Of a stretch of 64,000 bases of DNA, positions 1 to 64,000 are shown in pieces (positions within the stretch are counted from its first letter, which is position 1; every line of letters begins with the position of its first letter). This stretch comes from Dendrolimus kikuchii (taxonomy: Eukaryota > Arthropoda > Insecta > Lepidoptera > Lasiocampidae): assembly GCA_019925095.2 (NCBI GenBank), contig CM034403.1:2733690-2797689 (forward strand), in the 5' to 3' direction. The notes below the pieces were generated by a model, which saw only the letters and a list, made by a program, of their open reading frames with translations, did no database searches and had not been told where the DNA came from. A program made the translations under genes and the position numbers.

Positions 1-113
1 TGTGTGGAGACTCGAGTACTCAATACTCCACTAAAACCACCCTCCTCCCATGTGCCCCGCGCTTATGGCAGGAAGAGCGTGAGACTTAGAACGTAGTTAC
101 GCCCACGCTGAAA

Positions 114-290
114 TGTCGTAAGAGGCGATAAAACAACCCACAGCCAGGTAGGGTTGAGCTGTGTACCGGTATTAGTGACCAGATTCCAGTCTGTTTAAAG
201 CGGCAGCACATTGGTAGCATCTTTGGTGTTACAAATCTCAATAGGAGATGGTAACCGCTTTCCAACTACCTGTCTGCTGAACTACATAAA
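114..290 (+). mobile_element. B element (SINE-like), degenerate copy
   Basis: Matches the interior and 3' part of the B family (TGTCGTAAGAGGCGA..., then the 'GGTAACCGCTTTCCA' block and a short A-rich end), with many differences and a deletion in the middle. It is an old copy. Bases 1-113 show nothing recognisable. Confidence 0.7.
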
Positions 291-883
291 TACAAAAGTG
301 TATGACAGCAGTGTGAATTTTATTATTGGTGGTAGACCACGACGTAATCATTATAATCAAATTGAAGATATTTTTAAATATTTGGCGATCAAAGCGCCAC
401 GGGCAAATAATGTAACACTTTCTATTCTTCTACAAAAACAGGCTAGGGTGTCAAATTCATAACTCTCTTTTTCGTGTATTGCAAGAACCATAACAAAATT
501 ACTCATACTTCCTAAATAGACGTAGCATTTTTTATCTCTACAAATCGAAATATTAAAAGCGCTTCTAGCAATATTTCATATACCTACGTTAGCAGTACGC
601 TAAGCCAATATAAAACTTTCGCATCTCATCCTTGGCGTTTCCTCGAGAAGCGGATCCTAAAGTGGTTGCTGGTTTTAATTGAAATACATAAACAACATTT
701 TCAACTGTATCTTAATGGAACAAGGTTGGATTTCTCATAGCAAGATAGGATGTCTTTGAAAATAAACCGCTAGAGTAATACGTACTTGAATCACTAAATG
801 GTCATTCAATTTGGGAATGTAAGAACTGATTTTAATAAGTATGTATTGTATCTGTGTTGAGGCAACTTTGTTAATCTTTATCT
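291..883. other. AT-rich stretch, nothing recognised
   Basis: No coding signature, tandem repeat or recognisable element was seen. It ends where a G-family copy begins. Confidence 0.5.
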
Positions 884-888
884 TATCT

Positions 889-1154
889 AATCTTATATAT
901 ACTAATATATAAAGCTGAACAGTTTGTTTGTTTGTCTGTCTGTTTGTTTGTTTAAACGCGCTAATCTCAGGAACTACTGGTCTGATTTGAAATTTTTTCA
1001 GTGTTGGATAGCCCATTTATCGAGGAAGGCTATAGGCTATATATCATCACGCTAAGACCAATAGGAGCGGAGCAGCAATGAAAAATGTTTCAAAATCGGG
1101 GGGGGGTCTTTGAATACAAATTCCACGTGGACGGCATCGCGGGCACAGCTAGTA
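889..1154 (-). mobile_element. G-family short element, subtype G1
   Basis: Read on the minus strand it has the order shared by all G1 copies: GCTGTGCCCGCGA head, a 'GCTCCGCTCCTAT' block, a 'CCTTCCTCGATAAATG' block, 'CCTGAGATTAGCGCG', then an AT-rich end with 'ATATTAGTATA'. No protein is encoded. This type is very common in moth and butterfly genomes; I cannot tell from one window whether it is a SINE, a LINE 3' end or a DNA element. Confidence 0.7.
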
Positions 1155-1405
1155 TGGTATAAAACAACATCACTTTCCGCGTCTATCTGTCTGTCTGTAT
1201 ATCCGTTAACTCCTTCTAAATCACGCAACGGGTTTTTAAACGGTTTTCACCATTAGTTAGCTAATTTTCCAAGGAGGGTTTATTCATATGCTAGCTTTGC
1301 CGGCGGCTTCGCTTGCGAAATAATCCCTAATTAAGTTTCTATGTAGGTATAATAGAACTACTTATTAGGGTTTGACCCGCGACGTGGACGCGGGGTAAGC
1401 TCTAG
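1155..1405 (-). mobile_element. G-related element, subtype G4
   Basis: On the minus strand it opens with an 'AGAGCTTACCCCGCGTCC' head and ends next to the G1 copy on its left. It resembles the copy at 36395-36597 in layout. Noncoding. Confidence 0.55.
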
Positions 1406-1539
1406 TGTGCTCATACAATGAAACATCTTTTATTTGTAATTAGAACAATGTTCATATAAATTACTAAGTTATTTTGCATAATTTCATAACGAATGCTTAT
1501 CGTTTTAATTTGCTTTGTGGAGCTAAGCCGTGGCATCAC

Positions 1540-1672
1540 TTACAGGTACTTGCGGAAGATCAGCGCTGGTTGTGGAACTAGCAATATGCTGAGCAAGAGC
1601 CTTTTTAGGACATCACAATTAATTTGTATCTTGTCCTAAATAAATATTTTTTCTTTCTTTCTTTCTTCTAAA
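1540..1672 (+). repeat. 'ATCAGCG...CAATATGCTGAG' repeat (E) ending in (TTTC)n
   Basis: Shares the 'GATCAGCG' and 'CAATATGCTGAG' blocks with 14050-14180, 43125-43215 and 50335-50450. It ends in AATAAATA followed by a short TTTC microsatellite, as expected of a retroposed 3' end. The rest of 1406-1945 shows nothing recognisable. Confidence 0.5.
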
Positions 1673-1945
1673 CAATTTTATTGAATGCTTGCGTTGCGTT
1701 CTTGCATTAGGACCAGGTTCCACACCTATTATGCATATAAACCATCTATCTCACTTTAGTATATTTTGTCTCGCTCTCGTGCTCCGAGCCTCAGAATGAA
1801 ATAAATTGAATCGAATCGGTAGGAACGCGGTGCGCGTTGGTATGTTCGGTTGCAATATTCCGCCACGCTCGCAAGTTTTGTTAGGCGCTGTCCCATCGAA
1901 GTAAATATGCGCGGCGAGGGGTTAATTATGTGAAACAGCGATTTG

Positions 1946-2086
1946 AATCAGGTCTACATAGCCTGTTAAGAGAGTAGCAGCGCATTTGTATCACCTTTGG
2001 TGTTGCAAATGTCCATAGGCGACGGTAACCGTTTTCCATCAAGTGGGCCTTCTGCCTATCTGCTCAACTCCGGCAATAAAAGAAAA
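1946..2086 (+). mobile_element. B element, 5'-truncated
   Basis: Holds the last ~140 bp of B, from the 'TTAAGAGAG' block through 'GTCCATAGGCGACGGTAACC' to the A-rich 3' end. 5' truncation with an intact 3' end is the usual result of target-primed reverse transcription. Confidence 0.75.
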
Positions 2087-2153
2087 CTCGTGTGGCACTC
2101 GACGACTGCCGCGGTAAAGCTATTGTATAGCATTTTTTTTATCAACTTATGCA

Positions 2154-2382
2154 TACATACATACATACATAACTTCACGCCAGTTCCCTTGCGGGGTAGG
2201 CACGAACTACAGAGCGCCATTTAGGCCCATTCTTACACACCTCACTTGCTTCTTTGACATTCATAACTCTTGTCATGCACACTCGTCTGTTCTTAAGGCT
2301 CCTGACATCACCCTCCGCTAGTACACGATCAATTTGATCATGGAAGGTGTGTCGTGGCCTTCCACGACTTCTGCATCCATCC
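2154..2382 (-). mobile_element. P-LINE 3' fragment (RTE-like)
   Basis: Minus-strand 3' end of the P-LINE with a CATA-type tail at its left. The TSD ACTTATGCA lies at 2145-2153 and 2383-2391. The frame encodes the C-terminal tail of reverse transcriptase (GRPRHTFHDQID motif). 5'-truncated and inactive. Confidence 0.85.
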
Positions 2383-2391
2383 ACTTATGCA

Positions 2392-2718
2392 ATTATAATT
2401 ATTTTTTTTCTTTGATATTAATTCAAGTTACACTTTTTGAGCGTGGTGACCGATTAGAAAACAAATTCATTGTTGTACATAGGTACACCTATGTATACAT
2501 ATATACCTACATGTATAGTTACGGGGCGCACATGCGTTGAGTGTGGCATTATAAAGATATGATAGACACCTATACACCTATATACTTACTTACAAACAGC
2601 TGCTTACGTATTCGTCCGATTTCGGAGCAGCTCGTCTCGATCCGTGCGAGCTTCGTACAATCGTAGCATATACATACGCGTTAAGCGAACGCTCGGCTGA
2701 GCTACATGGTAGGCGGAG
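2392..2718. other. No gene seen
   Basis: Contains a short TATA/TACC-rich stretch near 2480-2590 and a GC-richer segment at 2595-2715. I recognise no element. Confidence 0.4.
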
Positions 2719-2990
2719 TTTTTTTTTTATAGCTGGAGTACAGCAGACAGGCAGACGGCGCACCTGATGGAAAGCGGTTACCGTCGCCTATGGACGTTTA
2801 CAACACCAGAGGTGTCATCAACGCGCTGCCGGCCTCGAAGAAATTTTACGACGCCCTTTTTAAAAAAACCCATATCGTAGCGCTGTGGGAAAACCACGGC
2901 TGGGAGCTCATTCCAAATCCCCACGGTGCGCAAGAGAAACGTTCTAGAGAACCGTTGCGTACAAGAGCGAGCGGGGGGAGTGGGGGGTGT
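2719..2990 (-). mobile_element. CR1-like LINE 3' end
   Basis: Begins with a T run (poly(A) on the minus strand), then the 'CAGCAGACAGGCAGACGG' 3'-end block shared with B. It continues into sequence matching 40132-40527, which encodes the extreme C-terminus of a reverse transcriptase (a 'W-x-LPAE' type motif). 5'-truncated. The adjacent 2995-3321 shows nothing recognisable. Confidence 0.7.
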
Positions 2991-3331
2991 TAGCTTTGAT
3001 TTTCGTTACGGAATTTCTTGATTGAATAACTTAAAAATGCTGCAGGAAGAGACGCAGCAAGATCAGCATCGACACCATACGCTACTCAGTATTCGCGAAA
3101 TCCAACAGCGGCACTCTGCCCGAGGTTCTTAAAGTCAAAGCCATTCTCTATTTCAAACTGTATCCCTTGGGTAACGTTAGGATCAGTGAATATCAAAATA
3201 TTGTAAATATCAGTAACAATACAAACAGTAATGCTATTATGATTTACTGGACTTTATAAATAAATTTTAATCTTCTTTTTTTTTAATATATATTTATCAA
3301 TAAAATAATAATAGTTGACAGTTAGTTGGTA

Positions 3332-3401
3332 CATACAGACATACATACATACATAATTTCAAGCCAGTTCCCTTGCGGGGTAGGCACGAACAACAACAGA
3401 A
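3332..3401 (-). mobile_element. P-LINE, 70-bp 3' stub
   Basis: Only the 3'-terminal ~45 bp plus a (CATA)n tail are present. The 10-bp TSD TTAGTTGGTA lies at 3322-3331 and 3402-3411. It is an extremely 5'-truncated retrotransposition event. Confidence 0.9.
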
Positions 3402-3411
3402 TTAGTTGGTA

Positions 3412-4149
3412 TAGTATTTTTTTTTTTTTATAATGACATTATTGTAGGACATTAATTATTATTTATTGTAGACACAGGGACGGAGGATATCCAAAATGAT
3501 GAAAGGTTTTTTCTCGTATAAATTTCGTATAATTCGTTTTTTACAAATTCGTTACGCTGGTAATTTTTTAAACGTATATTAATGAAGTAATCAAGTATGA
3601 AGTGACTTGAAGGTCGTAAGTGACGTTTTATCTGTCACTGCTAATGTGACGTGTGACGTTTACGTATATTGTGTGGTTGTTGTTGTCGAAGGCAACTATC
3701 CAAAAGGCCAGATACGGAATTGCGTATTGTGTCTGAATATTTATTATTCTAATTTGTCTATGCCTAACTGGCCAAACATGACGCACATTTAGCTTTATAC
3801 CATCATACATATTCTGATATGTAAATACTCATGTTTAAGAAATAAATAAACTTTGACTTTAACAAATACTGTATTCAATTAATCCACGTATATGATTGAA
3901 CCTGGTACTGTTGAATTATAAGACGCTTGTTACAACCACGATACAACTAAGTATGTCATCACGCTGACAGACATACGTGTGGGTGTGATCTGAGGTTCCA
4001 TACTTACCTAATAACTCTGGGCACCCCTACAAACATATGCACTAAAATAAAAGTAAGTTATAAGCTAAACTATCTTAAAAAATTAAACTACACTGTGAAA
4101 AAAGTAACTTAAAATTAAATTCTAGGTCTAAATAAAAAAGGGGGTATAC
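3412..4149. other. AT-rich stretch, nothing recognised
   Basis: No convincing coding sequence. An AATAAATAAA run near 3840 followed by an A-rich end may be an old retroposed tail. Confidence 0.4.
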
Positions 4150-4380
4150 TTACATACATACACATAAATACATACATAACTTCACGCCAGTTCCTTTGCG
4201 GGGTAGGCACGAACAACAGAGCGCCATTTAGGCTTATTCTTACACACCTCCCTTGCTTCTTTGACATTCATAACTCTTGTCATGCACACTCGTCAGTTCT
4301 TAAGGCTCCTGACATCACCTTCTGCTAGTACACGATCAATTTGATCATGGAAGGTGTGTCGTGGTCTTCCACGACTTCTC
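4150..4380 (-). mobile_element. P-LINE 3' fragment
   Basis: Same 3' region as 2154-2382, with an interrupted CATA/CACA tail at the left. No clean TSD was found, because its right edge abuts a truncated S-type LTR. Confidence 0.8.
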
Positions 4381-4399
4381 AATATGTCTATCTATCAAG

Positions 4400-4586
4400 G
4401 GTCGACGCAATTTCCCATAAAACGTAATCCGCACACCTGCTTAATTATTCCTGCGAACGGCCTTAAACGAGTACAATACACAATAGGCTGCTTTTCTAAG
4501 TAAACAAAAGAAGTCCAAATGCGGGAAGGTAATAAACTGTGCTTTATGGCAGGAAGGTGTGCATTCACTTTTGTCGGCATGCAACA
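4400..4586 (-). mobile_element. Truncated S-type LTR
   Basis: Matches the 5' half of the S LTR on the minus strand ('TTGTCGGCATGCAACA' edge at the right, followed by ATAT). The U3-internal, TATA and 3' parts are missing. From 4590 to 5204 nothing is recognised. Confidence 0.6.
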
Positions 4587-5204
4587 ATATTAATACGTGA
4601 AGCAAAAGCTTTGTATCCCTTTTTACGAAAATTGCGCGGACGAAGGAGTATGAAGACACACTTATAGTTTATATAGAGAAGAAGCGACGAATGCTAATAT
4701 ATTTTTTTAAAATTATGCATAAAAAATACCTTAAATTAATAAAAAAAAAACATTACACACATTACCATGTATTTGACACACACACGCATAATATACTCTT
4801 TTGTTTATTGTTCAAGTCAAATTAATAGTGTAACCTTGGCGAAATCTGTGATTATAGAAGTATATTATAGTCTTTGACATTAATTATTATGGTCGAATTT
4901 CGACCACGGGCGACCACTAGTATTATTAAAAATATATCGCAAGAATTTGAATATCTATTGCCGCCATCGGAATAACTTACAGTATTGCGGCGTTTGGGGT
5001 GGAAACTCTGGGTCCGTGGGGTATTAACGCTCTGAAGGTTTATCGAGACTTTACCGAAAGTTAGATAGACCTCTCAAGCGACCAAAGGGCTGGCGTTTAT
5101 TTTGCTCAAAGGTTAAGCATTGCTATACAACGTGGTAACGCCTCCAGCCTCTTGGGAACGTTCCCGATAAGTGACAGTGGTTTGGGATCAATATTTTATT
5201 TATA

Positions 5205-5745
5205 AGTATACTTCTAGGCGCTAAGAACCTCAGCCAGAAGGCCCAGCTTGCCATACGCAACACGGTGCTGGTACCTACGCTCACGTATGGAAGCAAGAGT
5301 TGGGTATGGAAGAGAGAGCATGAAAGTAGAGTAAACGCGGTCGAGATGCGAGCACTGCGCAAAATCTGCGGAGTGACGCTCGCGGACCGCGTTCGTAATA
5401 CCGAAGTAAGAAAGAGAGTTGGTCTGAAAGAGAGTGTCGGGGTGAAGGTAAGGAAAGGAATGCCCCGGTGGTTCGGGCATGTGGAAAGAATGCATGATGA
5501 AAGAATGACTAAACAGATATACAATGCAAAAGTGGATAGATGCAGAAGTCGTGGAAGGCCACGCCACACCTTCCATGATCAAATTGATCGTGTACTAGCA
5601 GAAGGTGATGTCATAAGCCTTAAGAACAGACGAGCGTGCAAGACAAGAGTTATGAATGTCAAAGAAGCAAGTGAGGTGTGTAAGAATAAGCCTGAATGGC
5701 GCTCTGTTGTTCGTGCCTACCCCGCAAGGGAACTGCATGTATGTA
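5205..5745 (+). mobile_element. P-LINE 3' fragment with reverse-transcriptase C-terminus
   Basis: A ~160-codon open frame (from about 5265 to 5738) encodes the C-terminal region of an RTE-like reverse transcriptase: YGS-x-SWVW, then NAVEMRALR, a WFGHVERM motif and GRPRHTFHDQIDRVL. The catalytic RT and endonuclease domains are absent, so this is a 5'-truncated, inactive copy. It matches the minus-strand copies at 25734 and 60651. The 3' end runs into a short ATGTATGTAA tail. Confidence 0.85.
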
Positions 5746-5810
5746 AACAGATTTTATATCGTGATATTTTGAAAACTAAAATATGCATCAATTTCCTATA
5801 TATATGTATA

Positions 5811-6103
5811 TAAGCTGTGGTAGCGTAACGGTTAATGTACGCGTCCCAAACCCAAAGGGCGCGGGTTCGATCCTGGCTGGAACCCGTGCACCACTTAGGC
5901 AGTTTTCTGACCTAATGTGCATATTGTTATAATTACTACGTGCTAACAACGGTGAAGGAAAACATTGTCATGCAACCTGCACATCGAGATAACCGATGTG
6001 TCAAACCTGCCAAGCCGCCTTGGACTAGCGTGGCGGGTATACAGTCCGTTCCCTTATAGTGGGAGGTCCGAGCCCAGCAGTGGGACGTTTATGTGCTGTT
6101 ATT
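5811..6103 (+). mobile_element. tRNA-derived SINE (D)
   Basis: The head has an A-box-like TAGCGTAACGG and a perfect B box, GGTTCGATCC, about 40 bp later, as in tRNA-derived Pol III promoters. No CCA-ready acceptor stem is evident, so it is not a tRNA gene. The body contains 'GGAAAACATTGTCATGCAACC' like lepidopteran SINE bodies, and the tail reads 'CCCAGCAGTGGGACG', which is also found at LINE 3' ends. It is the only copy seen here. Confidence 0.7.
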
Positions 6104-6143
6104 ATATGTCTATCTAAACTTTCGATAACCGAGATGAATATAG

Positions 6144-6606
6144 TGTTACGAGTGCGGGACTCGAATTAAAATGCCGTTGGAATTACTATAGAATTTATTA
6201 GGACTATACAAACACGTATAACACAGGTACAAATATAACTGGACACAACCAGTACAAACTGCACGATTCAATAACACGCGCAAAGTCCGTCACTATATAG
6301 CTTATCGAAGGTACACGTCCGGCTCGTATCGTAATCGTCTCTTGACTGCAGGTCTCGCTAGACTCCTCCCCTCTCCATCCTGCCGTCGTTTTATACTTCA
6401 CAAATATAAGTGTGCCCGCCCGTATTGTCGACTTAATTTCCTAGAAATACGTAATTCGCACACCTGCTTAATTATTCCTACGAACGGCCATAAATTAGTA
6501 CAATAGACTATTTTTCTAAGTAAACAAAAGAAGTCCTAATGTGGGAAGGTAATAAACTGTGCTTTATGGCAGGCAGGTGTGCATTCACTTTTATCGGCAT
6601 GTAACA
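6144..6606 (-). mobile_element. Solo LTR, S family
   Basis: Starts TGTTACGAG and ends GGCATGTAACA, forming the short inverted termini typical of LTRs. The 4-bp TSD ATAG lies at 6140-6143 and 6607-6610. Inside (minus strand) are a TATAAA-type box and an AATAAA-like signal. No primer site, gag or pol follows, so it is a solo LTR left by LTR-LTR recombination. The 4-bp TSD and ATAT-like target suggest a Ty3/gypsy-type parent. Confidence 0.85.
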
Positions 6607-6904
6607 ATAGGATACATTTTATCCCCAAAAACGGATATGCTTTCAAAATATACGCAAATGAAGCAAATATACTTCCATACTCCAATAATTATCTAAAATG
6701 AACATCAGGTCTTCACATCGTATTTACGCAAATAAAGAGTAATATCGTCTAGATGCCTCCCTCGCCCAGACTGTAACAATGGTCCTTCAGTTTGTAAGGA
6801 CTCTCCGTTACTTGAACCGTTGAGTACGGCCTACATTGTTTACATTTCCTCCGTGGAATTATATGAATATTACTGCCATACTCACAGTCGAATAATTAAT
6901 AATA

Positions 6905-7083
6905 ATGGCCAAACAAACACACTATTGTATATATTCAAGCTTACCAAGTTTCGGTTGTGTTAGTTCTGGAGCCGATCCCAAACATCCAGACTATATAGTA
7001 AATAATGACAAGATATTTAGCGAAATTGATCAAGCCAGCAATCAAATCCGAGACTGCTATGTTCCAGTGAGGCAGATAAATAC
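6905..7083 (-). mobile_element. C-family SINE, diverged
   Basis: Minus-strand copy resembling 37287-37519 throughout (the 'GGAGCCGATCCCAAACA' block and 'AGTAAATAA'), but with many substitutions and a degraded B box. An old copy. Confidence 0.6.
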
Positions 7084-7119
7084 TTAACGCACATATGCAC
7101 TATGCGGCAATAAACATCA

Positions 7120-7420
7120 TATCCGTGCAGGAACGGAGAAAGAATACAATTTCCTGCAGCCGGGCGGCCTGTCGTAAGAGGCGACTAAAAACCCACAGTC
7201 AGGTGGTAGGTCATTTGCCCGACTGGATGGCTATCACCCCTGGTCTAGAGCATGCCGCCATAACAACTTTGAGTTGTGTTCCGGCATTAGTGACCAGGTT
7301 CCAGACTCCCTTAAGAGAGCGGCAGCGCATTTGGCACCTTTGGTGTTGCAAGTGTCCATAGGCGATCGTATCCAGTGGGCCGTCTGCCTGTCTGCTGAAC
7401 TCCTGCAATAGAAAAAAAAC
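7120..7420 (+). mobile_element. B element, nearly full length
   Basis: Runs from TATCCGTGCAGGAACGG to a run of eight or nine A. About 30 bp near the 3' end is missing relative to other copies. Noncoding; the ~70-codon frames that cross B copies are by-products of its low stop density. Confidence 0.85.
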
Positions 7421-7587
7421 AGGCAAAGTTCATAAAATTAACCCACTATGCTGGAGCTATCGTAGACCTATTCTAGTCGCTTAAAGCGCTCTAGGCAGCT
7501 GGATAGACACCAAAATGTATTGAATCAATAAATTTATTTTGTGAATAAATTCCCCAGTCTGGGGACCCTCTAATATTATACATCTTA

Positions 7588-7862
7588 CTAGGTGTACCCG
7601 CGACTTCGTCCGCGTGGATTTTTTTTTTTCGCGGATCCCTAAAATAAGTCGCTTGAGTCACTCCTTATAACATTCGCTATCTGCAGGTTAAAAGTCCCGT
7701 CAAAATCGGTCCAACCCTTTCGGAGATTAGCCAGGACATTCAGAGAGACAGACATGAAATTCTAAAAATTGCATTTTCGAAATCTCCTGGTCTGGATTAT
7801 CCCCCCTGATTTTTTTCACATTATTATTTTGACATTACAAACAGACACTTCAATTTTATTTA
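7588..7862 (+). mobile_element. G-family element, subtype G2
   Basis: Head GTGTACCCGCGACTTCGTC, a 'GTCAAAATCGGTCCAAC' block, and a tail with 'AGACACTTCAATTTTATTTA'. The tail is shared with 11940-12175 and the minus copy at 63722-63895. Confidence 0.65.
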
Positions 7863-7867
7863 TCTGT

Positions 7868-8300
7868 ACTAGCTGATCCAGCCACGAGTTCCCGTGGCTC
7901 AAAATTAATTTTATTACAGACTAGCTGTGCCCGCGACGTCGTGCGCGTGGAATTTGTTTTCAAGACCCCCCCGATTTTGAAACATTCTTCAATGGTGCTC
8001 CGCTCCTATTAGTCTTAGCGTGATGATGTATAATCTATAGCCTTCCTCGATAAATGGGCTATCCAACACTGAAAGAATTTTTCAAATCAGACCAGTAGTT
8101 CCTGAGATTAGCGCGTTCAAATAAACAAACTCTTCAGCTTTATATATTAGTATAAGATTAAAACAAAACCTATCCTATATCCTAAGTGAGAACAAATCCA
8201 GCAAAATAAAAAAAATCGTCAAAATCGGTTGAGTAGTTTCGAAGTACATCGCGGTTAAACACTGACACGGATTTTTTATATACACGTATAGATTTATCTA
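7868..8300 (+). mobile_element. G5 element split by a nested G1
   Basis: The left part (about 7868-7918, ACTAGCTGATCCAGCCACG) and right part (about 8160-8300, 'GTCAAAATCGGTTGAGTAG' to 'ACACGTATAGAT') together look like one element. The G1 copy between them would be the later insertion. The TSD is unclear. Confidence 0.55.
7919..8158 (+). mobile_element. G1 element nested in G5
   Basis: A full set of G1 blocks runs from GCTGTGCCCGCGACGTCG to 'ATATTAGTATAAGA'. Noncoding. Confidence 0.7.
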
Positions 8301-8561
8301 TCTACCAGCTTCCCTCGAAATCTCTCTTTCTATTCCTTGATAACAGTACATTTTTCTAGATAAATGGCACACTATCTTTACCTATATTCCTGAGAACGTA
8401 TATGCAAAATGTCGTCACGATCTGTTGAGAAGCTAAATGGCCAGTTACATGGAGAGAGTTTCTTGCCTCGAAGATACCATTGTCGAAAGAAAAAAAAATC
8501 ATGTAAACGAATGAATATCTGTATATTATTATTTTTAGTTACTAGTAATATATAATAATAT

Positions 8562-9104
8562 TTTTACAACCTAGGCGCCAACAAAGACAAATTCCACGTA
8601 CAGATTTATAGAAGCACATTTATTACCCGTCGGCATTTGAACTAATAACTAATAATATTGAAACTATTGTAATTCTTTTACGATCGCCTTCTTTTGTTTA
8701 CTTATTTATTGGCATACGTTTCTAGAGAACAGCCTAATGTTGTATTGTAATCATTAGCCAGGTGTTACGGATTTTAAAGTACAAGCTGATTCTAGGAAAT
8801 TCAGTCCACGTCGCCGTGCGGGCACATTGGATTTGTGCAGTATAAAACGATGGTCTGATTGAGGAAGGGGGCAGTCGAGCGAGAACCATGATCAAGGCGA
8901 GACGTGTGTACTACAATTGGGAATATTTATATAATAGAATAGTGACGGACTTTGCGCGTTTTATTGAATTACGACCTTCTGCATTACGTTTGGATTTGTT
9001 GTGTTTGGTTATATTTGTACCTGTGTTATATGTGTTTGTGTAGTTCTAATAAACTCTATAATAATTCCAACGGCATTTTAATTCGAGTCTCGCAACTCGT
9101 AACA
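8562..9104 (+). mobile_element. Solo LTR, S family
   Basis: Flanked by ATAT on both sides (8558-8561 and 9105-9108). The first bases are mutated from TGTTACAAC; the 3' end is CTCGTAACA. It contains a 'GTATAAAACGA' TATA-like site and 'AATAAACTCT' near the 3' end. It is longer than most S copies, sharing the 'CTTAGGCGCC'-type start with 23193-23666. Confidence 0.85.
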
Positions 9105-9146
9105 ATATATACTATAAAGGCGACACTTTAGCAGGCATTATGTTAA

Positions 9147-9460
9147 TTTTTTTTTGCAGAAGTTCAGCAGACAGGCAGACGGCCCACTTAATAGAAAGCG
9201 GTTACCATCGCCTATGGACATTTGCTGTAACACCAAAGGTGCTACAAATACGCTGCTGCTCTCTTAAGGATCACTGGACCCTGGTCACTAATGCCGGAAC
9301 ACAACACAAGGTTATTATGGCGACATGCTTTAGACCAGGGGTGGTAACCATCCAGTCGAGCAAATGCCCTACCACCTGGCTGTGGGTTGTTTAGTCGCCT
9401 CTTACGACAGGCCGCCCGGCCGCAAGAAATTGTATTCTTTCTCCATTCCTGCACGGATAA
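9147..9460 (-). mobile_element. B element, full length
   Basis: The T run at the left is its poly(A); the minus-strand 5' end is TTATCCGTGCAGGAATGG. All B blocks are present. Confidence 0.85.
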
Positions 9461-10469
9461 TAAATAAATTACATTTAAATCAAAGCTTATCATGAACTTT
9501 TTATAGCGGTCTTACTTTTATACAAAAACATTGTAAAGCGTAAAGTATCCAGTAATTGGCGAAAATCATATTAAACAGAGTTTATTGTGTGTTATAAATA
9601 TTGTAAGCTGTTGAATATGTAATAAATAAATAAACTAAACATGCGATATCGTACGTCAAAGGGCGATAATCGTCTGGTCATTGAATATTGACGTCTCTGT
9701 ATAAACAAAATACAAAATACCGTACTCATCACCGAGCTCGAAAGTCAAGTCTCGCATTAAAATCGGTTCAAACTGATTTGTACGATACTCGCAAGAACTT
9801 AACCCTTAAGACAATTATCGATATACCAAAAAGCCGCAAGACTAACGCTATCACTATCTCGTAATATACCAAGAAAATATACCCATTTCGTACAAATCAT
9901 ACAACTCCTATATAAACAGAGTGAGACAACAACACAATTAACGATCACGTGCACAAACGCGATCTACACTCTCATCGCGGATACATATGTGCTAATAGTG
10001 AGCTAAAGGGTTCAAAACTGTCGTACGAGTTCTAATTTAGACAAGTCGAGAAATCGTAGGCAAATATCTCAATGCGATTTATGTCATAGTGTAAACAAAA
10101 CTCTTAGTGATAACTACCTTACGATTATCGTATGACATAATCGTAGGCGTGTTTTTTGGTTGAATGTAAACATCTCAATGCGTAATATCCCCTACGGAAA
10201 TAGTATACGATTTCCCACCCCAAAACTTGGCATAAACTCTCTTAATGTAAATGGCCTCTAAGGCGTGAAAACGTCAGAAACATTTGCATTTACAATATTA
10301 ATTCGGATAATTTATTATATGTTTCTTGCTAGTTTCCATAAATATACTTGGAAGGCTATTACAAGTTGTTTTAGGACAGTGTAAACAAACACCAGTCTTT
10401 TAGTAGCCTAAAATAACATTGGAGCGGATTGGTACATTAAATCGATTTTCACCCGAAATTGGTCACTTC
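9461..10469. other. AT-rich stretch, no gene seen
   Basis: Only loose internal similarity was noticed: 'CTCAATGCGATTTATGTCAT' near 10070 and related words near 10130-10170. No coding signature or element was recognised. Confidence 0.45.
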
Positions 10470-11118
10470 CTTCCACCTCAGCGGTAATCACTTTATCGGA
10501 CCAACATTTTACTTTGTTAGAGCTAAAAATACAAAGTTTTTTAGGAAAAGAAAAGGAAAGGAAAAATAGAATTTTTTATTTTTTCATACTTCCGTAACTA
10601 AAATTATTAGTAGTAGTAGTCCTAGCAAAAACAGAAGACTTATAAAATTATCTTGTTTAAAACCTTCTACCTGAGCGGTAAAAAAGTTGCACGTCGTTAA
10701 AGCTAAAAATACAAAGTTTTATAGCAGGGAAACAAGAAACTTCTAAATTCCTATTTTTTCATACTTCCGTAACTAAAATTATTAGTAGTAGTAGTCCTAG
10801 CAAAAACAGAAGACTTATAAAATCATGTTGTTGATAACCTTCTACCTCATCGGTAAAACGTTTTACGTCGTTAAAGCTAAAAATACAAAGTTTTATAGCA
10901 GGGAGAAGAAGAAAGTTCTAAATTCCTATTTTTTCACGGTTCCGTAACTAAAATTACTGCTAGTAGTAGTTCTAGCAAAAACAGAAGACTTATAAAATCA
11001 TCTTGTTTATAACCTTCTACCTCAGCGGTAAAACGTTTTACGTCGTTAAAGCTAAAAATACAAAGTTCTTATATCAGAGAGAAGAAGAAAGTTCTAAATT
11101 CATATTTTTCACGGTTCC
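10470..11118. repeat. Tandem repeat, ~175-bp unit, about 3.7 copies
   Basis: The word AGCTAAAAATACAAAG recurs at 10521, 10701, 10875 and 11050, giving periods of 180, 174 and 175 bp. Each unit carries 'TTCCGTAACTAAAATTA', a short (TAG)n run, 'AAAAACAGAAGACTTATAAA' and 'CTTCTACCTCAGCGGTAAAA'. The first unit is the most diverged. Noncoding. Confidence 0.9.
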
Positions 11119-11129
11119 GTAGCTAAGTC

Positions 11130-11260
11130 GGACACGCAGACCATAGTAAACAACGGAATGAAGAAGAAGAGGAAGAGAAGAATTGACTTGAACCAGAAGT
11201 GTATGCGTTCCCGCGACCTAAGCCGGCAAAGGCCCACTCGACCACAGAGGCCGGCAAATG
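11130..11260 (-). mobile_element. C-family SINE, degraded
   Basis: Both ends match C ('CAGACCATAGTAAACAACGG' and 'CGACCACAGAGGCCGGC'), but the central B-box region is replaced by a purine-rich (GAAGAA) stretch. It follows directly on the tandem array. Confidence 0.6.
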
Positions 11261-11939
11261 ATTGGAAGAAGGAGAAGAGAGGTACCATAAGCTTTAGATC
11301 CTGAGGTAATCAGCTGTTTCACACATTAGATACGAGAGTGAAACCAAAAAAAAATATTTTTTTTTACATATGGCTATTGGAACCCTAAAAATTATTCAAG
11401 TGAGGAAAATTAGGATTTCTCAATAGCTAAGGAAAACTATAAATTACTGCCGTTATAGATATCAGTAGACGTTCATTCATTTTTTATTTCAATACAGTAT
11501 GGAAAAAGTATTTGTTGTATTATATCTGAATTTTAGGGCTCGTAGTGTTGGGAATACATTCTAACCACGTGGTTAGTTAATTTCATAAAAGTGTTCGAGG
11601 GTTCAAAAATTTGGAATTTCATTAAAATCGATTGATACTCGACCAGTACCGAAAACCTTTGGAAACTAACGCTTTCTTGTTCTGATTTTCTTATTAGGGT
11701 CCTGCAACCAGTCAAAAATTATTCCCCACCCTCGTGGAACCCTTCGATGTGTTTGGTCTGACAAGTACTTAGTCATTTTTTTTCCTTAAAACATTAACAA
11801 CACTCTCGAAGTTCTGTTCATAGAATAAGAAGTAGATTCAATTTCTATATATGACCATTAAACATGTGCTCCATTGCAATACTTTGAATAAGAACTTATA
11901 AATTCAAAATTTGAATTCACATTTATAATCTTATTGAAT
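11261..11939. other. No gene seen
   Basis: AT-rich, with no coding signature or recognisable element. Confidence 0.45.
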
Positions 11940-12175
11940 ACTAGCTGTGCCCGCGACTACGTCCGCGAAAAAGAATTTCGCGCCATTGCCAGTGAAAATC
12001 CCGTTAAAATCGTTCCAGCCGTTTCAGAGATTAGCCGGAACCTCCAGACAGACAAAATTTTAAAAAATTGATGTTTTAATATAAGTACCGTATATACTTT
12101 CATATGCATTTAGTAAAAAGCTGTTGTTTTGATATTACCAGACACTTCAATTTTATTTATCTGTATAGATTGAAG
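11940..12175 (+). mobile_element. G-family element, subtype G2
   Basis: Starts CTAGCTGTGCCCGCGACTAC and ends with 'AGACACTTCAATTTTATTTA', matching 7588-7862. Confidence 0.65.
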
Positions 12176-12229
12176 TGTATTATTCAGTAGATGAATACAT
12201 GCAAGATAAATTTATTTTTATATGACATT

Positions 12230-12870
12230 GTAATTTTTGTATGTCTTTTGAGACCACGGGCCATAAAAATGGCCCGGACATTTCGAAGGCTTGCGTGGGG
12301 CCATGGGAAGGCCAACACGTAGAGGCCCCGTGACAAATTTAATGTAAATGTGGTGTGACACTGACCGGCGATTATCCCTGTCTACAACATATACTGATGC
12401 ACCCAAGGACAAGCCCCGGCCAGTATAGGACTATTGTGGGAAATGAGGACAAAAAGTACCGGGCAATAGCCCTGGGGTGAACTGCTAGTGGTACAAGGGG
12501 TCTGGGAATATGGGGACTATGGGGTCTGCCCGTCGCAATGTTCGGGGAACATGGAAAAATGGGCAGACGGTGACTCGCCACTCCCCACATGGGCCCCTAA
12601 AAATGCCATAGAAGACAGGGGCAACATGGGTGTGAGTGGCTAAGGGGTGTAGAGAGGTGGGCTGCAGGTTCACCGAAGCTACTTCTGACGTGATGCCATT
12701 TATCACTTCCATCCCTGGAGCTTGAGTCTTAGCTCTAGCGATCTCCACGCCTTGCCGGCCGGTTAAGGCAAGCACGGAGGCGGGGGCTTTGCCTTGGCCC
12801 CCGGAGTCAGGTACGAGGTGTCGCTACTCACCTAAGGCTTCGCCACAAAGCTCCCCTGCGGGTACACACA
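12230..12870. other. GC-richer island of unknown origin
   Basis: About 640 bp clearly richer in G and C than its surroundings, with short self-complementary words such as GGCCATAAAAATGGCC. Open frames of 64-96 codons on the minus strand show no domain I recognise. The composition resembles the 3' regions of R1- or Jockey-type LINEs, but no diagnostic motif was found. From 12871 to 13328 nothing is seen. Confidence 0.45.
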
Positions 12871-13337
12871 TTGTAACTATTATTATTATCTTTGAAATAT
12901 AAAGTTATTAACTATGAGTTTAGGGATACATTTTAATGGATCTTTTACTTATACTCCATAAATATGAAAGCGATTTTTGATGTAGCATAACAAATAACAA
13001 ACTACAATACAGTAATACGCTTTCTGCCCTAAGCCAAGACAATGTAGTCACAGATAAATACAAAAATAATGGTTGTACTGTACAATGTTGATTTTAAAAT
13101 GTTTGAATTACAATTTGCATGCCTGAAATCACAAAAACATGTGAAACATAAAATAACCTATTCTCATGTTTTTGGGCAAATAAACGATTTGATTTGGTTA
13201 TGTTTTTATTATATTTATTTAGGGTAACAAATAAACAATGTTATCCTAAATAAATAAACATAAGTATCAAAATAATAAATACGACTCAAACAAATAAACC
13301 TACAAATATGTAAACAAATAAATACGAAATTAAATTT

Positions 13338-13514
13338 ACATATATACATACATACATAACTTCACGCCAGTTCCCTTGCGGGGTAGGCACGAACAACAGA
13401 GTGCCATTTAGGCTTATTCTCACTTGCCTCTTTGACATTCATAACTCTTGTCATGCAAGGTCGTCTGTTCTTAAGGCTCCTGACATCACCTTCTGCTAGT
13501 ACACGATCAATTTG
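13338..13514 (-). mobile_element. P-LINE 3' fragment
   Basis: A (CATA)n tail at the left. The 9-bp TSD ATTAAATTT lies at 13329-13337 and 13515-13523. Carries a small internal deletion relative to other copies. Confidence 0.88.
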
Positions 13515-13717
13515 ATTAAATTTGCGTGTTTTTAATCATTTGTTTGTTCTTACCGCTGTGTATTTTTATACACTTTGTAGAGATACATTAATTAAAATGC
13601 AGAGATTAATCCAATTTACGCCATTTGGACCTTAGGATAGTGGTAATAGTGAGTGGAGCTGCCACAGAGCTAATTACTAAAACTCCGCAAATATCATAGA
13701 CGTAGAATAATAAAGAA

Positions 13718-13925
13718 TAGCATCATCGTCATCATCCGAGCGTTAAATCCCGGTTGCGATTAGAGCGTTCGCTTCGATGCCCAGGGACCGTTTTCCTACC
13801 TTTTCTTCTCCACTTTGCGTAGTCTTCGGCATACCCCATTTTGAGACCATTGGTACGCATGTCAACCTTCACAACGTCAAGCCAAGGTTTTTTGGGTTTT
13901 TCCCTTCGACCTGAACCTGGCGGAG
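13718..13925 (-). mobile_element. LINE 3' end with GATGAT-type tail
   Basis: Read on the minus strand, broken frames give fragments like those at the C-terminus of RTE-type reverse transcriptases (KKPWLDVVK-like, then a K-W-R-K region). It ends in a GATGATGACGATG microsatellite at the left. Several frameshifts; dead copy. I did not confirm a family. Confidence 0.55.
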
Positions 13926-14049
13926 GCGACGTGTCTAGATAATTAGATCATTTTTAGAAACATAATATAGATTTTTATTTAAATCATAAAGTTAATAAAA
14001 TATTTGTTTAGTTAAATAGTTTTTAAATTAAATTCACAAAATATTCGGG

Positions 14050-14180
14050 TAGTTTTAGTATTACGCCAAAAGGACGGTTTGCACTGAAAATCAGCGTTGT
14101 GTCGGATATAATTCCGGCACAGCAATATGCTGAGTGCAAACCTTGTTTGCTGAAAATGCGGCGTACAAATTCTCAAAATA
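14050..14180 (+). repeat. E repeat ('GCACTGAAAATCAGCG')
   Basis: Shares 'TTTGCACTGAAAATCAGCG', 'TGTGTCGGATATAATTCCGG' and 'CAATATGCTGAGTGC' with 43125-43215 and, inverted, 50335-50450. Noncoding dispersed repeat of unknown class. Confidence 0.65.
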
Positions 14181-14404
14181 TGTTTTTATTTTTAAGATAC
14201 ATGTCAGCAATGTTAGTACGTAGCTATTCCGTCACATATTTTTTTTCTCTTTTCCTTTCTTTCTTTTACATTTGTTCCCCACATAGTTAGCCGATCCCAC
14301 ATAGTAGCAGCGTATGCTATATCGCGAACTTAAAGATGGCCGCGGATGCGGGAAACTAACAAGTAACAATTACAATATTTTACAGATTTGTTGTTATTTT
14401 TTTG

Positions 14405-14682
14405 TTTTTTTTTTTATTGCAGGAGATCAGCAGACAGGCAGACGGCCCACTCGATGATGGAAAGCGGTTACCATCGCCTATGGACATTTGCAACATCAAA
14501 GTTGCTACAAATGCGCTGTTGCTCTCTTAAGGGAGACTGGAACCTGGTCACTAATGACGGAACACAACTGAAGGTTGTTCGGGCAAATGCCCTACCACCT
14601 GGCTGTGGGTTATTAAGTCGCCTCTTACGACAGGCCGCCCCAAAGCAGGAAATTGTATTCTTTCTCCGTGCCTGCACGTATA
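14405..14682 (-). mobile_element. B element with internal deletion
   Basis: All ends are present, but ~40 bp between 'GAAGGTTGTT' and 'CGGGCAAATGCC' is missing compared with full-length copies. Confidence 0.85.
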
Positions 14683-14756
14683 ACACTAATTTTTCTTTAT
14701 TATTTTTTTTACTTTATTATAATTTGAAGTCGGTTTTGTGTTATAAAAAAATATTT

Positions 14757-15605
14757 TAAATTTCTTGTCTGATTGGTCGGGATTCACGTAAAACTATTAA
14801 GCCGATTTCGATACTATTTTCACTGATCAACAACACATTCTTAGACTTAAAATCTGCGCTACTTTTTATCCCGCGAATCTCACGGAAAATTTTCTGGGAA
14901 CGATTCAAAATGCCCAAATTAAAAATAGTTTCGAATTCCAATGCAATTTTTTCACTGATCGATAGCAAATTTTATGTAATAAAATGTGTGATACTTTTAT
15001 CCCGGGAATCCCGCGAGAATTTTCCCGGGAGCGGCTCGAAGTTGTTCGGATGCATAGAGATTAGCTTAATCCGACACAGTTTTCACTAATTCGTCGTCGT
15101 CAGCCATTCGTAGTCCACTGTTGGACGTAGGCCTCCCCAAGACGGCGCCACTCATCCCTGTCCTCTGCTTTCCTCATCCAGCGCCTACCGGCGACATTGC
15201 ACAGGTCGTCGGTCCATCGGGCTGGAGGGCGTCCGACACTACGTTTACCGAGACGCGGTCTCTCCTACAGGACTCGTCTGCTCCATCGGCCATCGGTCCT
15301 GCGGCAGACGTGACCGGCCCACTGCCACTTCAACGTGCTAATTTTGCGAGCTATGTCGGTTACCATGGTTCTCTTACGGATATCCTCATTTCTGATTTTA
15401 TCCATAAGAGAAACACCCAACATAGCTCGCTCCATAGCCCGTTGAGCGACTTGGAACTTGTGGACCAATCCGACCGTCAGTGTCAGGGTCAGTTTTCACT
15501 AAAACGATAGTTTATATTTTTTAATGCAGCGCTACTTTGCGCCCCGTGAATCCACGGGAATTGCAAGTCAAGCGTATACGAAGTCTTGGGCACAGCTACT
15601 ATTAT
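14757..15605 (-). mobile_element. G6 element split by a LINE insertion
   Basis: The left part (14757-15089) and right part (15503-15605) align in order with the other G6 copy around 58625-58923: 'CCGATTTCGAT', 'ATCCCGGGAATCCCGCG', 'TTTTCCCGGGAGCGG', then 'GGGAATTGCAAGTCAAGCGT'. The LINE at 15090-15489 interrupts it. Confidence 0.75.
15090..15489 (-). mobile_element. RTE-like LINE 3' fragment
   Basis: The 13-bp TSD CAGTTTTCACTAA lies at 15077-15089 and 15490-15502. The minus-strand frame encodes a reverse-transcriptase C-terminus: QRAMERAMLGVSL, IRNEDIRKRT, then KWQWAGHV-RRTDGRW, and beyond a frame break 'GRPPARW'-like residues. The 3' end carries a short GACGACGAA-type tail. 5'-truncated. 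Confidence 0.85.
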
Positions 15606-15662
15606 TTAAAAGTATAACTATTGTTGCGGCGGCGCTGGAATTAGGATTGTAATAGAAATGGA

Positions 15663-15706
15663 ACGCGCCTGTCAACGTCATTGGCAGAGCAGTTTGACAG
15701 GCGCGT
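15663..15706. repeat. 13-bp perfect inverted repeat
   Basis: ACGCGCCTGTCAA at 15663-15675 is the reverse complement of TTGACAGGCGCGT at 15694-15706, with an 18-base spacer. It could form a strong hairpin. No parent element was identified. Confidence 0.8.
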
Positions 15707-15793
15707 CAACAATGACATACCGGAGCCACACACCCCCTCTCTGGTTGTATGTGGAGCCTCTCGGCACACACATATTAAGATTACCAAATTAAT

Positions 15794-15989
15794 CACCCAT
15801 GGTCTAGAGTATGCCCCCATAACAACCTTGTGTTGTGTTCCGGCATTAGTGACCAGGTACCAGTCTCCCTTAAGAGAGCAGCAGTGCATTTGTAGTACCC
15901 TTGGTGATGCAAATGTGCATAGGCGAGAGTAACCGCTTTCCATCTAATGGGCCGTCTGTCTTTCTGCTGATCTCCTGCAATAAAAAAAA
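15794..15989 (+). mobile_element. B element, 5'-truncated
   Basis: Begins inside the 'CCCATGGTCTAGAG' block and ends with AATAAAAAAAA. Bases 15706-15793 have a different, unrecognised sequence. Confidence 0.8.
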
Positions 15990-16223
15990 TTAAGATACCT
16001 GTATTGTGGACAGTAAAATAAAACTACAGAGGACTATTATATATCTCTTATTAACATTAATACAAGGATAACAATGGACTTTATCAATTTTGTAAAGAAA
16101 GAAGTTAGGGGCAATTTAGATAAGAGTGTGAGATTGAGCACGCACGTACCTGATTAATGGGCATGAAATGCAGCTGCTCCTCACTTTCTCTTCTTCTTCA
16201 CTTCAGTTCACTTTTTATAATAT

Positions 16224-16655
16224 TGTTACGACCGACAAAGACCAATTCACACCTGCAGTTTAATACCTTTCGGCATTTGGACTTGTTTTGTTTACTTTGT
16301 GTTTAAAAATTGTAATTATAAAAACAGCCCATTGTGTATTGTAATCTTTATGGTAGTCATTAGCCAGGTGTGATTCTTAGAAATTCAGTCTACAGACATA
16401 TCGTATTTGTATAGTATAAAGCAATACCCCAACGGAGGGGAGAGGTAATCAATCTATAACCACAAACGTGGCAAGACGTGCGTACATTCGATAATCTATT
16501 TAGTGACGGGCTTTGCGCGTGTTATTGAATCATGCACGTTTGCACTGGTTGTGTTCAGTTATATTTGTACCTGTGTTATACGTGTTTGTATAGTTCTACT
16601 AAATTCTATAATAATTCCAACGGCATTTTACTTCCGAGTCTTGCAACTCGTAACA
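16224..16655 (+). mobile_element. Solo LTR, S family
   Basis: TGTTACGAC...CTCGTAACA, with ATAT on both sides (16220-16223 and 16656-16659). A TATAAA box lies at 16415-16420. It has no internal region on either side. To the left, 'CATGAAATGCAGCTGCTCC' is shared with the neighbourhood of 54797-54860. Confidence 0.9.
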
Positions 16656-16727
16656 ATATGTTTATAGTTTTTAATTTTATGTGTGTTTTTATTATATTTT
16701 ATTATATTATAGGTAATTTATAAATTA

Positions 16728-16942
16728 TGTTCATTTATGGTGTGTTGCGTGCGCCATATATTTTATATTACGTTATGTTATATTATTTACAAAGCGGAGC
16801 GATTTTAATTTATTTATTTATTTGATGACATAAAGATGAGTGAGTAAACGTGCATGCGAAAGGAGATCGCGTCATCAGATTTGAAGATGGAATTGAAATA
16901 TTTTAGAAGAAAGTTTGTATAGGTCGAAAGGAGGTTTACATG
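16728..16942 (+). repeat. Dispersed repeat N, copy 1
   Basis: Aligns with 55386-55572: 'ATATATTTTATATTACG', 'AAAGCGGAGCGA', 'ATCAGATTT', 'TTAGAAGAAA', 'AAGGAGGTTTACA'. Noncoding, class unknown. The following 16943-17365 shows nothing recognisable. Confidence 0.65.
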
Positions 16943-17365
16943 GCGGTACCAAACATATTTTTATATTTATTCAATAAGTCAATTGTATGCTGTTATATCG
17001 AGAAAATTAATAAAATTTCCTCAACAGGCCTACAGGGAGGAAGCTGGAAGATAAAGACTTCGTTTATAAAGAATAAGGCGCTATTTGGAATAGTTCTCAT
17101 AGAATATTTTAACAGCTACATTTATTGCTATCGTAGGTCGGATAATTCCTGCGGAACCCGCTGTGCGTGAAATGGGTTCCCGCTTGGCTAGTTTAATATT
17201 TATGACTATGTTTTGACAAACTGCTTTATGTGAAGCGAATGGCCGGGTAAATATTTCACCTAAGATTGCAACAGTACTTTTAGTGAAGTTAAATAGAATT
17301 TAATTTGGGAGCAAATAGAACTTTAGATCTAAAGCGGATGTTTAGTTCATGTTTGTCTTTCAATC

Positions 17366-17482
17366 AGGCGCGTAACTACCGCTGTACCAGCCGTATCAAT
17401 TATACGGGGCTCCCAGGCTACAGGGGCCCCGTAAGTGTATAAGCAAAAATTCCTAAAATGTTATCTATAATCTTTTATAGAT
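17366..17482 (+). mobile_element. hAT-like terminal segment
   Basis: Starts AGGCGCGTAACTACCGC and contains 'CAGGGGCCCCGTAAGTG'. This recalls the ends of hAT elements whose transposases resemble ZMYM1-type proteins (CAGGGGCGTAAC termini). Assignment is from memory of that terminus. Confidence 0.45.
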
Positions 17483-17815
17483 TAACTAGCGGCCCCGGCA
17501 GACGTTGTCCTGCTCTGAAAGAATAAAAATCTAGGACCCGATCCCAGCGCCACCTATCGGTTACAATTGTGGATTTAAACCATCCGGGAACCCACTCAAA
17601 CACACAAAAACAAAATCACCAAAATCGCTCCAGGTGAATAGGATGACTCTAGAACCCGATCTCAGCGCCCCCTACCGGTTCCAACGAGATAAAAAGTATC
17701 CTATGTCCGTCTCCTGGTTCTAAGCTACCTCCCCACCAATTTTCAGCCAAATCGGTACAGCCGTTCTTGAGTTATAAATAGTGTAACAAACATAACTTTC
17801 TTTTATATATATAGA
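17483..17815 (+). mobile_element. G-family element, subtype G3
   Basis: Starts 'ACTAGCGGCCCCGGCAGACG' and includes the 'GAACCCGATCTCAGCGCC' block. Other G3 copies are at 21425-21850, 37979-38325 and 43555-43765 (all minus). It sits between the two hAT-like pieces, so it probably inserted into that element. Confidence 0.65.
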
Positions 17816-17821
17816 TAACAT

Positions 17822-17990
17822 TTTTCAGAATAACTGCTGGGCCAACAGAAATGGCTATCAGACTAGTCTTTATTGTCTATAGAGGCAGAAAATCTAGAAC
17901 AACTGAAATCGTCTTCAGCTATGGATGATTTGATAAATGAGCTTGCCGAAAAAAAGGCGAGTAAAGTGTATCTTTGATTTGAATTGTTTG
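17822..17990 (+). pseudogene. Possible hAT transposase C-terminal remnant
   Basis: The frame from about 17880 to 17973 encodes a segment ending in SAMDDLINELAEKKASKVYL and a stop. This is like the short acidic C-terminal tail of hAT transposases of the ZMYM1-like group. The catalytic domain is absent and the upstream frame is broken. Only ~30 residues can be compared, so other explanations remain. Confidence 0.4.
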
Positions 17991-18048
17991 TCTAACTTAA
18001 CTCATAGGAGCATTAAGTATAAGTAATAACTTATAATCAATACATAAT

Positions 18049-18302
18049 TACTAGCTTCTCCTCGCGACTTTATCCGCGTGGAATTGTAAAAAAAGTAAGT
18101 TAAAAAAAACCCCAATTTTGAAAAATTTTTCAGTGATGCTCCGCTCCTATCGGTCTTAGCGTGATGATACATAGCCTATAGCCTTCCTCGATAAATGGAT
18201 TATCTAACACTGAAAGAATTTTTCCAATCAGACCAGTAGTTCCTGAGATTAGCGCGTTCAAACAAACAAACTCTTCAGCTTTATATATTAGTATATAAGA
18301 TT
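18049..18302 (+). mobile_element. G1 element
   Basis: Complete G1 block order, from 'CTAGCTTCTCCTCGCGAC' to 'ATATATTAGTATATAAG'. Confidence 0.7.
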
Positions 18303-19359
18303 TTAATTAAATTCGAGCATTTTGTTGTTTCTTTCATTAAAAAAACTTTATCCTTCCTTTGGGTCCCCCTAACACATTTTGATACAGGGCCCGTCTAAGG
18401 CAATCTACTCTACTGCTTTCAATTTGACTGAATCTATGAAAGTGATCTATGTTGCGGACAGAATCACCCCCCTGACCTCTCCCCTGTAAATCCCGTACCC
18501 CCACGCCCCGCGTACCGTGGATACGTAGCTCGCTCCGATAGCTGCTAAGCGTCTGCATTTATGTAGTACCTTGGTAAGCGCGGGGCGAACCTACCTCATC
18601 AGTCCATGTAGTTATCTCGCTCGCTAAATCTCAGCGTGTCTACGTGAATATTGTGAACCACCAGTGATTGTGATTAGTGCCACTCGTAATGATCGGTGTA
18701 ATCGATATAATTAGTGTTATCTACGTTCAGTGTAACGTCTGGGACTAGTGCTAAGTTGTGTTGGTTAACCTCGAACGTGCCGTTTAATACAGTTGTGCTG
18801 ATCGCACCTGTTGTTGTTGTAGCACCTATTAATAAATTCAGTCAACTTGCTAAGGGGTGTTTCATTTAGGGCGACCCCTGCGCCCGCACGTCCAACGATC
18901 TATGTACTCATAATCTAACATAACATAATTCTTAATTTCGTGTTTAAGCACGCGCCAAAACTTAAAACTAGTAACAATATTAAGTAAGAGGCTGGTGCCT
19001 GAATTAGGTTAAAAAGAAACCTGTAGTACAAGTCACCAGGACCAACCCGTTGGCCCTGATTTGGCTAGTTAAGAGAAATATAATACTAGTATAATTATTA
19101 TAAGTAATTGTGTTAGAGTGAGCCCTTCAACTGCTTATGGTGTGGTGTGATGTCGTGTCTATGTATCAGTAAGTTCGCATAGGTGATGTAAGAATATGTA
19201 TGTGTGTATGAGGGAGGTAATCTTGAATTATTCCATTGAATAGCGTCCTGTTCTTTCAATTCCTGCTCTTTCAATCAAATTTATTTATTTCTTTCTTAAC
19301 TTACAAACATCGCTACCATTGCAGTTGTCACCAATACGATAGCGTGGCACACATAATAC
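18303..19359. other. Unassigned; possible hAT and LTR debris
   Basis: 18340-18600 is GC-richer, with 'GATACAGGGCCCGTC' that might belong to the hAT-like element on its left. 18840-18890 reads 'AATAAATTCAGTC' then 'GGGCGACCCCTGCGCCC', similar in style to an LTR end followed by a primer site, but no second LTR was found. The rest shows nothing. Confidence 0.35.
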
Positions 19360-19813
19360 TGTTACGACCGACAAAGACCAATTCACACCTGCAGTTTATT
19401 GCCTTTTCGGCATTTGGATTTCTTTTGTTTACTTTGTGTTTAAAATTTGTAATTAGAATAACAGCCTATTGTGTATTATATTTTTTATGGCAGTCATTAG
19501 ACAGGTGTGTCGAACCGATTCTAAGAAATTCGATCTATGAGAGCAGGCATCCATATTGTATCGGTGTAGTATAAAGCAATAGCGCAATGAAGAGATCGGC
19601 AATCTAGCAGGAACCACGATCAAAGCGAGACTTGTGTACATCCGATAACCTATATAGTGACGGACTTTGCGCGTGTTATTGAATCGCGCATTACGTTTGA
19701 ACTGATTGTGTTCAGTTATATTTGTACCTGTGTTATACGTGTTTTGTATAGTTCTAATAAACTCTATAGTAATTGCAACGGCATTTTTAATTCGAGTCCT
19801 GCAACTCGTAACA
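19360..19813 (+). mobile_element. Solo LTR, S family
   Basis: TGTTACGAC...CTCGTAACA. The 4-bp flanks ATAC and ATAG differ by one base, so the TSD is probably mutated. It contains the TATA-like 'GTATAAAGCAATA' and 'AATAAACTC'. Bases 19814-20152 hold no recognised feature. Confidence 0.87.
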
Positions 19814-20152
19814 ATAGATTATATATACATATTCAATCATCAGAACATATAATATAATTTGCAGTTCTTGTGAAGTCACAGTACAAATAAAAATGTCAAT
19901 TTGTTGACATATCCTGTTCAATGGTCGCAAGACCTGCGCGGTATTAAGCAAGTTGGTCCTGCTGTATGGTACTACGAACATTGGTGGCTGCCTACGTCTC
20001 ATGACAAAATTCTCTGAAAAGTTCAATTTGATTTCAGCTAGTACACCTGGGTTAAGCAATTTACCTCTTAACAATTGAAATAAGTAGGAAAGCAATGCAA
20101 AGTTGATTCAATTTAATGATGATAATGATATGAGATCTTTAAATCAAAATTA

Positions 20153-20362
20153 CGGCCTCTGTGGTTGAGCGGGCTGTCTTAGCCGGCCGACCTCGCTGGA
20201 ATACAGAGGCTTCGGGTTTGATTCCTGGCATGGTAAATTTTAGAAACGATATTTTTGTTATTTACTATGGTCTGGATCTCTGAGATCGGCCCCAGAGCGG
20301 TCCGTTGTACATTACCCTTGCTTAGTTTGGGAATATAAAATATGTATTTGTCTGCTGGTTAT
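20153..20362 (+). mobile_element. C-family SINE (tRNA-derived)
   Basis: Starts CGGCCTCTGTGGTTGAGCGG (A box TGGTTGAGCGG), with a B-box-like GGGTTTGATTCC 50 bp later, then 'GGATCGGCCCCAGAG' and an A/T-rich end 'TATTTGTCTGCTGG'. Pol III transcription is inferred. Bases 20363-20638 show nothing recognisable. Confidence 0.75.
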
Positions 20363-20650
20363 TTATTTAGAAACAACACTTTCTCTGGCCTCGTGCCCCC
20401 TTTGAGGGACCAAATTTAATATTATGTTTTTCCACAAGCTACCAGCTGCCATCAAAATTGCCACGTCAAAACCAAGAGAATTATATTGTCTCCTTTATTC
20501 CAATACAAATTCTATATAGTTAGAAGGAGAAAGCATCAGTTCAACGTTCATTTCAATTATTTGTATTTACCACAAATTTGTGGTGCTTCCAATTAGCCGT
20601 GTGTGACAGTTCGAACAACAACTCTGTGGTAGTTCCGTCTTAAGGGTTAA

Positions 20651-20939
20651 CATACATACATAACTTCATGCCAGTTCCCTTGCGGGGTAGGCACGAACAA
20701 CAGAGCGCGATTCAGGCTTATTCTCACACACCTCACTTGCTTCTTTGACATTCATAACTCTTGTCATGCACGCTCGTCTGTTCTTAAGGCTCCTGACATC
20801 ACCTTCTGCTAGTACACGATCAATTTGATCATGGAAGGTGTGTCGTGGCCTTCCACGACTTCTGCATCCATCCACTTTTGCATTGTATATCTGTTTAGTC
20901 ATTCTTTCATCATGCATTCTTTCCACATGCTCGAATCAC
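20651..20939 (-). mobile_element. P-LINE 3' fragment
   Basis: The 12-bp TSD CTTAAGGGTTAA lies at 20639-20650 and 20940-20951. The ~86-codon minus-strand frame is the reverse-transcriptase C-terminal tail (VERMHDERMTKQIY, GRPRHTFHDQID). Confidence 0.92.
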
Positions 20940-21204
20940 CTTAAGGGTTAAAATGCATATTATTTAAAACGAGATGAAATGTCAATTCCCAATACCAACA
21001 GACCAACAGTATTCCTTATTTAATCACACATAGGAATTGGGCCGCAAATATTTGCCCCAAATATTTTATGACGTACACATTTCATGACGTAAGCAGTTGG
21101 TCAGGCGCGTACCCTTGTCGTGATTCATACGAGGGCCGCGGAGGATAAATACAGATGTCCTTTTAGGACGAAAATGGTTGTAAATGAGCTCACATATCTA
21201 ACAT

Positions 21205-21420
21205 GTTAAGGTCTGATGAAGTGTATCACCGACTGTACTGAATGAAACCCAGGTTTTTTAGGGTTCTGAGGCCATTATAGCAAAAACGGAATCCTTATGA
21301 AAACAGTCATATCCGTCAGTACATCTGTCTATATACCTATTATTTGTTTTGAACTTTAATACTATTACAGGAAAGCACATTAGTAAAACTACAAGAATTC
21401 TATGAGCCTATATTTTAACT
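21205..21420 (+). repeat. Dispersed repeat K, copy 1
   Basis: 'CTGATGAAGTGTATCACCGA', 'AGCAAAAACGGAATC' and 'GAAAGCACA' recur in order at 21880-22410. Copy 1 lacks the B insertion that splits copy 2. Noncoding. Confidence 0.65.
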
Positions 21421-21424
21421 TTAT

Positions 21425-21850
21425 ATATAAAATTCTGCGCGTGTGTATGTGACTGATCTCCCAAACGGCTGGACCGATTTTGATGATTTTTTTTGTGTAT
21501 GTTCAGGTGGATTAGGACATAGGATACTTTTTATCCCGTTGGAACCGGTAGGTGGCGCTGAGATCGGGTTCTAGAATCCTCCTAATCACCTGGACCCATT
21601 TTGATGATTTTGTTTTTGTGTGTTTGAGTGGGTTCACGGATAGTTTAGATTCACAATTACAAACGGTAGGTGGCGCTGAGCTCTGGTTCTAGAATCCTCC
21701 TAATCACCTGGAGCGATTTTGGTGATTTTGTTTTTGTGTTTGAGTGGGTTCCCGGATGGTTTAAATCCACAATTGGACCTGGTAGGCGGCGCTGCAATCG
21801 GGTTCTAAATTTTGCCTCTTTAAGGCAGAACAACGTCTGCCGGGACAGCT
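21425..21850 (-). mobile_element. G3 element
   Basis: On the minus strand it begins 'AACTAGCTGTCCCGGCAGACG'. The 'GGTAGGTGGCGCTGAGATC' block is repeated internally at roughly 115-bp spacing (about 21550, 21665 and 21780), so part of the element is tandemly triplicated. Confidence 0.65.
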
Positions 21851-21869
21851 AGTTATATCGATATATATA

Positions 21870-22430
21870 AGATGTTACGATGCCTGATGAAGTGTATCAC
21901 CGACTATACTTAAGAAAATCTAGGCTTTTTTTATATTTTTATTGCTCAGCAGCTCAGGAGCTCAGCAGACAGGCAGACGGCCCACTTGATGGAGAGCGGT
22001 TACAATCGCCTATAGACATTTGCAACACCAAAGGTGCTACAAATGCGCTGCTGCTCTCTTAAAGGAGACTGAAACCTGATCACTAATGCCGGAACACAAC
22101 TCAAGGTTGTTATGGCGACATACTTTAGACCAGGGGTGGTAGCCATCCAGTCGGGCAAATGCCCTACCACCTGGCTGTGTGTTGTTTTGTCGCCTCTTAC
22201 GACAGGCCTCCCGGCCGCAGGAAATTGTATTCTTTCTCCGTTCCTGCACGGATAAAAAGGCTTTGTAGAGTTCTGTAACTACTATAGCAAAAACGGAATC
22301 TTTATGGAAGCAATCATATCGTCAGATTGTCAGATATCATCTATATGGTTCTTGAATACTATTATGCGAAAGCACGCCAGTAAAACCATTAGAATTCTAT
22401 GAGCTTATTATGTCAGTGTATCGTGTTTTA
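21870..22430 (+). repeat. Dispersed repeat K, copy 2, split by B
   Basis: Left part 21870-21928, right part 22258-22430; both align with 21205-21420. The interruption is a B element with a 7-bp TSD. Confidence 0.65.
21929..22257 (-). mobile_element. B element, full length, with TSD
   Basis: The TSD AGGCTTT lies at 21922-21928 and 22258-22264. It fixes the B ends as an A-rich 3' end and a TTTTATCCGTGCAGG-like 5' end on the minus strand. From 22431 to 22557 there is only a TC microsatellite (22452-22466). Confidence 0.88.
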
Positions 22431-22570
22431 TGTAATGGTGTACAATAAAGTGTTATCTCTCTCTCTCTAACATTGCAAGACAGACATGAACCGTCTAATG
22501 TTGGTTTTGTAGTCATTTTTTCGCATTACTAGGCGTGTGTGGATGAATTTTGACAGCTAGTTGTAGTATG

Positions 22571-22864
22571 CTCCGGTGGTTCGGGCATGTGGAAAGAACG
22601 CATGATGAAAGAATGACTAAACAGATATACAATGCAAAAGTGGATGGATGCAGAAGTCGTGGAAGGCCACGGCACACCTTCCATGATCAAATTGATCGTG
22701 TACTAGCAGAAGGTGATGTCTGGAGCCTTAAGAACAGACGAGCGTGCATGACAAGAGTTATGAATGTCAAAGAAGCAAGTGAGGTGTGTAAGAATAAGCC
22801 TGAATGGCGCTTTATTGTTCGTGCCTACCCCGCAAGGGAACCGGCGTGAAGTTATTTATGTATG
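22571..22864 (+). mobile_element. P-LINE 3' fragment
   Basis: The TSD TAGTTGTAGTATG lies at 22558-22570 and 22865-22877. The frame encodes WFGHVER-x-HDERMTKQIY onward to YPAREPA, with one V/G-level change from other copies. The tail is ATGTATG. Confidence 0.9.
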
Positions 22865-23192
22865 TAGTTGTAGTATGTATGAGAATTATCTGTATGGAAA
22901 ATTGTGTAAACACACATGAAACTGAGGATGGAATTTTTATATCTTGTATGTGGTCGTACGGAATATTCTTCAATTATTTGTTAAGAAGTTTCCTAAATCT
23001 TGACGATTGTGTGCCCCCTCTAACTTAATGAAACTAAGTGAAAAAGGGTATACAAATAAAATTTGTGAAATTTGAATACGACACAAAACTATTTTTTTTT
23101 TTTGATAACGCAATTGGAATTTCTTTAGACACCATACTCAGGCTGTTCGGGAAAGGGCCAAATGCAGAGCAGAATCTAATGTTTATACATAT

Positions 23193-23666
23193 TGTTACAA
23201 CTTAGGCGCCGAGAAAGACAAATTCCACGTACAGACTGTAAAGGCACATTTTATTACCTGTCGGCATTTGAACTAATTGTAATCCTTTTATGATCGTCTT
23301 CTTTTGTTCACTTATTTATTGGCATACGTTTATAATTATTGTGGAGAATTGTCCTATTGTACTTGCTCATTAGCATCATTAGCCAGGTGTGGCGGATTCT
23401 TTTGCATTTGTGAAGTATAAAACGACGGCCTGATGGAGAGAGGGGGCAGTTGAGCGACAATTACGATACGGGCGTGACGTGTGTACATTCGGGAAACCAA
23501 TAGTAACGGACTTTGCGCGTTTTATTGAATTACGACCTTCTGCATTACGTTTGGGTTTGTTGTGTTCTGTTATATTCGTACTTCTGTTATACGTGTTTGT
23601 ATAGTTCTAATAAACTCTATAAAAATTCCAAGGGCATTTTAATTCGAGTCCTGCTAACTCGTAACA
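23193..23666 (+). mobile_element. Solo LTR, S family
   Basis: TGTTACAACTTAGG...CTCGTAACA with ATAT on both sides (23189-23192 and 23667-23670). Closest in sequence to 8562-9104. Bases 22878-23192 hold no recognised feature. Confidence 0.9.
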
Positions 23667-24556
23667 ATATATTAAGATATGTTTACATTTACACCAGATA
23701 AGTAGTTAATTAGATTGAAAATCTGACGACTTGAGACCTTATCAACTTTTGGAGAGTAATTTTCCAAACATTCATTGTCCAAACAATGATAACGACTTAT
23801 TTGCAAGGTAATTAACTACTTTACTAGTGTAAATGTAAACCAAGCTTAAAAGACACGCAACTTTTTTAGTGCAAGTTAATATAGCATTAGGTAAAATGCA
23901 GCCAAAAGTCTAACGCTTAAATTTCAACACGTAAATATAGAGTAGAACTATCTTGTATGCCTAAGTACTATATAGTAAGCTAAGTTCTAAACTCGTCAGG
24001 CTTCTTAGTACTAAAGTTTGCAACTCATCATGCTACGCCGTAGTCATAACTAAAACGCTACGTTACTACGCCACTACGATGCTACGACGCCGGTACGTAC
24101 TTAAAGTCCCGGTAGTAACCGAGTAGTGAAAACTGTTGCAGGGAAGTTACGAAAACAGTTATTTTGTGTTATTTCTAGATATTATTATAATAGAAATAAG
24201 ATGGTACGAAAAAAATAGTTTTATATACTAATACGAAGAAGTAAATTAAACTTAAAACAAACGTCATAAATATCTTTTGTATTTTATCCAAGTTATTTAA
24301 GGGATACCTTGAGATTCTTAAGAACATTTGGAAATAAATATTCAATTTCAAATATTGATAGATAGTTGATTTCCACTAGTGTTAAATAAGTTTGTTTCCT
24401 TATTCTCTATTCCATTGAAAATTATAGTAATACTAATAGTATAAAATATAACTTGTTTTTTCTTAGAAAATACATTTTTGAATAAACTTTTAATCAAAGT
24501 CTGTGTTGAGATGGATAATTAAATATATCTTTTAATATTTTTTACATATTTTTTTC
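23667..24556. other. AT-rich stretch with a CTACG cluster
   Basis: No gene. Between about 24028 and 24100 the word CTACG occurs five times in ~70 bp together with CGTAG and CGTAC. The rest is A/T-rich and unrecognised. Confidence 0.5.
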
Positions 24557-24797
24557 GACGGCCTCTGTGGTTGAGCGGGCTAAGCCTTTGCCGGCCTACC
24601 TCACTGCAACGCAGAGGCTCCGGGTTCGATTCCTGGTGTAGTAAATTTCGGAAACGTATTTTCTCCGTTATTTACTATGGTCTGGGTGTCTGGGATCGGC
24701 CCCAGAGTAGTCCGTTGTATATTACCCATAACACAAGCGTAACTTGCTTAATTTGGGGATATACAATATGTGTTTGTCTGTCGATTATAAAAAAAAA
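24557..24797 (+). mobile_element. C-family SINE, well preserved
   Basis: A box TGGTTGAGCGG, perfect B box GGTTCGATTCC, the 'TCTGGGATCGGCCCCAGAG' block, and an A-rich 3' end after 'TTTGTCTGTCGATTAT'. This copy best defines the family in the window. Confidence 0.82.
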
Positions 24798-24822
24798 CAT
24801 TATTTAAGTTTAGATGATTATA

Positions 24823-25012
24823 CATACATACATACATACATACATAGCTCACGCCAGTTCCCTTGCGGGGTAGGCACGAGGAACAGAGCGCCATTCAGTC
24901 TTATTCTTACACACCTCACTCGCTTCTTTGACATTCATAGCTCTTGTCATGCACGATCGTCTGTTCTTAAGGCTTCTGACATCACCTTCTGCTAGTATAC
25001 GATCAATGATGA
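24823..25012 (-). mobile_element. P-LINE 3' fragment
   Basis: (CATA)n tail; the 13-bp TSD TTAGATGATTATA lies at 24810-24822 and 25013-25025. Confidence 0.92.
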
Positions 25013-25144
25013 TTAGATGATTATAATGATTAATTTAATGAAAAGCCGTGCTGTGTGAAGTATCAAAATGATCTTCTACGAAAAAGCAATGTTGTACACA
25101 TTGCTTCTTTTCAGAAAACCATTTTGGTATTTATTATCACACCT

Positions 25145-25397
25145 TATGACTAAACAGATATACAATGCAAAAGTGGATGGATGCAGAAGTCGTGGAAGGC
25201 CACGACACACCTTCCACGATCAAATTGATCGTGTACTAGCGGAGGGTGATGTCAGGAGCCTTAAGAACAGACGAGCGTGCATGACAAGAGTTATGAATGT
25301 CAAAGAAGCAAGTGAGGTGTGTAAGAATGGGCCTAAATGGCGGTCTGTTGTTCGTGCCTACCCCGCAAGGAAACTGGCGTAAAGTTATGTATGTATG
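25145..25397 (+). mobile_element. P-LINE 3' fragment
   Basis: The 13-bp TSD TATTATCACACCT lies at 25132-25144 and 25398-25410. The target word, continuing 'GTTTCCCACGGGGTAGG', matches the 3' end of the related LINE at 40757-41100, so this copy landed in an older LINE remnant. Frame: MTKQIYNAKVDG to YPARKLA. Bases 25411-25721 show nothing else. Confidence 0.92.
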
Positions 25398-25733
25398 TAT
25401 TATCACACCTGTTTCCCACGGGGTAGGATTTATTGAAAACGCTTTTCCTTTGAAAATTGGCCTGTAGCACCTCTAACATTTGTTATGTTGTTTTACAATT
25501 CGATATCATTTCTATGTATTTATCACTTATGCATTTCACAATAAATTATTTGGCTTTTGCTTCCACCTTTTTATGTTTTTCCTCCAGACTTTCTATATCA
25601 ATACCCTTTTCTTCCAATATCAGTTTTACTGTATATATGTCCAATGAGTATAAATTTTTTGCTTAAAATTGGGAAATTCACATCAGTCGTTATTTTTACT
25701 AATCTTCTGTTTTTTTTTATTTTTGTGGTCACA

Positions 25734-26219
25734 TACATACATACATACATACATACATAACTTCACGCCAGTTCCCTTGCGGGGTAGGCACGAACAACAG
25801 AGCGCCATTTAGGCTTATTCTTACACACCTCACTTGCTTCTTTGACATTCATAACTATTGTCATGCACGCTCGTCTGTTCTTAAGGCTCCTAACATCACC
25901 TTCTGCTAGTACACGATCAATTTGATCATGGAAAGTGTGTCGTGGCCTTCCACGACTTCTGCATCCATCCACTTTTGCATTGTATATCTGTTTATTCATT
26001 CTTTCATCATGCATTCTTTCTACATGTCCGAACCACCGGAGCATTCCTTTCCTTACCTTCACCCCGACACTCTCTTTCAGACCAACTGTCTTTCTTACTT
26101 CGGTATTACGAACGCGGTCCGCGAGCGTCACTCCGCAGATTTTGCGCAGTGCTCGCATCTCGACCGCGTTCACTCTACTTTCATGCTCTTTCTTCCATAC
26201 CCAACTCTCGCTTCCATAC
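25734..26219 (-). mobile_element. P-LINE 3' fragment with long RT C-terminus
   Basis: The 12-bp TSD TTTGTGGTCACA lies at 25722-25733 and 26220-26231. A ~150-codon frame on the minus strand carries YGSESWVW, NAVEMRALRKICG, WFGHVERM and GRPRHTFHDQID. Open frames on the plus strand here are antisense. Bases 26232-26690 hold nothing recognised. Confidence 0.93.
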
Positions 26220-26690
26220 TTTGTGGTCACAAAATGGACAAATTTTATTTTTACACTACTTTTCACTTGATCCATAACCTGATAAAGTTATGGTCACGCA
26301 GTGGAAGCAAAGACCAACAACGACTGAATTATATATACATTTACTTATTTATGTGGAATGCATTTCGATGGCCGTCACTACAAAAATCAATAAGTCATCA
26401 TTGACAAATCTAACAAATACGATGAACCTCTGATAGCGAAGCTACTGGCAAAAATTTTTTTTTTCGTTTCACACACTCATTCATTTTATTAATCATCTTA
26501 CATGCATATTTATTTATTTAGGTTTATGGCTTGGCAGCTAGGCCTTTAAGCCAGATCTTAGTTTACAATATAGTTTCTTCATTTTCTTAAGCCTATGGGT
26601 AGCACAGCTGAACTGTAGGTAATCAGCTAGTGCCATTCAACGGAGTTCTTGTGACAACTCAAAAGGCCACATTTGACTTTACAGTTCACA

Positions 26691-27000
26691 TTTTTTTGCG
26701 GGAGATCAGCAGACAGGCGGTCGGCCCACTTGATGGAAAGCGGTTATCATCGCCTATGGACATTAGCAACACCAAAGTTGCTACAAATGCGCTGCTGCTC
26801 GCTTAATGGAGACTGGAACCTGGTCACTAATGCCGGATACACAACTCAAGCTTGTTATGGCGACATACTTTAGACCAGGGGTGGTAGCCATCCAGTCGGG
26901 CAAATGCCCTACTACCTGGCTGTGGGTTGTTAAGTCGCCTCTTACAACAGGCCGCCCGGCCGCAGGAAATTGTATTCTTTCTCCGTTCCTGCACGGATAA
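26691..27000 (-). mobile_element. B element, full length
   Basis: All blocks present. A short possible TSD, ACATTT, is at 26688-26693 and 27002-27007. Confidence 0.85.
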
Positions 27001-27214
27001 AACATTTCTCACAAAAACACGTAACTACTACTCAAAAAACTATCAATATCCTACAACTATTGTTCATTTTAGAGTAATTTTACACATTTTTAGAAAATAA
27101 AACTTCACAGCACATCTTCTTTCAGTTCCCGCCAAAAACTCCTACATGTGAGGTGCTTTTTACCTAAACTTTCTTCAAAATGTCTTAGAAATAACTCTCT
27201 CTCTTTTCATAATA

Positions 27215-27345
27215 TTTCCTTAACTTTTCGCGACTTGTATACGTAATAAAACTACGTTTTAACGGTTTTAAGCGCGGTAATTTTATTTACTTATAAATGA
27301 AATAAAATTACCGCGCTTAAAACCGTTAAAACGTAGTTTTATTAT
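27215..27345. mobile_element. F-family foldback element, perfect 44-bp palindrome
   Basis: 27245-27288 and 27300-27343 are exact reverse complements with an 11-base spacer. The arm includes 'ACGTTTTAACGGTTTTAAGC'. The left context 'TTTCGCGACTTGTATACG' recurs at 35750, right of the satellite. Related F copies: 35741-35895, 42073-42245, 57065-57312. Noncoding. Confidence 0.85.
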
Positions 27346-27356
27346 CTGTCTATTTT

Positions 27357-27700
27357 CGTTCAGCATATCCCCATTATTTAGGGTCGGCACACTCTGTCTT
27401 TTTCTTCCTCACACCTCTATTCCGACATACATCTTCTGTCACACCACAAATCATCATATATCCTTCACACAATCCATCCATCTCTTTTTTGGTCTTCCTT
27501 TACATTGTACCCATCCATCTTGTAGTTTAACATTCTTTTTGTCACGTGACTTTCATCCCACCTCATTATATGCCCATACCAACTTAATCTTCTTCCTCTC
27601 AATTTTTCAGTCACAGGTGCAACTTATGTACTCATTTCTCACCTTATTCATTCTTTTAATCCCACACATCCATCTCAAATACCTAATAATAACATCTTCG
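27357..27700 (-). mobile_element. RTE-like LINE 3' fragment (W-M-C-G type)
   Basis: Mirror image of 51762-52100. The minus strand gives a broken frame with the same order of motifs (RWMCG, TEKLRG, YGHIMR, then 'GVGPK' at the 3' end). Several frameshifts. Bases 27001-27214 show nothing. Confidence 0.7.
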
Positions 27701-27834
27701 AAATAACTATACTAGTATACCTATATAACACAGATACCTATAGGAGACGAAAATTGAATTTGATTCCTGAATACAATCCACTGCTTATGCAAGTAACATT
27801 TATACGAAAGCATGAGTATTCTGTATCCATAAAT

Positions 27835-28127
27835 ATTAGGTAATGCATTTTGTTCAGTGACCTTTTAACGTCCATTTTCGGTCTAAAAAGGGAAATAGAG
27901 CAGTCGATTCGGTAATCTAATTTCTATCTGGGACATAAAGGCTACTGATTGGTTATTTGATAAAATGTATATATACTATATGACATATATTCAGATCTGT
28001 AATACAATGTTTGACTATTAGGTAATGCATTTCGTTCAGTGAGCTTTCAACGTCCATTTTCGGTCTATAAAGGGAAATAGAACACTCGATTCAGTAATCT
28101 AATTTCTATTTGGGACATAAAGGCTAC
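27835..28127 (+). repeat. 178-bp satellite, left segment
   Basis: One full monomer from ATTAGGTAATGCATTT (27835) and a second from 28017, cut at 28127 by the BEL insertion. The array resumes at 33126 in the same orientation and phase. Confidence 0.9.
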
Positions 28128-28560
28128 TGTTCGGTCCTTGCCTAGTTAAAGTAGGTAGAACATCGCTCCATCAATTTTGCTGTCTACCCTCCTTCTGTGT
28201 GAGGCGACGGCCACTACAGAGCAGGGTAGGAGCAGCCTTTTTTGAACACTTACTGTCGACGTCTTAACGAGACTAGAACGCGCCGTGCGCTCATAATTTT
28301 GAATAATATTCATTATACTCATTGTGATTGCTGGCCGTGCCAAGAACTTATTTACTTAGACTTCTTAAAGTGTTAGCTCTAAGGTGGAGATTAGTGCCGT
28401 GTGCTGTTCCTGTGTGTAACCTGAACCGAGCCAGGAGAGGGTGGATCTCAAGGTTGGTGGAGCTTCTGCTTTTCTAGTGCAAGGATCTAGGTCATATTTC
28501 TCTCATACAGTCCATTATAAATTGAACCAGCATTTTTTCCGTAGGCTATAGCGCCCCACA
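28128..28560 (+). repeat. 5' LTR of the BEL element
   Basis: TGTTCGGTCC...GCGCCCCACA, 433 bp, TG...CA ends. A 65-codon antisense frame inside it is duplicated exactly in the 3' LTR and is not a gene. No clear TATA box; 'CATTATACTC' near 28312 is the nearest candidate. Confidence 0.93.
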
Positions 28561-28563
28561 TTT

Positions 28564-28581
28564 TGGCCTTCGAGCCGGATT
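28564..28581 (+). promoter_or_regulatory. Primer-binding site, tRNA-Tyr-like
   Basis: Three bases after the LTR comes TGGCCTTCGAGCCGGATT. This is complementary to the 3' end of animal tRNA-Tyr (...TCCGGCTCGAAGGA plus CCA) except for one missing base at the discriminator position. It would prime minus-strand DNA synthesis. Confidence 0.8.
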
Positions 28582-28825
28582 ATCCCCAGATTTTCGGATT
28601 TCTATCAGGATAATATTGTTTTAACCTCGTATCTTTGGCTATTTTGCATAAATTTTAGTCATACTCTTAATTTATATTTATACGTCGTACGTACGTACCC
28701 ACATACATAAGTACCCACTTTAAGACTACTTACAATTTTAATTTACAACTTCATTTATACAATTTGTGTTTTTAATATTGTCAGTTAGTAATTGTATTGT
28801 AAACTCAATAATTAAAAGCGTAATC

Positions 28826-30982
28826 ATGCCACCTAAACGTGATAGTAATGCATCAATTACATACTTGCATAAAAAAAGACAGGTTATTTTCGAAAAATTG
28901 CAAGAAGTTTATGAATTATCTAAAGACATTTCTAGCTCCGAAAATAAATAATTGTTTTTAATAATTGCCTCGGAAATTGACGATTTCCGTCGAAAATTTG
29001 AGAAAATAATTCATAAAATATTAGAAACTGAATTGGAGTCGAACCCTGATTCCACGATTCGAAGCCACGAACTAAAAAGTTTTGACACTATTTATTATCG
29101 TGTCAAATTAGTTTACAATAGATTGAAGCCGCCAATCAATAGTCCGAATGTCGAATCACCTTCTAATTTAATAGAAACTCGTCCCCGTCTTCCTAAATTA
29201 GAGTTGTTCACATTTGACGGAGACATAGAAAATTTTACAACATTTTATGAAACCTTTTGCTCACTAGTACACGATCAACCGCATATTCCAAACATTGATA
29301 AATTTCACTATTTGCTATCGTGCACAAAAGGTAGTGCATCAAATATTGTTAAGAGCTTGCCAATCACATCCTCGAATTATGAGCTTGTGTGGAAAAGCCT
29401 TTTGGATAAATACCACGACAACCGTTTGTTGGTCGGTAGGTATTTAGAAAAAATGTTAAATTTTACACCTTTAATTAACGAGTCTTCAACTCATTTAAAC
29501 ACGTTCATAGAAACATTTGAACATTCTTACAAAGCCATTCAGGCATTAAACATTAATAATTTAAGTAGCTATGTCATGTGCCATATAGCACTTCGGGCCC
29601 TAGACCCGCAATCTAGGAAATTATTTGAACAGGGCTTAGATCAAACTGCAGTACCTTCTTTTAATGACCTAATGTATTTTATACACAATCACATTAAAGT
29701 TCTCGACCATTCAATGTCTTATCCTCAATACTCAAATTCCGTGAAATTACAAAATAACCCAGAGCCTCTCAAACCTATTGCATACACACATGCATCTTCT
29801 TCTAAATTAAAAAATGTATGTTTACATTGTGGCGATAATCACTTGATTTTCCGGTGTGAAAGATTCCGTGAATTGAACATTTATAACCGTATCGACCGTG
29901 TTGAAACACTTAAACTTTGCTTTAATTGCCTAAAACCCAGTCATAATGCAGATAGTTGTAATAGCAAATTTAAATGTATTGTTTGCCACCGAGCGCACCA
30001 CTCATTGTTGCATTCCGATGATAGCAAACCGGTTTTTAGCCCGGGTCACGACGAATCGGACACACACGCTTCAACCACGCTGCAACGGACGGCGGACGCT
30101 CCTGTACAAACGTCGATAAATAATTATCACGCAGCATCTATCGACGACAAACATAGCAGTGCCTCGGTGTTATTGGGTACGGCAGTGGTTCATGTATTAG
30201 ATAAAAATTATCATTATCAGCCTTGTCGCGTCTTGATTGACTCGGGCGCGCAAACTAATTTCATTTCTACTGATTGTTTACGACGTTTACGATTGTCTTC
30301 GCGTAAATGTGATCTTGATATCTTTGGTCTCGCAGGCAAAAGAGTACACAATCAGGGCATGGCGTCATTTATCATGAAGCCACGTCATAGTAATGACCCA
30401 TCTTTCAACGTAGACGCTGTCGTGCTGCCTAAGATTACGAGTGATCTACCAATAGTTCAAATACCTCAAAATATTATTCATAACTATGAAAACCTTCTTT
30501 TAGCCGACCCGCACTTTTATAAAAGTGACAAAATCGATATTATTTTGGCGGGAGATATTTTTCCAAACATTTATGACGGAAAGAAATTGAACTTCGGAAA
30601 TGGCATTCCTCAAGCGGTAAATAGCATTTTTGGTTATGTTATTACCGGCAAGTTATCTCTAGGAGGAAGCCGTGACGTTCACGTTTCCACTGCCACCACT
30701 TCGTTGCATGCAATGTCGTATACTGCCAACAATAGAACATCCGCTGTTACTCCCAAACGTTCTCGGGGGTTGAAATCTTTACCATGCAAAGTCCGGGGTC
30801 TATTTCCGCAAGACGTTCTTGTCGACAAATTCAACGGAAATAATTATCACGACGTGACTGGCCATTACATTAATTATCCGCTAAGTACTAACTTCAATAA
30901 AAACGTTATGATACCCACTGAGTTGATCCGTGGGTCATGTTGGGGGGTACATCGTAACTGCAAATCGCTTTGTCTAAAGTAA
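28826..30982 (+). CDS. Gag-protease polyprotein of BEL element, one in-frame stop
   Basis: The likely start is ATG 28826 (MPPKRDSN). A TAA at 28949-28951 interrupts the frame, which then stays open for 676 codons to 30982. Numbering from the codon after that stop: a DUF1759-like Gag region about 78-260 (RLPKLELFTFDGDIENF start); zinc knuckles C290-C293-H297-C302 and C323-C326-H331-C336; a third Cys/His cluster 342-354; aspartic protease motif D430-S431-G432 in 'VLIDSGAQTNF'; and an ILAGDIFP segment near 531. Retroviral-type Gag packages RNA and the protease cleaves the polyprotein. It ends where BEL Pol normally continues into reverse transcriptase, with an unrelated-looking tail (GSCWGVHRNC). 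The stop could be read through, bypassed by internal initiation, or simply inactivating. Confidence 0.88.
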
Positions 30983-32676
30983 TTAAATATCGAATTTTAA
31001 GAATAAATAATTAATAAATAATATCGTAATTTAAAATTAATTAAAACCGAAACTAAAATAATCTTTGTTAACATTTAATATGACTTTTGTTCTTTTCTTT
31101 ATGTTAAAGTTTGAATTTACTTCAAGGTCGTTTGATTATTGTTTTAACTTAAAAATTAAATATATTTACTGAAATAAAACTAGTCAAACCCAAATTAAAC
31201 GTTTTGTAATAATATTGTATATTTTTTTTCTAAACTGCTGTTTTATCTTTCTTTGCGAATCCTTAATCCATTTTCAAATTAAAACATACATTAATATTGA
31301 CACTTTGCCATATATTAGGTAAATTTTTTAAAACTTAGATCTAGTTAAAATGCTGTGAAGCATTGCTTAATCAAACTGTAGATTTGATTATCTGTGATCC
31401 AATTGCACATATATCTTTAAAGTAGAAGTTTACTTAATTTCACAACGTAAGTTTCCAGCCCTTATTTAAGATACTTCCTCAAGGTGGGGAGTCGACAACA
31501 TAATAACACTTTACCTTAATGTGTGCTTATCAATATTTGATCACTACTTTTAATCTGAAACTATCACTAGGTACAATATTCAACTTTTCATGCATTCGAT
31601 TCAGTAATTATCGAATGGAGAATTACATTTTAGTATAAAACCATGCACGATGTATGCTATACTATTACACTATATCTACTATAACAGTCTTTTATAAATA
31701 TACTATTTATAAAAGATTAAAGTGGATATTGCAATGGATATTAAAATCTTAATTTTAATTTCAACTAAAAGGTACGTTACCTTGGTTTTATATTTAAATT
31801 AAATGTATTAATTCACTTATTTCTATAAATATATTTTACTAAATCGCATTAGAATATTTCTACTATCGATTTATTTATAAACCTCAAAAGGCTAGCAGAC
31901 TTTACATGTTTATTATTTATTAAGATTAAATATTTAGATTTTATTTCCATCGCTGTTTTAGTTCAAGCTTTTATATGGTTTGAACTTATTTTGAAGTTTA
32001 TAATGAATAAATAATATTCGAAATTTATTTCCGAATCGCAGATTCGTAATCATTATCTAATAATAATTTACATTCATCTAAATTTACGCCTTATTAACAG
32101 TTTCAGCTCTTGTCTTTCATTTGATCAAGTATGCTAGGGACATTGAATTATGATATAAAACATCGTCATATGGATTGTCACGTTGGCAATTCACTCATAA
32201 GTTAACACAAATCTGATACGTTGGTCGCATAATTATGTTCACAACGAGTATATCGAGCATTAATAATCTTATTATTAAAAAAGATTAAAATCGTAAACGT
32301 AGTGATTTACAGTAAATTAAGTATTAAATATTTCCTTTTAGTTGTTACAATTTAACAAGTTTTATTAAAGTTCTCATTGTAAGCTCGCAGCTTAAGGACT
32401 CGTAGTCCGCTGTCCATATCCGGCTCGTAGCTGTGGTATTCTTTTATATTATGGCTCGTAGCCATAAAAAATTCTAGCTTATTTGACTCTTAGACATATC
32501 TTAATTTCAAACTATATCTCTAATACTTGTGTAGTAGGTTCGTAGCCACACACTCTACTTTAATCGTAGTTCATTACCTTTAAGTACTCCTTGTTAGCTC
32601 ATAGTTACTTCCTACTTCTTTGGTTCGTAGCCTTTTCAATCTTTTCCTTTCTTTGTTACTGGAAATCATCATACTG
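30983..32676 (+). other. Noncoding internal region replacing pol
   Basis: About 1.7 kb, very AT-rich, no frame over 60 codons except one across the purine tract and LTR. Contains a purine-tract-like AAGGTGGGGA at 31481-31490, a perfect 12-bp hairpin (31688-31699 with 31705-31716), and from about 32383 to 32633 eight spaced copies of a CTCGTAGC-like word. Possible roles are RNA packaging or just filler; none is shown. Confidence 0.7.
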
Positions 32677-32679
32677 ATT

Positions 32680-32692
32680 TCGGTGGGGGGTA
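32680..32692 (+). promoter_or_regulatory. Polypurine tract
   Basis: CGGTGGGGGGTA directly precedes the 3' LTR, the position of the plus-strand primer in LTR retrotransposons. The G run is uninterrupted. Confidence 0.75.
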
Positions 32693-33125
32693 TGTTCGGT
32701 CCTTGCCTAGTTAAAGTAGGTAGAACATCGCTCCATCAATTTTGCTGTCTACCCTCCTTCTGTGTGAGGCGACGGCCACTACAGAGCAGGGTAGGAGCAG
32801 CCTTTTTTGAACACTTACTGTCGACGTCTTAACGAGACTAGAACGCGCCGTGCGCTCATAATTTTGAATAATATTCATTATACTCATTGTGATTGCTGGC
32901 CGTGCCAAGAACTTATTTACTTAGACTTCTTAAAGTGTTAGCTCTAAGGTGGAGATTAGTGCCGTGTGCTGTTCCTGTGTGTAACCTGAACCGAGCCAGG
33001 AGAGGGTGGATCTCAAGGTTGGTGGAGCTTCTGCTTTTCTAGTGCAAGGATCTAGGTCATATTTCTCTCATACAGTCCATTATAAATTGAACCAGCATTT
33101 TTTCCGTAGGCTATAGCGCCCCACA
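32693..33125 (+). repeat. 3' LTR of the BEL element
   Basis: 433 bp; compared by eye with 28128-28560, I found no difference. It is followed at once by the TSD copy GCTAC and the continuing satellite. Confidence 0.93.
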
Positions 33126-35640
33126 GCTACTGAGTGGTAATTTGATAAAATGAATATTATACGACATATATTCAGATCTTTCATACAATATTCGACTATT
33201 AGGTAATGCATTTCGTTCAGTGAGCTTTTCAGATCTTTCATACAATATTTGACTAACACTCGATTCGGTAATCTAATTTCTATCTGGGACGTAAAGGCTA
33301 AAATTTGATAAAATGAATATTATACGACATATATTCAGATCTTTCATACAATATTTGACTATTAGGTAATGCATTTCGTTCAGTGAGCTTTCAACGTCCA
33401 TTTTCGGTCTATAAAGGGAAATAGAACACTCGATTCGGTAATCTAATTTCTATCTGGGACGTAAAGGCTACTGAGTGGTAATTTGATAAAATGAATATTA
33501 TACGACATATATTCTCGATTTGGTAATCTAATTTCTATCTGGGACATAAAGCCTTCTAATTGGTTATTTGATAAAATGAATATTATACGACATATATTCA
33601 GATCTTTCATACAATATTTGACTATTAGGTAATGCATTTCGTTCAGTGAGCTTTCAACGTCCATTTTCGGTCTATAAAGGGAAATAGAACACTCGATTCG
33701 GTAATCTAATTTCTATTTAGTGAACTTTTCAACGTCCATTTTCGGTCTATAAAGGGAAATAGAACACTCGATTCGGTAATCTAATTTCTATCTGGGACGT
33801 AAAGGCTACTGAGTGGTAATTTGATAAAATGAATATTATACGACATATATTCAGATCTTTCATACAATATTCGACTATTAGGTAATGCATTTCGTTCAGT
33901 GAGCTTTTAACGTCCATTTTCGGTCTAAAAAGGGAAATAGAGCAGTCAATTCGGTAATCTAATTTCTATCTGGGACATAAAGGCTACTGAGTGGTAATTT
34001 GATAAAATAAATATTATACGACATATATTCAGATCTTTCATACAATATTCGACTATTAGGTAATGCATTTCGTTCAGTGAGCTTTTAACGTCCATTTTCG
34101 GTCTAAAAAGGGAAATAGGACACTCGATTCGGTAATCTAATTTCTATCGGGGACATAATGCCTTCTAATTGGTTATTTGATAAAATGAATATTATACGAC
34201 ATATATTCAGATCTTTCATACAATATATGACTATTAGGTAATGCATTTTATTTAGTGAACTTTTCAACGTCCATTTTCGGTCTATAAAGGGAAATAGAAC
34301 ACTCGATTCGGTAATCTAATTTCTATCTGGGACATAAAGGCTACTGACTGGTAATTTGATAAAATGAATATTATACGACATATATTCAGATCTTTCATAC
34401 AATATTCGACTATTAGGTAATGCATTTCGTTCAGTGAGCTTTTAACGTCCATTTTCGGTCTAAAAAGGGAAATAGAGCAGTCGATTCGGTAATCTAATTT
34501 CTATCTGGGACATAAAGGCTACTGACTGGTTATTTGATAAAATGAATATTATACGACATATATTCAGATCTTTCATACAATATTCGACTATTAGGTAATG
34601 CATTTCGTTCAGTGAGCTTTTAACGTCCATTTTCGGTCTAAAAAGGGAAATAGAGCAGTCAATTCGGTAATCTAATTTCTATCTGGGACATAAAGGCTAC
34701 TGAGTGGTAATTTGATAAAATAAATATTATACGACATATATTCAGATCTTTCATACAATATTCGACTATTAGGTAATGCATTTCGTTCAGTGAGCTTTTA
34801 ACGTCCATTTTCGGTCTAAAAAGGGAAATAGGACACTCGATTCGGTAATCTAATTTCTATCGGGGACATAATGCCTTCTAATTGGTTATTTGATAAAATG
34901 AATATTATACGACATATATTCAGATCTTTCATACAATATATGACTATTAGGTAATGCATTTTATTTAGTGAACTTTTCAACGTCCATTTTCGGTCTATAA
35001 AGGGAAATAGAACACTCGATTCGGTAATCTAATTTCTATCTGGGACATAAAGGCTACTGACTGGTAATTTGATAAAATGAATATTATACGACATATATTC
35101 AGATCTTTCATACAATATTCGACTATTAGGTAATGCATTTCGTTCAGTGAGCTTTTAACGTCCATTTTCGGTCTAAAAAGGGAAATAGAGCAGTCGATTC
35201 GGTAATCTAATTTCTATCTGGGACATAAAGGCTACTGACTGGTTATTTGATAAAATGAATATTATACGACATATATTCAGATCTTTCATACAATATTCGA
35301 CTATTAGGTAATGCATTTCGTTCAGTGAGCTTTTAACGTCCATTTTCGGTCTAAAAAGGGAAATAGAGCAGTCGATTCGGTAATCTAATTTCTATCTGGG
35401 ACATAAAGGCTACTGACTGGTTATTTGATAAAATGAATATTATACGACATATATTCAGATCTTTCATACAATATTCGACTATTAGGTAATGCATTTCGTT
35501 CAGTGAGCTTTTAACGTCCATTTTCGGTCTAAAAAGGGAAATAGAGCAGTCGATTCGGTAATTTAATTTCTATCTGGGACATAAAGGCTACTGAGTGGTA
35601 ATTTGAGAAAATTAATATTATAAGATATATATATATATAT
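33126..35640 (+). repeat. 178-bp satellite array with higher-order structure
   Basis: ATTAGGTAATGCATTT marks monomers at 33877, 34055, 34233, 34412, 34590, 34768, 34946, 35125, 35303 and 35481 (periods 178-179). Monomers A-B-C-D at 33877-34589 (713 bp) recur as A-B-C-D at 34590-35302; two further D-type monomers follow. 33126-33876 is irregular, with truncated monomers and a 76-bp internal duplication near 33715. The array decays into (AT)n at about 35625. Noncoding. Confidence 0.93.
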
Positions 35641-35740
35641 ATTAAAAGGTTTAAGAGTATGTACTTAAGCGGAGTTAGTTTTCTTGCTTAAACATTACCA
35701 CGTTGTGAAGGTATAAACTGACAAAATTTAGTATTTCCTT

Positions 35741-35895
35741 AAGGTTTCGCGACTAGTACACATAATAAAACTATCTTTTAACGGTTTTAAGCGTGATACA
35801 TTATTTGAATTTCTTTTCTTTTTATTCGATTTGTGATCACGGAATTCAAAGATGTCAAGTGTCAATGAGTATCGTTAAAATTGTATGTAGCCTAC
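35741..35895 (+). mobile_element. F-family half element right of satellite
   Basis: 'TTTCCTTAAGGTTTCGCGAC', 'TTTTAACGGTTTTAAGCG' and 'AGATGTCAAGTGTCAATGAG' link it to 27215-27345 and 57065-57312. Only one arm is present. Bases 35896-36394 hold no recognised feature. Confidence 0.65.
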
Positions 35896-36394
35896 CGCCA
35901 ACTTGTTCATTTTAATTATTTAGATTTAATTTTTGGTTATGGTTATTATTTACTCTACGGAATCCTAATCTAATTTATTTATGAAAAATCAGTATTACAC
36001 AAAACAATTGCGAACGGTACACAAAATAAATGTGTGTGTATGTGCAATTCACATGCAGTAGAAGTGAAACAAAGGGTGACAAGGGGTGGGGAGGGATTCT
36101 AAATTTTGTGACGTCACATCTCATATCGTTGTAGTTTTTAAGCCTTAAAACAAGAAATTTAAAGTATTAACGAAAAATTTCCAACTCTATGTGTATGAGC
36201 ATAGTGTTTAAATTATTTAATATAATGTATGCTATCTCAGTCTCTCGCAGGCTTATAGATTTATGGGTTTATCTCTTTTTAGTGTCGCTTTTTTCGTTTA
36301 ATCGAGTTTCAAATCACAACGATTCTAAAGAAATTTTACCTCAGAAATGATTCAGACATGATATTAAACTTATTTTTTTTCACGGAAATTCATC

Positions 36395-36597
36395 TATACT
36401 AATATAATAAAGAGGTAAAGTTTGTGAGTTTGTGACGTTGTACGGGGTAAGCTCTGGATCTACTAAACCGATTTTGAAAATTCTTTTACTGTTAGAAAGC
36501 TACGTTAACAGGGAGTGTCATAGGCAATATAACATGACGCTGTATACCACGGGAGCGGGACAGAGCACGGGTATAACCGCGCCGGGTCGCTAGTTTT
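36395..36597 (-). mobile_element. G4 element
   Basis: On the minus strand it runs from 'CTAGCGACCCGGCGCGG' to 'TTTATTATATTAGTATAG', in the usual G end style. 36598-36932 includes a weak remnant of the 27357-type LINE at about 36630-36725; the rest is unrecognised. Confidence 0.6.
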
Positions 36598-36932
36598 ATA
36601 TATAGAAATGCATACGAAATCAAGCCGGCCTTCTCACATAACTCTATCTCTTTTTTGGTCAATTTTCACGCTTATATCCATCGATCTTCCAGTTTAACTT
36701 TTTTATGAGACATAACTTTCATCGTGTCAAAAAATAAATGCTAGAAAAGTGGCGGGTAACATCAAGTTCCTAATAGCGTTTTGACCTCTTTGCAGCAAAC
36801 ATGTCCAAAATCATTTACATCAAAATAGAAAGCGTATACATTGCGTCGCTTGCAGACTGTTTGTCAATATGGATTAAATTAATGGAAAAATGTTTTAGAT
36901 ATTAATACGTGGTATATTATTTTCTTTGATGA

Positions 36933-37243
36933 TTTTTTTTTGCAGGAGTTCAGCAGACAGGCAGACGGCCCACCTAATGGAAGGCGGTTACCATCACCTA
37001 TGGACATTTGCAACACCAAAGTTGCTACAAATGCGCTGCTGCTCTCTTAAGGATCACTGGAACCTGGTCACTAATGCCGGAACACAACACAAGGTTGCTA
37101 TGGCGACATACTCTAGACCAGGGGTGGTAGCTATCCAGTCGGGCAAACGCCCTACCACCTGGCTGTGGGTTGTTTTGTCGCCTCTTACGACAGGCCGCCC
37201 GGCCGCAGGAAATTGTATTCTTTCTCCGTTCCTGCACGGATAA
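36933..37243 (-). mobile_element. B element, full length
   Basis: A T run, all B blocks, and a 'CCTGCACGGATAA' end. A C-type SINE follows 43 bp later in the same orientation. Confidence 0.87.
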
Positions 37244-37286
37244 TGAAATGGAATGAAAGAAATATTACCTTATATATAATAATAAT

Positions 37287-37519
37287 AATCGGCAGACAAA
37301 CACACATATTGTATATCCCCAAATTAAGCATGTTACGCTTGTGTTATGCGTAACACACAACGGACTACTCTGGGGCCGATCCCAGACACCCAGACCATAT
37401 TAAATAACGGAGAAAACACGTTTCCGAAACTTACTATACCAGGAATCGAACCCGGAGCCTCTGCGTTGCAGTGAGGTAGGCCGGCAAAGGCTTAGCCCGC
37501 TCAACCACAGAGGCCGTCA
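37287..37519 (-). mobile_element. C-family SINE, well preserved
   Basis: Minus-strand A box (CCGCTCAACCACAGAGG at the right) and B box (GGAATCGAACCCGGAGCC) are intact. Almost the same as 24557-24797 and 58097-58332. Confidence 0.82.
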
Positions 37520-37819
37520 AATATTTAAGCCAGTCAGTCAGTCAGTCAGTTAGATAGTTTGATAATACATTTTAGTTATCATATGATTAAGAGAAACAGA
37601 ACAACAAGCCTTCTCCCGGCTCTTATTAAAGTACTAAATTTAAAAAATGATTAATTATTAAAAATCAATTAATGAATTCAATGTAGACAAAGAAATTAAT
37701 TATTAAGTCTGTTTAGTTCCTACGTACAATTGCAAATAAATTGTTTAAAATAAGTAAAAAAATCTTGTTAAAATGAAAGCAAAATAATCATTATATATAT
37801 AATAATATCTATATATTAA

Positions 37820-37916
37820 TCCTACATACAAATAAATATATATATATATATATATACACATATATATGTACATATATATGCATATATATATATATATACA
37901 TACATATATATATATA

Positions 37917-37978
<62 letters not shown>
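37820..37978. repeat. (AT)n / (ATAC)n microsatellite
   Basis: Imperfect AT dinucleotide repeat with ACAT and GTGT interruptions. Frames reading alternating Tyr and Ile across it are artefacts. Bases 37520-37819 hold a short (CAGT)n run and A/T-rich sequence. Confidence 0.95.
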
Positions 37979-37980
<2 letters not shown>

Positions 37981-38325
37981 CGAGGAATGTTTTGTATGTT
38001 TGTAACGAATAAATTCAAAACTACTGGAGCAATTTCAAAAATTCTTTCACCATTCGAATAATTACATAGTTACATAATTATCTCCGATTAATATAGGCTA
38101 TATAAAATTAGGGATCCCTGCTGTAACTTCAATAATATAACCCATTAATCTAAACAAAATATTTGGCGCTGGAATCGAGTTACACGATTTTGATGAAATT
38201 TTATTTGTGTTTCGAGTGGGTCCCGGGGTGGTTTAGGTTCACAATTATACCCGGTAGGTGGCACTGGAATCGGGTTCTAGATTTTTATTTTTTCAGGGCA
38301 GGACAACGTCTGCTGGAACTGCCAG
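37979..38325 (-). mobile_element. G3 element
   Basis: On the minus strand it starts 'GGCAGTTCCAGCAGACG', contains 'GAACCCGATTCCAGTGCC' and ends next to the AT repeat. Confidence 0.6.
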
Positions 38326-38435
38326 TATTTAACAAATGAAGTTATAGTTCGAATTGAAGACACTTTTGTTTTTCTTAAAATACCTGCACTTGATTTATTG
38401 AGTACGTAGTATGTTTTACTTTAATAAAAAGTAGG

Positions 38436-38728
38436 TTTTTTTTTCAGGAGTTCAGCAGACAGCCAGACGGCCCACTTGATGGAAAGCGGTTACCATCGCC
38501 TATGGACATTTGCAACACCAAAGGTGCTACAAATGCGCTGCTGCTCTCTTAAGGGAGACTGGAACCCGGTCACTAATGCCGGAACACAACACAAGGTTGT
38601 TATGGCGGCATACTCTAGACCAGAGGTGGTCGCCATCCAGTCGAGCAAATACCCTACCACCTGGCTGTGGGTTGTTTGGTCGCCTCTTACGACAGGCCGC
38701 CCGGCCGCAGGTAATTGTATTCTTTCTC
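38436..38728 (-). mobile_element. B element cut at its 5' end by an LTR
   Basis: Complete up to 'TGTATTCTTTCTC', then broken four bases before an S-type LTR. The missing ~18 bp 5' end was not found beyond the LTR. Confidence 0.85.
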
Positions 38729-38732
38729 ATAC

Positions 38733-39152
38733 TGTTACGAGTCGCGAGACTCGAATTAAAATGCCGTTAGAATTACTATAGAGTTTATTAGAACTATACA
38801 AACACGTATAACACAGGTATAAATATAACCGAACACAACAAGTCCAACCGTAATGTAGAAGGTAGTAATTCCATAAAAAACGCGCAAAGTCCGTCACTAA
38901 AAGTTTCCCGATTGTAGTACACACGTCTTGCTTCGCTCGTGGTTATCGCTCGACTGCCTCGTCCCTCAATTGGGGCATTGCTTTGTACTGTCTGCCAGGC
39001 CGCGTGGACCGAATTTCCTAGAATCAGTTTGTACTTTAAATCCGAGACACCTGGCTAATGAGTCGACCGAAACTGCCACAAACGAGTACAATAAAACAAT
39101 GGACTGTTCTCTAGAATAATTAGTAAACGCATGCCAATAAATAAGTAAACAA
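38733..39152 (-). mobile_element. S-family LTR, 5' end missing
   Basis: Starts TGTTACGAGTCGCGAGACTC, preceded by ATAC. The right side lacks the last segment up to GTAACA and joins a piece of B at 39155. Confidence 0.75.
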
Positions 39153-39154
39153 AA

Positions 39155-39677
39155 CTCTAGACCAGGGGTGGTAGCCATTCAGACGGGAAAACAGTCTACC
39201 ATCAGGGTTAGAAATGTCAAATTCCTCAGTCTTGAGGATCGCGAACATTCCTCACTACTTTTTCTTGGACTATTTTTCGCCATTGGAGACGATCAGCGGC
39301 AATATGCTGAGCGTCATACAATGAGTCCTTGAGTATGTTGTGGATCTGATCGCAGCAACGCATCATACTACGGTCTCGAGATCTTTTTCCTTCCATTTTG
39401 CCAGTTTTTCTAAATTGTCTCCCTGTTTTCTGACTGTGTCCGACTCAAGGACTTTACGGAGGCAGATGTATGATAGCCTCGTTGTTATTTTCAATTCCTT
39501 TATAATAAGTGCGTTGGTTCGGCGTGCAGTCCAGGATATACGCAACATTATTCTCCAGCACCACTTTTTCTGTGTGTTGTCTGTCCCTGTTACACTCTGT
39601 GGGTTGTTTTGTCGCGTCTTACGACAGGCCGCCCTGCCACAAGAAATTGTATTCTTTATCCGTTCCTGCACGGATAA
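39155..39677 (-). mobile_element. B element split by a LINE fragment
   Basis: Pieces 39155-39209 ('CTAGACCAGGGGTGGTAGCC') and 39597-39677 ('TGTGGGTTGTTTTGTCGCG' to 'CTGCACGGATAAG') are in B order. The LINE remnant at 39215-39590 lies between them. Confidence 0.7.
39215..39590 (-). mobile_element. RTE-like LINE C-terminal fragment
   Basis: Minus-strand frames encode RISWTARRTNALIIKEL, then ITTRLSYICLRKVLESDTVR and DNLEKL. After a frame break comes AADRLQWRKIVQEKV and a stop. These match the known order at the C-terminus of RTE-type reverse transcriptases. No catalytic domain. Confidence 0.75.
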
Positions 39678-39689
39678 GTATATATGTAC

Positions 39690-40003
39690 TTTTTTTTTTA
39701 TTGCAGGAGTTCATCAGACAGGCAGACGGCCCACTTGATGGAAAGCGGTTACCATCGCCTATGGACATTTGCAACACCAAAGTGCTACAAATGCGCTGCT
39801 GCTCTCTTAAAGGAGACTGGAACCTGGTCACTAATTCCGGAACACAACACAAGGTTGTTATGGCGGCATACTCTAGTCCAGGGGTGGTCGCCATCCAGTC
39901 GAGCAAATACCCTACCACCTGTCTGTGGGTTGTTTAGTCGACTCTTACGACAGGCCGCCAGGCCGCAGGAAATTGTATTCTTTCTCCGTTCCTGCACGGA
40001 TAA
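39690..40003 (-). mobile_element. B element, full length
   Basis: Lies 12 bp right of the preceding B copy in the same orientation, so B copies are near-tandem here. Confidence 0.87.
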
Positions 40004-40010
40004 ACATTCT

Positions 40011-40712
40011 CAAGCTAAGCAAGTTATACTAATGTTACGGATTGTATACAACTGACCACTCTGGCACCGATCCCAAACACCCATAATAAACACCGGAAAG
40101 TTTCTAATATGTAAATGACGGAAAAGAACACCCGTTTAATAGAGCACTAGATTACGACATCAGAAAAGAAGAAAAGAAGTTCCGAAGAACTTTTTAGAAT
40201 GGTGCCTTCGTCCTATTTCTACCATCGCACCGCTCGCCATCGCTTGGGAGTTCATCCCCACTTCCTTTGAGTCACTTCGCTCATGTATGCAACGGTTCTG
40301 TAGAACGTTTATCTTGCACACGGTGGGGATTTGGAATAAACTCCCAGCCGAGGTTTTCCCATAGTGATACGATATGGAGTTTTTCAAAAAGGATGTCGTA
40401 AAATTCTTCAAGGTTGGCAGCGCGTTGGTAACATCTCTGGTGTTGCAAACGTCCATAGGTGGCGGCAACCGCTTTCCATCAGGTGCGCCGTCAGCCTGTC
40501 TACTATAATCTAGCTATCAAAAAATACAAAAGAACACAGAAAGATCCTATGTTATGGGGAGACTCCAAAGTCTGCCAGGCCTTAACAAAAATCAACTGAA
40601 AGTTCATTTACAAACTTCATCATGCCAGGCATCGAACCAGAAGCCTCTGCGATTCAAGGAACTAGGCCGCAAATGCTTAGTAAATTCAGCCACAGAGGCC
40701 GCCAAACATGTA
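40011..40712 (-). mobile_element. C-family SINE split by a CR1-like LINE
   Basis: Right half 40528-40712 has the A/B-box end ('CAGGCATCGAACCAGAAGCC', 'CAGCCACAGAGGCCGCC'); left half 40011-40131 has the 'GGCACCGATCCCAAACACCC' end. The LINE 40132-40527 interrupts it with a 10-bp TSD. Confidence 0.75.
40132..40527 (+). mobile_element. CR1-like LINE 3' end with TSD
   Basis: The TSD AAAAGAACAC lies at 40122-40131 and 40528-40537. The plus-strand frame gives a reverse-transcriptase C-terminus (a W-NSLPAEVFP motif near 40340, then FKKDVVKFF) followed by the 'TCCATAGGTGGCGGCAACCG' 3' block shared with B, and a short A-rich end. 5'-truncated. Confidence 0.87.
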
Positions 40713-40756
40713 TGTAATGAATTATTATTGATGTAACACCAAAACTCGTTTTAACA

Positions 40757-41100
40757 TACGTACATATTATCACACCTGTTTCCCATGGGGGTAGGCAAAG
40801 ACTGAATCTCCACTTGCGACGATCCTGACAAACAACTTTCGCTTCATTTACTTTCATTATCATCTTCATATTCACGTTTATTTGAGATGCATTTTACCTG
40901 ACCTCTTTTTAACACTTCTGCTATTTGATCACGATGTGTACGTCGTGGTCTACCGGCACCAACTCTACCATTCAAAGTGCTGCCATACATTTGTTTTGTG
41001 ATTCTATTTTCATTCATCCTCTTTACATGCCCAAACCCTCTTAACATTCCTTTATCAACTTTTATTATTACATCTTCAAAATTTTATTCCAACACCTTCG
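40757..41100 (-). mobile_element. RTE-like LINE 3' fragment related to P-LINE
   Basis: The minus-strand frame carries GFGHVKRMNENRITKQMY, then AGRPRRTHRDQIAEVLKRG, the same order as P-LINE but diverged. The 3' end has 'TATTATCACACCTGTTTCCC', the target word found at 25132. Bases 41101-41324 show nothing recognisable. Confidence 0.75.
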
Positions 41101-41324
41101 CTAAGTAGGCTGTCTTTATTTTGTACTCTTTTCCCATAGACTTCAGAAAAGTTAAAACCTTTGCCATATTTAAAAATTCACTCAGGAAATATGTTAACCT
41201 TACGCAGCAATGTATGTGCTACTTTACTCTATCTTAAATTGTAATCTGCTGTCCATGTATGTCATTTTTTTTACTTTTTTCATTAATTTGTATTAATTAG
41301 ATAAGTTAAGAATCTCCTTTCAGT

Positions 41325-41387
41325 GCATCAGGTTGCTTGGAAGAGATCGCTTTTAGCGATAAGACCGCCTTTTGTTTACCTACCTAC
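41325..41387 (+). mobile_element. LINE-type 3' tail motif with hairpin
   Basis: 'GGAAGAGATCGCTTTTAGCG' can fold as ATCGCT/AGCGAT. The same word occurs at about 52405-52440. Such motifs are seen at Jockey-type LINE 3' ends in Lepidoptera. Confidence 0.5.
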
Positions 41388-41639
41388 CTTTATCCGTGCA
41401 GGAACGGAGAAAGAATACGGGCATTTGCCCGACTGGATGGCTACCACCCCTGGTCTAAAGTATGTCGCCATAAAAACCTTGAGTTGTGTTTCGGCATTAG
41501 TGACCAGGTTCTAGTATCCCTTAAGAGAGCAGCAACGCATTTGTAGCACCTTTGGTGTTGCAAATGTCTATAGGCGATGGTAACCGTTTTCCATCAAGTG
41601 GGCCGTCTGCCTGTCTGCTGAACTCCTGCAATAAAAAAT
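41388..41639 (+). mobile_element. B element with internal deletion
   Basis: Lacks ~60 bp between 'GAAAGAATAC' and 'GGGCATTTGCCC'; otherwise complete to AATAAAAAATA. Confidence 0.85.
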
Positions 41640-41712
41640 AAATTTAAAAAAACCTAGTACTTAACTACTGTCTTGTTATGCATTTTTGCAATTCGTGTTT
41701 TGGTGAACAATA

Positions 41713-41774
41713 CATACATACATAACTTCACGCCAGTTCCCTTGCGGGCTAGGCACGAACAGCAGAGCGCCATC
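41713..41774 (-). mobile_element. P-LINE, 62-bp 3' stub
   Basis: The 10-bp TSD GTGAACAATA lies at 41703-41712 and 41775-41784. The shortest P insertion in the window. Bases 41785-42072 show nothing recognisable. Confidence 0.9.
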
Positions 41775-42072
41775 GTGAACAATAAAGTGTTATATTTATC
41801 TATCTATTTATAATCTTTCAATCCACAACGTTCGCTTATTATTTTTTACATAACTCATTTTAAGACCGTAAATATTGCATTAAAATCGATTTGATATGTT
41901 TATTTACCACGTTACGTGTGCATGGATCGATTTATCAGATTTTAACGTCATTTGACGGATAGACATAACAAGTAAGATATTTCAGAAACACTCTGCACTT
42001 GTAGTGTTTCAGACTTGAATATGGGTAGTATGAATGGCATTTGTAAGTCAAATAAATAGTGTTTCTCTAATA

Positions 42073-42245
42073 ATTAAAACTACATTTTAACTGTTTTAAG
42101 CGCAGCATTTGATTTGATTTCTATTTCAACATTTCAGCCCCATATCAGTGTAGTCATCACCACGAAAGATAGAGCCGTTAAAACTATTAAAAGGTAGTTT
42201 TAATTCAAATTCAAATTAAATTTCAAATTATGTGTACTAATCGCG
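42073..42245. mobile_element. F-family foldback element, imperfect arms
   Basis: 'TTTTAACTGTTTTAAGCGC' at the left and 'GCCGTTAAAACTATTAAAAG' at the right are approximate reverse complements flanking ~90 bp. Confidence 0.6.
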
Positions 42246-42367
42246 AAAACTTTTGAAAATCCTATGCATTTTTAAAGTATTCTAACGTAATAGTAGGTAA
42301 ATCACTGATCAACTAAATGTCACGTTTAAACATAAGAAGTATTAATTAATGGCTATATAATGACATA

Positions 42368-42473
42368 CATACATACATAGCTTCACGCCAGTTCCCTTGC
42401 GGGGTAGGCACGAACAACAGAGCGCCATTCAGGCTTATTCTTACACACCTCACTTGCTTCTTTGACATAGTAG
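42368..42473 (-). mobile_element. P-LINE 3' stub next to another P copy
   Basis: TSD TATAATGACATA at 42356-42367 and 42474-42485, the second copy lying at the tail of the next P element. The 5' end has five bases (AGTAG) not explained by the LINE. Confidence 0.8.
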
Positions 42474-42485
42474 TATAATGACATA

Positions 42486-42720
42486 CATACATAACTTCAC
42501 GCCAGTTCCCTTGCGGGGTAGGCACGAACGATAGAGCGCCATTCAGGCTTATTTTTACACACCTCACTTGCTTCTTTGACATTCATAACTCTTGTCATGC
42601 ACGCTCGTCTGTTCTTAAGGCTCCTGACATCACCTTCTGCTAGTACACGATCAATTTGATCAGGGAAGTTGTGTCGTGGCCTTCCACAACTTCTTAGTCA
42701 TTCTTTCATCAGTTCTTTAA
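42486..42720 (-). mobile_element. P-LINE 3' fragment
   Basis: Second of two abutting copies, extending further 5' than the first. Right flank 'AATAACATAGTAG' resembles the left target 'AATGACATA' with one mismatch. Confidence 0.82.
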
Positions 42721-42823
42721 TAACATAGTAGATTTATTTATATTTTAAGATAAGACATATATAAACTAAATTATAAGTCGGAGTCATCTTGAATACGCAC
42801 CACAAGTTTGGAATCCACAGGAT

Positions 42824-42826
<3 letters not shown>

Positions 42827-42875
<49 letters not shown>

Positions 42876-42897
42876 TATGTATATATATATATGTGTG

Positions 42898-42967
<70 letters not shown>
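42827..42967. repeat. (AT)n microsatellite
   Basis: Long AT run with a short ACATATATATGTATAT / ATGTGTGTATG interruption in the middle. Confidence 0.97.
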
Positions 42968-42971
<4 letters not shown>

Positions 42972-43124
42972 GCAAGGAAACAACGATATGTAACGACACA
43001 GAATTATTAAATTATGTTTATATTATTATTATTTTCTTTGTTTTTATTCCTTTCACGCATGCGTTGACGTTACAATTTCATTAATTTTGCTTGGTTTTAG
43101 CGTGGGTCGCATTACTTTTGTGAT

Positions 43125-43215
43125 TAAGGAGATGGGCACTGAAAATCAGTGCTGTGTCGGACTATGTTTCGGCACATCAAAATACTGAGTGCCGTACTCA
43201 TTTCGTAAATTGCGG
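43125..43215 (+). repeat. E repeat
   Basis: 'GCACTGAAAATCAGTGCTGTG' region followed by 'CGGCACATCAAAATACTGAG', aligned with 14050-14180. Bases 43216-43554 hold only an AATAAATATT end with (TTTC)n near 43340 and A/T-rich sequence. Confidence 0.6.
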
Positions 43216-43554
43216 CTCACATTTTCATTATTATTGTTATTTTACGTGTATATTTAGTTATTCTTTTTTAGGTTTTTTTAAATATTGTTATTATTATTAA
43301 TTATTTTTAAGTGTCGCCTTTTTTGAAATAAATATTTTCTTTCTTTCTGTATTAATCATTGACAATTTTATGTTTATATTATTCATCATCCACATTCGTC
43401 TGGGTGCTTCATCCCAATTGAATCATACAAGTGAGCCGTGTAATATCAGCATGTTGATATTACATCACTATCTACGTTTATCTAAAGTACGTAGTTAAAA
43501 AAACCTTAAAAACAATTCCTCAATTTTTACCAAAATACCTAATATGTGTATAAT

Positions 43555-43765
43555 CTTAATATATATAAATTACGTGTCACGTTGGTTGCCCGCGATAGAC
43601 TCCTAAATTACTTGACCGATTTTAATCAAATTTGCACACCGTGTGCAGTGTATCCGACTTGAAAGGTAGGATAGCTTACATTTGGACCCGGTTTGGTGGC
43701 GCTGGAATCGGGTTCTAAATTTTATTTCTTCAGGGCAGAACAACGTCTGCCGGGACAGCTAGTAT
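43555..43765 (-). mobile_element. G3 element
   Basis: On the minus strand it begins 'CTAGCTGTCCCGGCAGACG' and contains 'GAACCCGATTCCAGCGCC'. It sits 58 bp downstream of the Shaw donor site, inside the intron. Confidence 0.65.
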
Positions 43766-43822
43766 ATAATATAATATGAGACCGTGACAATTATTAAAAA
43801 TATATAACGCTTCACCACTTAC

Positions 43823-44032
43823 CTGCGTATGTGAGTAGAACATGGAGAAATTGGAGACTATGACAGGAACGGGTAAGGCGATGGTGAGAACGCCAGCGAG
43901 CGCGCATAACGCTCCCACGAACATGCCTAGGTAGGTCTTCGGCGCCATGTCGCCGTAGCCTACAGTCGTCATGGTGACAATGGCCCACCATAGACCCAGC
44001 GGGATCGACTTGAACTGGTTATCTGGGTTATC
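43823..44032 (-). CDS. Shaw: Shaw-type (Kv3) potassium channel, pore-S6 exon
   Basis: A 210-bp exon, 70 codons, phase 0 at both ends. Acceptor TTTTACAG lies just above 44032 and donor CAG|GTAAGT just below 43823. It begins [17 protein letters not shown], giving the pore helix, the K+ selectivity filter TTVGYGD (residues 22-28), then S6 with the PVPVIV gate hinge (54-59) and ends [10 protein letters not shown]. The run [17 protein letters not shown] fits Shaw/Kv3 and not Shaker, Shab or Shal. The protein is a plasma-membrane voltage-gated K+ channel subunit working as a tetramer. Voltage-sensor, T1 and C-terminal exons were not found here. The reading frame is intact and looks functional. Other Shaw paralogues cannot be excluded. 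Confidence 0.93.
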
Positions 44033-44102
44033 CTGTAAAAGAAGTACATATTAGTAAAGTTTCAAATATTTGCTTAAATAGGACTTTACTCCCGGATTTG
44101 CA

Positions 44103-44414
44103 TTTTTTTTATTGCAGGATATCAGCAGACAGGCAGACGGCCCACTTGATGGAAAGCGGTTACCATCGCCTATGGACATTTGTAACACCAAAGGTGCTAC
44201 AAATGCGCTGCTGCTATCTTAAGGGAGACTGGAACCTGGTCACTAATGCCGGAATACAACTCAAGCTTGTGATGGCGACATACTTTAGACCAGGGGTGGT
44301 AGCCATCCAGTCGGGCAAATGCCCTACCACCTGGCTGTGGGTTGTCAAGTCGCCCCTTACGACAGGCCGCCCGGCCGCAGGAAATTGTATTCTTTCTCCG
44401 TTCCTGCACGGATA
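44103..44414 (-). mobile_element. B element inside the Shaw intron
   Basis: Full-length B whose poly(A) end is ~70 bp upstream of the Shaw 3' splice site, in the same orientation as the gene. All blocks present, including the GCCGCCCGGCCGCAGG 5' region. Confidence 0.88.
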
Positions 44415-44457
44415 TAATTGCCTACTTAAATTTTGCCTTAATATTCTACAAAAACTG

Positions 44458-45628
44458 TTAAAAGGGCATAGCCGGCTTTCTAAGAGAAAGCTGTCCCCGC
44501 GGCGTTCTATAATTTCCTATGGGGATCGTTTTGTTATTAAATAAAAATAATTCATCTAAATTTTCAGGTTCTTTTATCTTAAGTATTTTTCGATTTAAAA
44601 AAAAAAAACTTTATTTTCCGCTTTTATTTCTTTTCAATTGTAAAATTACAAATTAATTTATAGCAATTGTTTACCAATACTTGGGAGTAAAACGCATGAA
44701 AAATATTTTCTTGTACTACCCGGATGAAAATCCGAGTTTTAAACAATAAAATATATTTGTTACCGAGTTTTAGAAAATATTCTAACACCAATTTTTTGAG
44801 TATATATTGTTACAAGTTGAGCCAAATACAATACCTGCATTTATTATCTGCCGCAGCTTGCATGTTGACAACGTTGAAACTGTTTTATGACTATCTTCTT
44901 TTATTTTCTTTGTGTTTAAAATTTGCAATTAGACAATAGCCTATTATTATTGTACTTGTTTATGGCCGTTCGCAGGCATAATTATGCAGGTGTGCAGAAT
45001 TATGTTTTTTGGAAATTGCGCCGACAGTGGCCAGATGTAATTCTTGGAAATCGTTGTTTACACCATTGTGACATATTATAAGCTGAGTATAAAGGAATGC
45101 CCGAACGGAGAGATCGGCAGTCGAGCGAAGATTACGATACGAGTAAGACGTACATTCGACAAGCGATATAGTGACGGACTTTGCGCGTGTTATTGAATCG
45201 TGCGGTTTGTACTAGTAGTGTCTAGTTATATTTGTACCTACGTTATACGTGTTTGTATAGTTCTAATAAATTCTATAGTAATTCCAACGGTGTTCTAATT
45301 CGAGTCCTGCGTAACTCGTATGTTAATGATAGAGGTTTGTAGATGTAAATTGTTTATTGCTAAGTTATGGTAATGAAAATGATGGTGCTTATGATTATGC
45401 TCTAAGATCAATGGCTGTTTTTCCGACTGACCGAGTACGGTGCTAAATGAGTACTGATGCGAATATGTTAAAATTCACGTGTCGGCGTAAACCGCTGACA
45501 CGGCAATGTACGGCTGTTGCTAGCCCGTACACAACTTTTTCTACTTAGGAATTTTTATAACGAGAAAAGGGGGCAAACGCCGCGGGGCAGATTTCTTTTA
45601 GAATCCCGGCTATACCCTTGCTTGTATA
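44458..45628. mobile_element. Possible inverted-ended DNA element containing a solo LTR
   Basis: The left end (about 44458-44510, 'GGGCATAGCCGGCTTTC ... CCCCGCGGCGTT') is the approximate reverse complement of the right end (about 45570-45628, 'AACGCCGCGGGGCAG ... CCCGGCTATACCC'). The S LTR at 44808-45323 lies between. Two independent inverted copies are the alternative. No transposase was seen. Confidence 0.5.
44808..45323 (+). mobile_element. S-family solo LTR, 3' end damaged
   Basis: TGTTACAAGTTGAG start after ATAT; the 3' end reads CTCGTATGTTAATG instead of CTCGTAACA. It has a GGCCGTTCGCAGG segment shared with the truncated copy at 4400-4586. Confidence 0.8.
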
Positions 45629-45712
45629 AAACATAGATGTATTTCCACGATTTAGAAACCAAAATATACCTAATAGCTTGCTGAAGACTAAATTTTATTA
45701 CGAAAGCTAGTG

Positions 45713-45947
45713 TTTTTTTTTATTGCAGGAGTTCAACAGACAGGCAGACGGCCCACTTGATGTAAAGCGGTTACCATCGCCTATGGACATTTGCAACACC
45801 AAAGGTGCTACAAATGCGCTGCTGCTCTCTTAAGCGAGACTGGAACCTGGTCACTAATGCCGGATCATAACTCAAGGTTGTTATGGTGACATTCTTTAGA
45901 CCAGGGGTGGTAGCCATCCAGTCGGGCAAATGCCCTACCGCCTGGCC
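45713..45947 (-). mobile_element. B element, 5' end missing
   Basis: Starts with a T run and stops in the 'CCTACCGCCTGGC' block. The retroposon is truncated at its own 5' side. From 45948 to 46340 nothing is recognised. Confidence 0.83.
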
Positions 45948-46352
45948 GATGTAGGTAGTAATGTAGGCATAATTGGGGACCAATGTAGAACGTGGGTCTG
46001 CGATGGCCTCCGACGGCCTCTGATGGCCTCATTATTTCTATTAGCGTGTGTTCCCACTGATTTCACACTTTAAACTGTTATATTAAATACTATACATCTG
46101 TCTTACTTGCGTCATAAAATTTTAATTTTAATATTAAAATTAATGAGAATTATAGGCGTCTTTCAAACAATCTTTAATTATACGAGTATATTCTTAGATA
46201 TAACGACAGATGATTAAAACTTTTTAACAAATTATGCGGAGTTTAATTGAAAGAAAAAAGAAATATTTAACAAGTTTTATTCCTTTAATATTTACCTTAT
46301 TATCTATTCTATTACAGCGATAGATAAAATATGTATTAAGAAAAATAATCAT

Positions 46353-46503
46353 ACATACATACATACATACATAACTTCACGCCAGTTCCCTCGCGGGGTA
46401 GGCACGAACAACAGAGTGCCATTTAGGCTTATTCTTACACACCTCACTTGCCTCTTTGACATTCATAACTCTTGTCATGCAAGCTCGTCTGTTCTTAAGG
46501 CTC
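46353..46503 (-). mobile_element. P-LINE 3' fragment
   Basis: (CATA)n tail; the 12-bp TSD AAAAATAATCAT lies at 46341-46352 and 46504-46515. Bases 46516-47119 hold no confident feature. Confidence 0.92.
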
Positions 46504-47119
46504 AAAAATAATCATTCTAGCGTTAAACCCCAGTTGCGTAGGAATCATCCGTTTCGGACCCCGGAGTCGGTTTTATTTGACCAAGGGATCTATGGAGATT
46601 TGTCGCAGTATGAATTTTTAGTATGTCGTTTTTGCTACGTTGACAATATTTTTTTCTTTGTTACAACTCCATTCATTCTTTGAAAAATAATTGTAATACA
46701 ACTTCTACATATATTTCTTTAAAAAAAAAAAATTTTTAGCTAGACGTGTCGCTTTCGAATTTCTTGCCGCTTCTTCTTTGAACAGCGATAACACATTGCG
46801 AAGCGGTGTACATAGAATACGAAGTAGATTTAAATTTTGACTTACATGTATGAGCTTCAAAAAGTGTTCTCCAGTGGAACTTACTTTGAATAAAAACTTT
46901 TGAATTTTAATCATTAACCTGTGGGCAAAGTAATTGGCAACTTTAGCTGTGACTATTTTTAGAACTACCGCTAATTAACTGGCTTTTACAATAGATTCCT
47001 CTAAGCACTACTGGAAGAATAAATCCATTAAACTTCATGGTGTATTTTGTATTTCTTCGCCTCCCTACTACAACATCACCAACACTTCAAGAGCTACTAC
47101 CAGCCTCCACCATTACTAA

Positions 47120-47230
47120 CAACTACTCATGCAAATGTATAAACTGCACTATCTCCGTAACGAGCAGCTTTTGTTTATGTCGCTCAAGTACAGGCCACGC
47201 TTCACTGCCATACAAAAGTATACCTGTCTA
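47120..47230 (-). mobile_element. LINE reverse-transcriptase fragment
   Basis: The minus strand reads LYGSEAWPVLERHKQKLLVTE, the segment that precedes the MRMLRWMCGV region found at 51768. It is therefore a piece of the same RTE-like family. Confidence 0.6.
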
Positions 47231-47350
47231 ATTGTTGTTTTATTTAACTAAAAACGAACTATTCTTGTCTATTTTGAAGCTTTACTGAATCCAAAGTAAA
47301 AAAAAATACAAAATCGTTTCAGAAACAATAAAAGTTATGCCTGAACATAC

Positions 47351-48098
<748 letters not shown>

Positions 48099-48101
48099 AT
48101 T

Positions 48102-49205
48102 GGGCCGAATGTGGTTTGAATCGAATACGAACTTCGGCCGAATATTGGCCGAACTTCGGTTTAATTTCGCCACGCTTTTTCGAAAGCGACACTTTGTTAC
48201 TTATTGATGTTGTGACTTGATATTGCCAAATCTTTGGCGTTTTTACACCATAACTTGCCTTCAGTGAATTTTAAGTACGAGTAGGTGGATAAATGAATAG
48301 ATTTTTAGACCTTTGATTGAAAAAAAAAACAATTTTATAATTCTAAATTATTAATGTTTAGTTCGTACAAATGTGATTTCAATCAACATTAAAGTTGTAA
48401 TTGCTGATATCTCTTAGAAGTTTTTATCTGATTTTATTCAAGGTACGCATTATAATTAAGCAATTACACTACTTACTTATGGTTGTTAGAGGAATATTAA
48501 GTTTATTTCATTTTTGTTTTAATTTGACGTCTATTTAATTAAGTAAAGAAAGACTCTTCAATTAAGAAGAACTAATATGTATCACATAGCAATTATAGGT
48601 TTACATGTTCCTAACTAAAATAAATGACCATGAGTATATATAGGCTTCATTATATTTTACGGTTATGATAGGATATGATTTCTTTTAATTTCACTCAAAA
48701 TAGTGCAAGTAGGTAATTTATTTTTTTCTTGCACCGAATGTTAGGCATTTAAACCGAATTTTGGCCGAATGCCGAGGTTCGACTCAAGCTGTCGAAATTC
48801 GGTCGAACCGAATGTAAAACGAATTTCGGCCCATCCCTAGTCTTTACTTAATTAAATAAACATCAAATTAAAACAAAAATTAAATAAACTTATTATTAAC
48901 CCTAACAACCATAGGTGAGTAGTGTAGCGTAACTTGAATAAAATATTAACAATTTAGAATTGTATAATGATGTTTTTTTAAATCAATGGTCTAAAAAATC
49001 TTTCCTTTTATCCACCTACTCGTACTTAAAATTTACCAGAGGTAAGGTTATGGTGCAAAAACGCCAAAGATTCGGCGTTATCAAGTCACGACATCAACAA
49101 GTAACAACGTGTCGTTTTCGAAAACGCGTGGCGAAAGTAAACCGAAGTTCGGCGAATTTCGGCCAAAGTTCATATTCGGTTCAAATCGCATTCGGCCCAT
49201 CCCTA
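48102..49205. mobile_element. Inverted pair of a hAT-like MITE
   Basis: Left copy 48102-48839 ends 'TTTCGGCCCATCCCTA'. The right copy, inverted, runs from 49205 down to about 48842. Outer arms match over ~190 bp ('GGGCCGAATG', 'CTTTGGCGTTTTT', 'TAAGTACGAGTAGGTGGATA') and similarity continues inward. TAGGGATGGGCCGAA-type ends recall hAT elements. No transposase. Confidence 0.7.
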
Positions 49206-50334
49206 ATATTTACACGACCAATTGAGAGCCTCCTACTTCATTTGAAGTCGGTCAATATTAATTATAGAAATAAATTAAGAATGAAAGTGAAACATCAAAC
49301 AGTTTTTTATATAAAAGATTAAACGAACTGTAACGAAACAAATTGAAAATATCCGAACAAGAATGTGTTTTATTTCAGTTCATTACTGAACCACTACAGT
49401 GTAACGTTTCAATGGAATCTGTTTGTCAGTTTAATAAGTGTTCTCCAATTTACCAATGAAATGAACAAGCTTTGCTTTAACTGAGAAATAATAGTACATT
49501 ATGGTACTAGTGTGTAACATTGGTGATTAACGCCGAGGCGCCATTGAGACTCGAGCTGTAGGCGAGGGTCTTAAGAGAGCCGAGGACGGTAGTCATCAAT
49601 ACACACGTGTATCATACGACGTTTTTCAACACACTTGTGAATAAAATAACAACAAAAACTCATTTTATTTAGTAGATAAAAAAAAGTTATATATGAATGA
49701 GAGTTTTATTTATTGAACACGTACGAGTTAAAATTATCTATTTAAATAAGAAGTTGCATGAAATGAGCAAGCAATAGGAACATTAATTTATTTGTTCTAT
49801 AGAACACGATCTTTTTTTTTGAATAAAAACTTTTTTAAGAACAAAGCAGCTCAACCAATAAAATTTAAAAAAAAATCTATAACTCACTAGTGAGTTATAA
49901 TGTTTTTTACTCACAGTTTGATAATGGGTGTCATTCTGTGCCTAATTGCGGTGACCATAGAGCCACTTTATGAGCAAGTGTGTTGAAAATGATTTTATTT
50001 CACTTAAAGTTGAATTTAATTCTTAATTCGTTACTATACTGTTTCCAAGCGTTTATTTCACTTTTCACATTTGCACGTCTATCAGTTGCATATCTTTTGA
50101 CAGTAAATCCCACATGCAACAAATAATAATAATAATTTATTTATTTCAGACACAAAGATCCATAATTACAAGAAATTTTATACAATGTTATTATTAGATT
50201 AAACCTTAAAAAATTAAAATTAATAAATATCCATCAGTCAGGCAGTCAGTCGGTCAGTTTTTTTTATTGAAGAAAGAAAGGAAAACTTGATTTGAAGAAA
50301 CAGCGACGTAGTTACATTCCTTTTACATTATTAT
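49206..50334. other. AT-rich region with a possible inverted-ended element
   Basis: 'TTTTTCAACACACTTGTGA' near 49622 and its approximate reverse complement near 49968 ('GCAAGTGTGTTGAAAATG') could be ends of a ~370-bp element. No coding sequence. Confidence 0.4.
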
Positions 50335-50450
50335 ACGCCGCATTTTCAGCAAACAAAGTTTGCACTCAGCATTTTGCTGTGCCGGAATTATATCCGACAC
50401 AATGCTGATTTTCAGTGCAAACCTTCCTTTTGTCGTAATACCAAAACGAC
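50335..50450 (-). repeat. E repeat, inverted copy
   Basis: Reverse complement of the 14050-14180 pattern ('CCGGAATTATATCCGACAC', 'GCTGATTTTCAGTGCAAAC'). Bases 50451-51281 include a hairpin-forming word pair near 50695-50753 (CGCATACCGCCGACGC with GCGTCGGACGGTACGCG); otherwise nothing. Confidence 0.65.
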
Positions 50451-51281
50451 CCAATTTTGTTAAATAATAATACTTTATGTTGTGGATGACGTAATTGTGA
50501 TGTTCTGTGAGTCATGTAACGCACAGGCTATTAAACCATCGACACTACGTAAATAAATCGAAAGTAATCGATTTGAAAATAAAAAAATGTTCTACTTTAA
50601 AGTAAATAATACCGCAATTATTATAATTAAGTGCCGGTTTATTTTTCCGAATTAAATACAATGAATTGTTGCAATTTTTGCTCTCCGCACCCCGCATACC
50701 GCCGACGCCCATAGCTCGCACAATTAGCAGCTAAGCGTCGGACGGTACGCGAAATATAGGAGCGGTCATGGAGGCAACAATTTTTTTATTCTTCATACAC
50801 AATTCTCATTGACGGCTTACCACTCTCTCTCTCGACTCTCTCGCACAAATTTTCATTTTCATTACGTACTTCTTTATGTATATTCTATGTTATAGTGTAA
50901 TAATAATCATACAGTCCAATTATATAGAGTTTCATTTCCAAAGAAGAAGCAACTGCCACCAGTAACAACAATAATACAATACAATCGTGTAATAAATACA
51001 ATGTATTACCCGATATAGTATTTTAGCTAATATAATATAGCTAACTATATATATAAGTTAAATTGATTAAAACTTATTTACAAATGAAGTCTATTTGTAT
51101 AAGAAATCGAGTCGGCAACGCATTAGAACATTACTAATTGATCCGTCATCGAGCTGTCAGAAGTAAAATAAATGCTTGGACAGATTTATAATGTATATAT
51201 TTCAACGAGATTTTGGAGCTTTGAATTTATTGTTTTTTGGCAGTTTTGAAAATAACGAAATAATTAATTTTGATTTATAAA

Positions 51282-51334
51282 TAATAATAATCGGTAGACA
51301 AACACACGCATTGTACGTCCCCAAGCTAGGCGAA
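51282..51334 (-). mobile_element. C-family SINE, 3' fragment
   Basis: 'AATCGGTAGACAAACACACG' and 'TGTACGTCCCCAAGCTAGG' match the tail end of C only. Confidence 0.6.
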
Positions 51335-51358
51335 TAACTCATGTTTTTATTTGATATA

Positions 51359-51672
51359 TTTTTTTTTATAGCAGGAGTTCAGCAGACAGGCAGACGGCCC
51401 ACTTGATGGAAAGCGGTTACCATCGCCTATGGACATTTGCAACATCAAAGTTGCTACAAATGCGCTGCTGCTCTCTTAAGGGAAACTGAAACCTGGTCAC
51501 TAATGCCGGAACACAACTCAAGGTTGTTATGGCGACATACTTTAGACCAGGGGTGGTAGCCATCCAGTCGGGCAAATGCCCTACCACCTGGCTGTGGGTT
51601 GTTTGGTCGCCTCTTACGACAGGCCGCCCGGCCGCAGGAAATTGTATTCTTTCTCCGTTCCTGCATGGATAA
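51359..51672 (-). mobile_element. B element, full length
   Basis: Complete copy. To its right 'ACGGATATAAAT' is repeated about three times, so the TSD is obscured. Confidence 0.87.
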
Positions 51673-51761
51673 ACGGATATAAATACGGATATAAATTATT
51701 TTGATACTGTTTATAGTGTTGTAGGGCCACTAAAGCGATAAACTACAAACGTCTCCACTCA

Positions 51762-52100
51762 GCTGAGATGAGAATGTTGAGATGGATGTGTGGTGTTACA
51801 AGAATGGATAAGGTGAGAAATGAGTACATAAGGGGATCTCTGAAAGTTGCACCTGTGACTGAAAAATTGAGAGGAAGAAGATTAAGTTGGTATGGGCATA
51901 TAATGAGGAGGGATGAAAGTCACGTGACAACAAGAATGTTATACTACAAGATGGATGTTATACTACCAAAAAGAGATGGATGGATTGTGTGAAGGATGAC
52001 ATGATGATATGCGACGTGACAGAAGAGGTATGTCAGAATAGAAGAGTGTGGAAGGAAAAGACATATTGTGCCGACCCCAAGTAATTGGGATATGGTGAAA
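51762..52100 (+). mobile_element. RTE-like LINE 3' fragment (W-M-C-G type)
   Basis: A ~75-codon frame carries MRMLRWMCGVTRMDKVRN, APVTEKLRGRRLSWYGHIMRR and HVTTRM. A frameshift then separates 'RDGWIV' from a further region ending 'GCCGACCCCAAGTAATTGGG'. C-terminal reverse-transcriptase remnant. Confidence 0.8.
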
Positions 52101-52404
52101 GAAAAGAGAGACTGTTGCAAAGTTAGTTCTTCAAATGGGGGGCTTCTTAGAACGGCTCAACTAGAAACGTTTAAAATACGCATGTGCGTTTTGTGTTTGT
52201 GATGTTTTCACATCTTAACTACGCAACAGATCGTCACTTTTCACAGACACGTTGTCAGGTGCGTAAAATAGTAAAACGGGTACCTTTCATCCAGGGAAAA
52301 TTTGTTTTCCCTAGGGATAGACGTATATACTAGACATATGTACTTTGTACTATGTATTGTGTATACCACCATCATCATTATAATCTCAATCCATTCCTGG
52401 GGTT

Positions 52405-52440
52405 GTCTGGAAGAGATCGCTTTTTAGCGATAAAACCGCC
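52405..52440 (+). mobile_element. LINE-type 3' tail hairpin, second copy
   Basis: 'GGAAGAGATCGCTTTTTAGC' then 'GATAAAACCGCC', as at 41325-41387, without recognisable LINE sequence before it. Confidence 0.45.
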
Positions 52441-52624
52441 CTTTTTGCATAATTAGACATAGTTAAAAAACAAGAATTAGACATATTTTAGAGGCTAAGA
52501 ACAGTGTACAAAATGTTGACTCTCAGAGGTATAATTAATTACCTGTAATATGAGTTAATCAGATGTTCCTCACGTCAATTGCCAGTTTAAAATGAATTTA
52601 CCACGCAACTTTTTTCTAATACTT

Positions 52625-53047
52625 ACATTTTTAAACTCGTGATATCTTTCGAATGGAATGTCCGAATTGAATAATTCAAAAAGTCATATAAGGGTATTGA
52701 AGCAGTCTTGAATATGAAGTAATTTATTTTGATAAGGATGAATACCAAGATACAAATAAAGAGCCTTTTCTAACGGCGGCGTTTTAATTAAATTTTTAAA
52801 ATAAAAGAACACTTATTGTGGCATAACTATAATAGTTAGACATATGCTGTCGCGACATTTTTTGTAAATAATGATGTGTTCTGCAAAGTCGTAGTACATT
52901 ATTTTATTCTATCGTCAATAGTTTTCGCAGCGCACGCGATATTAGATATTTTTTTACACCTTGGGTTACACTATTCCAGTTTTAGTATGGATCCCTAATT
53001 TAAAAAAATATATAATATAGCCTATGTCAAACGGGGATAGTGTAGCT
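52625..53047 (+). repeat. Long dispersed repeat, copy 1
   Basis: Collinear with 59816-60345: 'GTCCGAATTGAAT', 'GTAATTTATTTTGATAAG', 'TAGTTAGACATAT', 'ATAGTTTTCGCAG', 'TTTACACCTTGGGTTACA', 'GGATCCCTAATTT'. It leads into the G1-type 'ATATAGCCTAT', so it may be a longer form of G1. Confidence 0.7.
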
Positions 53048-54271
53048 TAGCTACCAATGATCCACTTGGAGGTAGAGGGGAGTTTAAAAGAAAATATTAA
53101 AAATGTACTTAATTGCGAATAAAATGTACTTGCTCGTTATTATAAGTGAATTATATGTTTTAATTTAATCCCATTTATAGTATGAGAACGGAATTAGTAG
53201 TTTAAAAACTATTTACTTAAGTATGTTACAATAGCAGGAAATTAAAAACCGACTTCAGAAACTAAAAAGTATAAAATAGCTTATTTCTAAAGCTATTATT
53301 ATTAATATATATTATCTAAAACATCTTAAAGTCGGTGCTTAGTAATTTTCAAAATATAGTGATTTTTATGTTTTACTTTGCACCGACTCGACTCGATGTA
53401 TGCCGCCATATATATTAATAGTAATAGAATTAAGTTATTTTATACATTTTAGTTTTTTTAGGTTTTGAAGTCGGTCCCTTTAGAGAGAAGTTTAGCGCAT
53501 TTGTAGCACCTTTGTGTCTAACAATGCATGGGTAGACATAAGTGATGGTAACGCGCTTTCTAAAAAATATAGATCCCAAGAAACGGGAACAAAAAAAATG
53601 TTCATACAATTAAAACTACTCTGCTAAATCATTTGACGTTAGCGGAGCCGTCTGGAAAACTATTCTGCATCCAACTAAACAAGAATCACGTAAATCGGAT
53701 CATAAATCTCAGCGTAATCGGTCTTCTTATGGAACCCATTTATACCCATAAAATCACATTAATCAAAACTTTTTGCACTTGTACTAGTAACGCATGTAGA
53801 CCCGGTAACGGCGCCGCGCGCGTGCTGGTGCGATAATCAATTACACTCGCGCGTCGCGCGGCTAGCGACTAAAAACATTGGTGCAAAGTAAAAACATCAA
53901 TATTGACAGTCGTTTGGCTTAAAACAGCGTCACTTGCACCAGGATACAAGTTTGTATCTTCGAAATTAATTGATATTTATTTTTTTTTGTTTCTGAATAT
54001 GAAAATATAAGTTATTTTAGGGCTGTTCATGCAAAAAAACTGTTTTCGTCATTTTGTCGCTTACATTAGTCTACGTAGGACCCGTCGATATTGTCTTCTT
54101 TGTTATTTTTTCTGTTTAAACATTTTTTATTAACTTAACGGCCTGGCCACGACCTCGGGAGCGACGGCGACAGGATTGTGGTTAGCACAGAGCATGACGA
54201 TGGCATACTTCCTCGCTACAAAGTCAGCTATCAGGCTGTAATCAATGTATTGTAAAAAAAGTTTTACATGT
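53048..54271. other. Unassigned, with B remnant and CpG-rich patch
   Basis: 53477-53570 is a degraded B 3' piece. 'TGTTTTACTTTGCACC' near 53370 has an inverted partner 'GGTGCAAAGTAAAAACA' near 53880. Between them, 53805-53870 is unusually CpG-rich (GGCGCCGCGCGCG). The minus strand at 54145-54245 has a short open segment (VARKYAIVMLCANHNPVAV) of unknown origin. No gene can be claimed. Confidence 0.4.
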
Positions 54272-54744
54272 TATTACGAGTTGCAGGATTCGAATTAAAA
54301 TGTCGTTGGAATTACTACAGAATTTATTAGAACTATACAAACACGTATAACACAGGTGGAAATATAACTGAACACAACCAGTCCAAACGTACAGCATGAT
54401 TCAATAACACGCGCAAAGTTCGTCACTAAATAGTTTACCGAATGTACACAAGTCTGGCCTTGATCGTGGTTCTCGCTCGACTGCCGATCTTTCCATTTGA
54501 GCCATTGCTTTATACTGCTCCGATATAATATGTCGGCCCGACCACGTGGACCAAATTTCTTAGAATTAGTCCGACACACACCTGGCTAATGACTGCCATA
54601 AAAGATCACAATACACAACGGGCTGTTTTCTAATCACATTTTTTAAACACAAAGTAAACAACAGAAGTCCAAATGCGGAAAGTAATGTGTGTTTTTATGG
54701 TATGCAGGTGTGAATTCACTTTTGTCGGCACCTCGGTCGTAACA
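54272..54744 (-). mobile_element. Solo LTR, S family
   Basis: Left end TATTACGAG (mutated TGTTACGAG), right end GGTCGTAACA. Flanks ATGT and ATAT differ by one base. All other S blocks are present. Confidence 0.85.
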
Positions 54745-54873
54745 ATATAATTTTTTAACTTTTATAATGGATGTCTATGGGCATGAATATATGGGCATAA
54801 TGGGCATGAAATGCAGCTGCTCCTCACTTTCAGTTCCTCTTCTCCCTTCAGTTCACTACCAGTTTTATTTATC

Positions 54874-54875
<2 letters not shown>

Positions 54876-54909
<34 letters not shown>
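54876..54909. repeat. Short (AT)n microsatellite
   Basis: About 17 AT repeats. Confidence 0.95.
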
Positions 54910-54912
<3 letters not shown>

Positions 54913-54944
54913 CTGAAGCGGCGAAACGTGTTTTATATTAAACT

Positions 54945-55378
54945 AGCTTCTGCCCGTGACTTCGGCTGCGTGGAATAGTAAAAAAAAATAAGTTAAAATA
55001 CCCCCCGATTTTGAAACATTCTTCATTGGTGCTCCGCTCCTATTGGTCTTAGCGTAATGATATACGTTCGACCTACGTGATGATACAATGAGAATACCTG
55101 GCAGCATAAGAATAATATATTCAAATATTTATTCTACTGTCTGACGTACAGACAGACATTAGCTTTCTAAATACTACCAAGTAAATATCTAAAATAAAAC
55201 TGTCTTGCCTTTACTCTGATATTTCATTATAATATCTTCCGACACAAAACTATATATCCTATAACCTTCCTGAACTGAAACACTGAAAGAATTTTTCAAA
55301 TCAGACCAGTACGTAGTTCCTGAGATTAGCGCGTTGAAGTAAACAAACAAACTCATCAGCTTTATATATTAGTATAAG
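54945..55378 (+). mobile_element. G1 element with an internal insertion
   Basis: G1 blocks at both ends ('CTGCCCGTGACTTCGGCTGC' and 'CCTGAGATTAGCGCG', 'ATATATTAGTATAAG') are separated by ~180 extra bases (about 55065-55255) of unknown origin. Confidence 0.65.
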
Positions 55379-55385
55379 ATATACA

Positions 55386-55572
55386 TTTATGGTGTATCTC
55401 GGGGGCGATATATTTTATATTACGATATTTATAAAGCGGAGCGAAGCTATTTGAATTTGATGAATTGACAATGAATGAGTGAAAGAAGGTACACACCATC
55501 AGATTTAAATTAAGAATATAAATATGTTAGAAGAAAAGTATGAATAGCCTGAAATAAGGTTTACAGTTTAAG
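55386..55572 (+). repeat. Dispersed repeat N, copy 2
   Basis: Aligns with 16728-16942; a B element begins immediately after it. Confidence 0.65.
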
Positions 55573-55574
55573 GT

Positions 55575-55886
55575 CTTATCCGTGCAGGAACGGAGAAAGA
55601 ATACAATTTCCTGCGGCCGGGCGGCCTGTCGTAAGAGGCGACCAAACAACCCTCAACCAGGTGGTAGAGCATTTGCCCGACTGGATGGCTACCACCCCTG
55701 GTCTAAAGTATGTCACCATAACAACCTTGAGTTGTGTTCCTGCATTAGTGAGCAGGTTCCAGTCTCCCTTAAGAGAGCAGCAGCGCATTTGTAGCACCTT
55801 TGGTGTGGCAAATGTCCATAGGCGATGGTAACCGCTTTCCATCAAGTGGACCGTCTGCCTGTCTGCTGAACTCCTGCAATAAAAAG
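55575..55886 (+). mobile_element. B element, full length
   Basis: TTATCCGTGCAGGAACGG to CTCCTGCAATAAAAA. All blocks present. Bases 55887-56254 hold nothing recognised; 56255-56300 is a scrap of B 3' end. Confidence 0.88.
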
Positions 55887-56544
55887 ATAAATCAAAATAC
55901 ATGGCGATACCAATCTCATTTCCGCTATTTAATTCGCATTCAATTCTGCTATTTCAACATCTTGGCGTTGTGAAGACATTAAAAATACGATTCTACTATA
56001 TCCACAATATCGTCTCCATATCGTCGCGGCGGAATAATAGTAGAATAAATTGGTATTACCATTATCAGAAATGAATGCTGAAAAGCTACCAGAATTTTTT
56101 TTTTTTCGTAAGTTTTCGTTTATAAATACAAAGATAGAATGAAGTGTCACAGGCACGCCATAGGGATTAACAGAATATCAAAATCTAAGCAAACCTACGA
56201 TTGAGACGTTAGGGTCAGGCGATTTTGAAGAGACAGTAATAGCAGAATTGGGGCTCAGGTGTTGCAAACATCTATAGGCAACGGTAACTACTTTCTACGA
56301 GCTCGCTCGTTTGCATGTTTGCCAGCTGCGAAATAAAAAAGCCAAATTTTCTTGTAAAGGAATCCCTTTAAAAATTACATATGCACTTTTTTACATCCTA
56401 GTAAAAAATACGTTCGATGCGTTCGCGTTATTGCACGCGCAGTCAAAGATATTGGTAAAGTTTGGTAACTTTCTCTTACACTGGCTGGCAAATAAAATGA
56501 CACAGCTGCGACCCGAATTTTATAATGTCACGTAGTGTATTACG

Positions 56545-56690
56545 AAGAGTGCGACGGTAAACACGCTCCTAACCTTTTGCGGCCCAAATTGTGATGCAGG
56601 CATTGTACACTCAAATGGATTTATGAGTTTGGTCCTTTACGTCTACGCTTTTTAGAGGTCATTACAGTTTAAATTTTTATTTGAATCTAG
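56545..56690 (+). repeat. Single copy of the 57.4-kb repeat
   Basis: 'GTGCGACGGTAAACACGCTC', 'CTAACCTTTTGCGGCCCAAA', 'GGATTTATGAGTTTGGTCC' and 'TTTTTAGAGGTCATT' are collinear with 57430-57580. It has one unit where that locus has three. Confidence 0.8.
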
Positions 56691-56720
56691 TAACAATTTT
56701 GAAAAAAGCACAATAGTTAT

Positions 56721-57017
56721 CTAATACCATTTCCTGCGGTCGGGCCGCCTGTCGTAAGAGGCGACTTAACAGCCCACAGCCAGGTAGGGCTTTTGCCCAA
56801 CCGGATGGCTACCACCCCTGGTCTAAAGTATGTCGCTATAACAACCTTGAGTTGTGTTCCGGCATTAGTGACCAGGTTCCAGTCTCCCTTAAGAGAGGAG
56901 CAGCGCATTTGTAGCAACTTTAGTGTTGCAAATGTCCATAGGCGATGGTAACCGCTTTCCATCAAGTGGGCCGTCTGCCTGTCTGCTGATCTCCTGCAAT
57001 AAAAAAAATAAAAAAAA
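56721..57017 (+). mobile_element. B element, 5' end missing
   Basis: Starts at 'CATTTCCTGCGGTCGGGCC', lacking the first ~35 bp, and ends in a long A-rich run. Confidence 0.85.
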
Positions 57018-57064
57018 GTTATTGAAAACGTCTATCCATCTATATTTGAAATCAAAGTAATTTT

Positions 57065-57312
57065 AAACTACCTTTTTACGGTTGTGAAACGCAGAGTTTT
57101 ATTTGTTTTATTGTGATCATGGAAGACAAGATGTCAAGTGTCAATGAGCAATGTTAAAGTTAAAATTACCATTACTCATTCACACTTGACATCTTTGGTT
57201 TCCGTAATCACGGCTATTGAAAAGTGACCGAAACGTCGAAATAAAAATGAAATATAAGGCTACGTTTGAAACCTATAAAACGTATTTTTTATTATGTGTA
57301 CGAGTTTCGTAG
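57065..57312. mobile_element. F-family foldback with nested inverted arms
   Basis: The inner arms 57128-57148 and 57175-57195 match as reverse complements at 20 of 21 positions (AAGATGTCAAGTGT...). Outer 'TTTTTACGGTTGTGAAACG' and 'CGTTTGAAACCTATAAAACG' are looser. Contains 'GACCGAAACGTCGAAATAAA'. Confidence 0.65.
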
Positions 57313-57429
57313 GCAAATAACAAAAACAACACGCACTTGGCGAATTTTATTTTTAAAAATTAAATTCCTCCCAAGTGACAGATTCGATATATTTTACGTA
57401 AATAAAGCCGCGGCAATAACTCTAGCGGA

Positions 57430-57718
57430 TTAAGAGAACGACGCGACGGTAAACACGCTTCTAACCTTTTGCGGCCCAAATTATAATGCATTGTACGTTC
57501 AAATAGATTTATGAGTTTGATCCTCTATGTATACATTTTTAGAGGTCATTGCATTTCAAATTTTTATTGGTTCCAAATGGATTTATGAGTCGGATCCTCT
57601 TTGTGTACATTTTTAGAGATCATTGCATTTCAAATTTTCATTGGTTCCAAATAGATTTATGAGTTTGATCCTCTATGTGTAAATTTTTAGAGGTCATTCA
57701 AAATTTTTATTGTTTCCG
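57430..57718 (+). repeat. Tandem repeat, ~75-bp unit, about three copies
   Basis: The unit contains 'AAATAGATTTATGAGTTTGA', 'TCCTCTATGTGTA' and 'TTTTTAGAGGTCATTGCATT', beginning near 57499, 57577 and 57648. The non-tandem lead-in is shared with 56545. Bases 57719-57939 are unrecognised. Confidence 0.85.
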
Positions 57719-57950
57719 TAGTCATTTTGGCAAAGAAGGAACCCTTGTGAAATCGTGTGTCCATTTTTCTTTGTAACTACAGTAATTTTCCTCCTAAACT
57801 GATGGATCTATGGTTAAGAATGATATTTAGTAAGTATATTTATCTACATATATGACACTATACAATGCTGTAGTGAAAACGCAAGGAACTAACTAACTCT
57901 TTTCTCAAAGAACGTAGTGGTGTGGCATTTTTTCGTTTGATTATTTTTTA

Positions 57951-58023
57951 AGCCTAAATGGCGCTCTGTTGTTTGTGCCTACCCCGCAAGGGAACTGGCG
58001 TGAAGCTATGTATGTATGTATGT
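57951..58023 (+). mobile_element. P-LINE, 73-bp 3' stub
   Basis: The 11-bp TSD ATTATTTTTTA lies at 57940-57950 and 58024-58034; tail TATGTATGTATGT. Confidence 0.92.
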
Positions 58024-58096
58024 ATTATTTTTTAGCGTCTCCTAGGCAAATAACAAAAACTATTTGATTTGATTTGAAATAAGCATATTTTTTTTT

Positions 58097-58332
58097 ATAA
58101 TCGGCAGACAAGCACATATATTGTATATCCCCAAATTAAGCAAGTTACGCTTGTGTTATGGGTAAAATATAACGGACTACTCTGGGGCCGATCCCAGACA
58201 CCCAGACCATAGTAAATAGCGGAGAAAATACGTTTCCGAAATTTAATATACCAGGAATTGAACCCGGAGCCTCTGCGTTGCAGTGAGGTAGGCCGGCAAA
58301 GGCTTAGCCCGCTCAACCACAGAGGCCGTCAA
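58097..58332 (-). mobile_element. C-family SINE, well preserved
   Basis: Very close to 37287-37519, with intact A and B boxes on the minus strand. Bases 58333-58624 show nothing recognisable. Confidence 0.82.
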
Positions 58333-58624
58333 TATATATAATATTGCCAGTTATTTTTAAAATGAAACTTATTCCAAGTGACAGATTCAATATATTTTAT
58401 ATAAATGAAGCTGAGTCAATAGCTCTAGTAGATTACGATCAAGTCACGAGTGAATAGGTATATATTGGTGAACGTGTCGTCACTTACCATCAGGTGAGAC
58501 AGCGGTCTAACGCGAACCTATACGATCATTAAAAAAATCTATAGTATTATAAAATTCTAAGCATTTCGTGTCTGTACATAAAAGCTATTTAAACAAAAAC
58601 AACTGGATTAGGAGAATACGATGA

Positions 58625-58923
58625 TTTTTTTTTAGTTTTCTTGCCTGTTTGTTTGGGATTTACGTAAAAACTACTGCGCCGATTTCGATGCAATTTTCGC
58701 TGATCGATAGTTAATTCTTAGACTTAAACTCTGCGCTACTTCTTTATCTCGGGAATCCCGCGGGAATTTTCCCGGGAGCGGTTTGAAGTTGTGCGAATGC
58801 ATAAAAATTGGCTTATTCCGTAACAGATTCCACTAAAACGATGCATTACATTCTTTTTTTAAATGTTGCGATACTGTGTGTCCTGAAATCCCGTGGGAAC
58901 TTCAAGTCAAGCGTGGACGAAGT
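58625..58923 (-). mobile_element. G6 element interrupted by a LINE
   Basis: Same blocks as 14757-15605. Its end 'GTGGACGAAGT' is duplicated at 59547-59557 beyond the LINE. Confidence 0.75.
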
Positions 58924-59546
58924 CAAGGAACGGACGAAATTGGGGAGATAAAATCTCACCGTCTTTTTTTTATTGCAGGAGTTCAGCACACAGGCAGACG
59001 GCCCACTGGATGGAAAGCGGTTACCATCGCCTATGGACATTTGCAACACCAAAGTTGCTACAAATGCGCTACTACTCTCTTAAGTGAGTCTGGAATCTGG
59101 TCACTAGTGCCGGAACACAACTTAAAGTTGTTATGGCGGCATGCTCTAGACCAGGGGTGGTAGCCATCCAGTCGGGCAAATGCCCTACCACCTGGCTGTG
59201 GGTTGTTTAGTCGCCTCTTACAACAGGCCACCCGGCCGCAGGAAATTGTATTCTTTCTCCGTTCCTGCACGGATAAAACGTCTCCGCTGGCTCGGTCATG
59301 TAGAGCGGATGGAGGAAGATCGGGGAGTGAAGAAAGCATACTTGGGGCGACCAGTCGGTCGGCGACCGGTTTGTCGTCCCAAGAATCGCTGGAAGGATAG
59401 AATGGAAGCTGACCTGACCGCGCTACAAGCCCACAATTGGCAAGACGCAGTGTCTTCACGCAGGACAGAGGAAAGTGGCGTGCTCTCAATCCGGAGGCCT
59501 AGACTCACTTTGGGTCGCTGAGCCAACGGAGTTAGTTTGTTAGTTA
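58924..59546 (+). mobile_element. RTE-like LINE 3' fragment split by B
   Basis: The 11-bp TSD GTGGACGAAGT lies at 58913-58923 and 59547-59557. Reverse-transcriptase C-terminus: TDEIGEIKSH before B, then RLRWLGHVERMEEDRGVKK, RPKNRWKDRMEADL and a stop at 59519-59521. The ancestral frame runs across the B insertion. Confidence 0.87.
58965..59278 (-). mobile_element. B element nested in the LINE
   Basis: The 5-bp TSD CGTCT lies at 58960-58964 and 59279-59283, inside the LINE codons for Arg-Leu. Full-length copy. Confidence 0.9.
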
Positions 59547-59589
59547 GTGGACGAAGTTACGTGCATATACTAGTATACCTATATATATA

Positions 59590-59805
59590 CTAGCTGTGCC
59601 CGCGACGTCGTCCGCATGGAATTTGCTTTCAAAACCCTCGGATTTTGAAACCTTCTTCATAGATGCTCCGCTCCTATTAGTCTTAGCGTGGTGATATATA
59701 GCCTATAGCCTTCCTCGATAAATGGGCTATCCAACACTGAAAGAATTTTTCAAATCAGACCAGTAGTTCCTGAGATTAGCGCGTTCAATCAAACAATATT
59801 AGTAT
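59590..59805 (+). mobile_element. G1 element
   Basis: 'CTAGCTGTGCCCGCGACG' to 'GATTAGCGCG...TATTAGTATA', close to 7919-8158. Confidence 0.7.
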
Positions 59806-59815
59806 ATTTGGCTAC

Positions 59816-60345
59816 AACACTAATACTTATATTTTAAATATCGCGATATCTTTTGAATGAAACGTCCGAATTGAATCATTCAAAAATTTCTAGAAAGGTA
59901 TTGAATTCGTCTTGAATATGTAGTAATTTATTTTGATAAGAATTAATACTTAGGTACAAAATAAAGAGTTTTTGAAGCGACCGCATTTTAATTATTTAAA
60001 AAAATAAAAGAAAACACTTATTGTGAGATAACTACAATAGTTAGACATATAGTTACGCGATATTTTTTGTAGACAATTATATGTTTTGCAAAGTGGTAAT
60101 ACATTATTTTGTTCTATAATCAATAGTTTTCGCAGTGCACGCCGTGTAAGGATTTTTTCGGGTCATTTTTTTACACCTTGGGTTACATTATTGGACTTTT
60201 AGTAAGGATCCCTAATTTTTTGAAAATATAATATAGCCTATAGCCTTCCTCGATAAATGTACTATTCAACACTGAAATAATTTTCAAATCGGACCAGCGG
60301 TTCCTGAGATTAGCGCGTTTAAACAAACAAACAAACAAGCTCCGC
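59816..60345 (+). repeat. Long dispersed repeat, copy 2, ending as G1
   Basis: Collinear with 52625-53047, then 'CCTTCCTCGATAAATG' and 'CCTGAGATTAGCGCG' as in G1. Bases 60346-60650 show nothing else. Confidence 0.7.
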
Positions 60346-60650
60346 TATGAATTCCTTTCATGCTCTCATAATTAACGCCCTTGTACTTAAATTAGACTGA
60401 ACACCCCAACGTATAATTCAATTCTATTAGAATTCTTTTACCGTCAAGGCTATACAGTTTTAGAACGCGCTGCCTGTTGCTATCGGACAATACCGATATG
60501 TAAAATAATGACCAGAAAATATTACCTGTCGTTGGAATACGATGATACTTAAACGCATGTATATATTCATTATTCACCTATAAAAACGCATATACTTTGT
60601 ATAGATATGTATATATCTATTTGATATATTTAATGTCTGCGTATATATAT

Positions 60651-61370
60651 ACATACATACATACATACATACCTAACTTCACGCCAGTTCCCTTGCGGGT
60701 TAGGCGCGAACAACAGAGCGCCATTCAGGCTTATACTTACACACTTCACTTGCTTCTTTGATATTCATAACTCTTGTCATGCACGCTTGTCTATTCTTGA
60801 GGCTCCTGACGTCACCTTCTGCTAGTACACGATCAATTTGATCATGGAAGGTGTGTCGTGGCCTTCCACGATTTCTGCATCCATCCACTTTTGCATTGTA
60901 TATCTGTTTAGTCATTCTTACATCATGCATTCTTTCCACATGCCCGAACCACCGAAGCATTCCTTTCCTTACCTTCACCCCGACACTCTCTTTCAGACCA
61001 ACTCTCTTGCTTACTTCGGTATTACGAACGCGGTCGGCGAGCGCTCGCAACTCGACTGCGTTTACTCTACTTTCATGCTCTCTCTTCCATACCCAACTCT
61101 CGCTTCCATACGTGAGCGTAGGTACCAGCACCGCGTTGTATACGGCGAGCTGGGCCTTCTGGCTGAGGTTCTTAGCGCCTAGAAGTTTACCTAACGCTCC
61201 ATTCAAACTATTCCCCAAATTCACTCCTCTTTCTATATCAGCGGTGTACCTTCCATCCCTGCTAAAAGCACATCCAAGATAAGAAAACTTATAGTTACAT
61301 GAAAGACTCATTAATATTGAAGAACAATTTGGGCACGTGTCATGTTGAGTTGATTCCGTCAATATTCCGA
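60651..61370 (-). mobile_element. P-LINE, longest 3' fragment
   Basis: A 220-codon minus-strand frame (61362 to 60700): FSYLGCAFSRDGRYTADIER, VLVPTLTYGSESWVW, NAVELRAL, then a short deletion removing RKICGVTL, WFGHVERM and GRPRHTFHDQID. (CATA)n tail at the left. The 5' limit is uncertain and the TSD was not found. Catalytic domains absent. Confidence 0.9.
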
Positions 61371-61699
61371 CGTCATATGGAACTCATTACGTCATTCGTA
61401 CCCTGCTCATATAACCGTGAGCTTTATTCCTACCTGCGGTTATGTTATTGACATCCAATCACTGTCTGTATATTGACAATTTCAATATTTGTTGGAACGA
61501 AATTTGCTATCTCTTACAAAATTACACGATTTCATTTAATTACATTTTAACGAAGTCTTGAGAATTGTCTTCCGCCCCCCTCTTCTACTTTAGAGCTAAA
61601 ACATGGAAGATTCTGAAAAAATTAAGATATGTACAAAATCCGCGAAATATCATCAGATCAGGAACCTCCGTGGTGTCTTTAAAGTGTGACTCCAGCAAC
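61371..61699. other. No gene seen
   Basis: AT-rich, unrecognised; possibly a further, unaligned 5' part of the LINE on the left. Confidence 0.35.
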
Positions 61700-62640
61700 G
61701 CTGAAGTCACGATTGTTGGCTTCTTGGTGACGACCCATATTTGAGTCCTCGAAATAGAATTTCAAGAGTACTCGGTATCGTATATTCCAAGAGCGTTACG
61801 ACTTTCCAGAGAGCTCCGTCCCGTTCGGCGGCTCGAGCAATAATGACCGAGTTTTTTTCCGAAGACCTTACAACTTTACCGGGGTTTTTGGGGCGAGTGC
61901 CTTCGCGAAGCAAAGGCGCTCGAGCCTGGGGGGGCAACTTGCTCGAGAGAGCTCCCTAAGGAGTTTTACCTCGGCTGGACTGTTGCCATGAGAGGGGGAT
62001 GAATTTAATGATGCCCACCATAGGGCACTAATTGAGAACGGGCAACGGGTAATATAAAACCCGAGGGGAAGGATCCCGGCGGACCGGGATCGGTGGTTCG
62101 TGGAGGCCTACGCTATCTTACTGCCGTTTCGCAACGTGTTATGGCTGGGAGAGAAGAAACGGCGAAAGAAACTTCCCAGCAATACGCCTAGTCTATCCTG
62201 TGGGGAGGGGCTATGTCACCTAGCGTCCCTCGCAGGGACGTGGAGAGATCTTCACTGGCGGCGCCTGAGACGCCGCCGTCTGTGTCTGTCTGTCGGTGCC
62301 TGCCAGCCTGCCGTCCTAACCGCGGGCGGACTGATCGGGGTCAGCCGTTTTGTGATAACGTCAACCCTTTCGACGAGGCTTATAATCGGACGCGGACACG
62401 ATAAGCGGATTTCGATGGTGCGGTGCGAGATCGAAATACTTACGCGAGAGCGACGTAATGTAGTTTTTGATGCAGGGAAGCTCCAGATTGCGGTGGAGGT
62501 CGACGTTACGCATATAGAGGGGAGCACCGACGGCTCTGCGCATGAATTTATTCTGCACGATTTGCAGTTTATCTAAAAGGGCAGGCTTGGCATGGCCGAA
62601 TACCACACTCACGTATGTCATGATCGGGTAATGACCGAGT
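61700..62640 (-). mobile_element. Jockey-like LINE 3' fragment and GC-rich 3' region
   Basis: The minus-strand frame 62621-62361 encodes KLQIVQNKFMRRAVGAP, LYMRNVDLHRNLELPCIKNY, and ASDYKPRRKG, the usual C-terminus of Jockey-clade reverse transcriptases. The following ~650 bp is GC-rich and noncoding. A 76-codon minus frame at 61937-61707 is unassigned. 5'-truncated. Confidence 0.72.
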
Positions 62641-63560
62641 GTCCACAGTGCGGACGTATTTATAGAGCTCGGTGCACGTGTCGGCGCACATGCACGTGAT
62701 CACAAATTTTTAGGTTAAGTATTGAAATTACAATAAAATCTTGTTGTTTTACGTTAATTTCACATTACAATAAACTCATAGTAATTACATAAATTATTAT
62801 TGTTTTTGTAATACGTTAATTGTTGTATTTGCGCCGACATATATTATTAACACTTTTGAATTAATATTCTGTTTTGGGCCATTGTTAATACATAGACGGA
62901 GTCTCGAACTCTCAACGTGAAACCGGCTAAAGGATGCTGATCCTTAGCGTATGGTCTGAGTACCCGCTCCATTCGGGCGTGCACGGAGACCGTAGATAAA
63001 CTAATTTTAATTATCGAAACGCTAACGAGTGTCCCTAGTGCCAGCCGAGATGTGCGTCGAGCGGAGCGTCGCGTACAGGTTTAAACCAGTTTGTGAACGA
63101 TGAACGCCGAACGTGCACTCAGGCCAACTCCGTTGGACGATCTATTACCCTCAGCCCGCCCCGCCGTACGCTTTACCACTCAGGCCGTATACTTAGACAT
63201 ATAGTTAAAAGATATTGTTCCCGCCGCAGTGCGTATCGCGGGCTCAGCATTACATCGAATGAAATGAATCGTATTACAACGGAAAAATGTGAAATGATTT
63301 CCAGTGGATACATTATTAGGTACTATTAAACACAAAGACGTAAACCATGTGTGTACTACATAAGTTTAAGCAGACGCAGATTTCAAATTGCTTCATTTCA
63401 TTTAATTCTTGTGATCGTGTAGGAGGCTCTGTCTATACTTGTATTTCTTCTGAGAGTTCTGTAGCCAAATACGACAATCTGTATTTTCTACTGAACCTTG
63501 CACTGTACTCGGACTGCAACGCTCTTGTCGTGTATATTTGCATTCAGAGTCATATATGGT
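62641..63560. other. No gene recognised
   Basis: 62880-63260 is GC-richer, with 'GGTCTGAGTACCCGCTCC' and 'AGCGGAGCGTCGCG', but has no convincing frame or known element. The rest is AT-rich. Confidence 0.35.
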
Positions 63561-63573
63561 AAGACATAATCTT

Positions 63574-63717
63574 GTCAGGAGCCTTAAGAACAGACGAGCG
63601 TGCATGACAAGAGTTATGAATGTCAAAGAAGCAAGTGAGGTGTGTAAGAATAAGCCTGAATGGCGCTCTGTTGTTCGTGCCTACCCCGCAAGGGAACTGG
63701 CGTGAAGTTATGTATGT
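63574..63717 (+). mobile_element. P-LINE 3' fragment
   Basis: The 8-bp TSD ATAATCTT lies at 63566-63573 and 63718-63725. Starts in LRSLKNRRACMTRV and ends YPARELA plus an ATGTATGTA tail. Confidence 0.9.
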
Positions 63718-63721
63718 ATAA

Positions 63722-63895
63722 TCTTTACAGATAAAGAAATTTGAAGTGTCTGTTTGTAATATCAAAATAAAAGCTTTTTATTTAATGTAAGAAGAATAAG
63801 AAATACGGTACGTATGTCAAAAAATCAACTTATTTTTTTTTATTGGGTTCCGCGAAAAAAGTCCACGCGGATGAAGTCGCGGGCACAGTTAGCAT
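63722..63895 (-). mobile_element. G2 element
   Basis: On the minus strand it starts 'CTAACTGTGCCCGCGACTTC' and ends with the 'AGACACTTCAAATTTCTTTA' tail. Right of it, 63896-64000 is unrecognised. Confidence 0.65.
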
Positions 63896-64000
63896 TATTA
63901 TCATAAATCATACACGTCACGCACATCTAAACGACAGTACCTAACAAATTTCATATAAAATCTTATATACATAAAAAGCTTTGAAATCACAAAATATGCA

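What the first reader, a model, noticed from the sequence alone, without database searches (positions are those of the whole stretch)
28128..33125. A young BEL/Pao element that encodes gag-protease but no pol enzymes
Both 433-bp LTRs appear identical and the 5-bp TSD is intact, so the element inserted recently. Yet its 4.1-kb interior has a Gag with zinc knuckles and a DSG protease but no reverse transcriptase, RNase H or integrase frame. A 1.7-kb AT-rich noncoding stretch sits where pol belongs. It looks like a non-autonomous lineage that keeps its own Gag, similar in concept to the 'TR-GAG' elements described in plants. This is uncommon for animal BEL elements as far as I know.
Basis: partly seen in the sequence, partly recalled or inferred. 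Interest (0 to 1): 0.75.

Follow-up and report, generated by a model that had tools for sequence, protein, structure and literature searches.

The report
Polymerase-less BEL retrotransposon keeping its capsid
A family of insect jumping genes lost its copying enzymes long ago but natural selection has kept its capsid and protease genes working, so it appears to borrow the enzymes of a related element while still building its own particles.

Summary
In detail: 28128-33125 is a BEL/Pao LTR element with identical 433-bp LTRs, TSD GCTAC, a DUF1759 Gag with zinc knuckles, a DSG protease and no RT, RNase H or integrase core. It is not a one-off deletion. In the host genome (705 Mb) the gag query hit 38 loci: 34 lack RT, 3 carry it, 1 is uninformative. 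The pol-less copies form one clade of at least seven subfamilies; four copies with compared LTR pairs (three subfamilies) are 99.5-100% identical. After pol loss, gag and protease stayed under purifying selection (243:117 and 118:64 synonymous:nonsynonymous single-change codons) while the adjoining pol leftover drifted (14:53). Pol-bearing relatives in the same genome share the primer-binding site, but none of the three examined has both a complete frame and two LTRs. Best reading: a long-lived non-autonomous lineage that makes its own Gag-protease and takes RT/integrase in trans. Corrections: this copy's gag has an in-frame stop at codon 42, and the 'non-coding' stretch holds a decayed integrase tail. 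Similar in kind to plant TR-GAG and mouse IAP I-delta-1; my paper searches listed no such BEL/Pao lineage.

The parts
28123..28127 (.). 5' target-site duplication GCTAC
28128..28560 (+). 5' LTR, 433 bp (TGTTCGG...CCCCACA)
   Evidence: identical to the 3' LTR; 40 of 40 scored host-genome matches, the window's own two included, are >=95% identical; 1230 first-look candidates
28564..28578 (+). primer-binding-site-like TGGCCTTCGAGCCGG; resembles the complement of a tRNA-Tyr 3' end (tRNA name recalled, not tested)
   Evidence: core motif also in the three pol-bearing copies examined
28826..28951 (+). start of gag, 41 codons, ended by an in-frame TAA (28949-28951) that is absent from the one other group A copy covering this position
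28952..30982 (+). open frame continuing in the same phase: Gag + protease + pol linker, 676 aa
29213..29632 (+). DUF1759 (PF03564) domain of Gag
   Evidence: E 4.3e-29
29819..30013 (+). zinc knuckles (CLHCGDNHLIFRC, CFNCLKPSHNADSC, CIVCHRAHHSLLH)
   Evidence: read from the translation; 26 of 26 invariant columns of this region kept
30149..30655 (+). aspartic protease (LIDSGA motif)
30701..30982 (+). diverged remnant of the protease-RT linker of pol (30701-30874 aligned to 17 relatives), still open but evolving neutrally
30983..32172 (+). AT-rich stretch in place of the RT-RNase H-IN core; no recognisable coding
32173..32245 (+). decayed integrase C-terminal remnant (frameshift and stop)
   Evidence: 32173-32243 is 72% identical to integrase DNA of a same-genome pol-bearing copy, E 6e-7
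32380..32633 (+). cluster of 7 small hairpins with loop TC(G/A)(T/C)A and differing stems
32682..32690 (+). polypurine tract GGTGGGGGG
32693..33125 (+). 3' LTR, 433 bp
33126..33130 (.). 3' target-site duplication GCTAC

Best explanation
The element belongs to a BEL/Pao-derived, non-autonomous retrotransposon lineage. A single ancestor lost the RT-RNase H-integrase core; its descendants radiated into at least seven subfamilies, of which at least three moved recently. They still make a working Gag-protease, which acts in the element's own interest (packaging its RNA, assembling and maturing particles), and receive RT, RNase H and integrase in trans from pol-bearing BEL elements, most likely of the same clade, through shared cis signals (same PBS, related LTRs, 3' hairpins). 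Shown: structure, youth of copies, pol-less clade, selection on gag+protease after pol loss, coexistence of pol-bearing relatives. Inferred: supply of pol in trans, which element supplies it, mixed particles, cis action of Gag.
For: Full-length gag-pol relatives exist (16 proteins, 1717-1778 aa, 46-64% identical), so pol was lost. 34 of 37 informative host gag loci lack RT by search with 18 full-length relatives. Rooted protein tree: the pol-less copies (seven groups) lie on one side of a 100%-supported split from the same-genome pol-bearing copy, P0144 and others, and share an 8-10-residue gap in the linker. Codon positions between three pol-less pairs: gag+PR 0.142/0.082/0.317 vs linker 0.237/0.213/0.280, Fisher p 2.6e-5; single-change codons S:N gag 243:117, PR 118:64, linker 14:53. 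LTR pairs: window 0/433, C8 1/412, B 2/431, D 0/429. Pol-bearing relatives: four loci at 76-84% in RT, each without a stop in the 200-residue query, one in an open 1,751-codon frame; same PBS motif, LTR 72-73%, hairpins in the two tested.
Against: The window copy has a nonsense codon in gag, so now it could only use other copies' Gag. Its own subfamily has just three copies, each flawed. No expression, particle or transposition data. The helper is inferred from kinship: LTRs are only 72-73% alike, and of three pol-bearing copies examined the one with the 1,751-codon frame keeps only 34 bp recognisable at its 5' LTR, while the two with both LTRs have shorter frames (1,102 and 1,587); the fourth locus was not examined further. 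Group C shares a 94-96% LTR with the window although its gag is 76%, so subfamilies recombine. The nucleocapsid region evolves faster in the window than in P0144 (branch 0.62 vs 0.25). IN remnant not detected in groups F, H and I in the 1.5 kb fetched.
Confidence: 0.78

Rival explanations
1. One-off internal deletion in a young autonomous element.
For: Identical LTRs, and full-length relatives exist.
Against: 34 of 37 informative gag loci are also pol-less, in subfamilies 18-24% different in gag DNA; the linker has diverged far beyond the rest (branch 1.47 vs 0.16 in P0144, while gag+PR is 0.31 vs 0.20).
Confidence: 0.02
2. Chimera: a live LTR-gag-protease was joined by template switching to the 3' part of a dead copy, perhaps repeatedly, so pol decay does not date the lineage.
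For: Group C has a 94-96% identical LTR and 95% identical end of the 3' UTR but a 66-81% identical interior, which shows recombination.
Against: Neutral linker divergence between pol-less groups, their monophyly in gag-protease, and the shared linker gap point to one ancestral loss.
Confidence: 0.1
3. Fully trans-mobilised parasite: Gag too comes from others, and the conserved gag frame is only inherited from recently lost autonomy.
For: The window copy has a stop in gag yet has identical LTRs.
Against: Excess of synonymous change between pol-less subfamilies in gag and protease but not in the linker; another group A copy lacks the stop and has a 746-codon open frame.
Confidence: 0.08
4. Division of labour: autonomous BELs make Gag and Pol as one continuous frame, and the pol-less elements provide the surplus Gag-protease that particles need, so the pair is partly mutualistic.
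For: Single-frame polyproteins of 1717-1778 aa in 16 relatives and 1,751 codons in one same-genome copy; 34 pol-less against 3 RT-bearing gag loci, and 4 loci in the RT search.
Against: No stoichiometry or particle data; the gag count is biased by a pol-less query; simple parasitism with cis-acting Gag explains the same facts.
Confidence: 0.12

Closest known systems
TR-GAG elements of plants
   Same: LTR element with a Gag frame and no pol; one was seen to transpose and has a similar potentially autonomous relative (PMC8704663, passages).
   Different: BEL/Pao, while the plant element read about is Copia; protease kept; decayed integrase tail; a diversified clade with measured selection.
IAP I-delta-1 elements of mouse
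   Same: Animal LTR element with internal deletion, non-autonomous, its own protein acts in cis while proteins are needed in trans (PMC6466679, passages).
   Different: There part of gag and pol is deleted and a Gag-Pol fusion results; here Gag and protease are kept and the RT-RNase H-IN core is gone; different superfamily.
Bovine ERVK[2-1-LTR] D-type and mouse ETn
   Same: Non-autonomous copies that outnumber competent ones and share flanking sequence (PMC10924933, PMC6466679, passages).
   Different: Those lack functional genes; the present lineage keeps Gag-protease under selection.
Pao-Bel 'cluster 185' of Anopheles gambiae
   Same: Insect BEL/Pao element whose frame lacks conserved domains (PMC3212995, passages).
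   Different: Reported as evolving neutrally; no retained Gag described in the passages seen.
CM-gag of Culex pipiens
   Same: Mosquito repeat said to contain only a gag gene (title in the reference list of PMC3286476; not read).
   Different: Superfamily and LTR status unknown to me from these calls.
HeT-A of Drosophila telomeres
   Same: Gag-encoding element thought to borrow RT (recalled; the passages seen concern its gag and 3' UTR).
   Different: Non-LTR element.

Membership tests
BEL/Pao LTR retrotransposon (by descent) | Gag with DUF1759 and zinc knuckles, DSG protease of BEL type | tested here: met
   PF03564 4.3e-29; 46-64% identity to 16 full-length proteins carrying PF03564, PF05380 and PF18701
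BEL/Pao LTR retrotransposon (by descent) | LTRs beginning TG and ending CA, 5-bp TSD, PBS, PPT | tested here: met
BEL/Pao LTR retrotransposon (autonomous) | RT, RNase H and integrase in pol | tested here: not met
   no convincing match in six frames; only a decayed integrase tail
TR-GAG-like non-autonomous element | LTRs plus a Gag frame, no pol, multiple copies | tested here: met
   34 of 37 informative host loci lack RT; complete LTR pairs were checked in four pol-less copies
TR-GAG (as described) | plant element with a single Gag frame | tested here: not met
   named relatives are insect proteins; a protease is also encoded
Gag retained for function | purifying selection on gag since loss of pol | tested here: met
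Non-autonomous/helper pair | pol-bearing relative with shared cis signals in the same genome | tested here: met
Non-autonomous/helper pair | helper copy with complete frame and both LTRs | tested here: inconclusive
   none of three copies examined has both; a fourth locus was not examined
Non-autonomous/helper pair | mobilisation in trans | not testable with these tools
   needs biological data

The most novel reading that the evidence does not exclude
Because autonomous BEL elements encode Gag and Pol as one continuous frame, this old clade of Gag-protease-only elements may supply the extra Gag that particles require, making the two element classes a co-dependent pair rather than parasite and host; the 3' hairpins with a shared UCGUA-type loop would be the common packaging signal.
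Probability: 0.12. Interest if true: 0.85.

Novelty: new variant of a known kind. Interest (0 to 1): 0.62.

Why it matters
The non-autonomous animal LTR elements I read about keep only cis signals or a damaged Gag. Here one can measure, in one genome, that Gag and protease were selected for after pol was lost. This separates which functions of a retroelement must come from the RNA's own copy and which can be borrowed, and gives a natural system (old pol-less clade, young copies, few pol-bearing relatives) for asking how single-frame BEL elements set their Gag to Pol ratio.

Tried and rejected
Viral contigs: no related locus. Phage records: none. Rfam: three matches, all far below their gathering scores. 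Per-frame HMM search for pol remnants in 30870-32692 did not exceed shuffles. A frameshift-tolerant search scored 59.4, reached by 0 of 200 and, in a second run, 4 of 1000 shuffles; 1 of 62 other window chunks scored higher (65.9). I accepted the integrase remnant only after the DNA match to a same-genome pol-bearing copy. Neutral simulation of linker openness was only mildly unlikely (P of no stop 0.04-0.12; 0.18-0.33 per lineage), so I do not claim selection for an open tail. The second protein search was dominated by its fly query and did not list the close relatives; the third found them. The first seemed to say that no close relative has RT; that was an artefact of the length filter. The hairpin test is weak in group D (6 of 1000).
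Full report
Check of the observation. The element lies at 28128-33125 exactly as described: two identical 433-bp LTRs, TSD GCTAC, a PBS-like motif, a polypurine tract, a Gag with DUF1759 and zinc knuckles, a DSG protease and no RT, RNase H or integrase core. It holds no N. It sits in a ~178-bp satellite array, whose units match the joined flanks at 86-97%.

What was lost. The first protein search could only return proteins of similar length and misleadingly showed no RT-bearing close relative. A profile search found 16 full-length gag-pol proteins (1717-1778 aa) at 46-64% identity to the window protein, best P0144 at 64% over 95%; one is named as Choristoneura fumiferana, the others are unnamed. 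The window frame runs past the protease into the protease-RT linker of pol, to about P0144 residue 693, with weaker alignment to about 720 in another copy. Beyond that no pol is recognisable except a decayed integrase C-terminus at 32173-32245. That remnant was only suggestive in a frameshift-tolerant search (0 of 200 shuffles; 4 of 1000 shuffles, 1 of 62 other window chunks higher; per-frame HMM not significant). It was confirmed by 72% DNA identity, E 6e-7, to the integrase of a same-genome pol-bearing copy.

Different fates of gag-protease and the pol leftover. Against 17 full-length relatives the window keeps 113 of 115 invariant gag+protease columns but 5 of 13 in the linker. Its terminal branch is 0.31 for gag+protease (P0144 0.20) but 1.47 for the linker (P0144 0.16); the nucleocapsid part alone is faster in the window (0.62 vs 0.25) though 26 of 26 invariant columns are kept. 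The linker/gag-protease identity ratio is 0.46-0.69 in 17 window pairs and 0.72-1.28 in 136 others.

Copies in the host genome. The genome has 705.5 Mb in 49 contigs. The LTR gave 1230 first-look candidates; all 40 scored matches, the window's own two included, are >=95% identical. Five LTR matches held with 1.5 kb flanks show no element interior: three have perfect 5-bp TSDs at the BLAST ends, a fourth has one (ATACG) if its LTR ends two bases further, and the fifth matches 4 of 5 bases, so they are solo LTRs (the fourth re-read). The non-coding interior has three copies at >=98% and seven partial ones at 65-68%. The gag query gave 45 matches that I group into 38 loci, three at >=98% and the rest 72-82% (40 of 44 candidates were scored). 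I looked downstream of all 38: 34 have no RT, 3 have it, and 1 is cut within gag and uninformative (14 loci, 20, 1, 3). One search repeated this with 18 full-length relatives and found the same. 'No RT' rests on about 1.5 kb downstream in most cases; in the three pol-bearing copies RT begins directly after the linker. The query is itself pol-less, which favours pol-less hits; an independent RT search gave four close loci.

Age and activity. LTR pairs differ by 0/433 (window), 1/412 (C8 copy, whose LTRs lack 20 and 6 outer bases by BLAST), 2/431 (group B) and 0/429 (group D, TSD CATAA) (that TSD is read). Two pol-bearing copies differ by 4/412 (plus one gap) and 3/431. So at least three pol-less subfamilies moved recently. 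The codon-42 stop is absent from the C8 copy of the same group; the third group A copy does not reach that position. Two group C copies carry other stops.

One clade, under selection. In a protein tree of native open frames rooted by an outgroup relative, the pol-less copies (groups A, B, C, D, F, G, H) lie on one side of a split with 100% support; the same-genome pol-bearing copy is next, then P0144; the order inside the clade is poorly resolved (25-64% at several nodes). The pol-less copies shown share an 8-10-residue gap in the linker. Between three pol-less pairs, chosen as disjoint on the DNA tree (support 67-84% for two of them), the differences per site at codon positions 1, 2, 3 are 0.142, 0.082, 0.317 in gag+protease and 0.237, 0.213, 0.280 in the linker (Fisher p 2.6e-5). 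Codons with one change are 243 synonymous to 117 nonsynonymous in gag, 118:64 in protease and 14:53 in the linker. Over 36 pairs of nine representatives the median ratio of position-3 to position-1+2 rate is 3.00 in gag (range 0.67-3.85), 2.92 in protease (1.32-4.00) and 1.20 in the linker (0-6); the extremes, which include pairs of near-identical copies, were not broken down. Gag and protease were therefore maintained after pol was lost.

Possible helper. The RT search found four loci at 76-84% to P0144, none with a stop in the 200-residue query, one in an open frame of 1,751 codons; the next matches are at 52% or less (150 of 1941 candidates scored). Three of the four are the RT-bearing gag loci. 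They carry the same PBS motif and, where the LTR is found, one 72-73% identical to the window's; a PPT-side stretch is 84% identical at the one 3' end where it aligned. The copy with the 1,751-codon frame keeps only 34 bp matching at its 5' LTR, and the two with both LTRs have frames of 1,102 and 1,587 codons; the fourth locus was not examined further. About 20 LTRs in the genome are >=94% identical to that of one pol-bearing copy. Helper status is thus inferred from kinship, and another BEL family could serve.

Hairpins. Just upstream of the PPT the window has seven small hairpins with loop TC(G/A)(T/C)A and different stems; no loop recurs as often in 1000 shuffles. With the loop fixed from the window, groups B and C and two pol-bearing copies also exceed 1000 of 1000 shuffles, group D only 994. 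It could be a packaging or other cis signal; this is untested, and Rfam has no match.

Signs of recombination. Group C shares a 94-96% identical LTR and a 95% identical end of the 3' UTR with the window while its interior is 66-81% identical. Exchange between subfamilies is part of the history; it does not explain the neutral linker across groups.

Literature. Passages read: TR-GAG transposition in Arabidopsis (PMC8704663); IAP I-delta-1, non-autonomous with a fusion protein acting in cis, and ETn (PMC6466679); bovine ERVK C/D types (PMC10924933); mosquito surveys (PMC3286476, PMC3442997, PMC3212995), a honey-bee genome paper (PMC4028053) and HeT-A (PMC3357415). Searches aimed at BEL/Pao elements and at Gag-only elements in general listed no Gag-only BEL/Pao lineage that I could see in titles and abstract starts; one search matched nothing at all. 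The library holds open-licence PMC papers only and no Repbase reports were seen.

Verdict. The finding is real and stronger than stated: a long-lived, diversified, Gag-protease-only BEL/Pao lineage. It is a new variant of a known kind, non-autonomous LTR elements that keep Gag, with clear evidence of selection after the loss of pol.

Noticed in passing
window 32380-32633; also L056, L012, L055, L052: Cluster of small hairpins with a constant TC(G/A)(T/C)A loop and changing stems in the 3' UTR, shared with pol-bearing relatives; possible packaging signal.
   Followed up: partly
host contigs C30 and above: 18 of the 38 gag loci lie on contigs numbered C30 or higher, which are small where the length was seen (C30 9.2 Mb, C31 7.5, C32 5.3, C33 2.1, C36 0.46, C41 0.32 Mb); perhaps a W chromosome or heterochromatin.
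   Followed up: no
window 27790-28127 and 33154-35632: ~178-bp satellite array interrupted by the element.
   Followed up: partly
group C loci, e.g. L027 and L012: LTR 94-96% identical to the window while gag is 76%: recombination between subfamilies.
   Followed up: partly
L049 and L050 (host C31): The pol-bearing copy with the longest frame has almost no recognisable 5' LTR, and gag-like sequence (27% to P0144) follows its 3' LTR.
   Followed up: no
proteins P0027, P0043, P0109 (P0027 and P0109 from flies, P0043 unnamed): Gag-protease frames fused to integrase-end sequence without RT, which suggests similar internal deletions, or gene-model artefacts, in Diptera.
   Followed up: no
L013 and L014 (host C43, C42): Group C copies whose gag is interrupted by 6-12 kb that ends in integrase-like sequence 45% identical to P0144, perhaps another BEL insertion.
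   Followed up: no
window 5175-5813, 25763-26287, 60700-61383: Fragments that look like ends of a non-LTR reverse transcriptase family (identity recalled), overlapping stretches with many relatives in the window.
   Followed up: no
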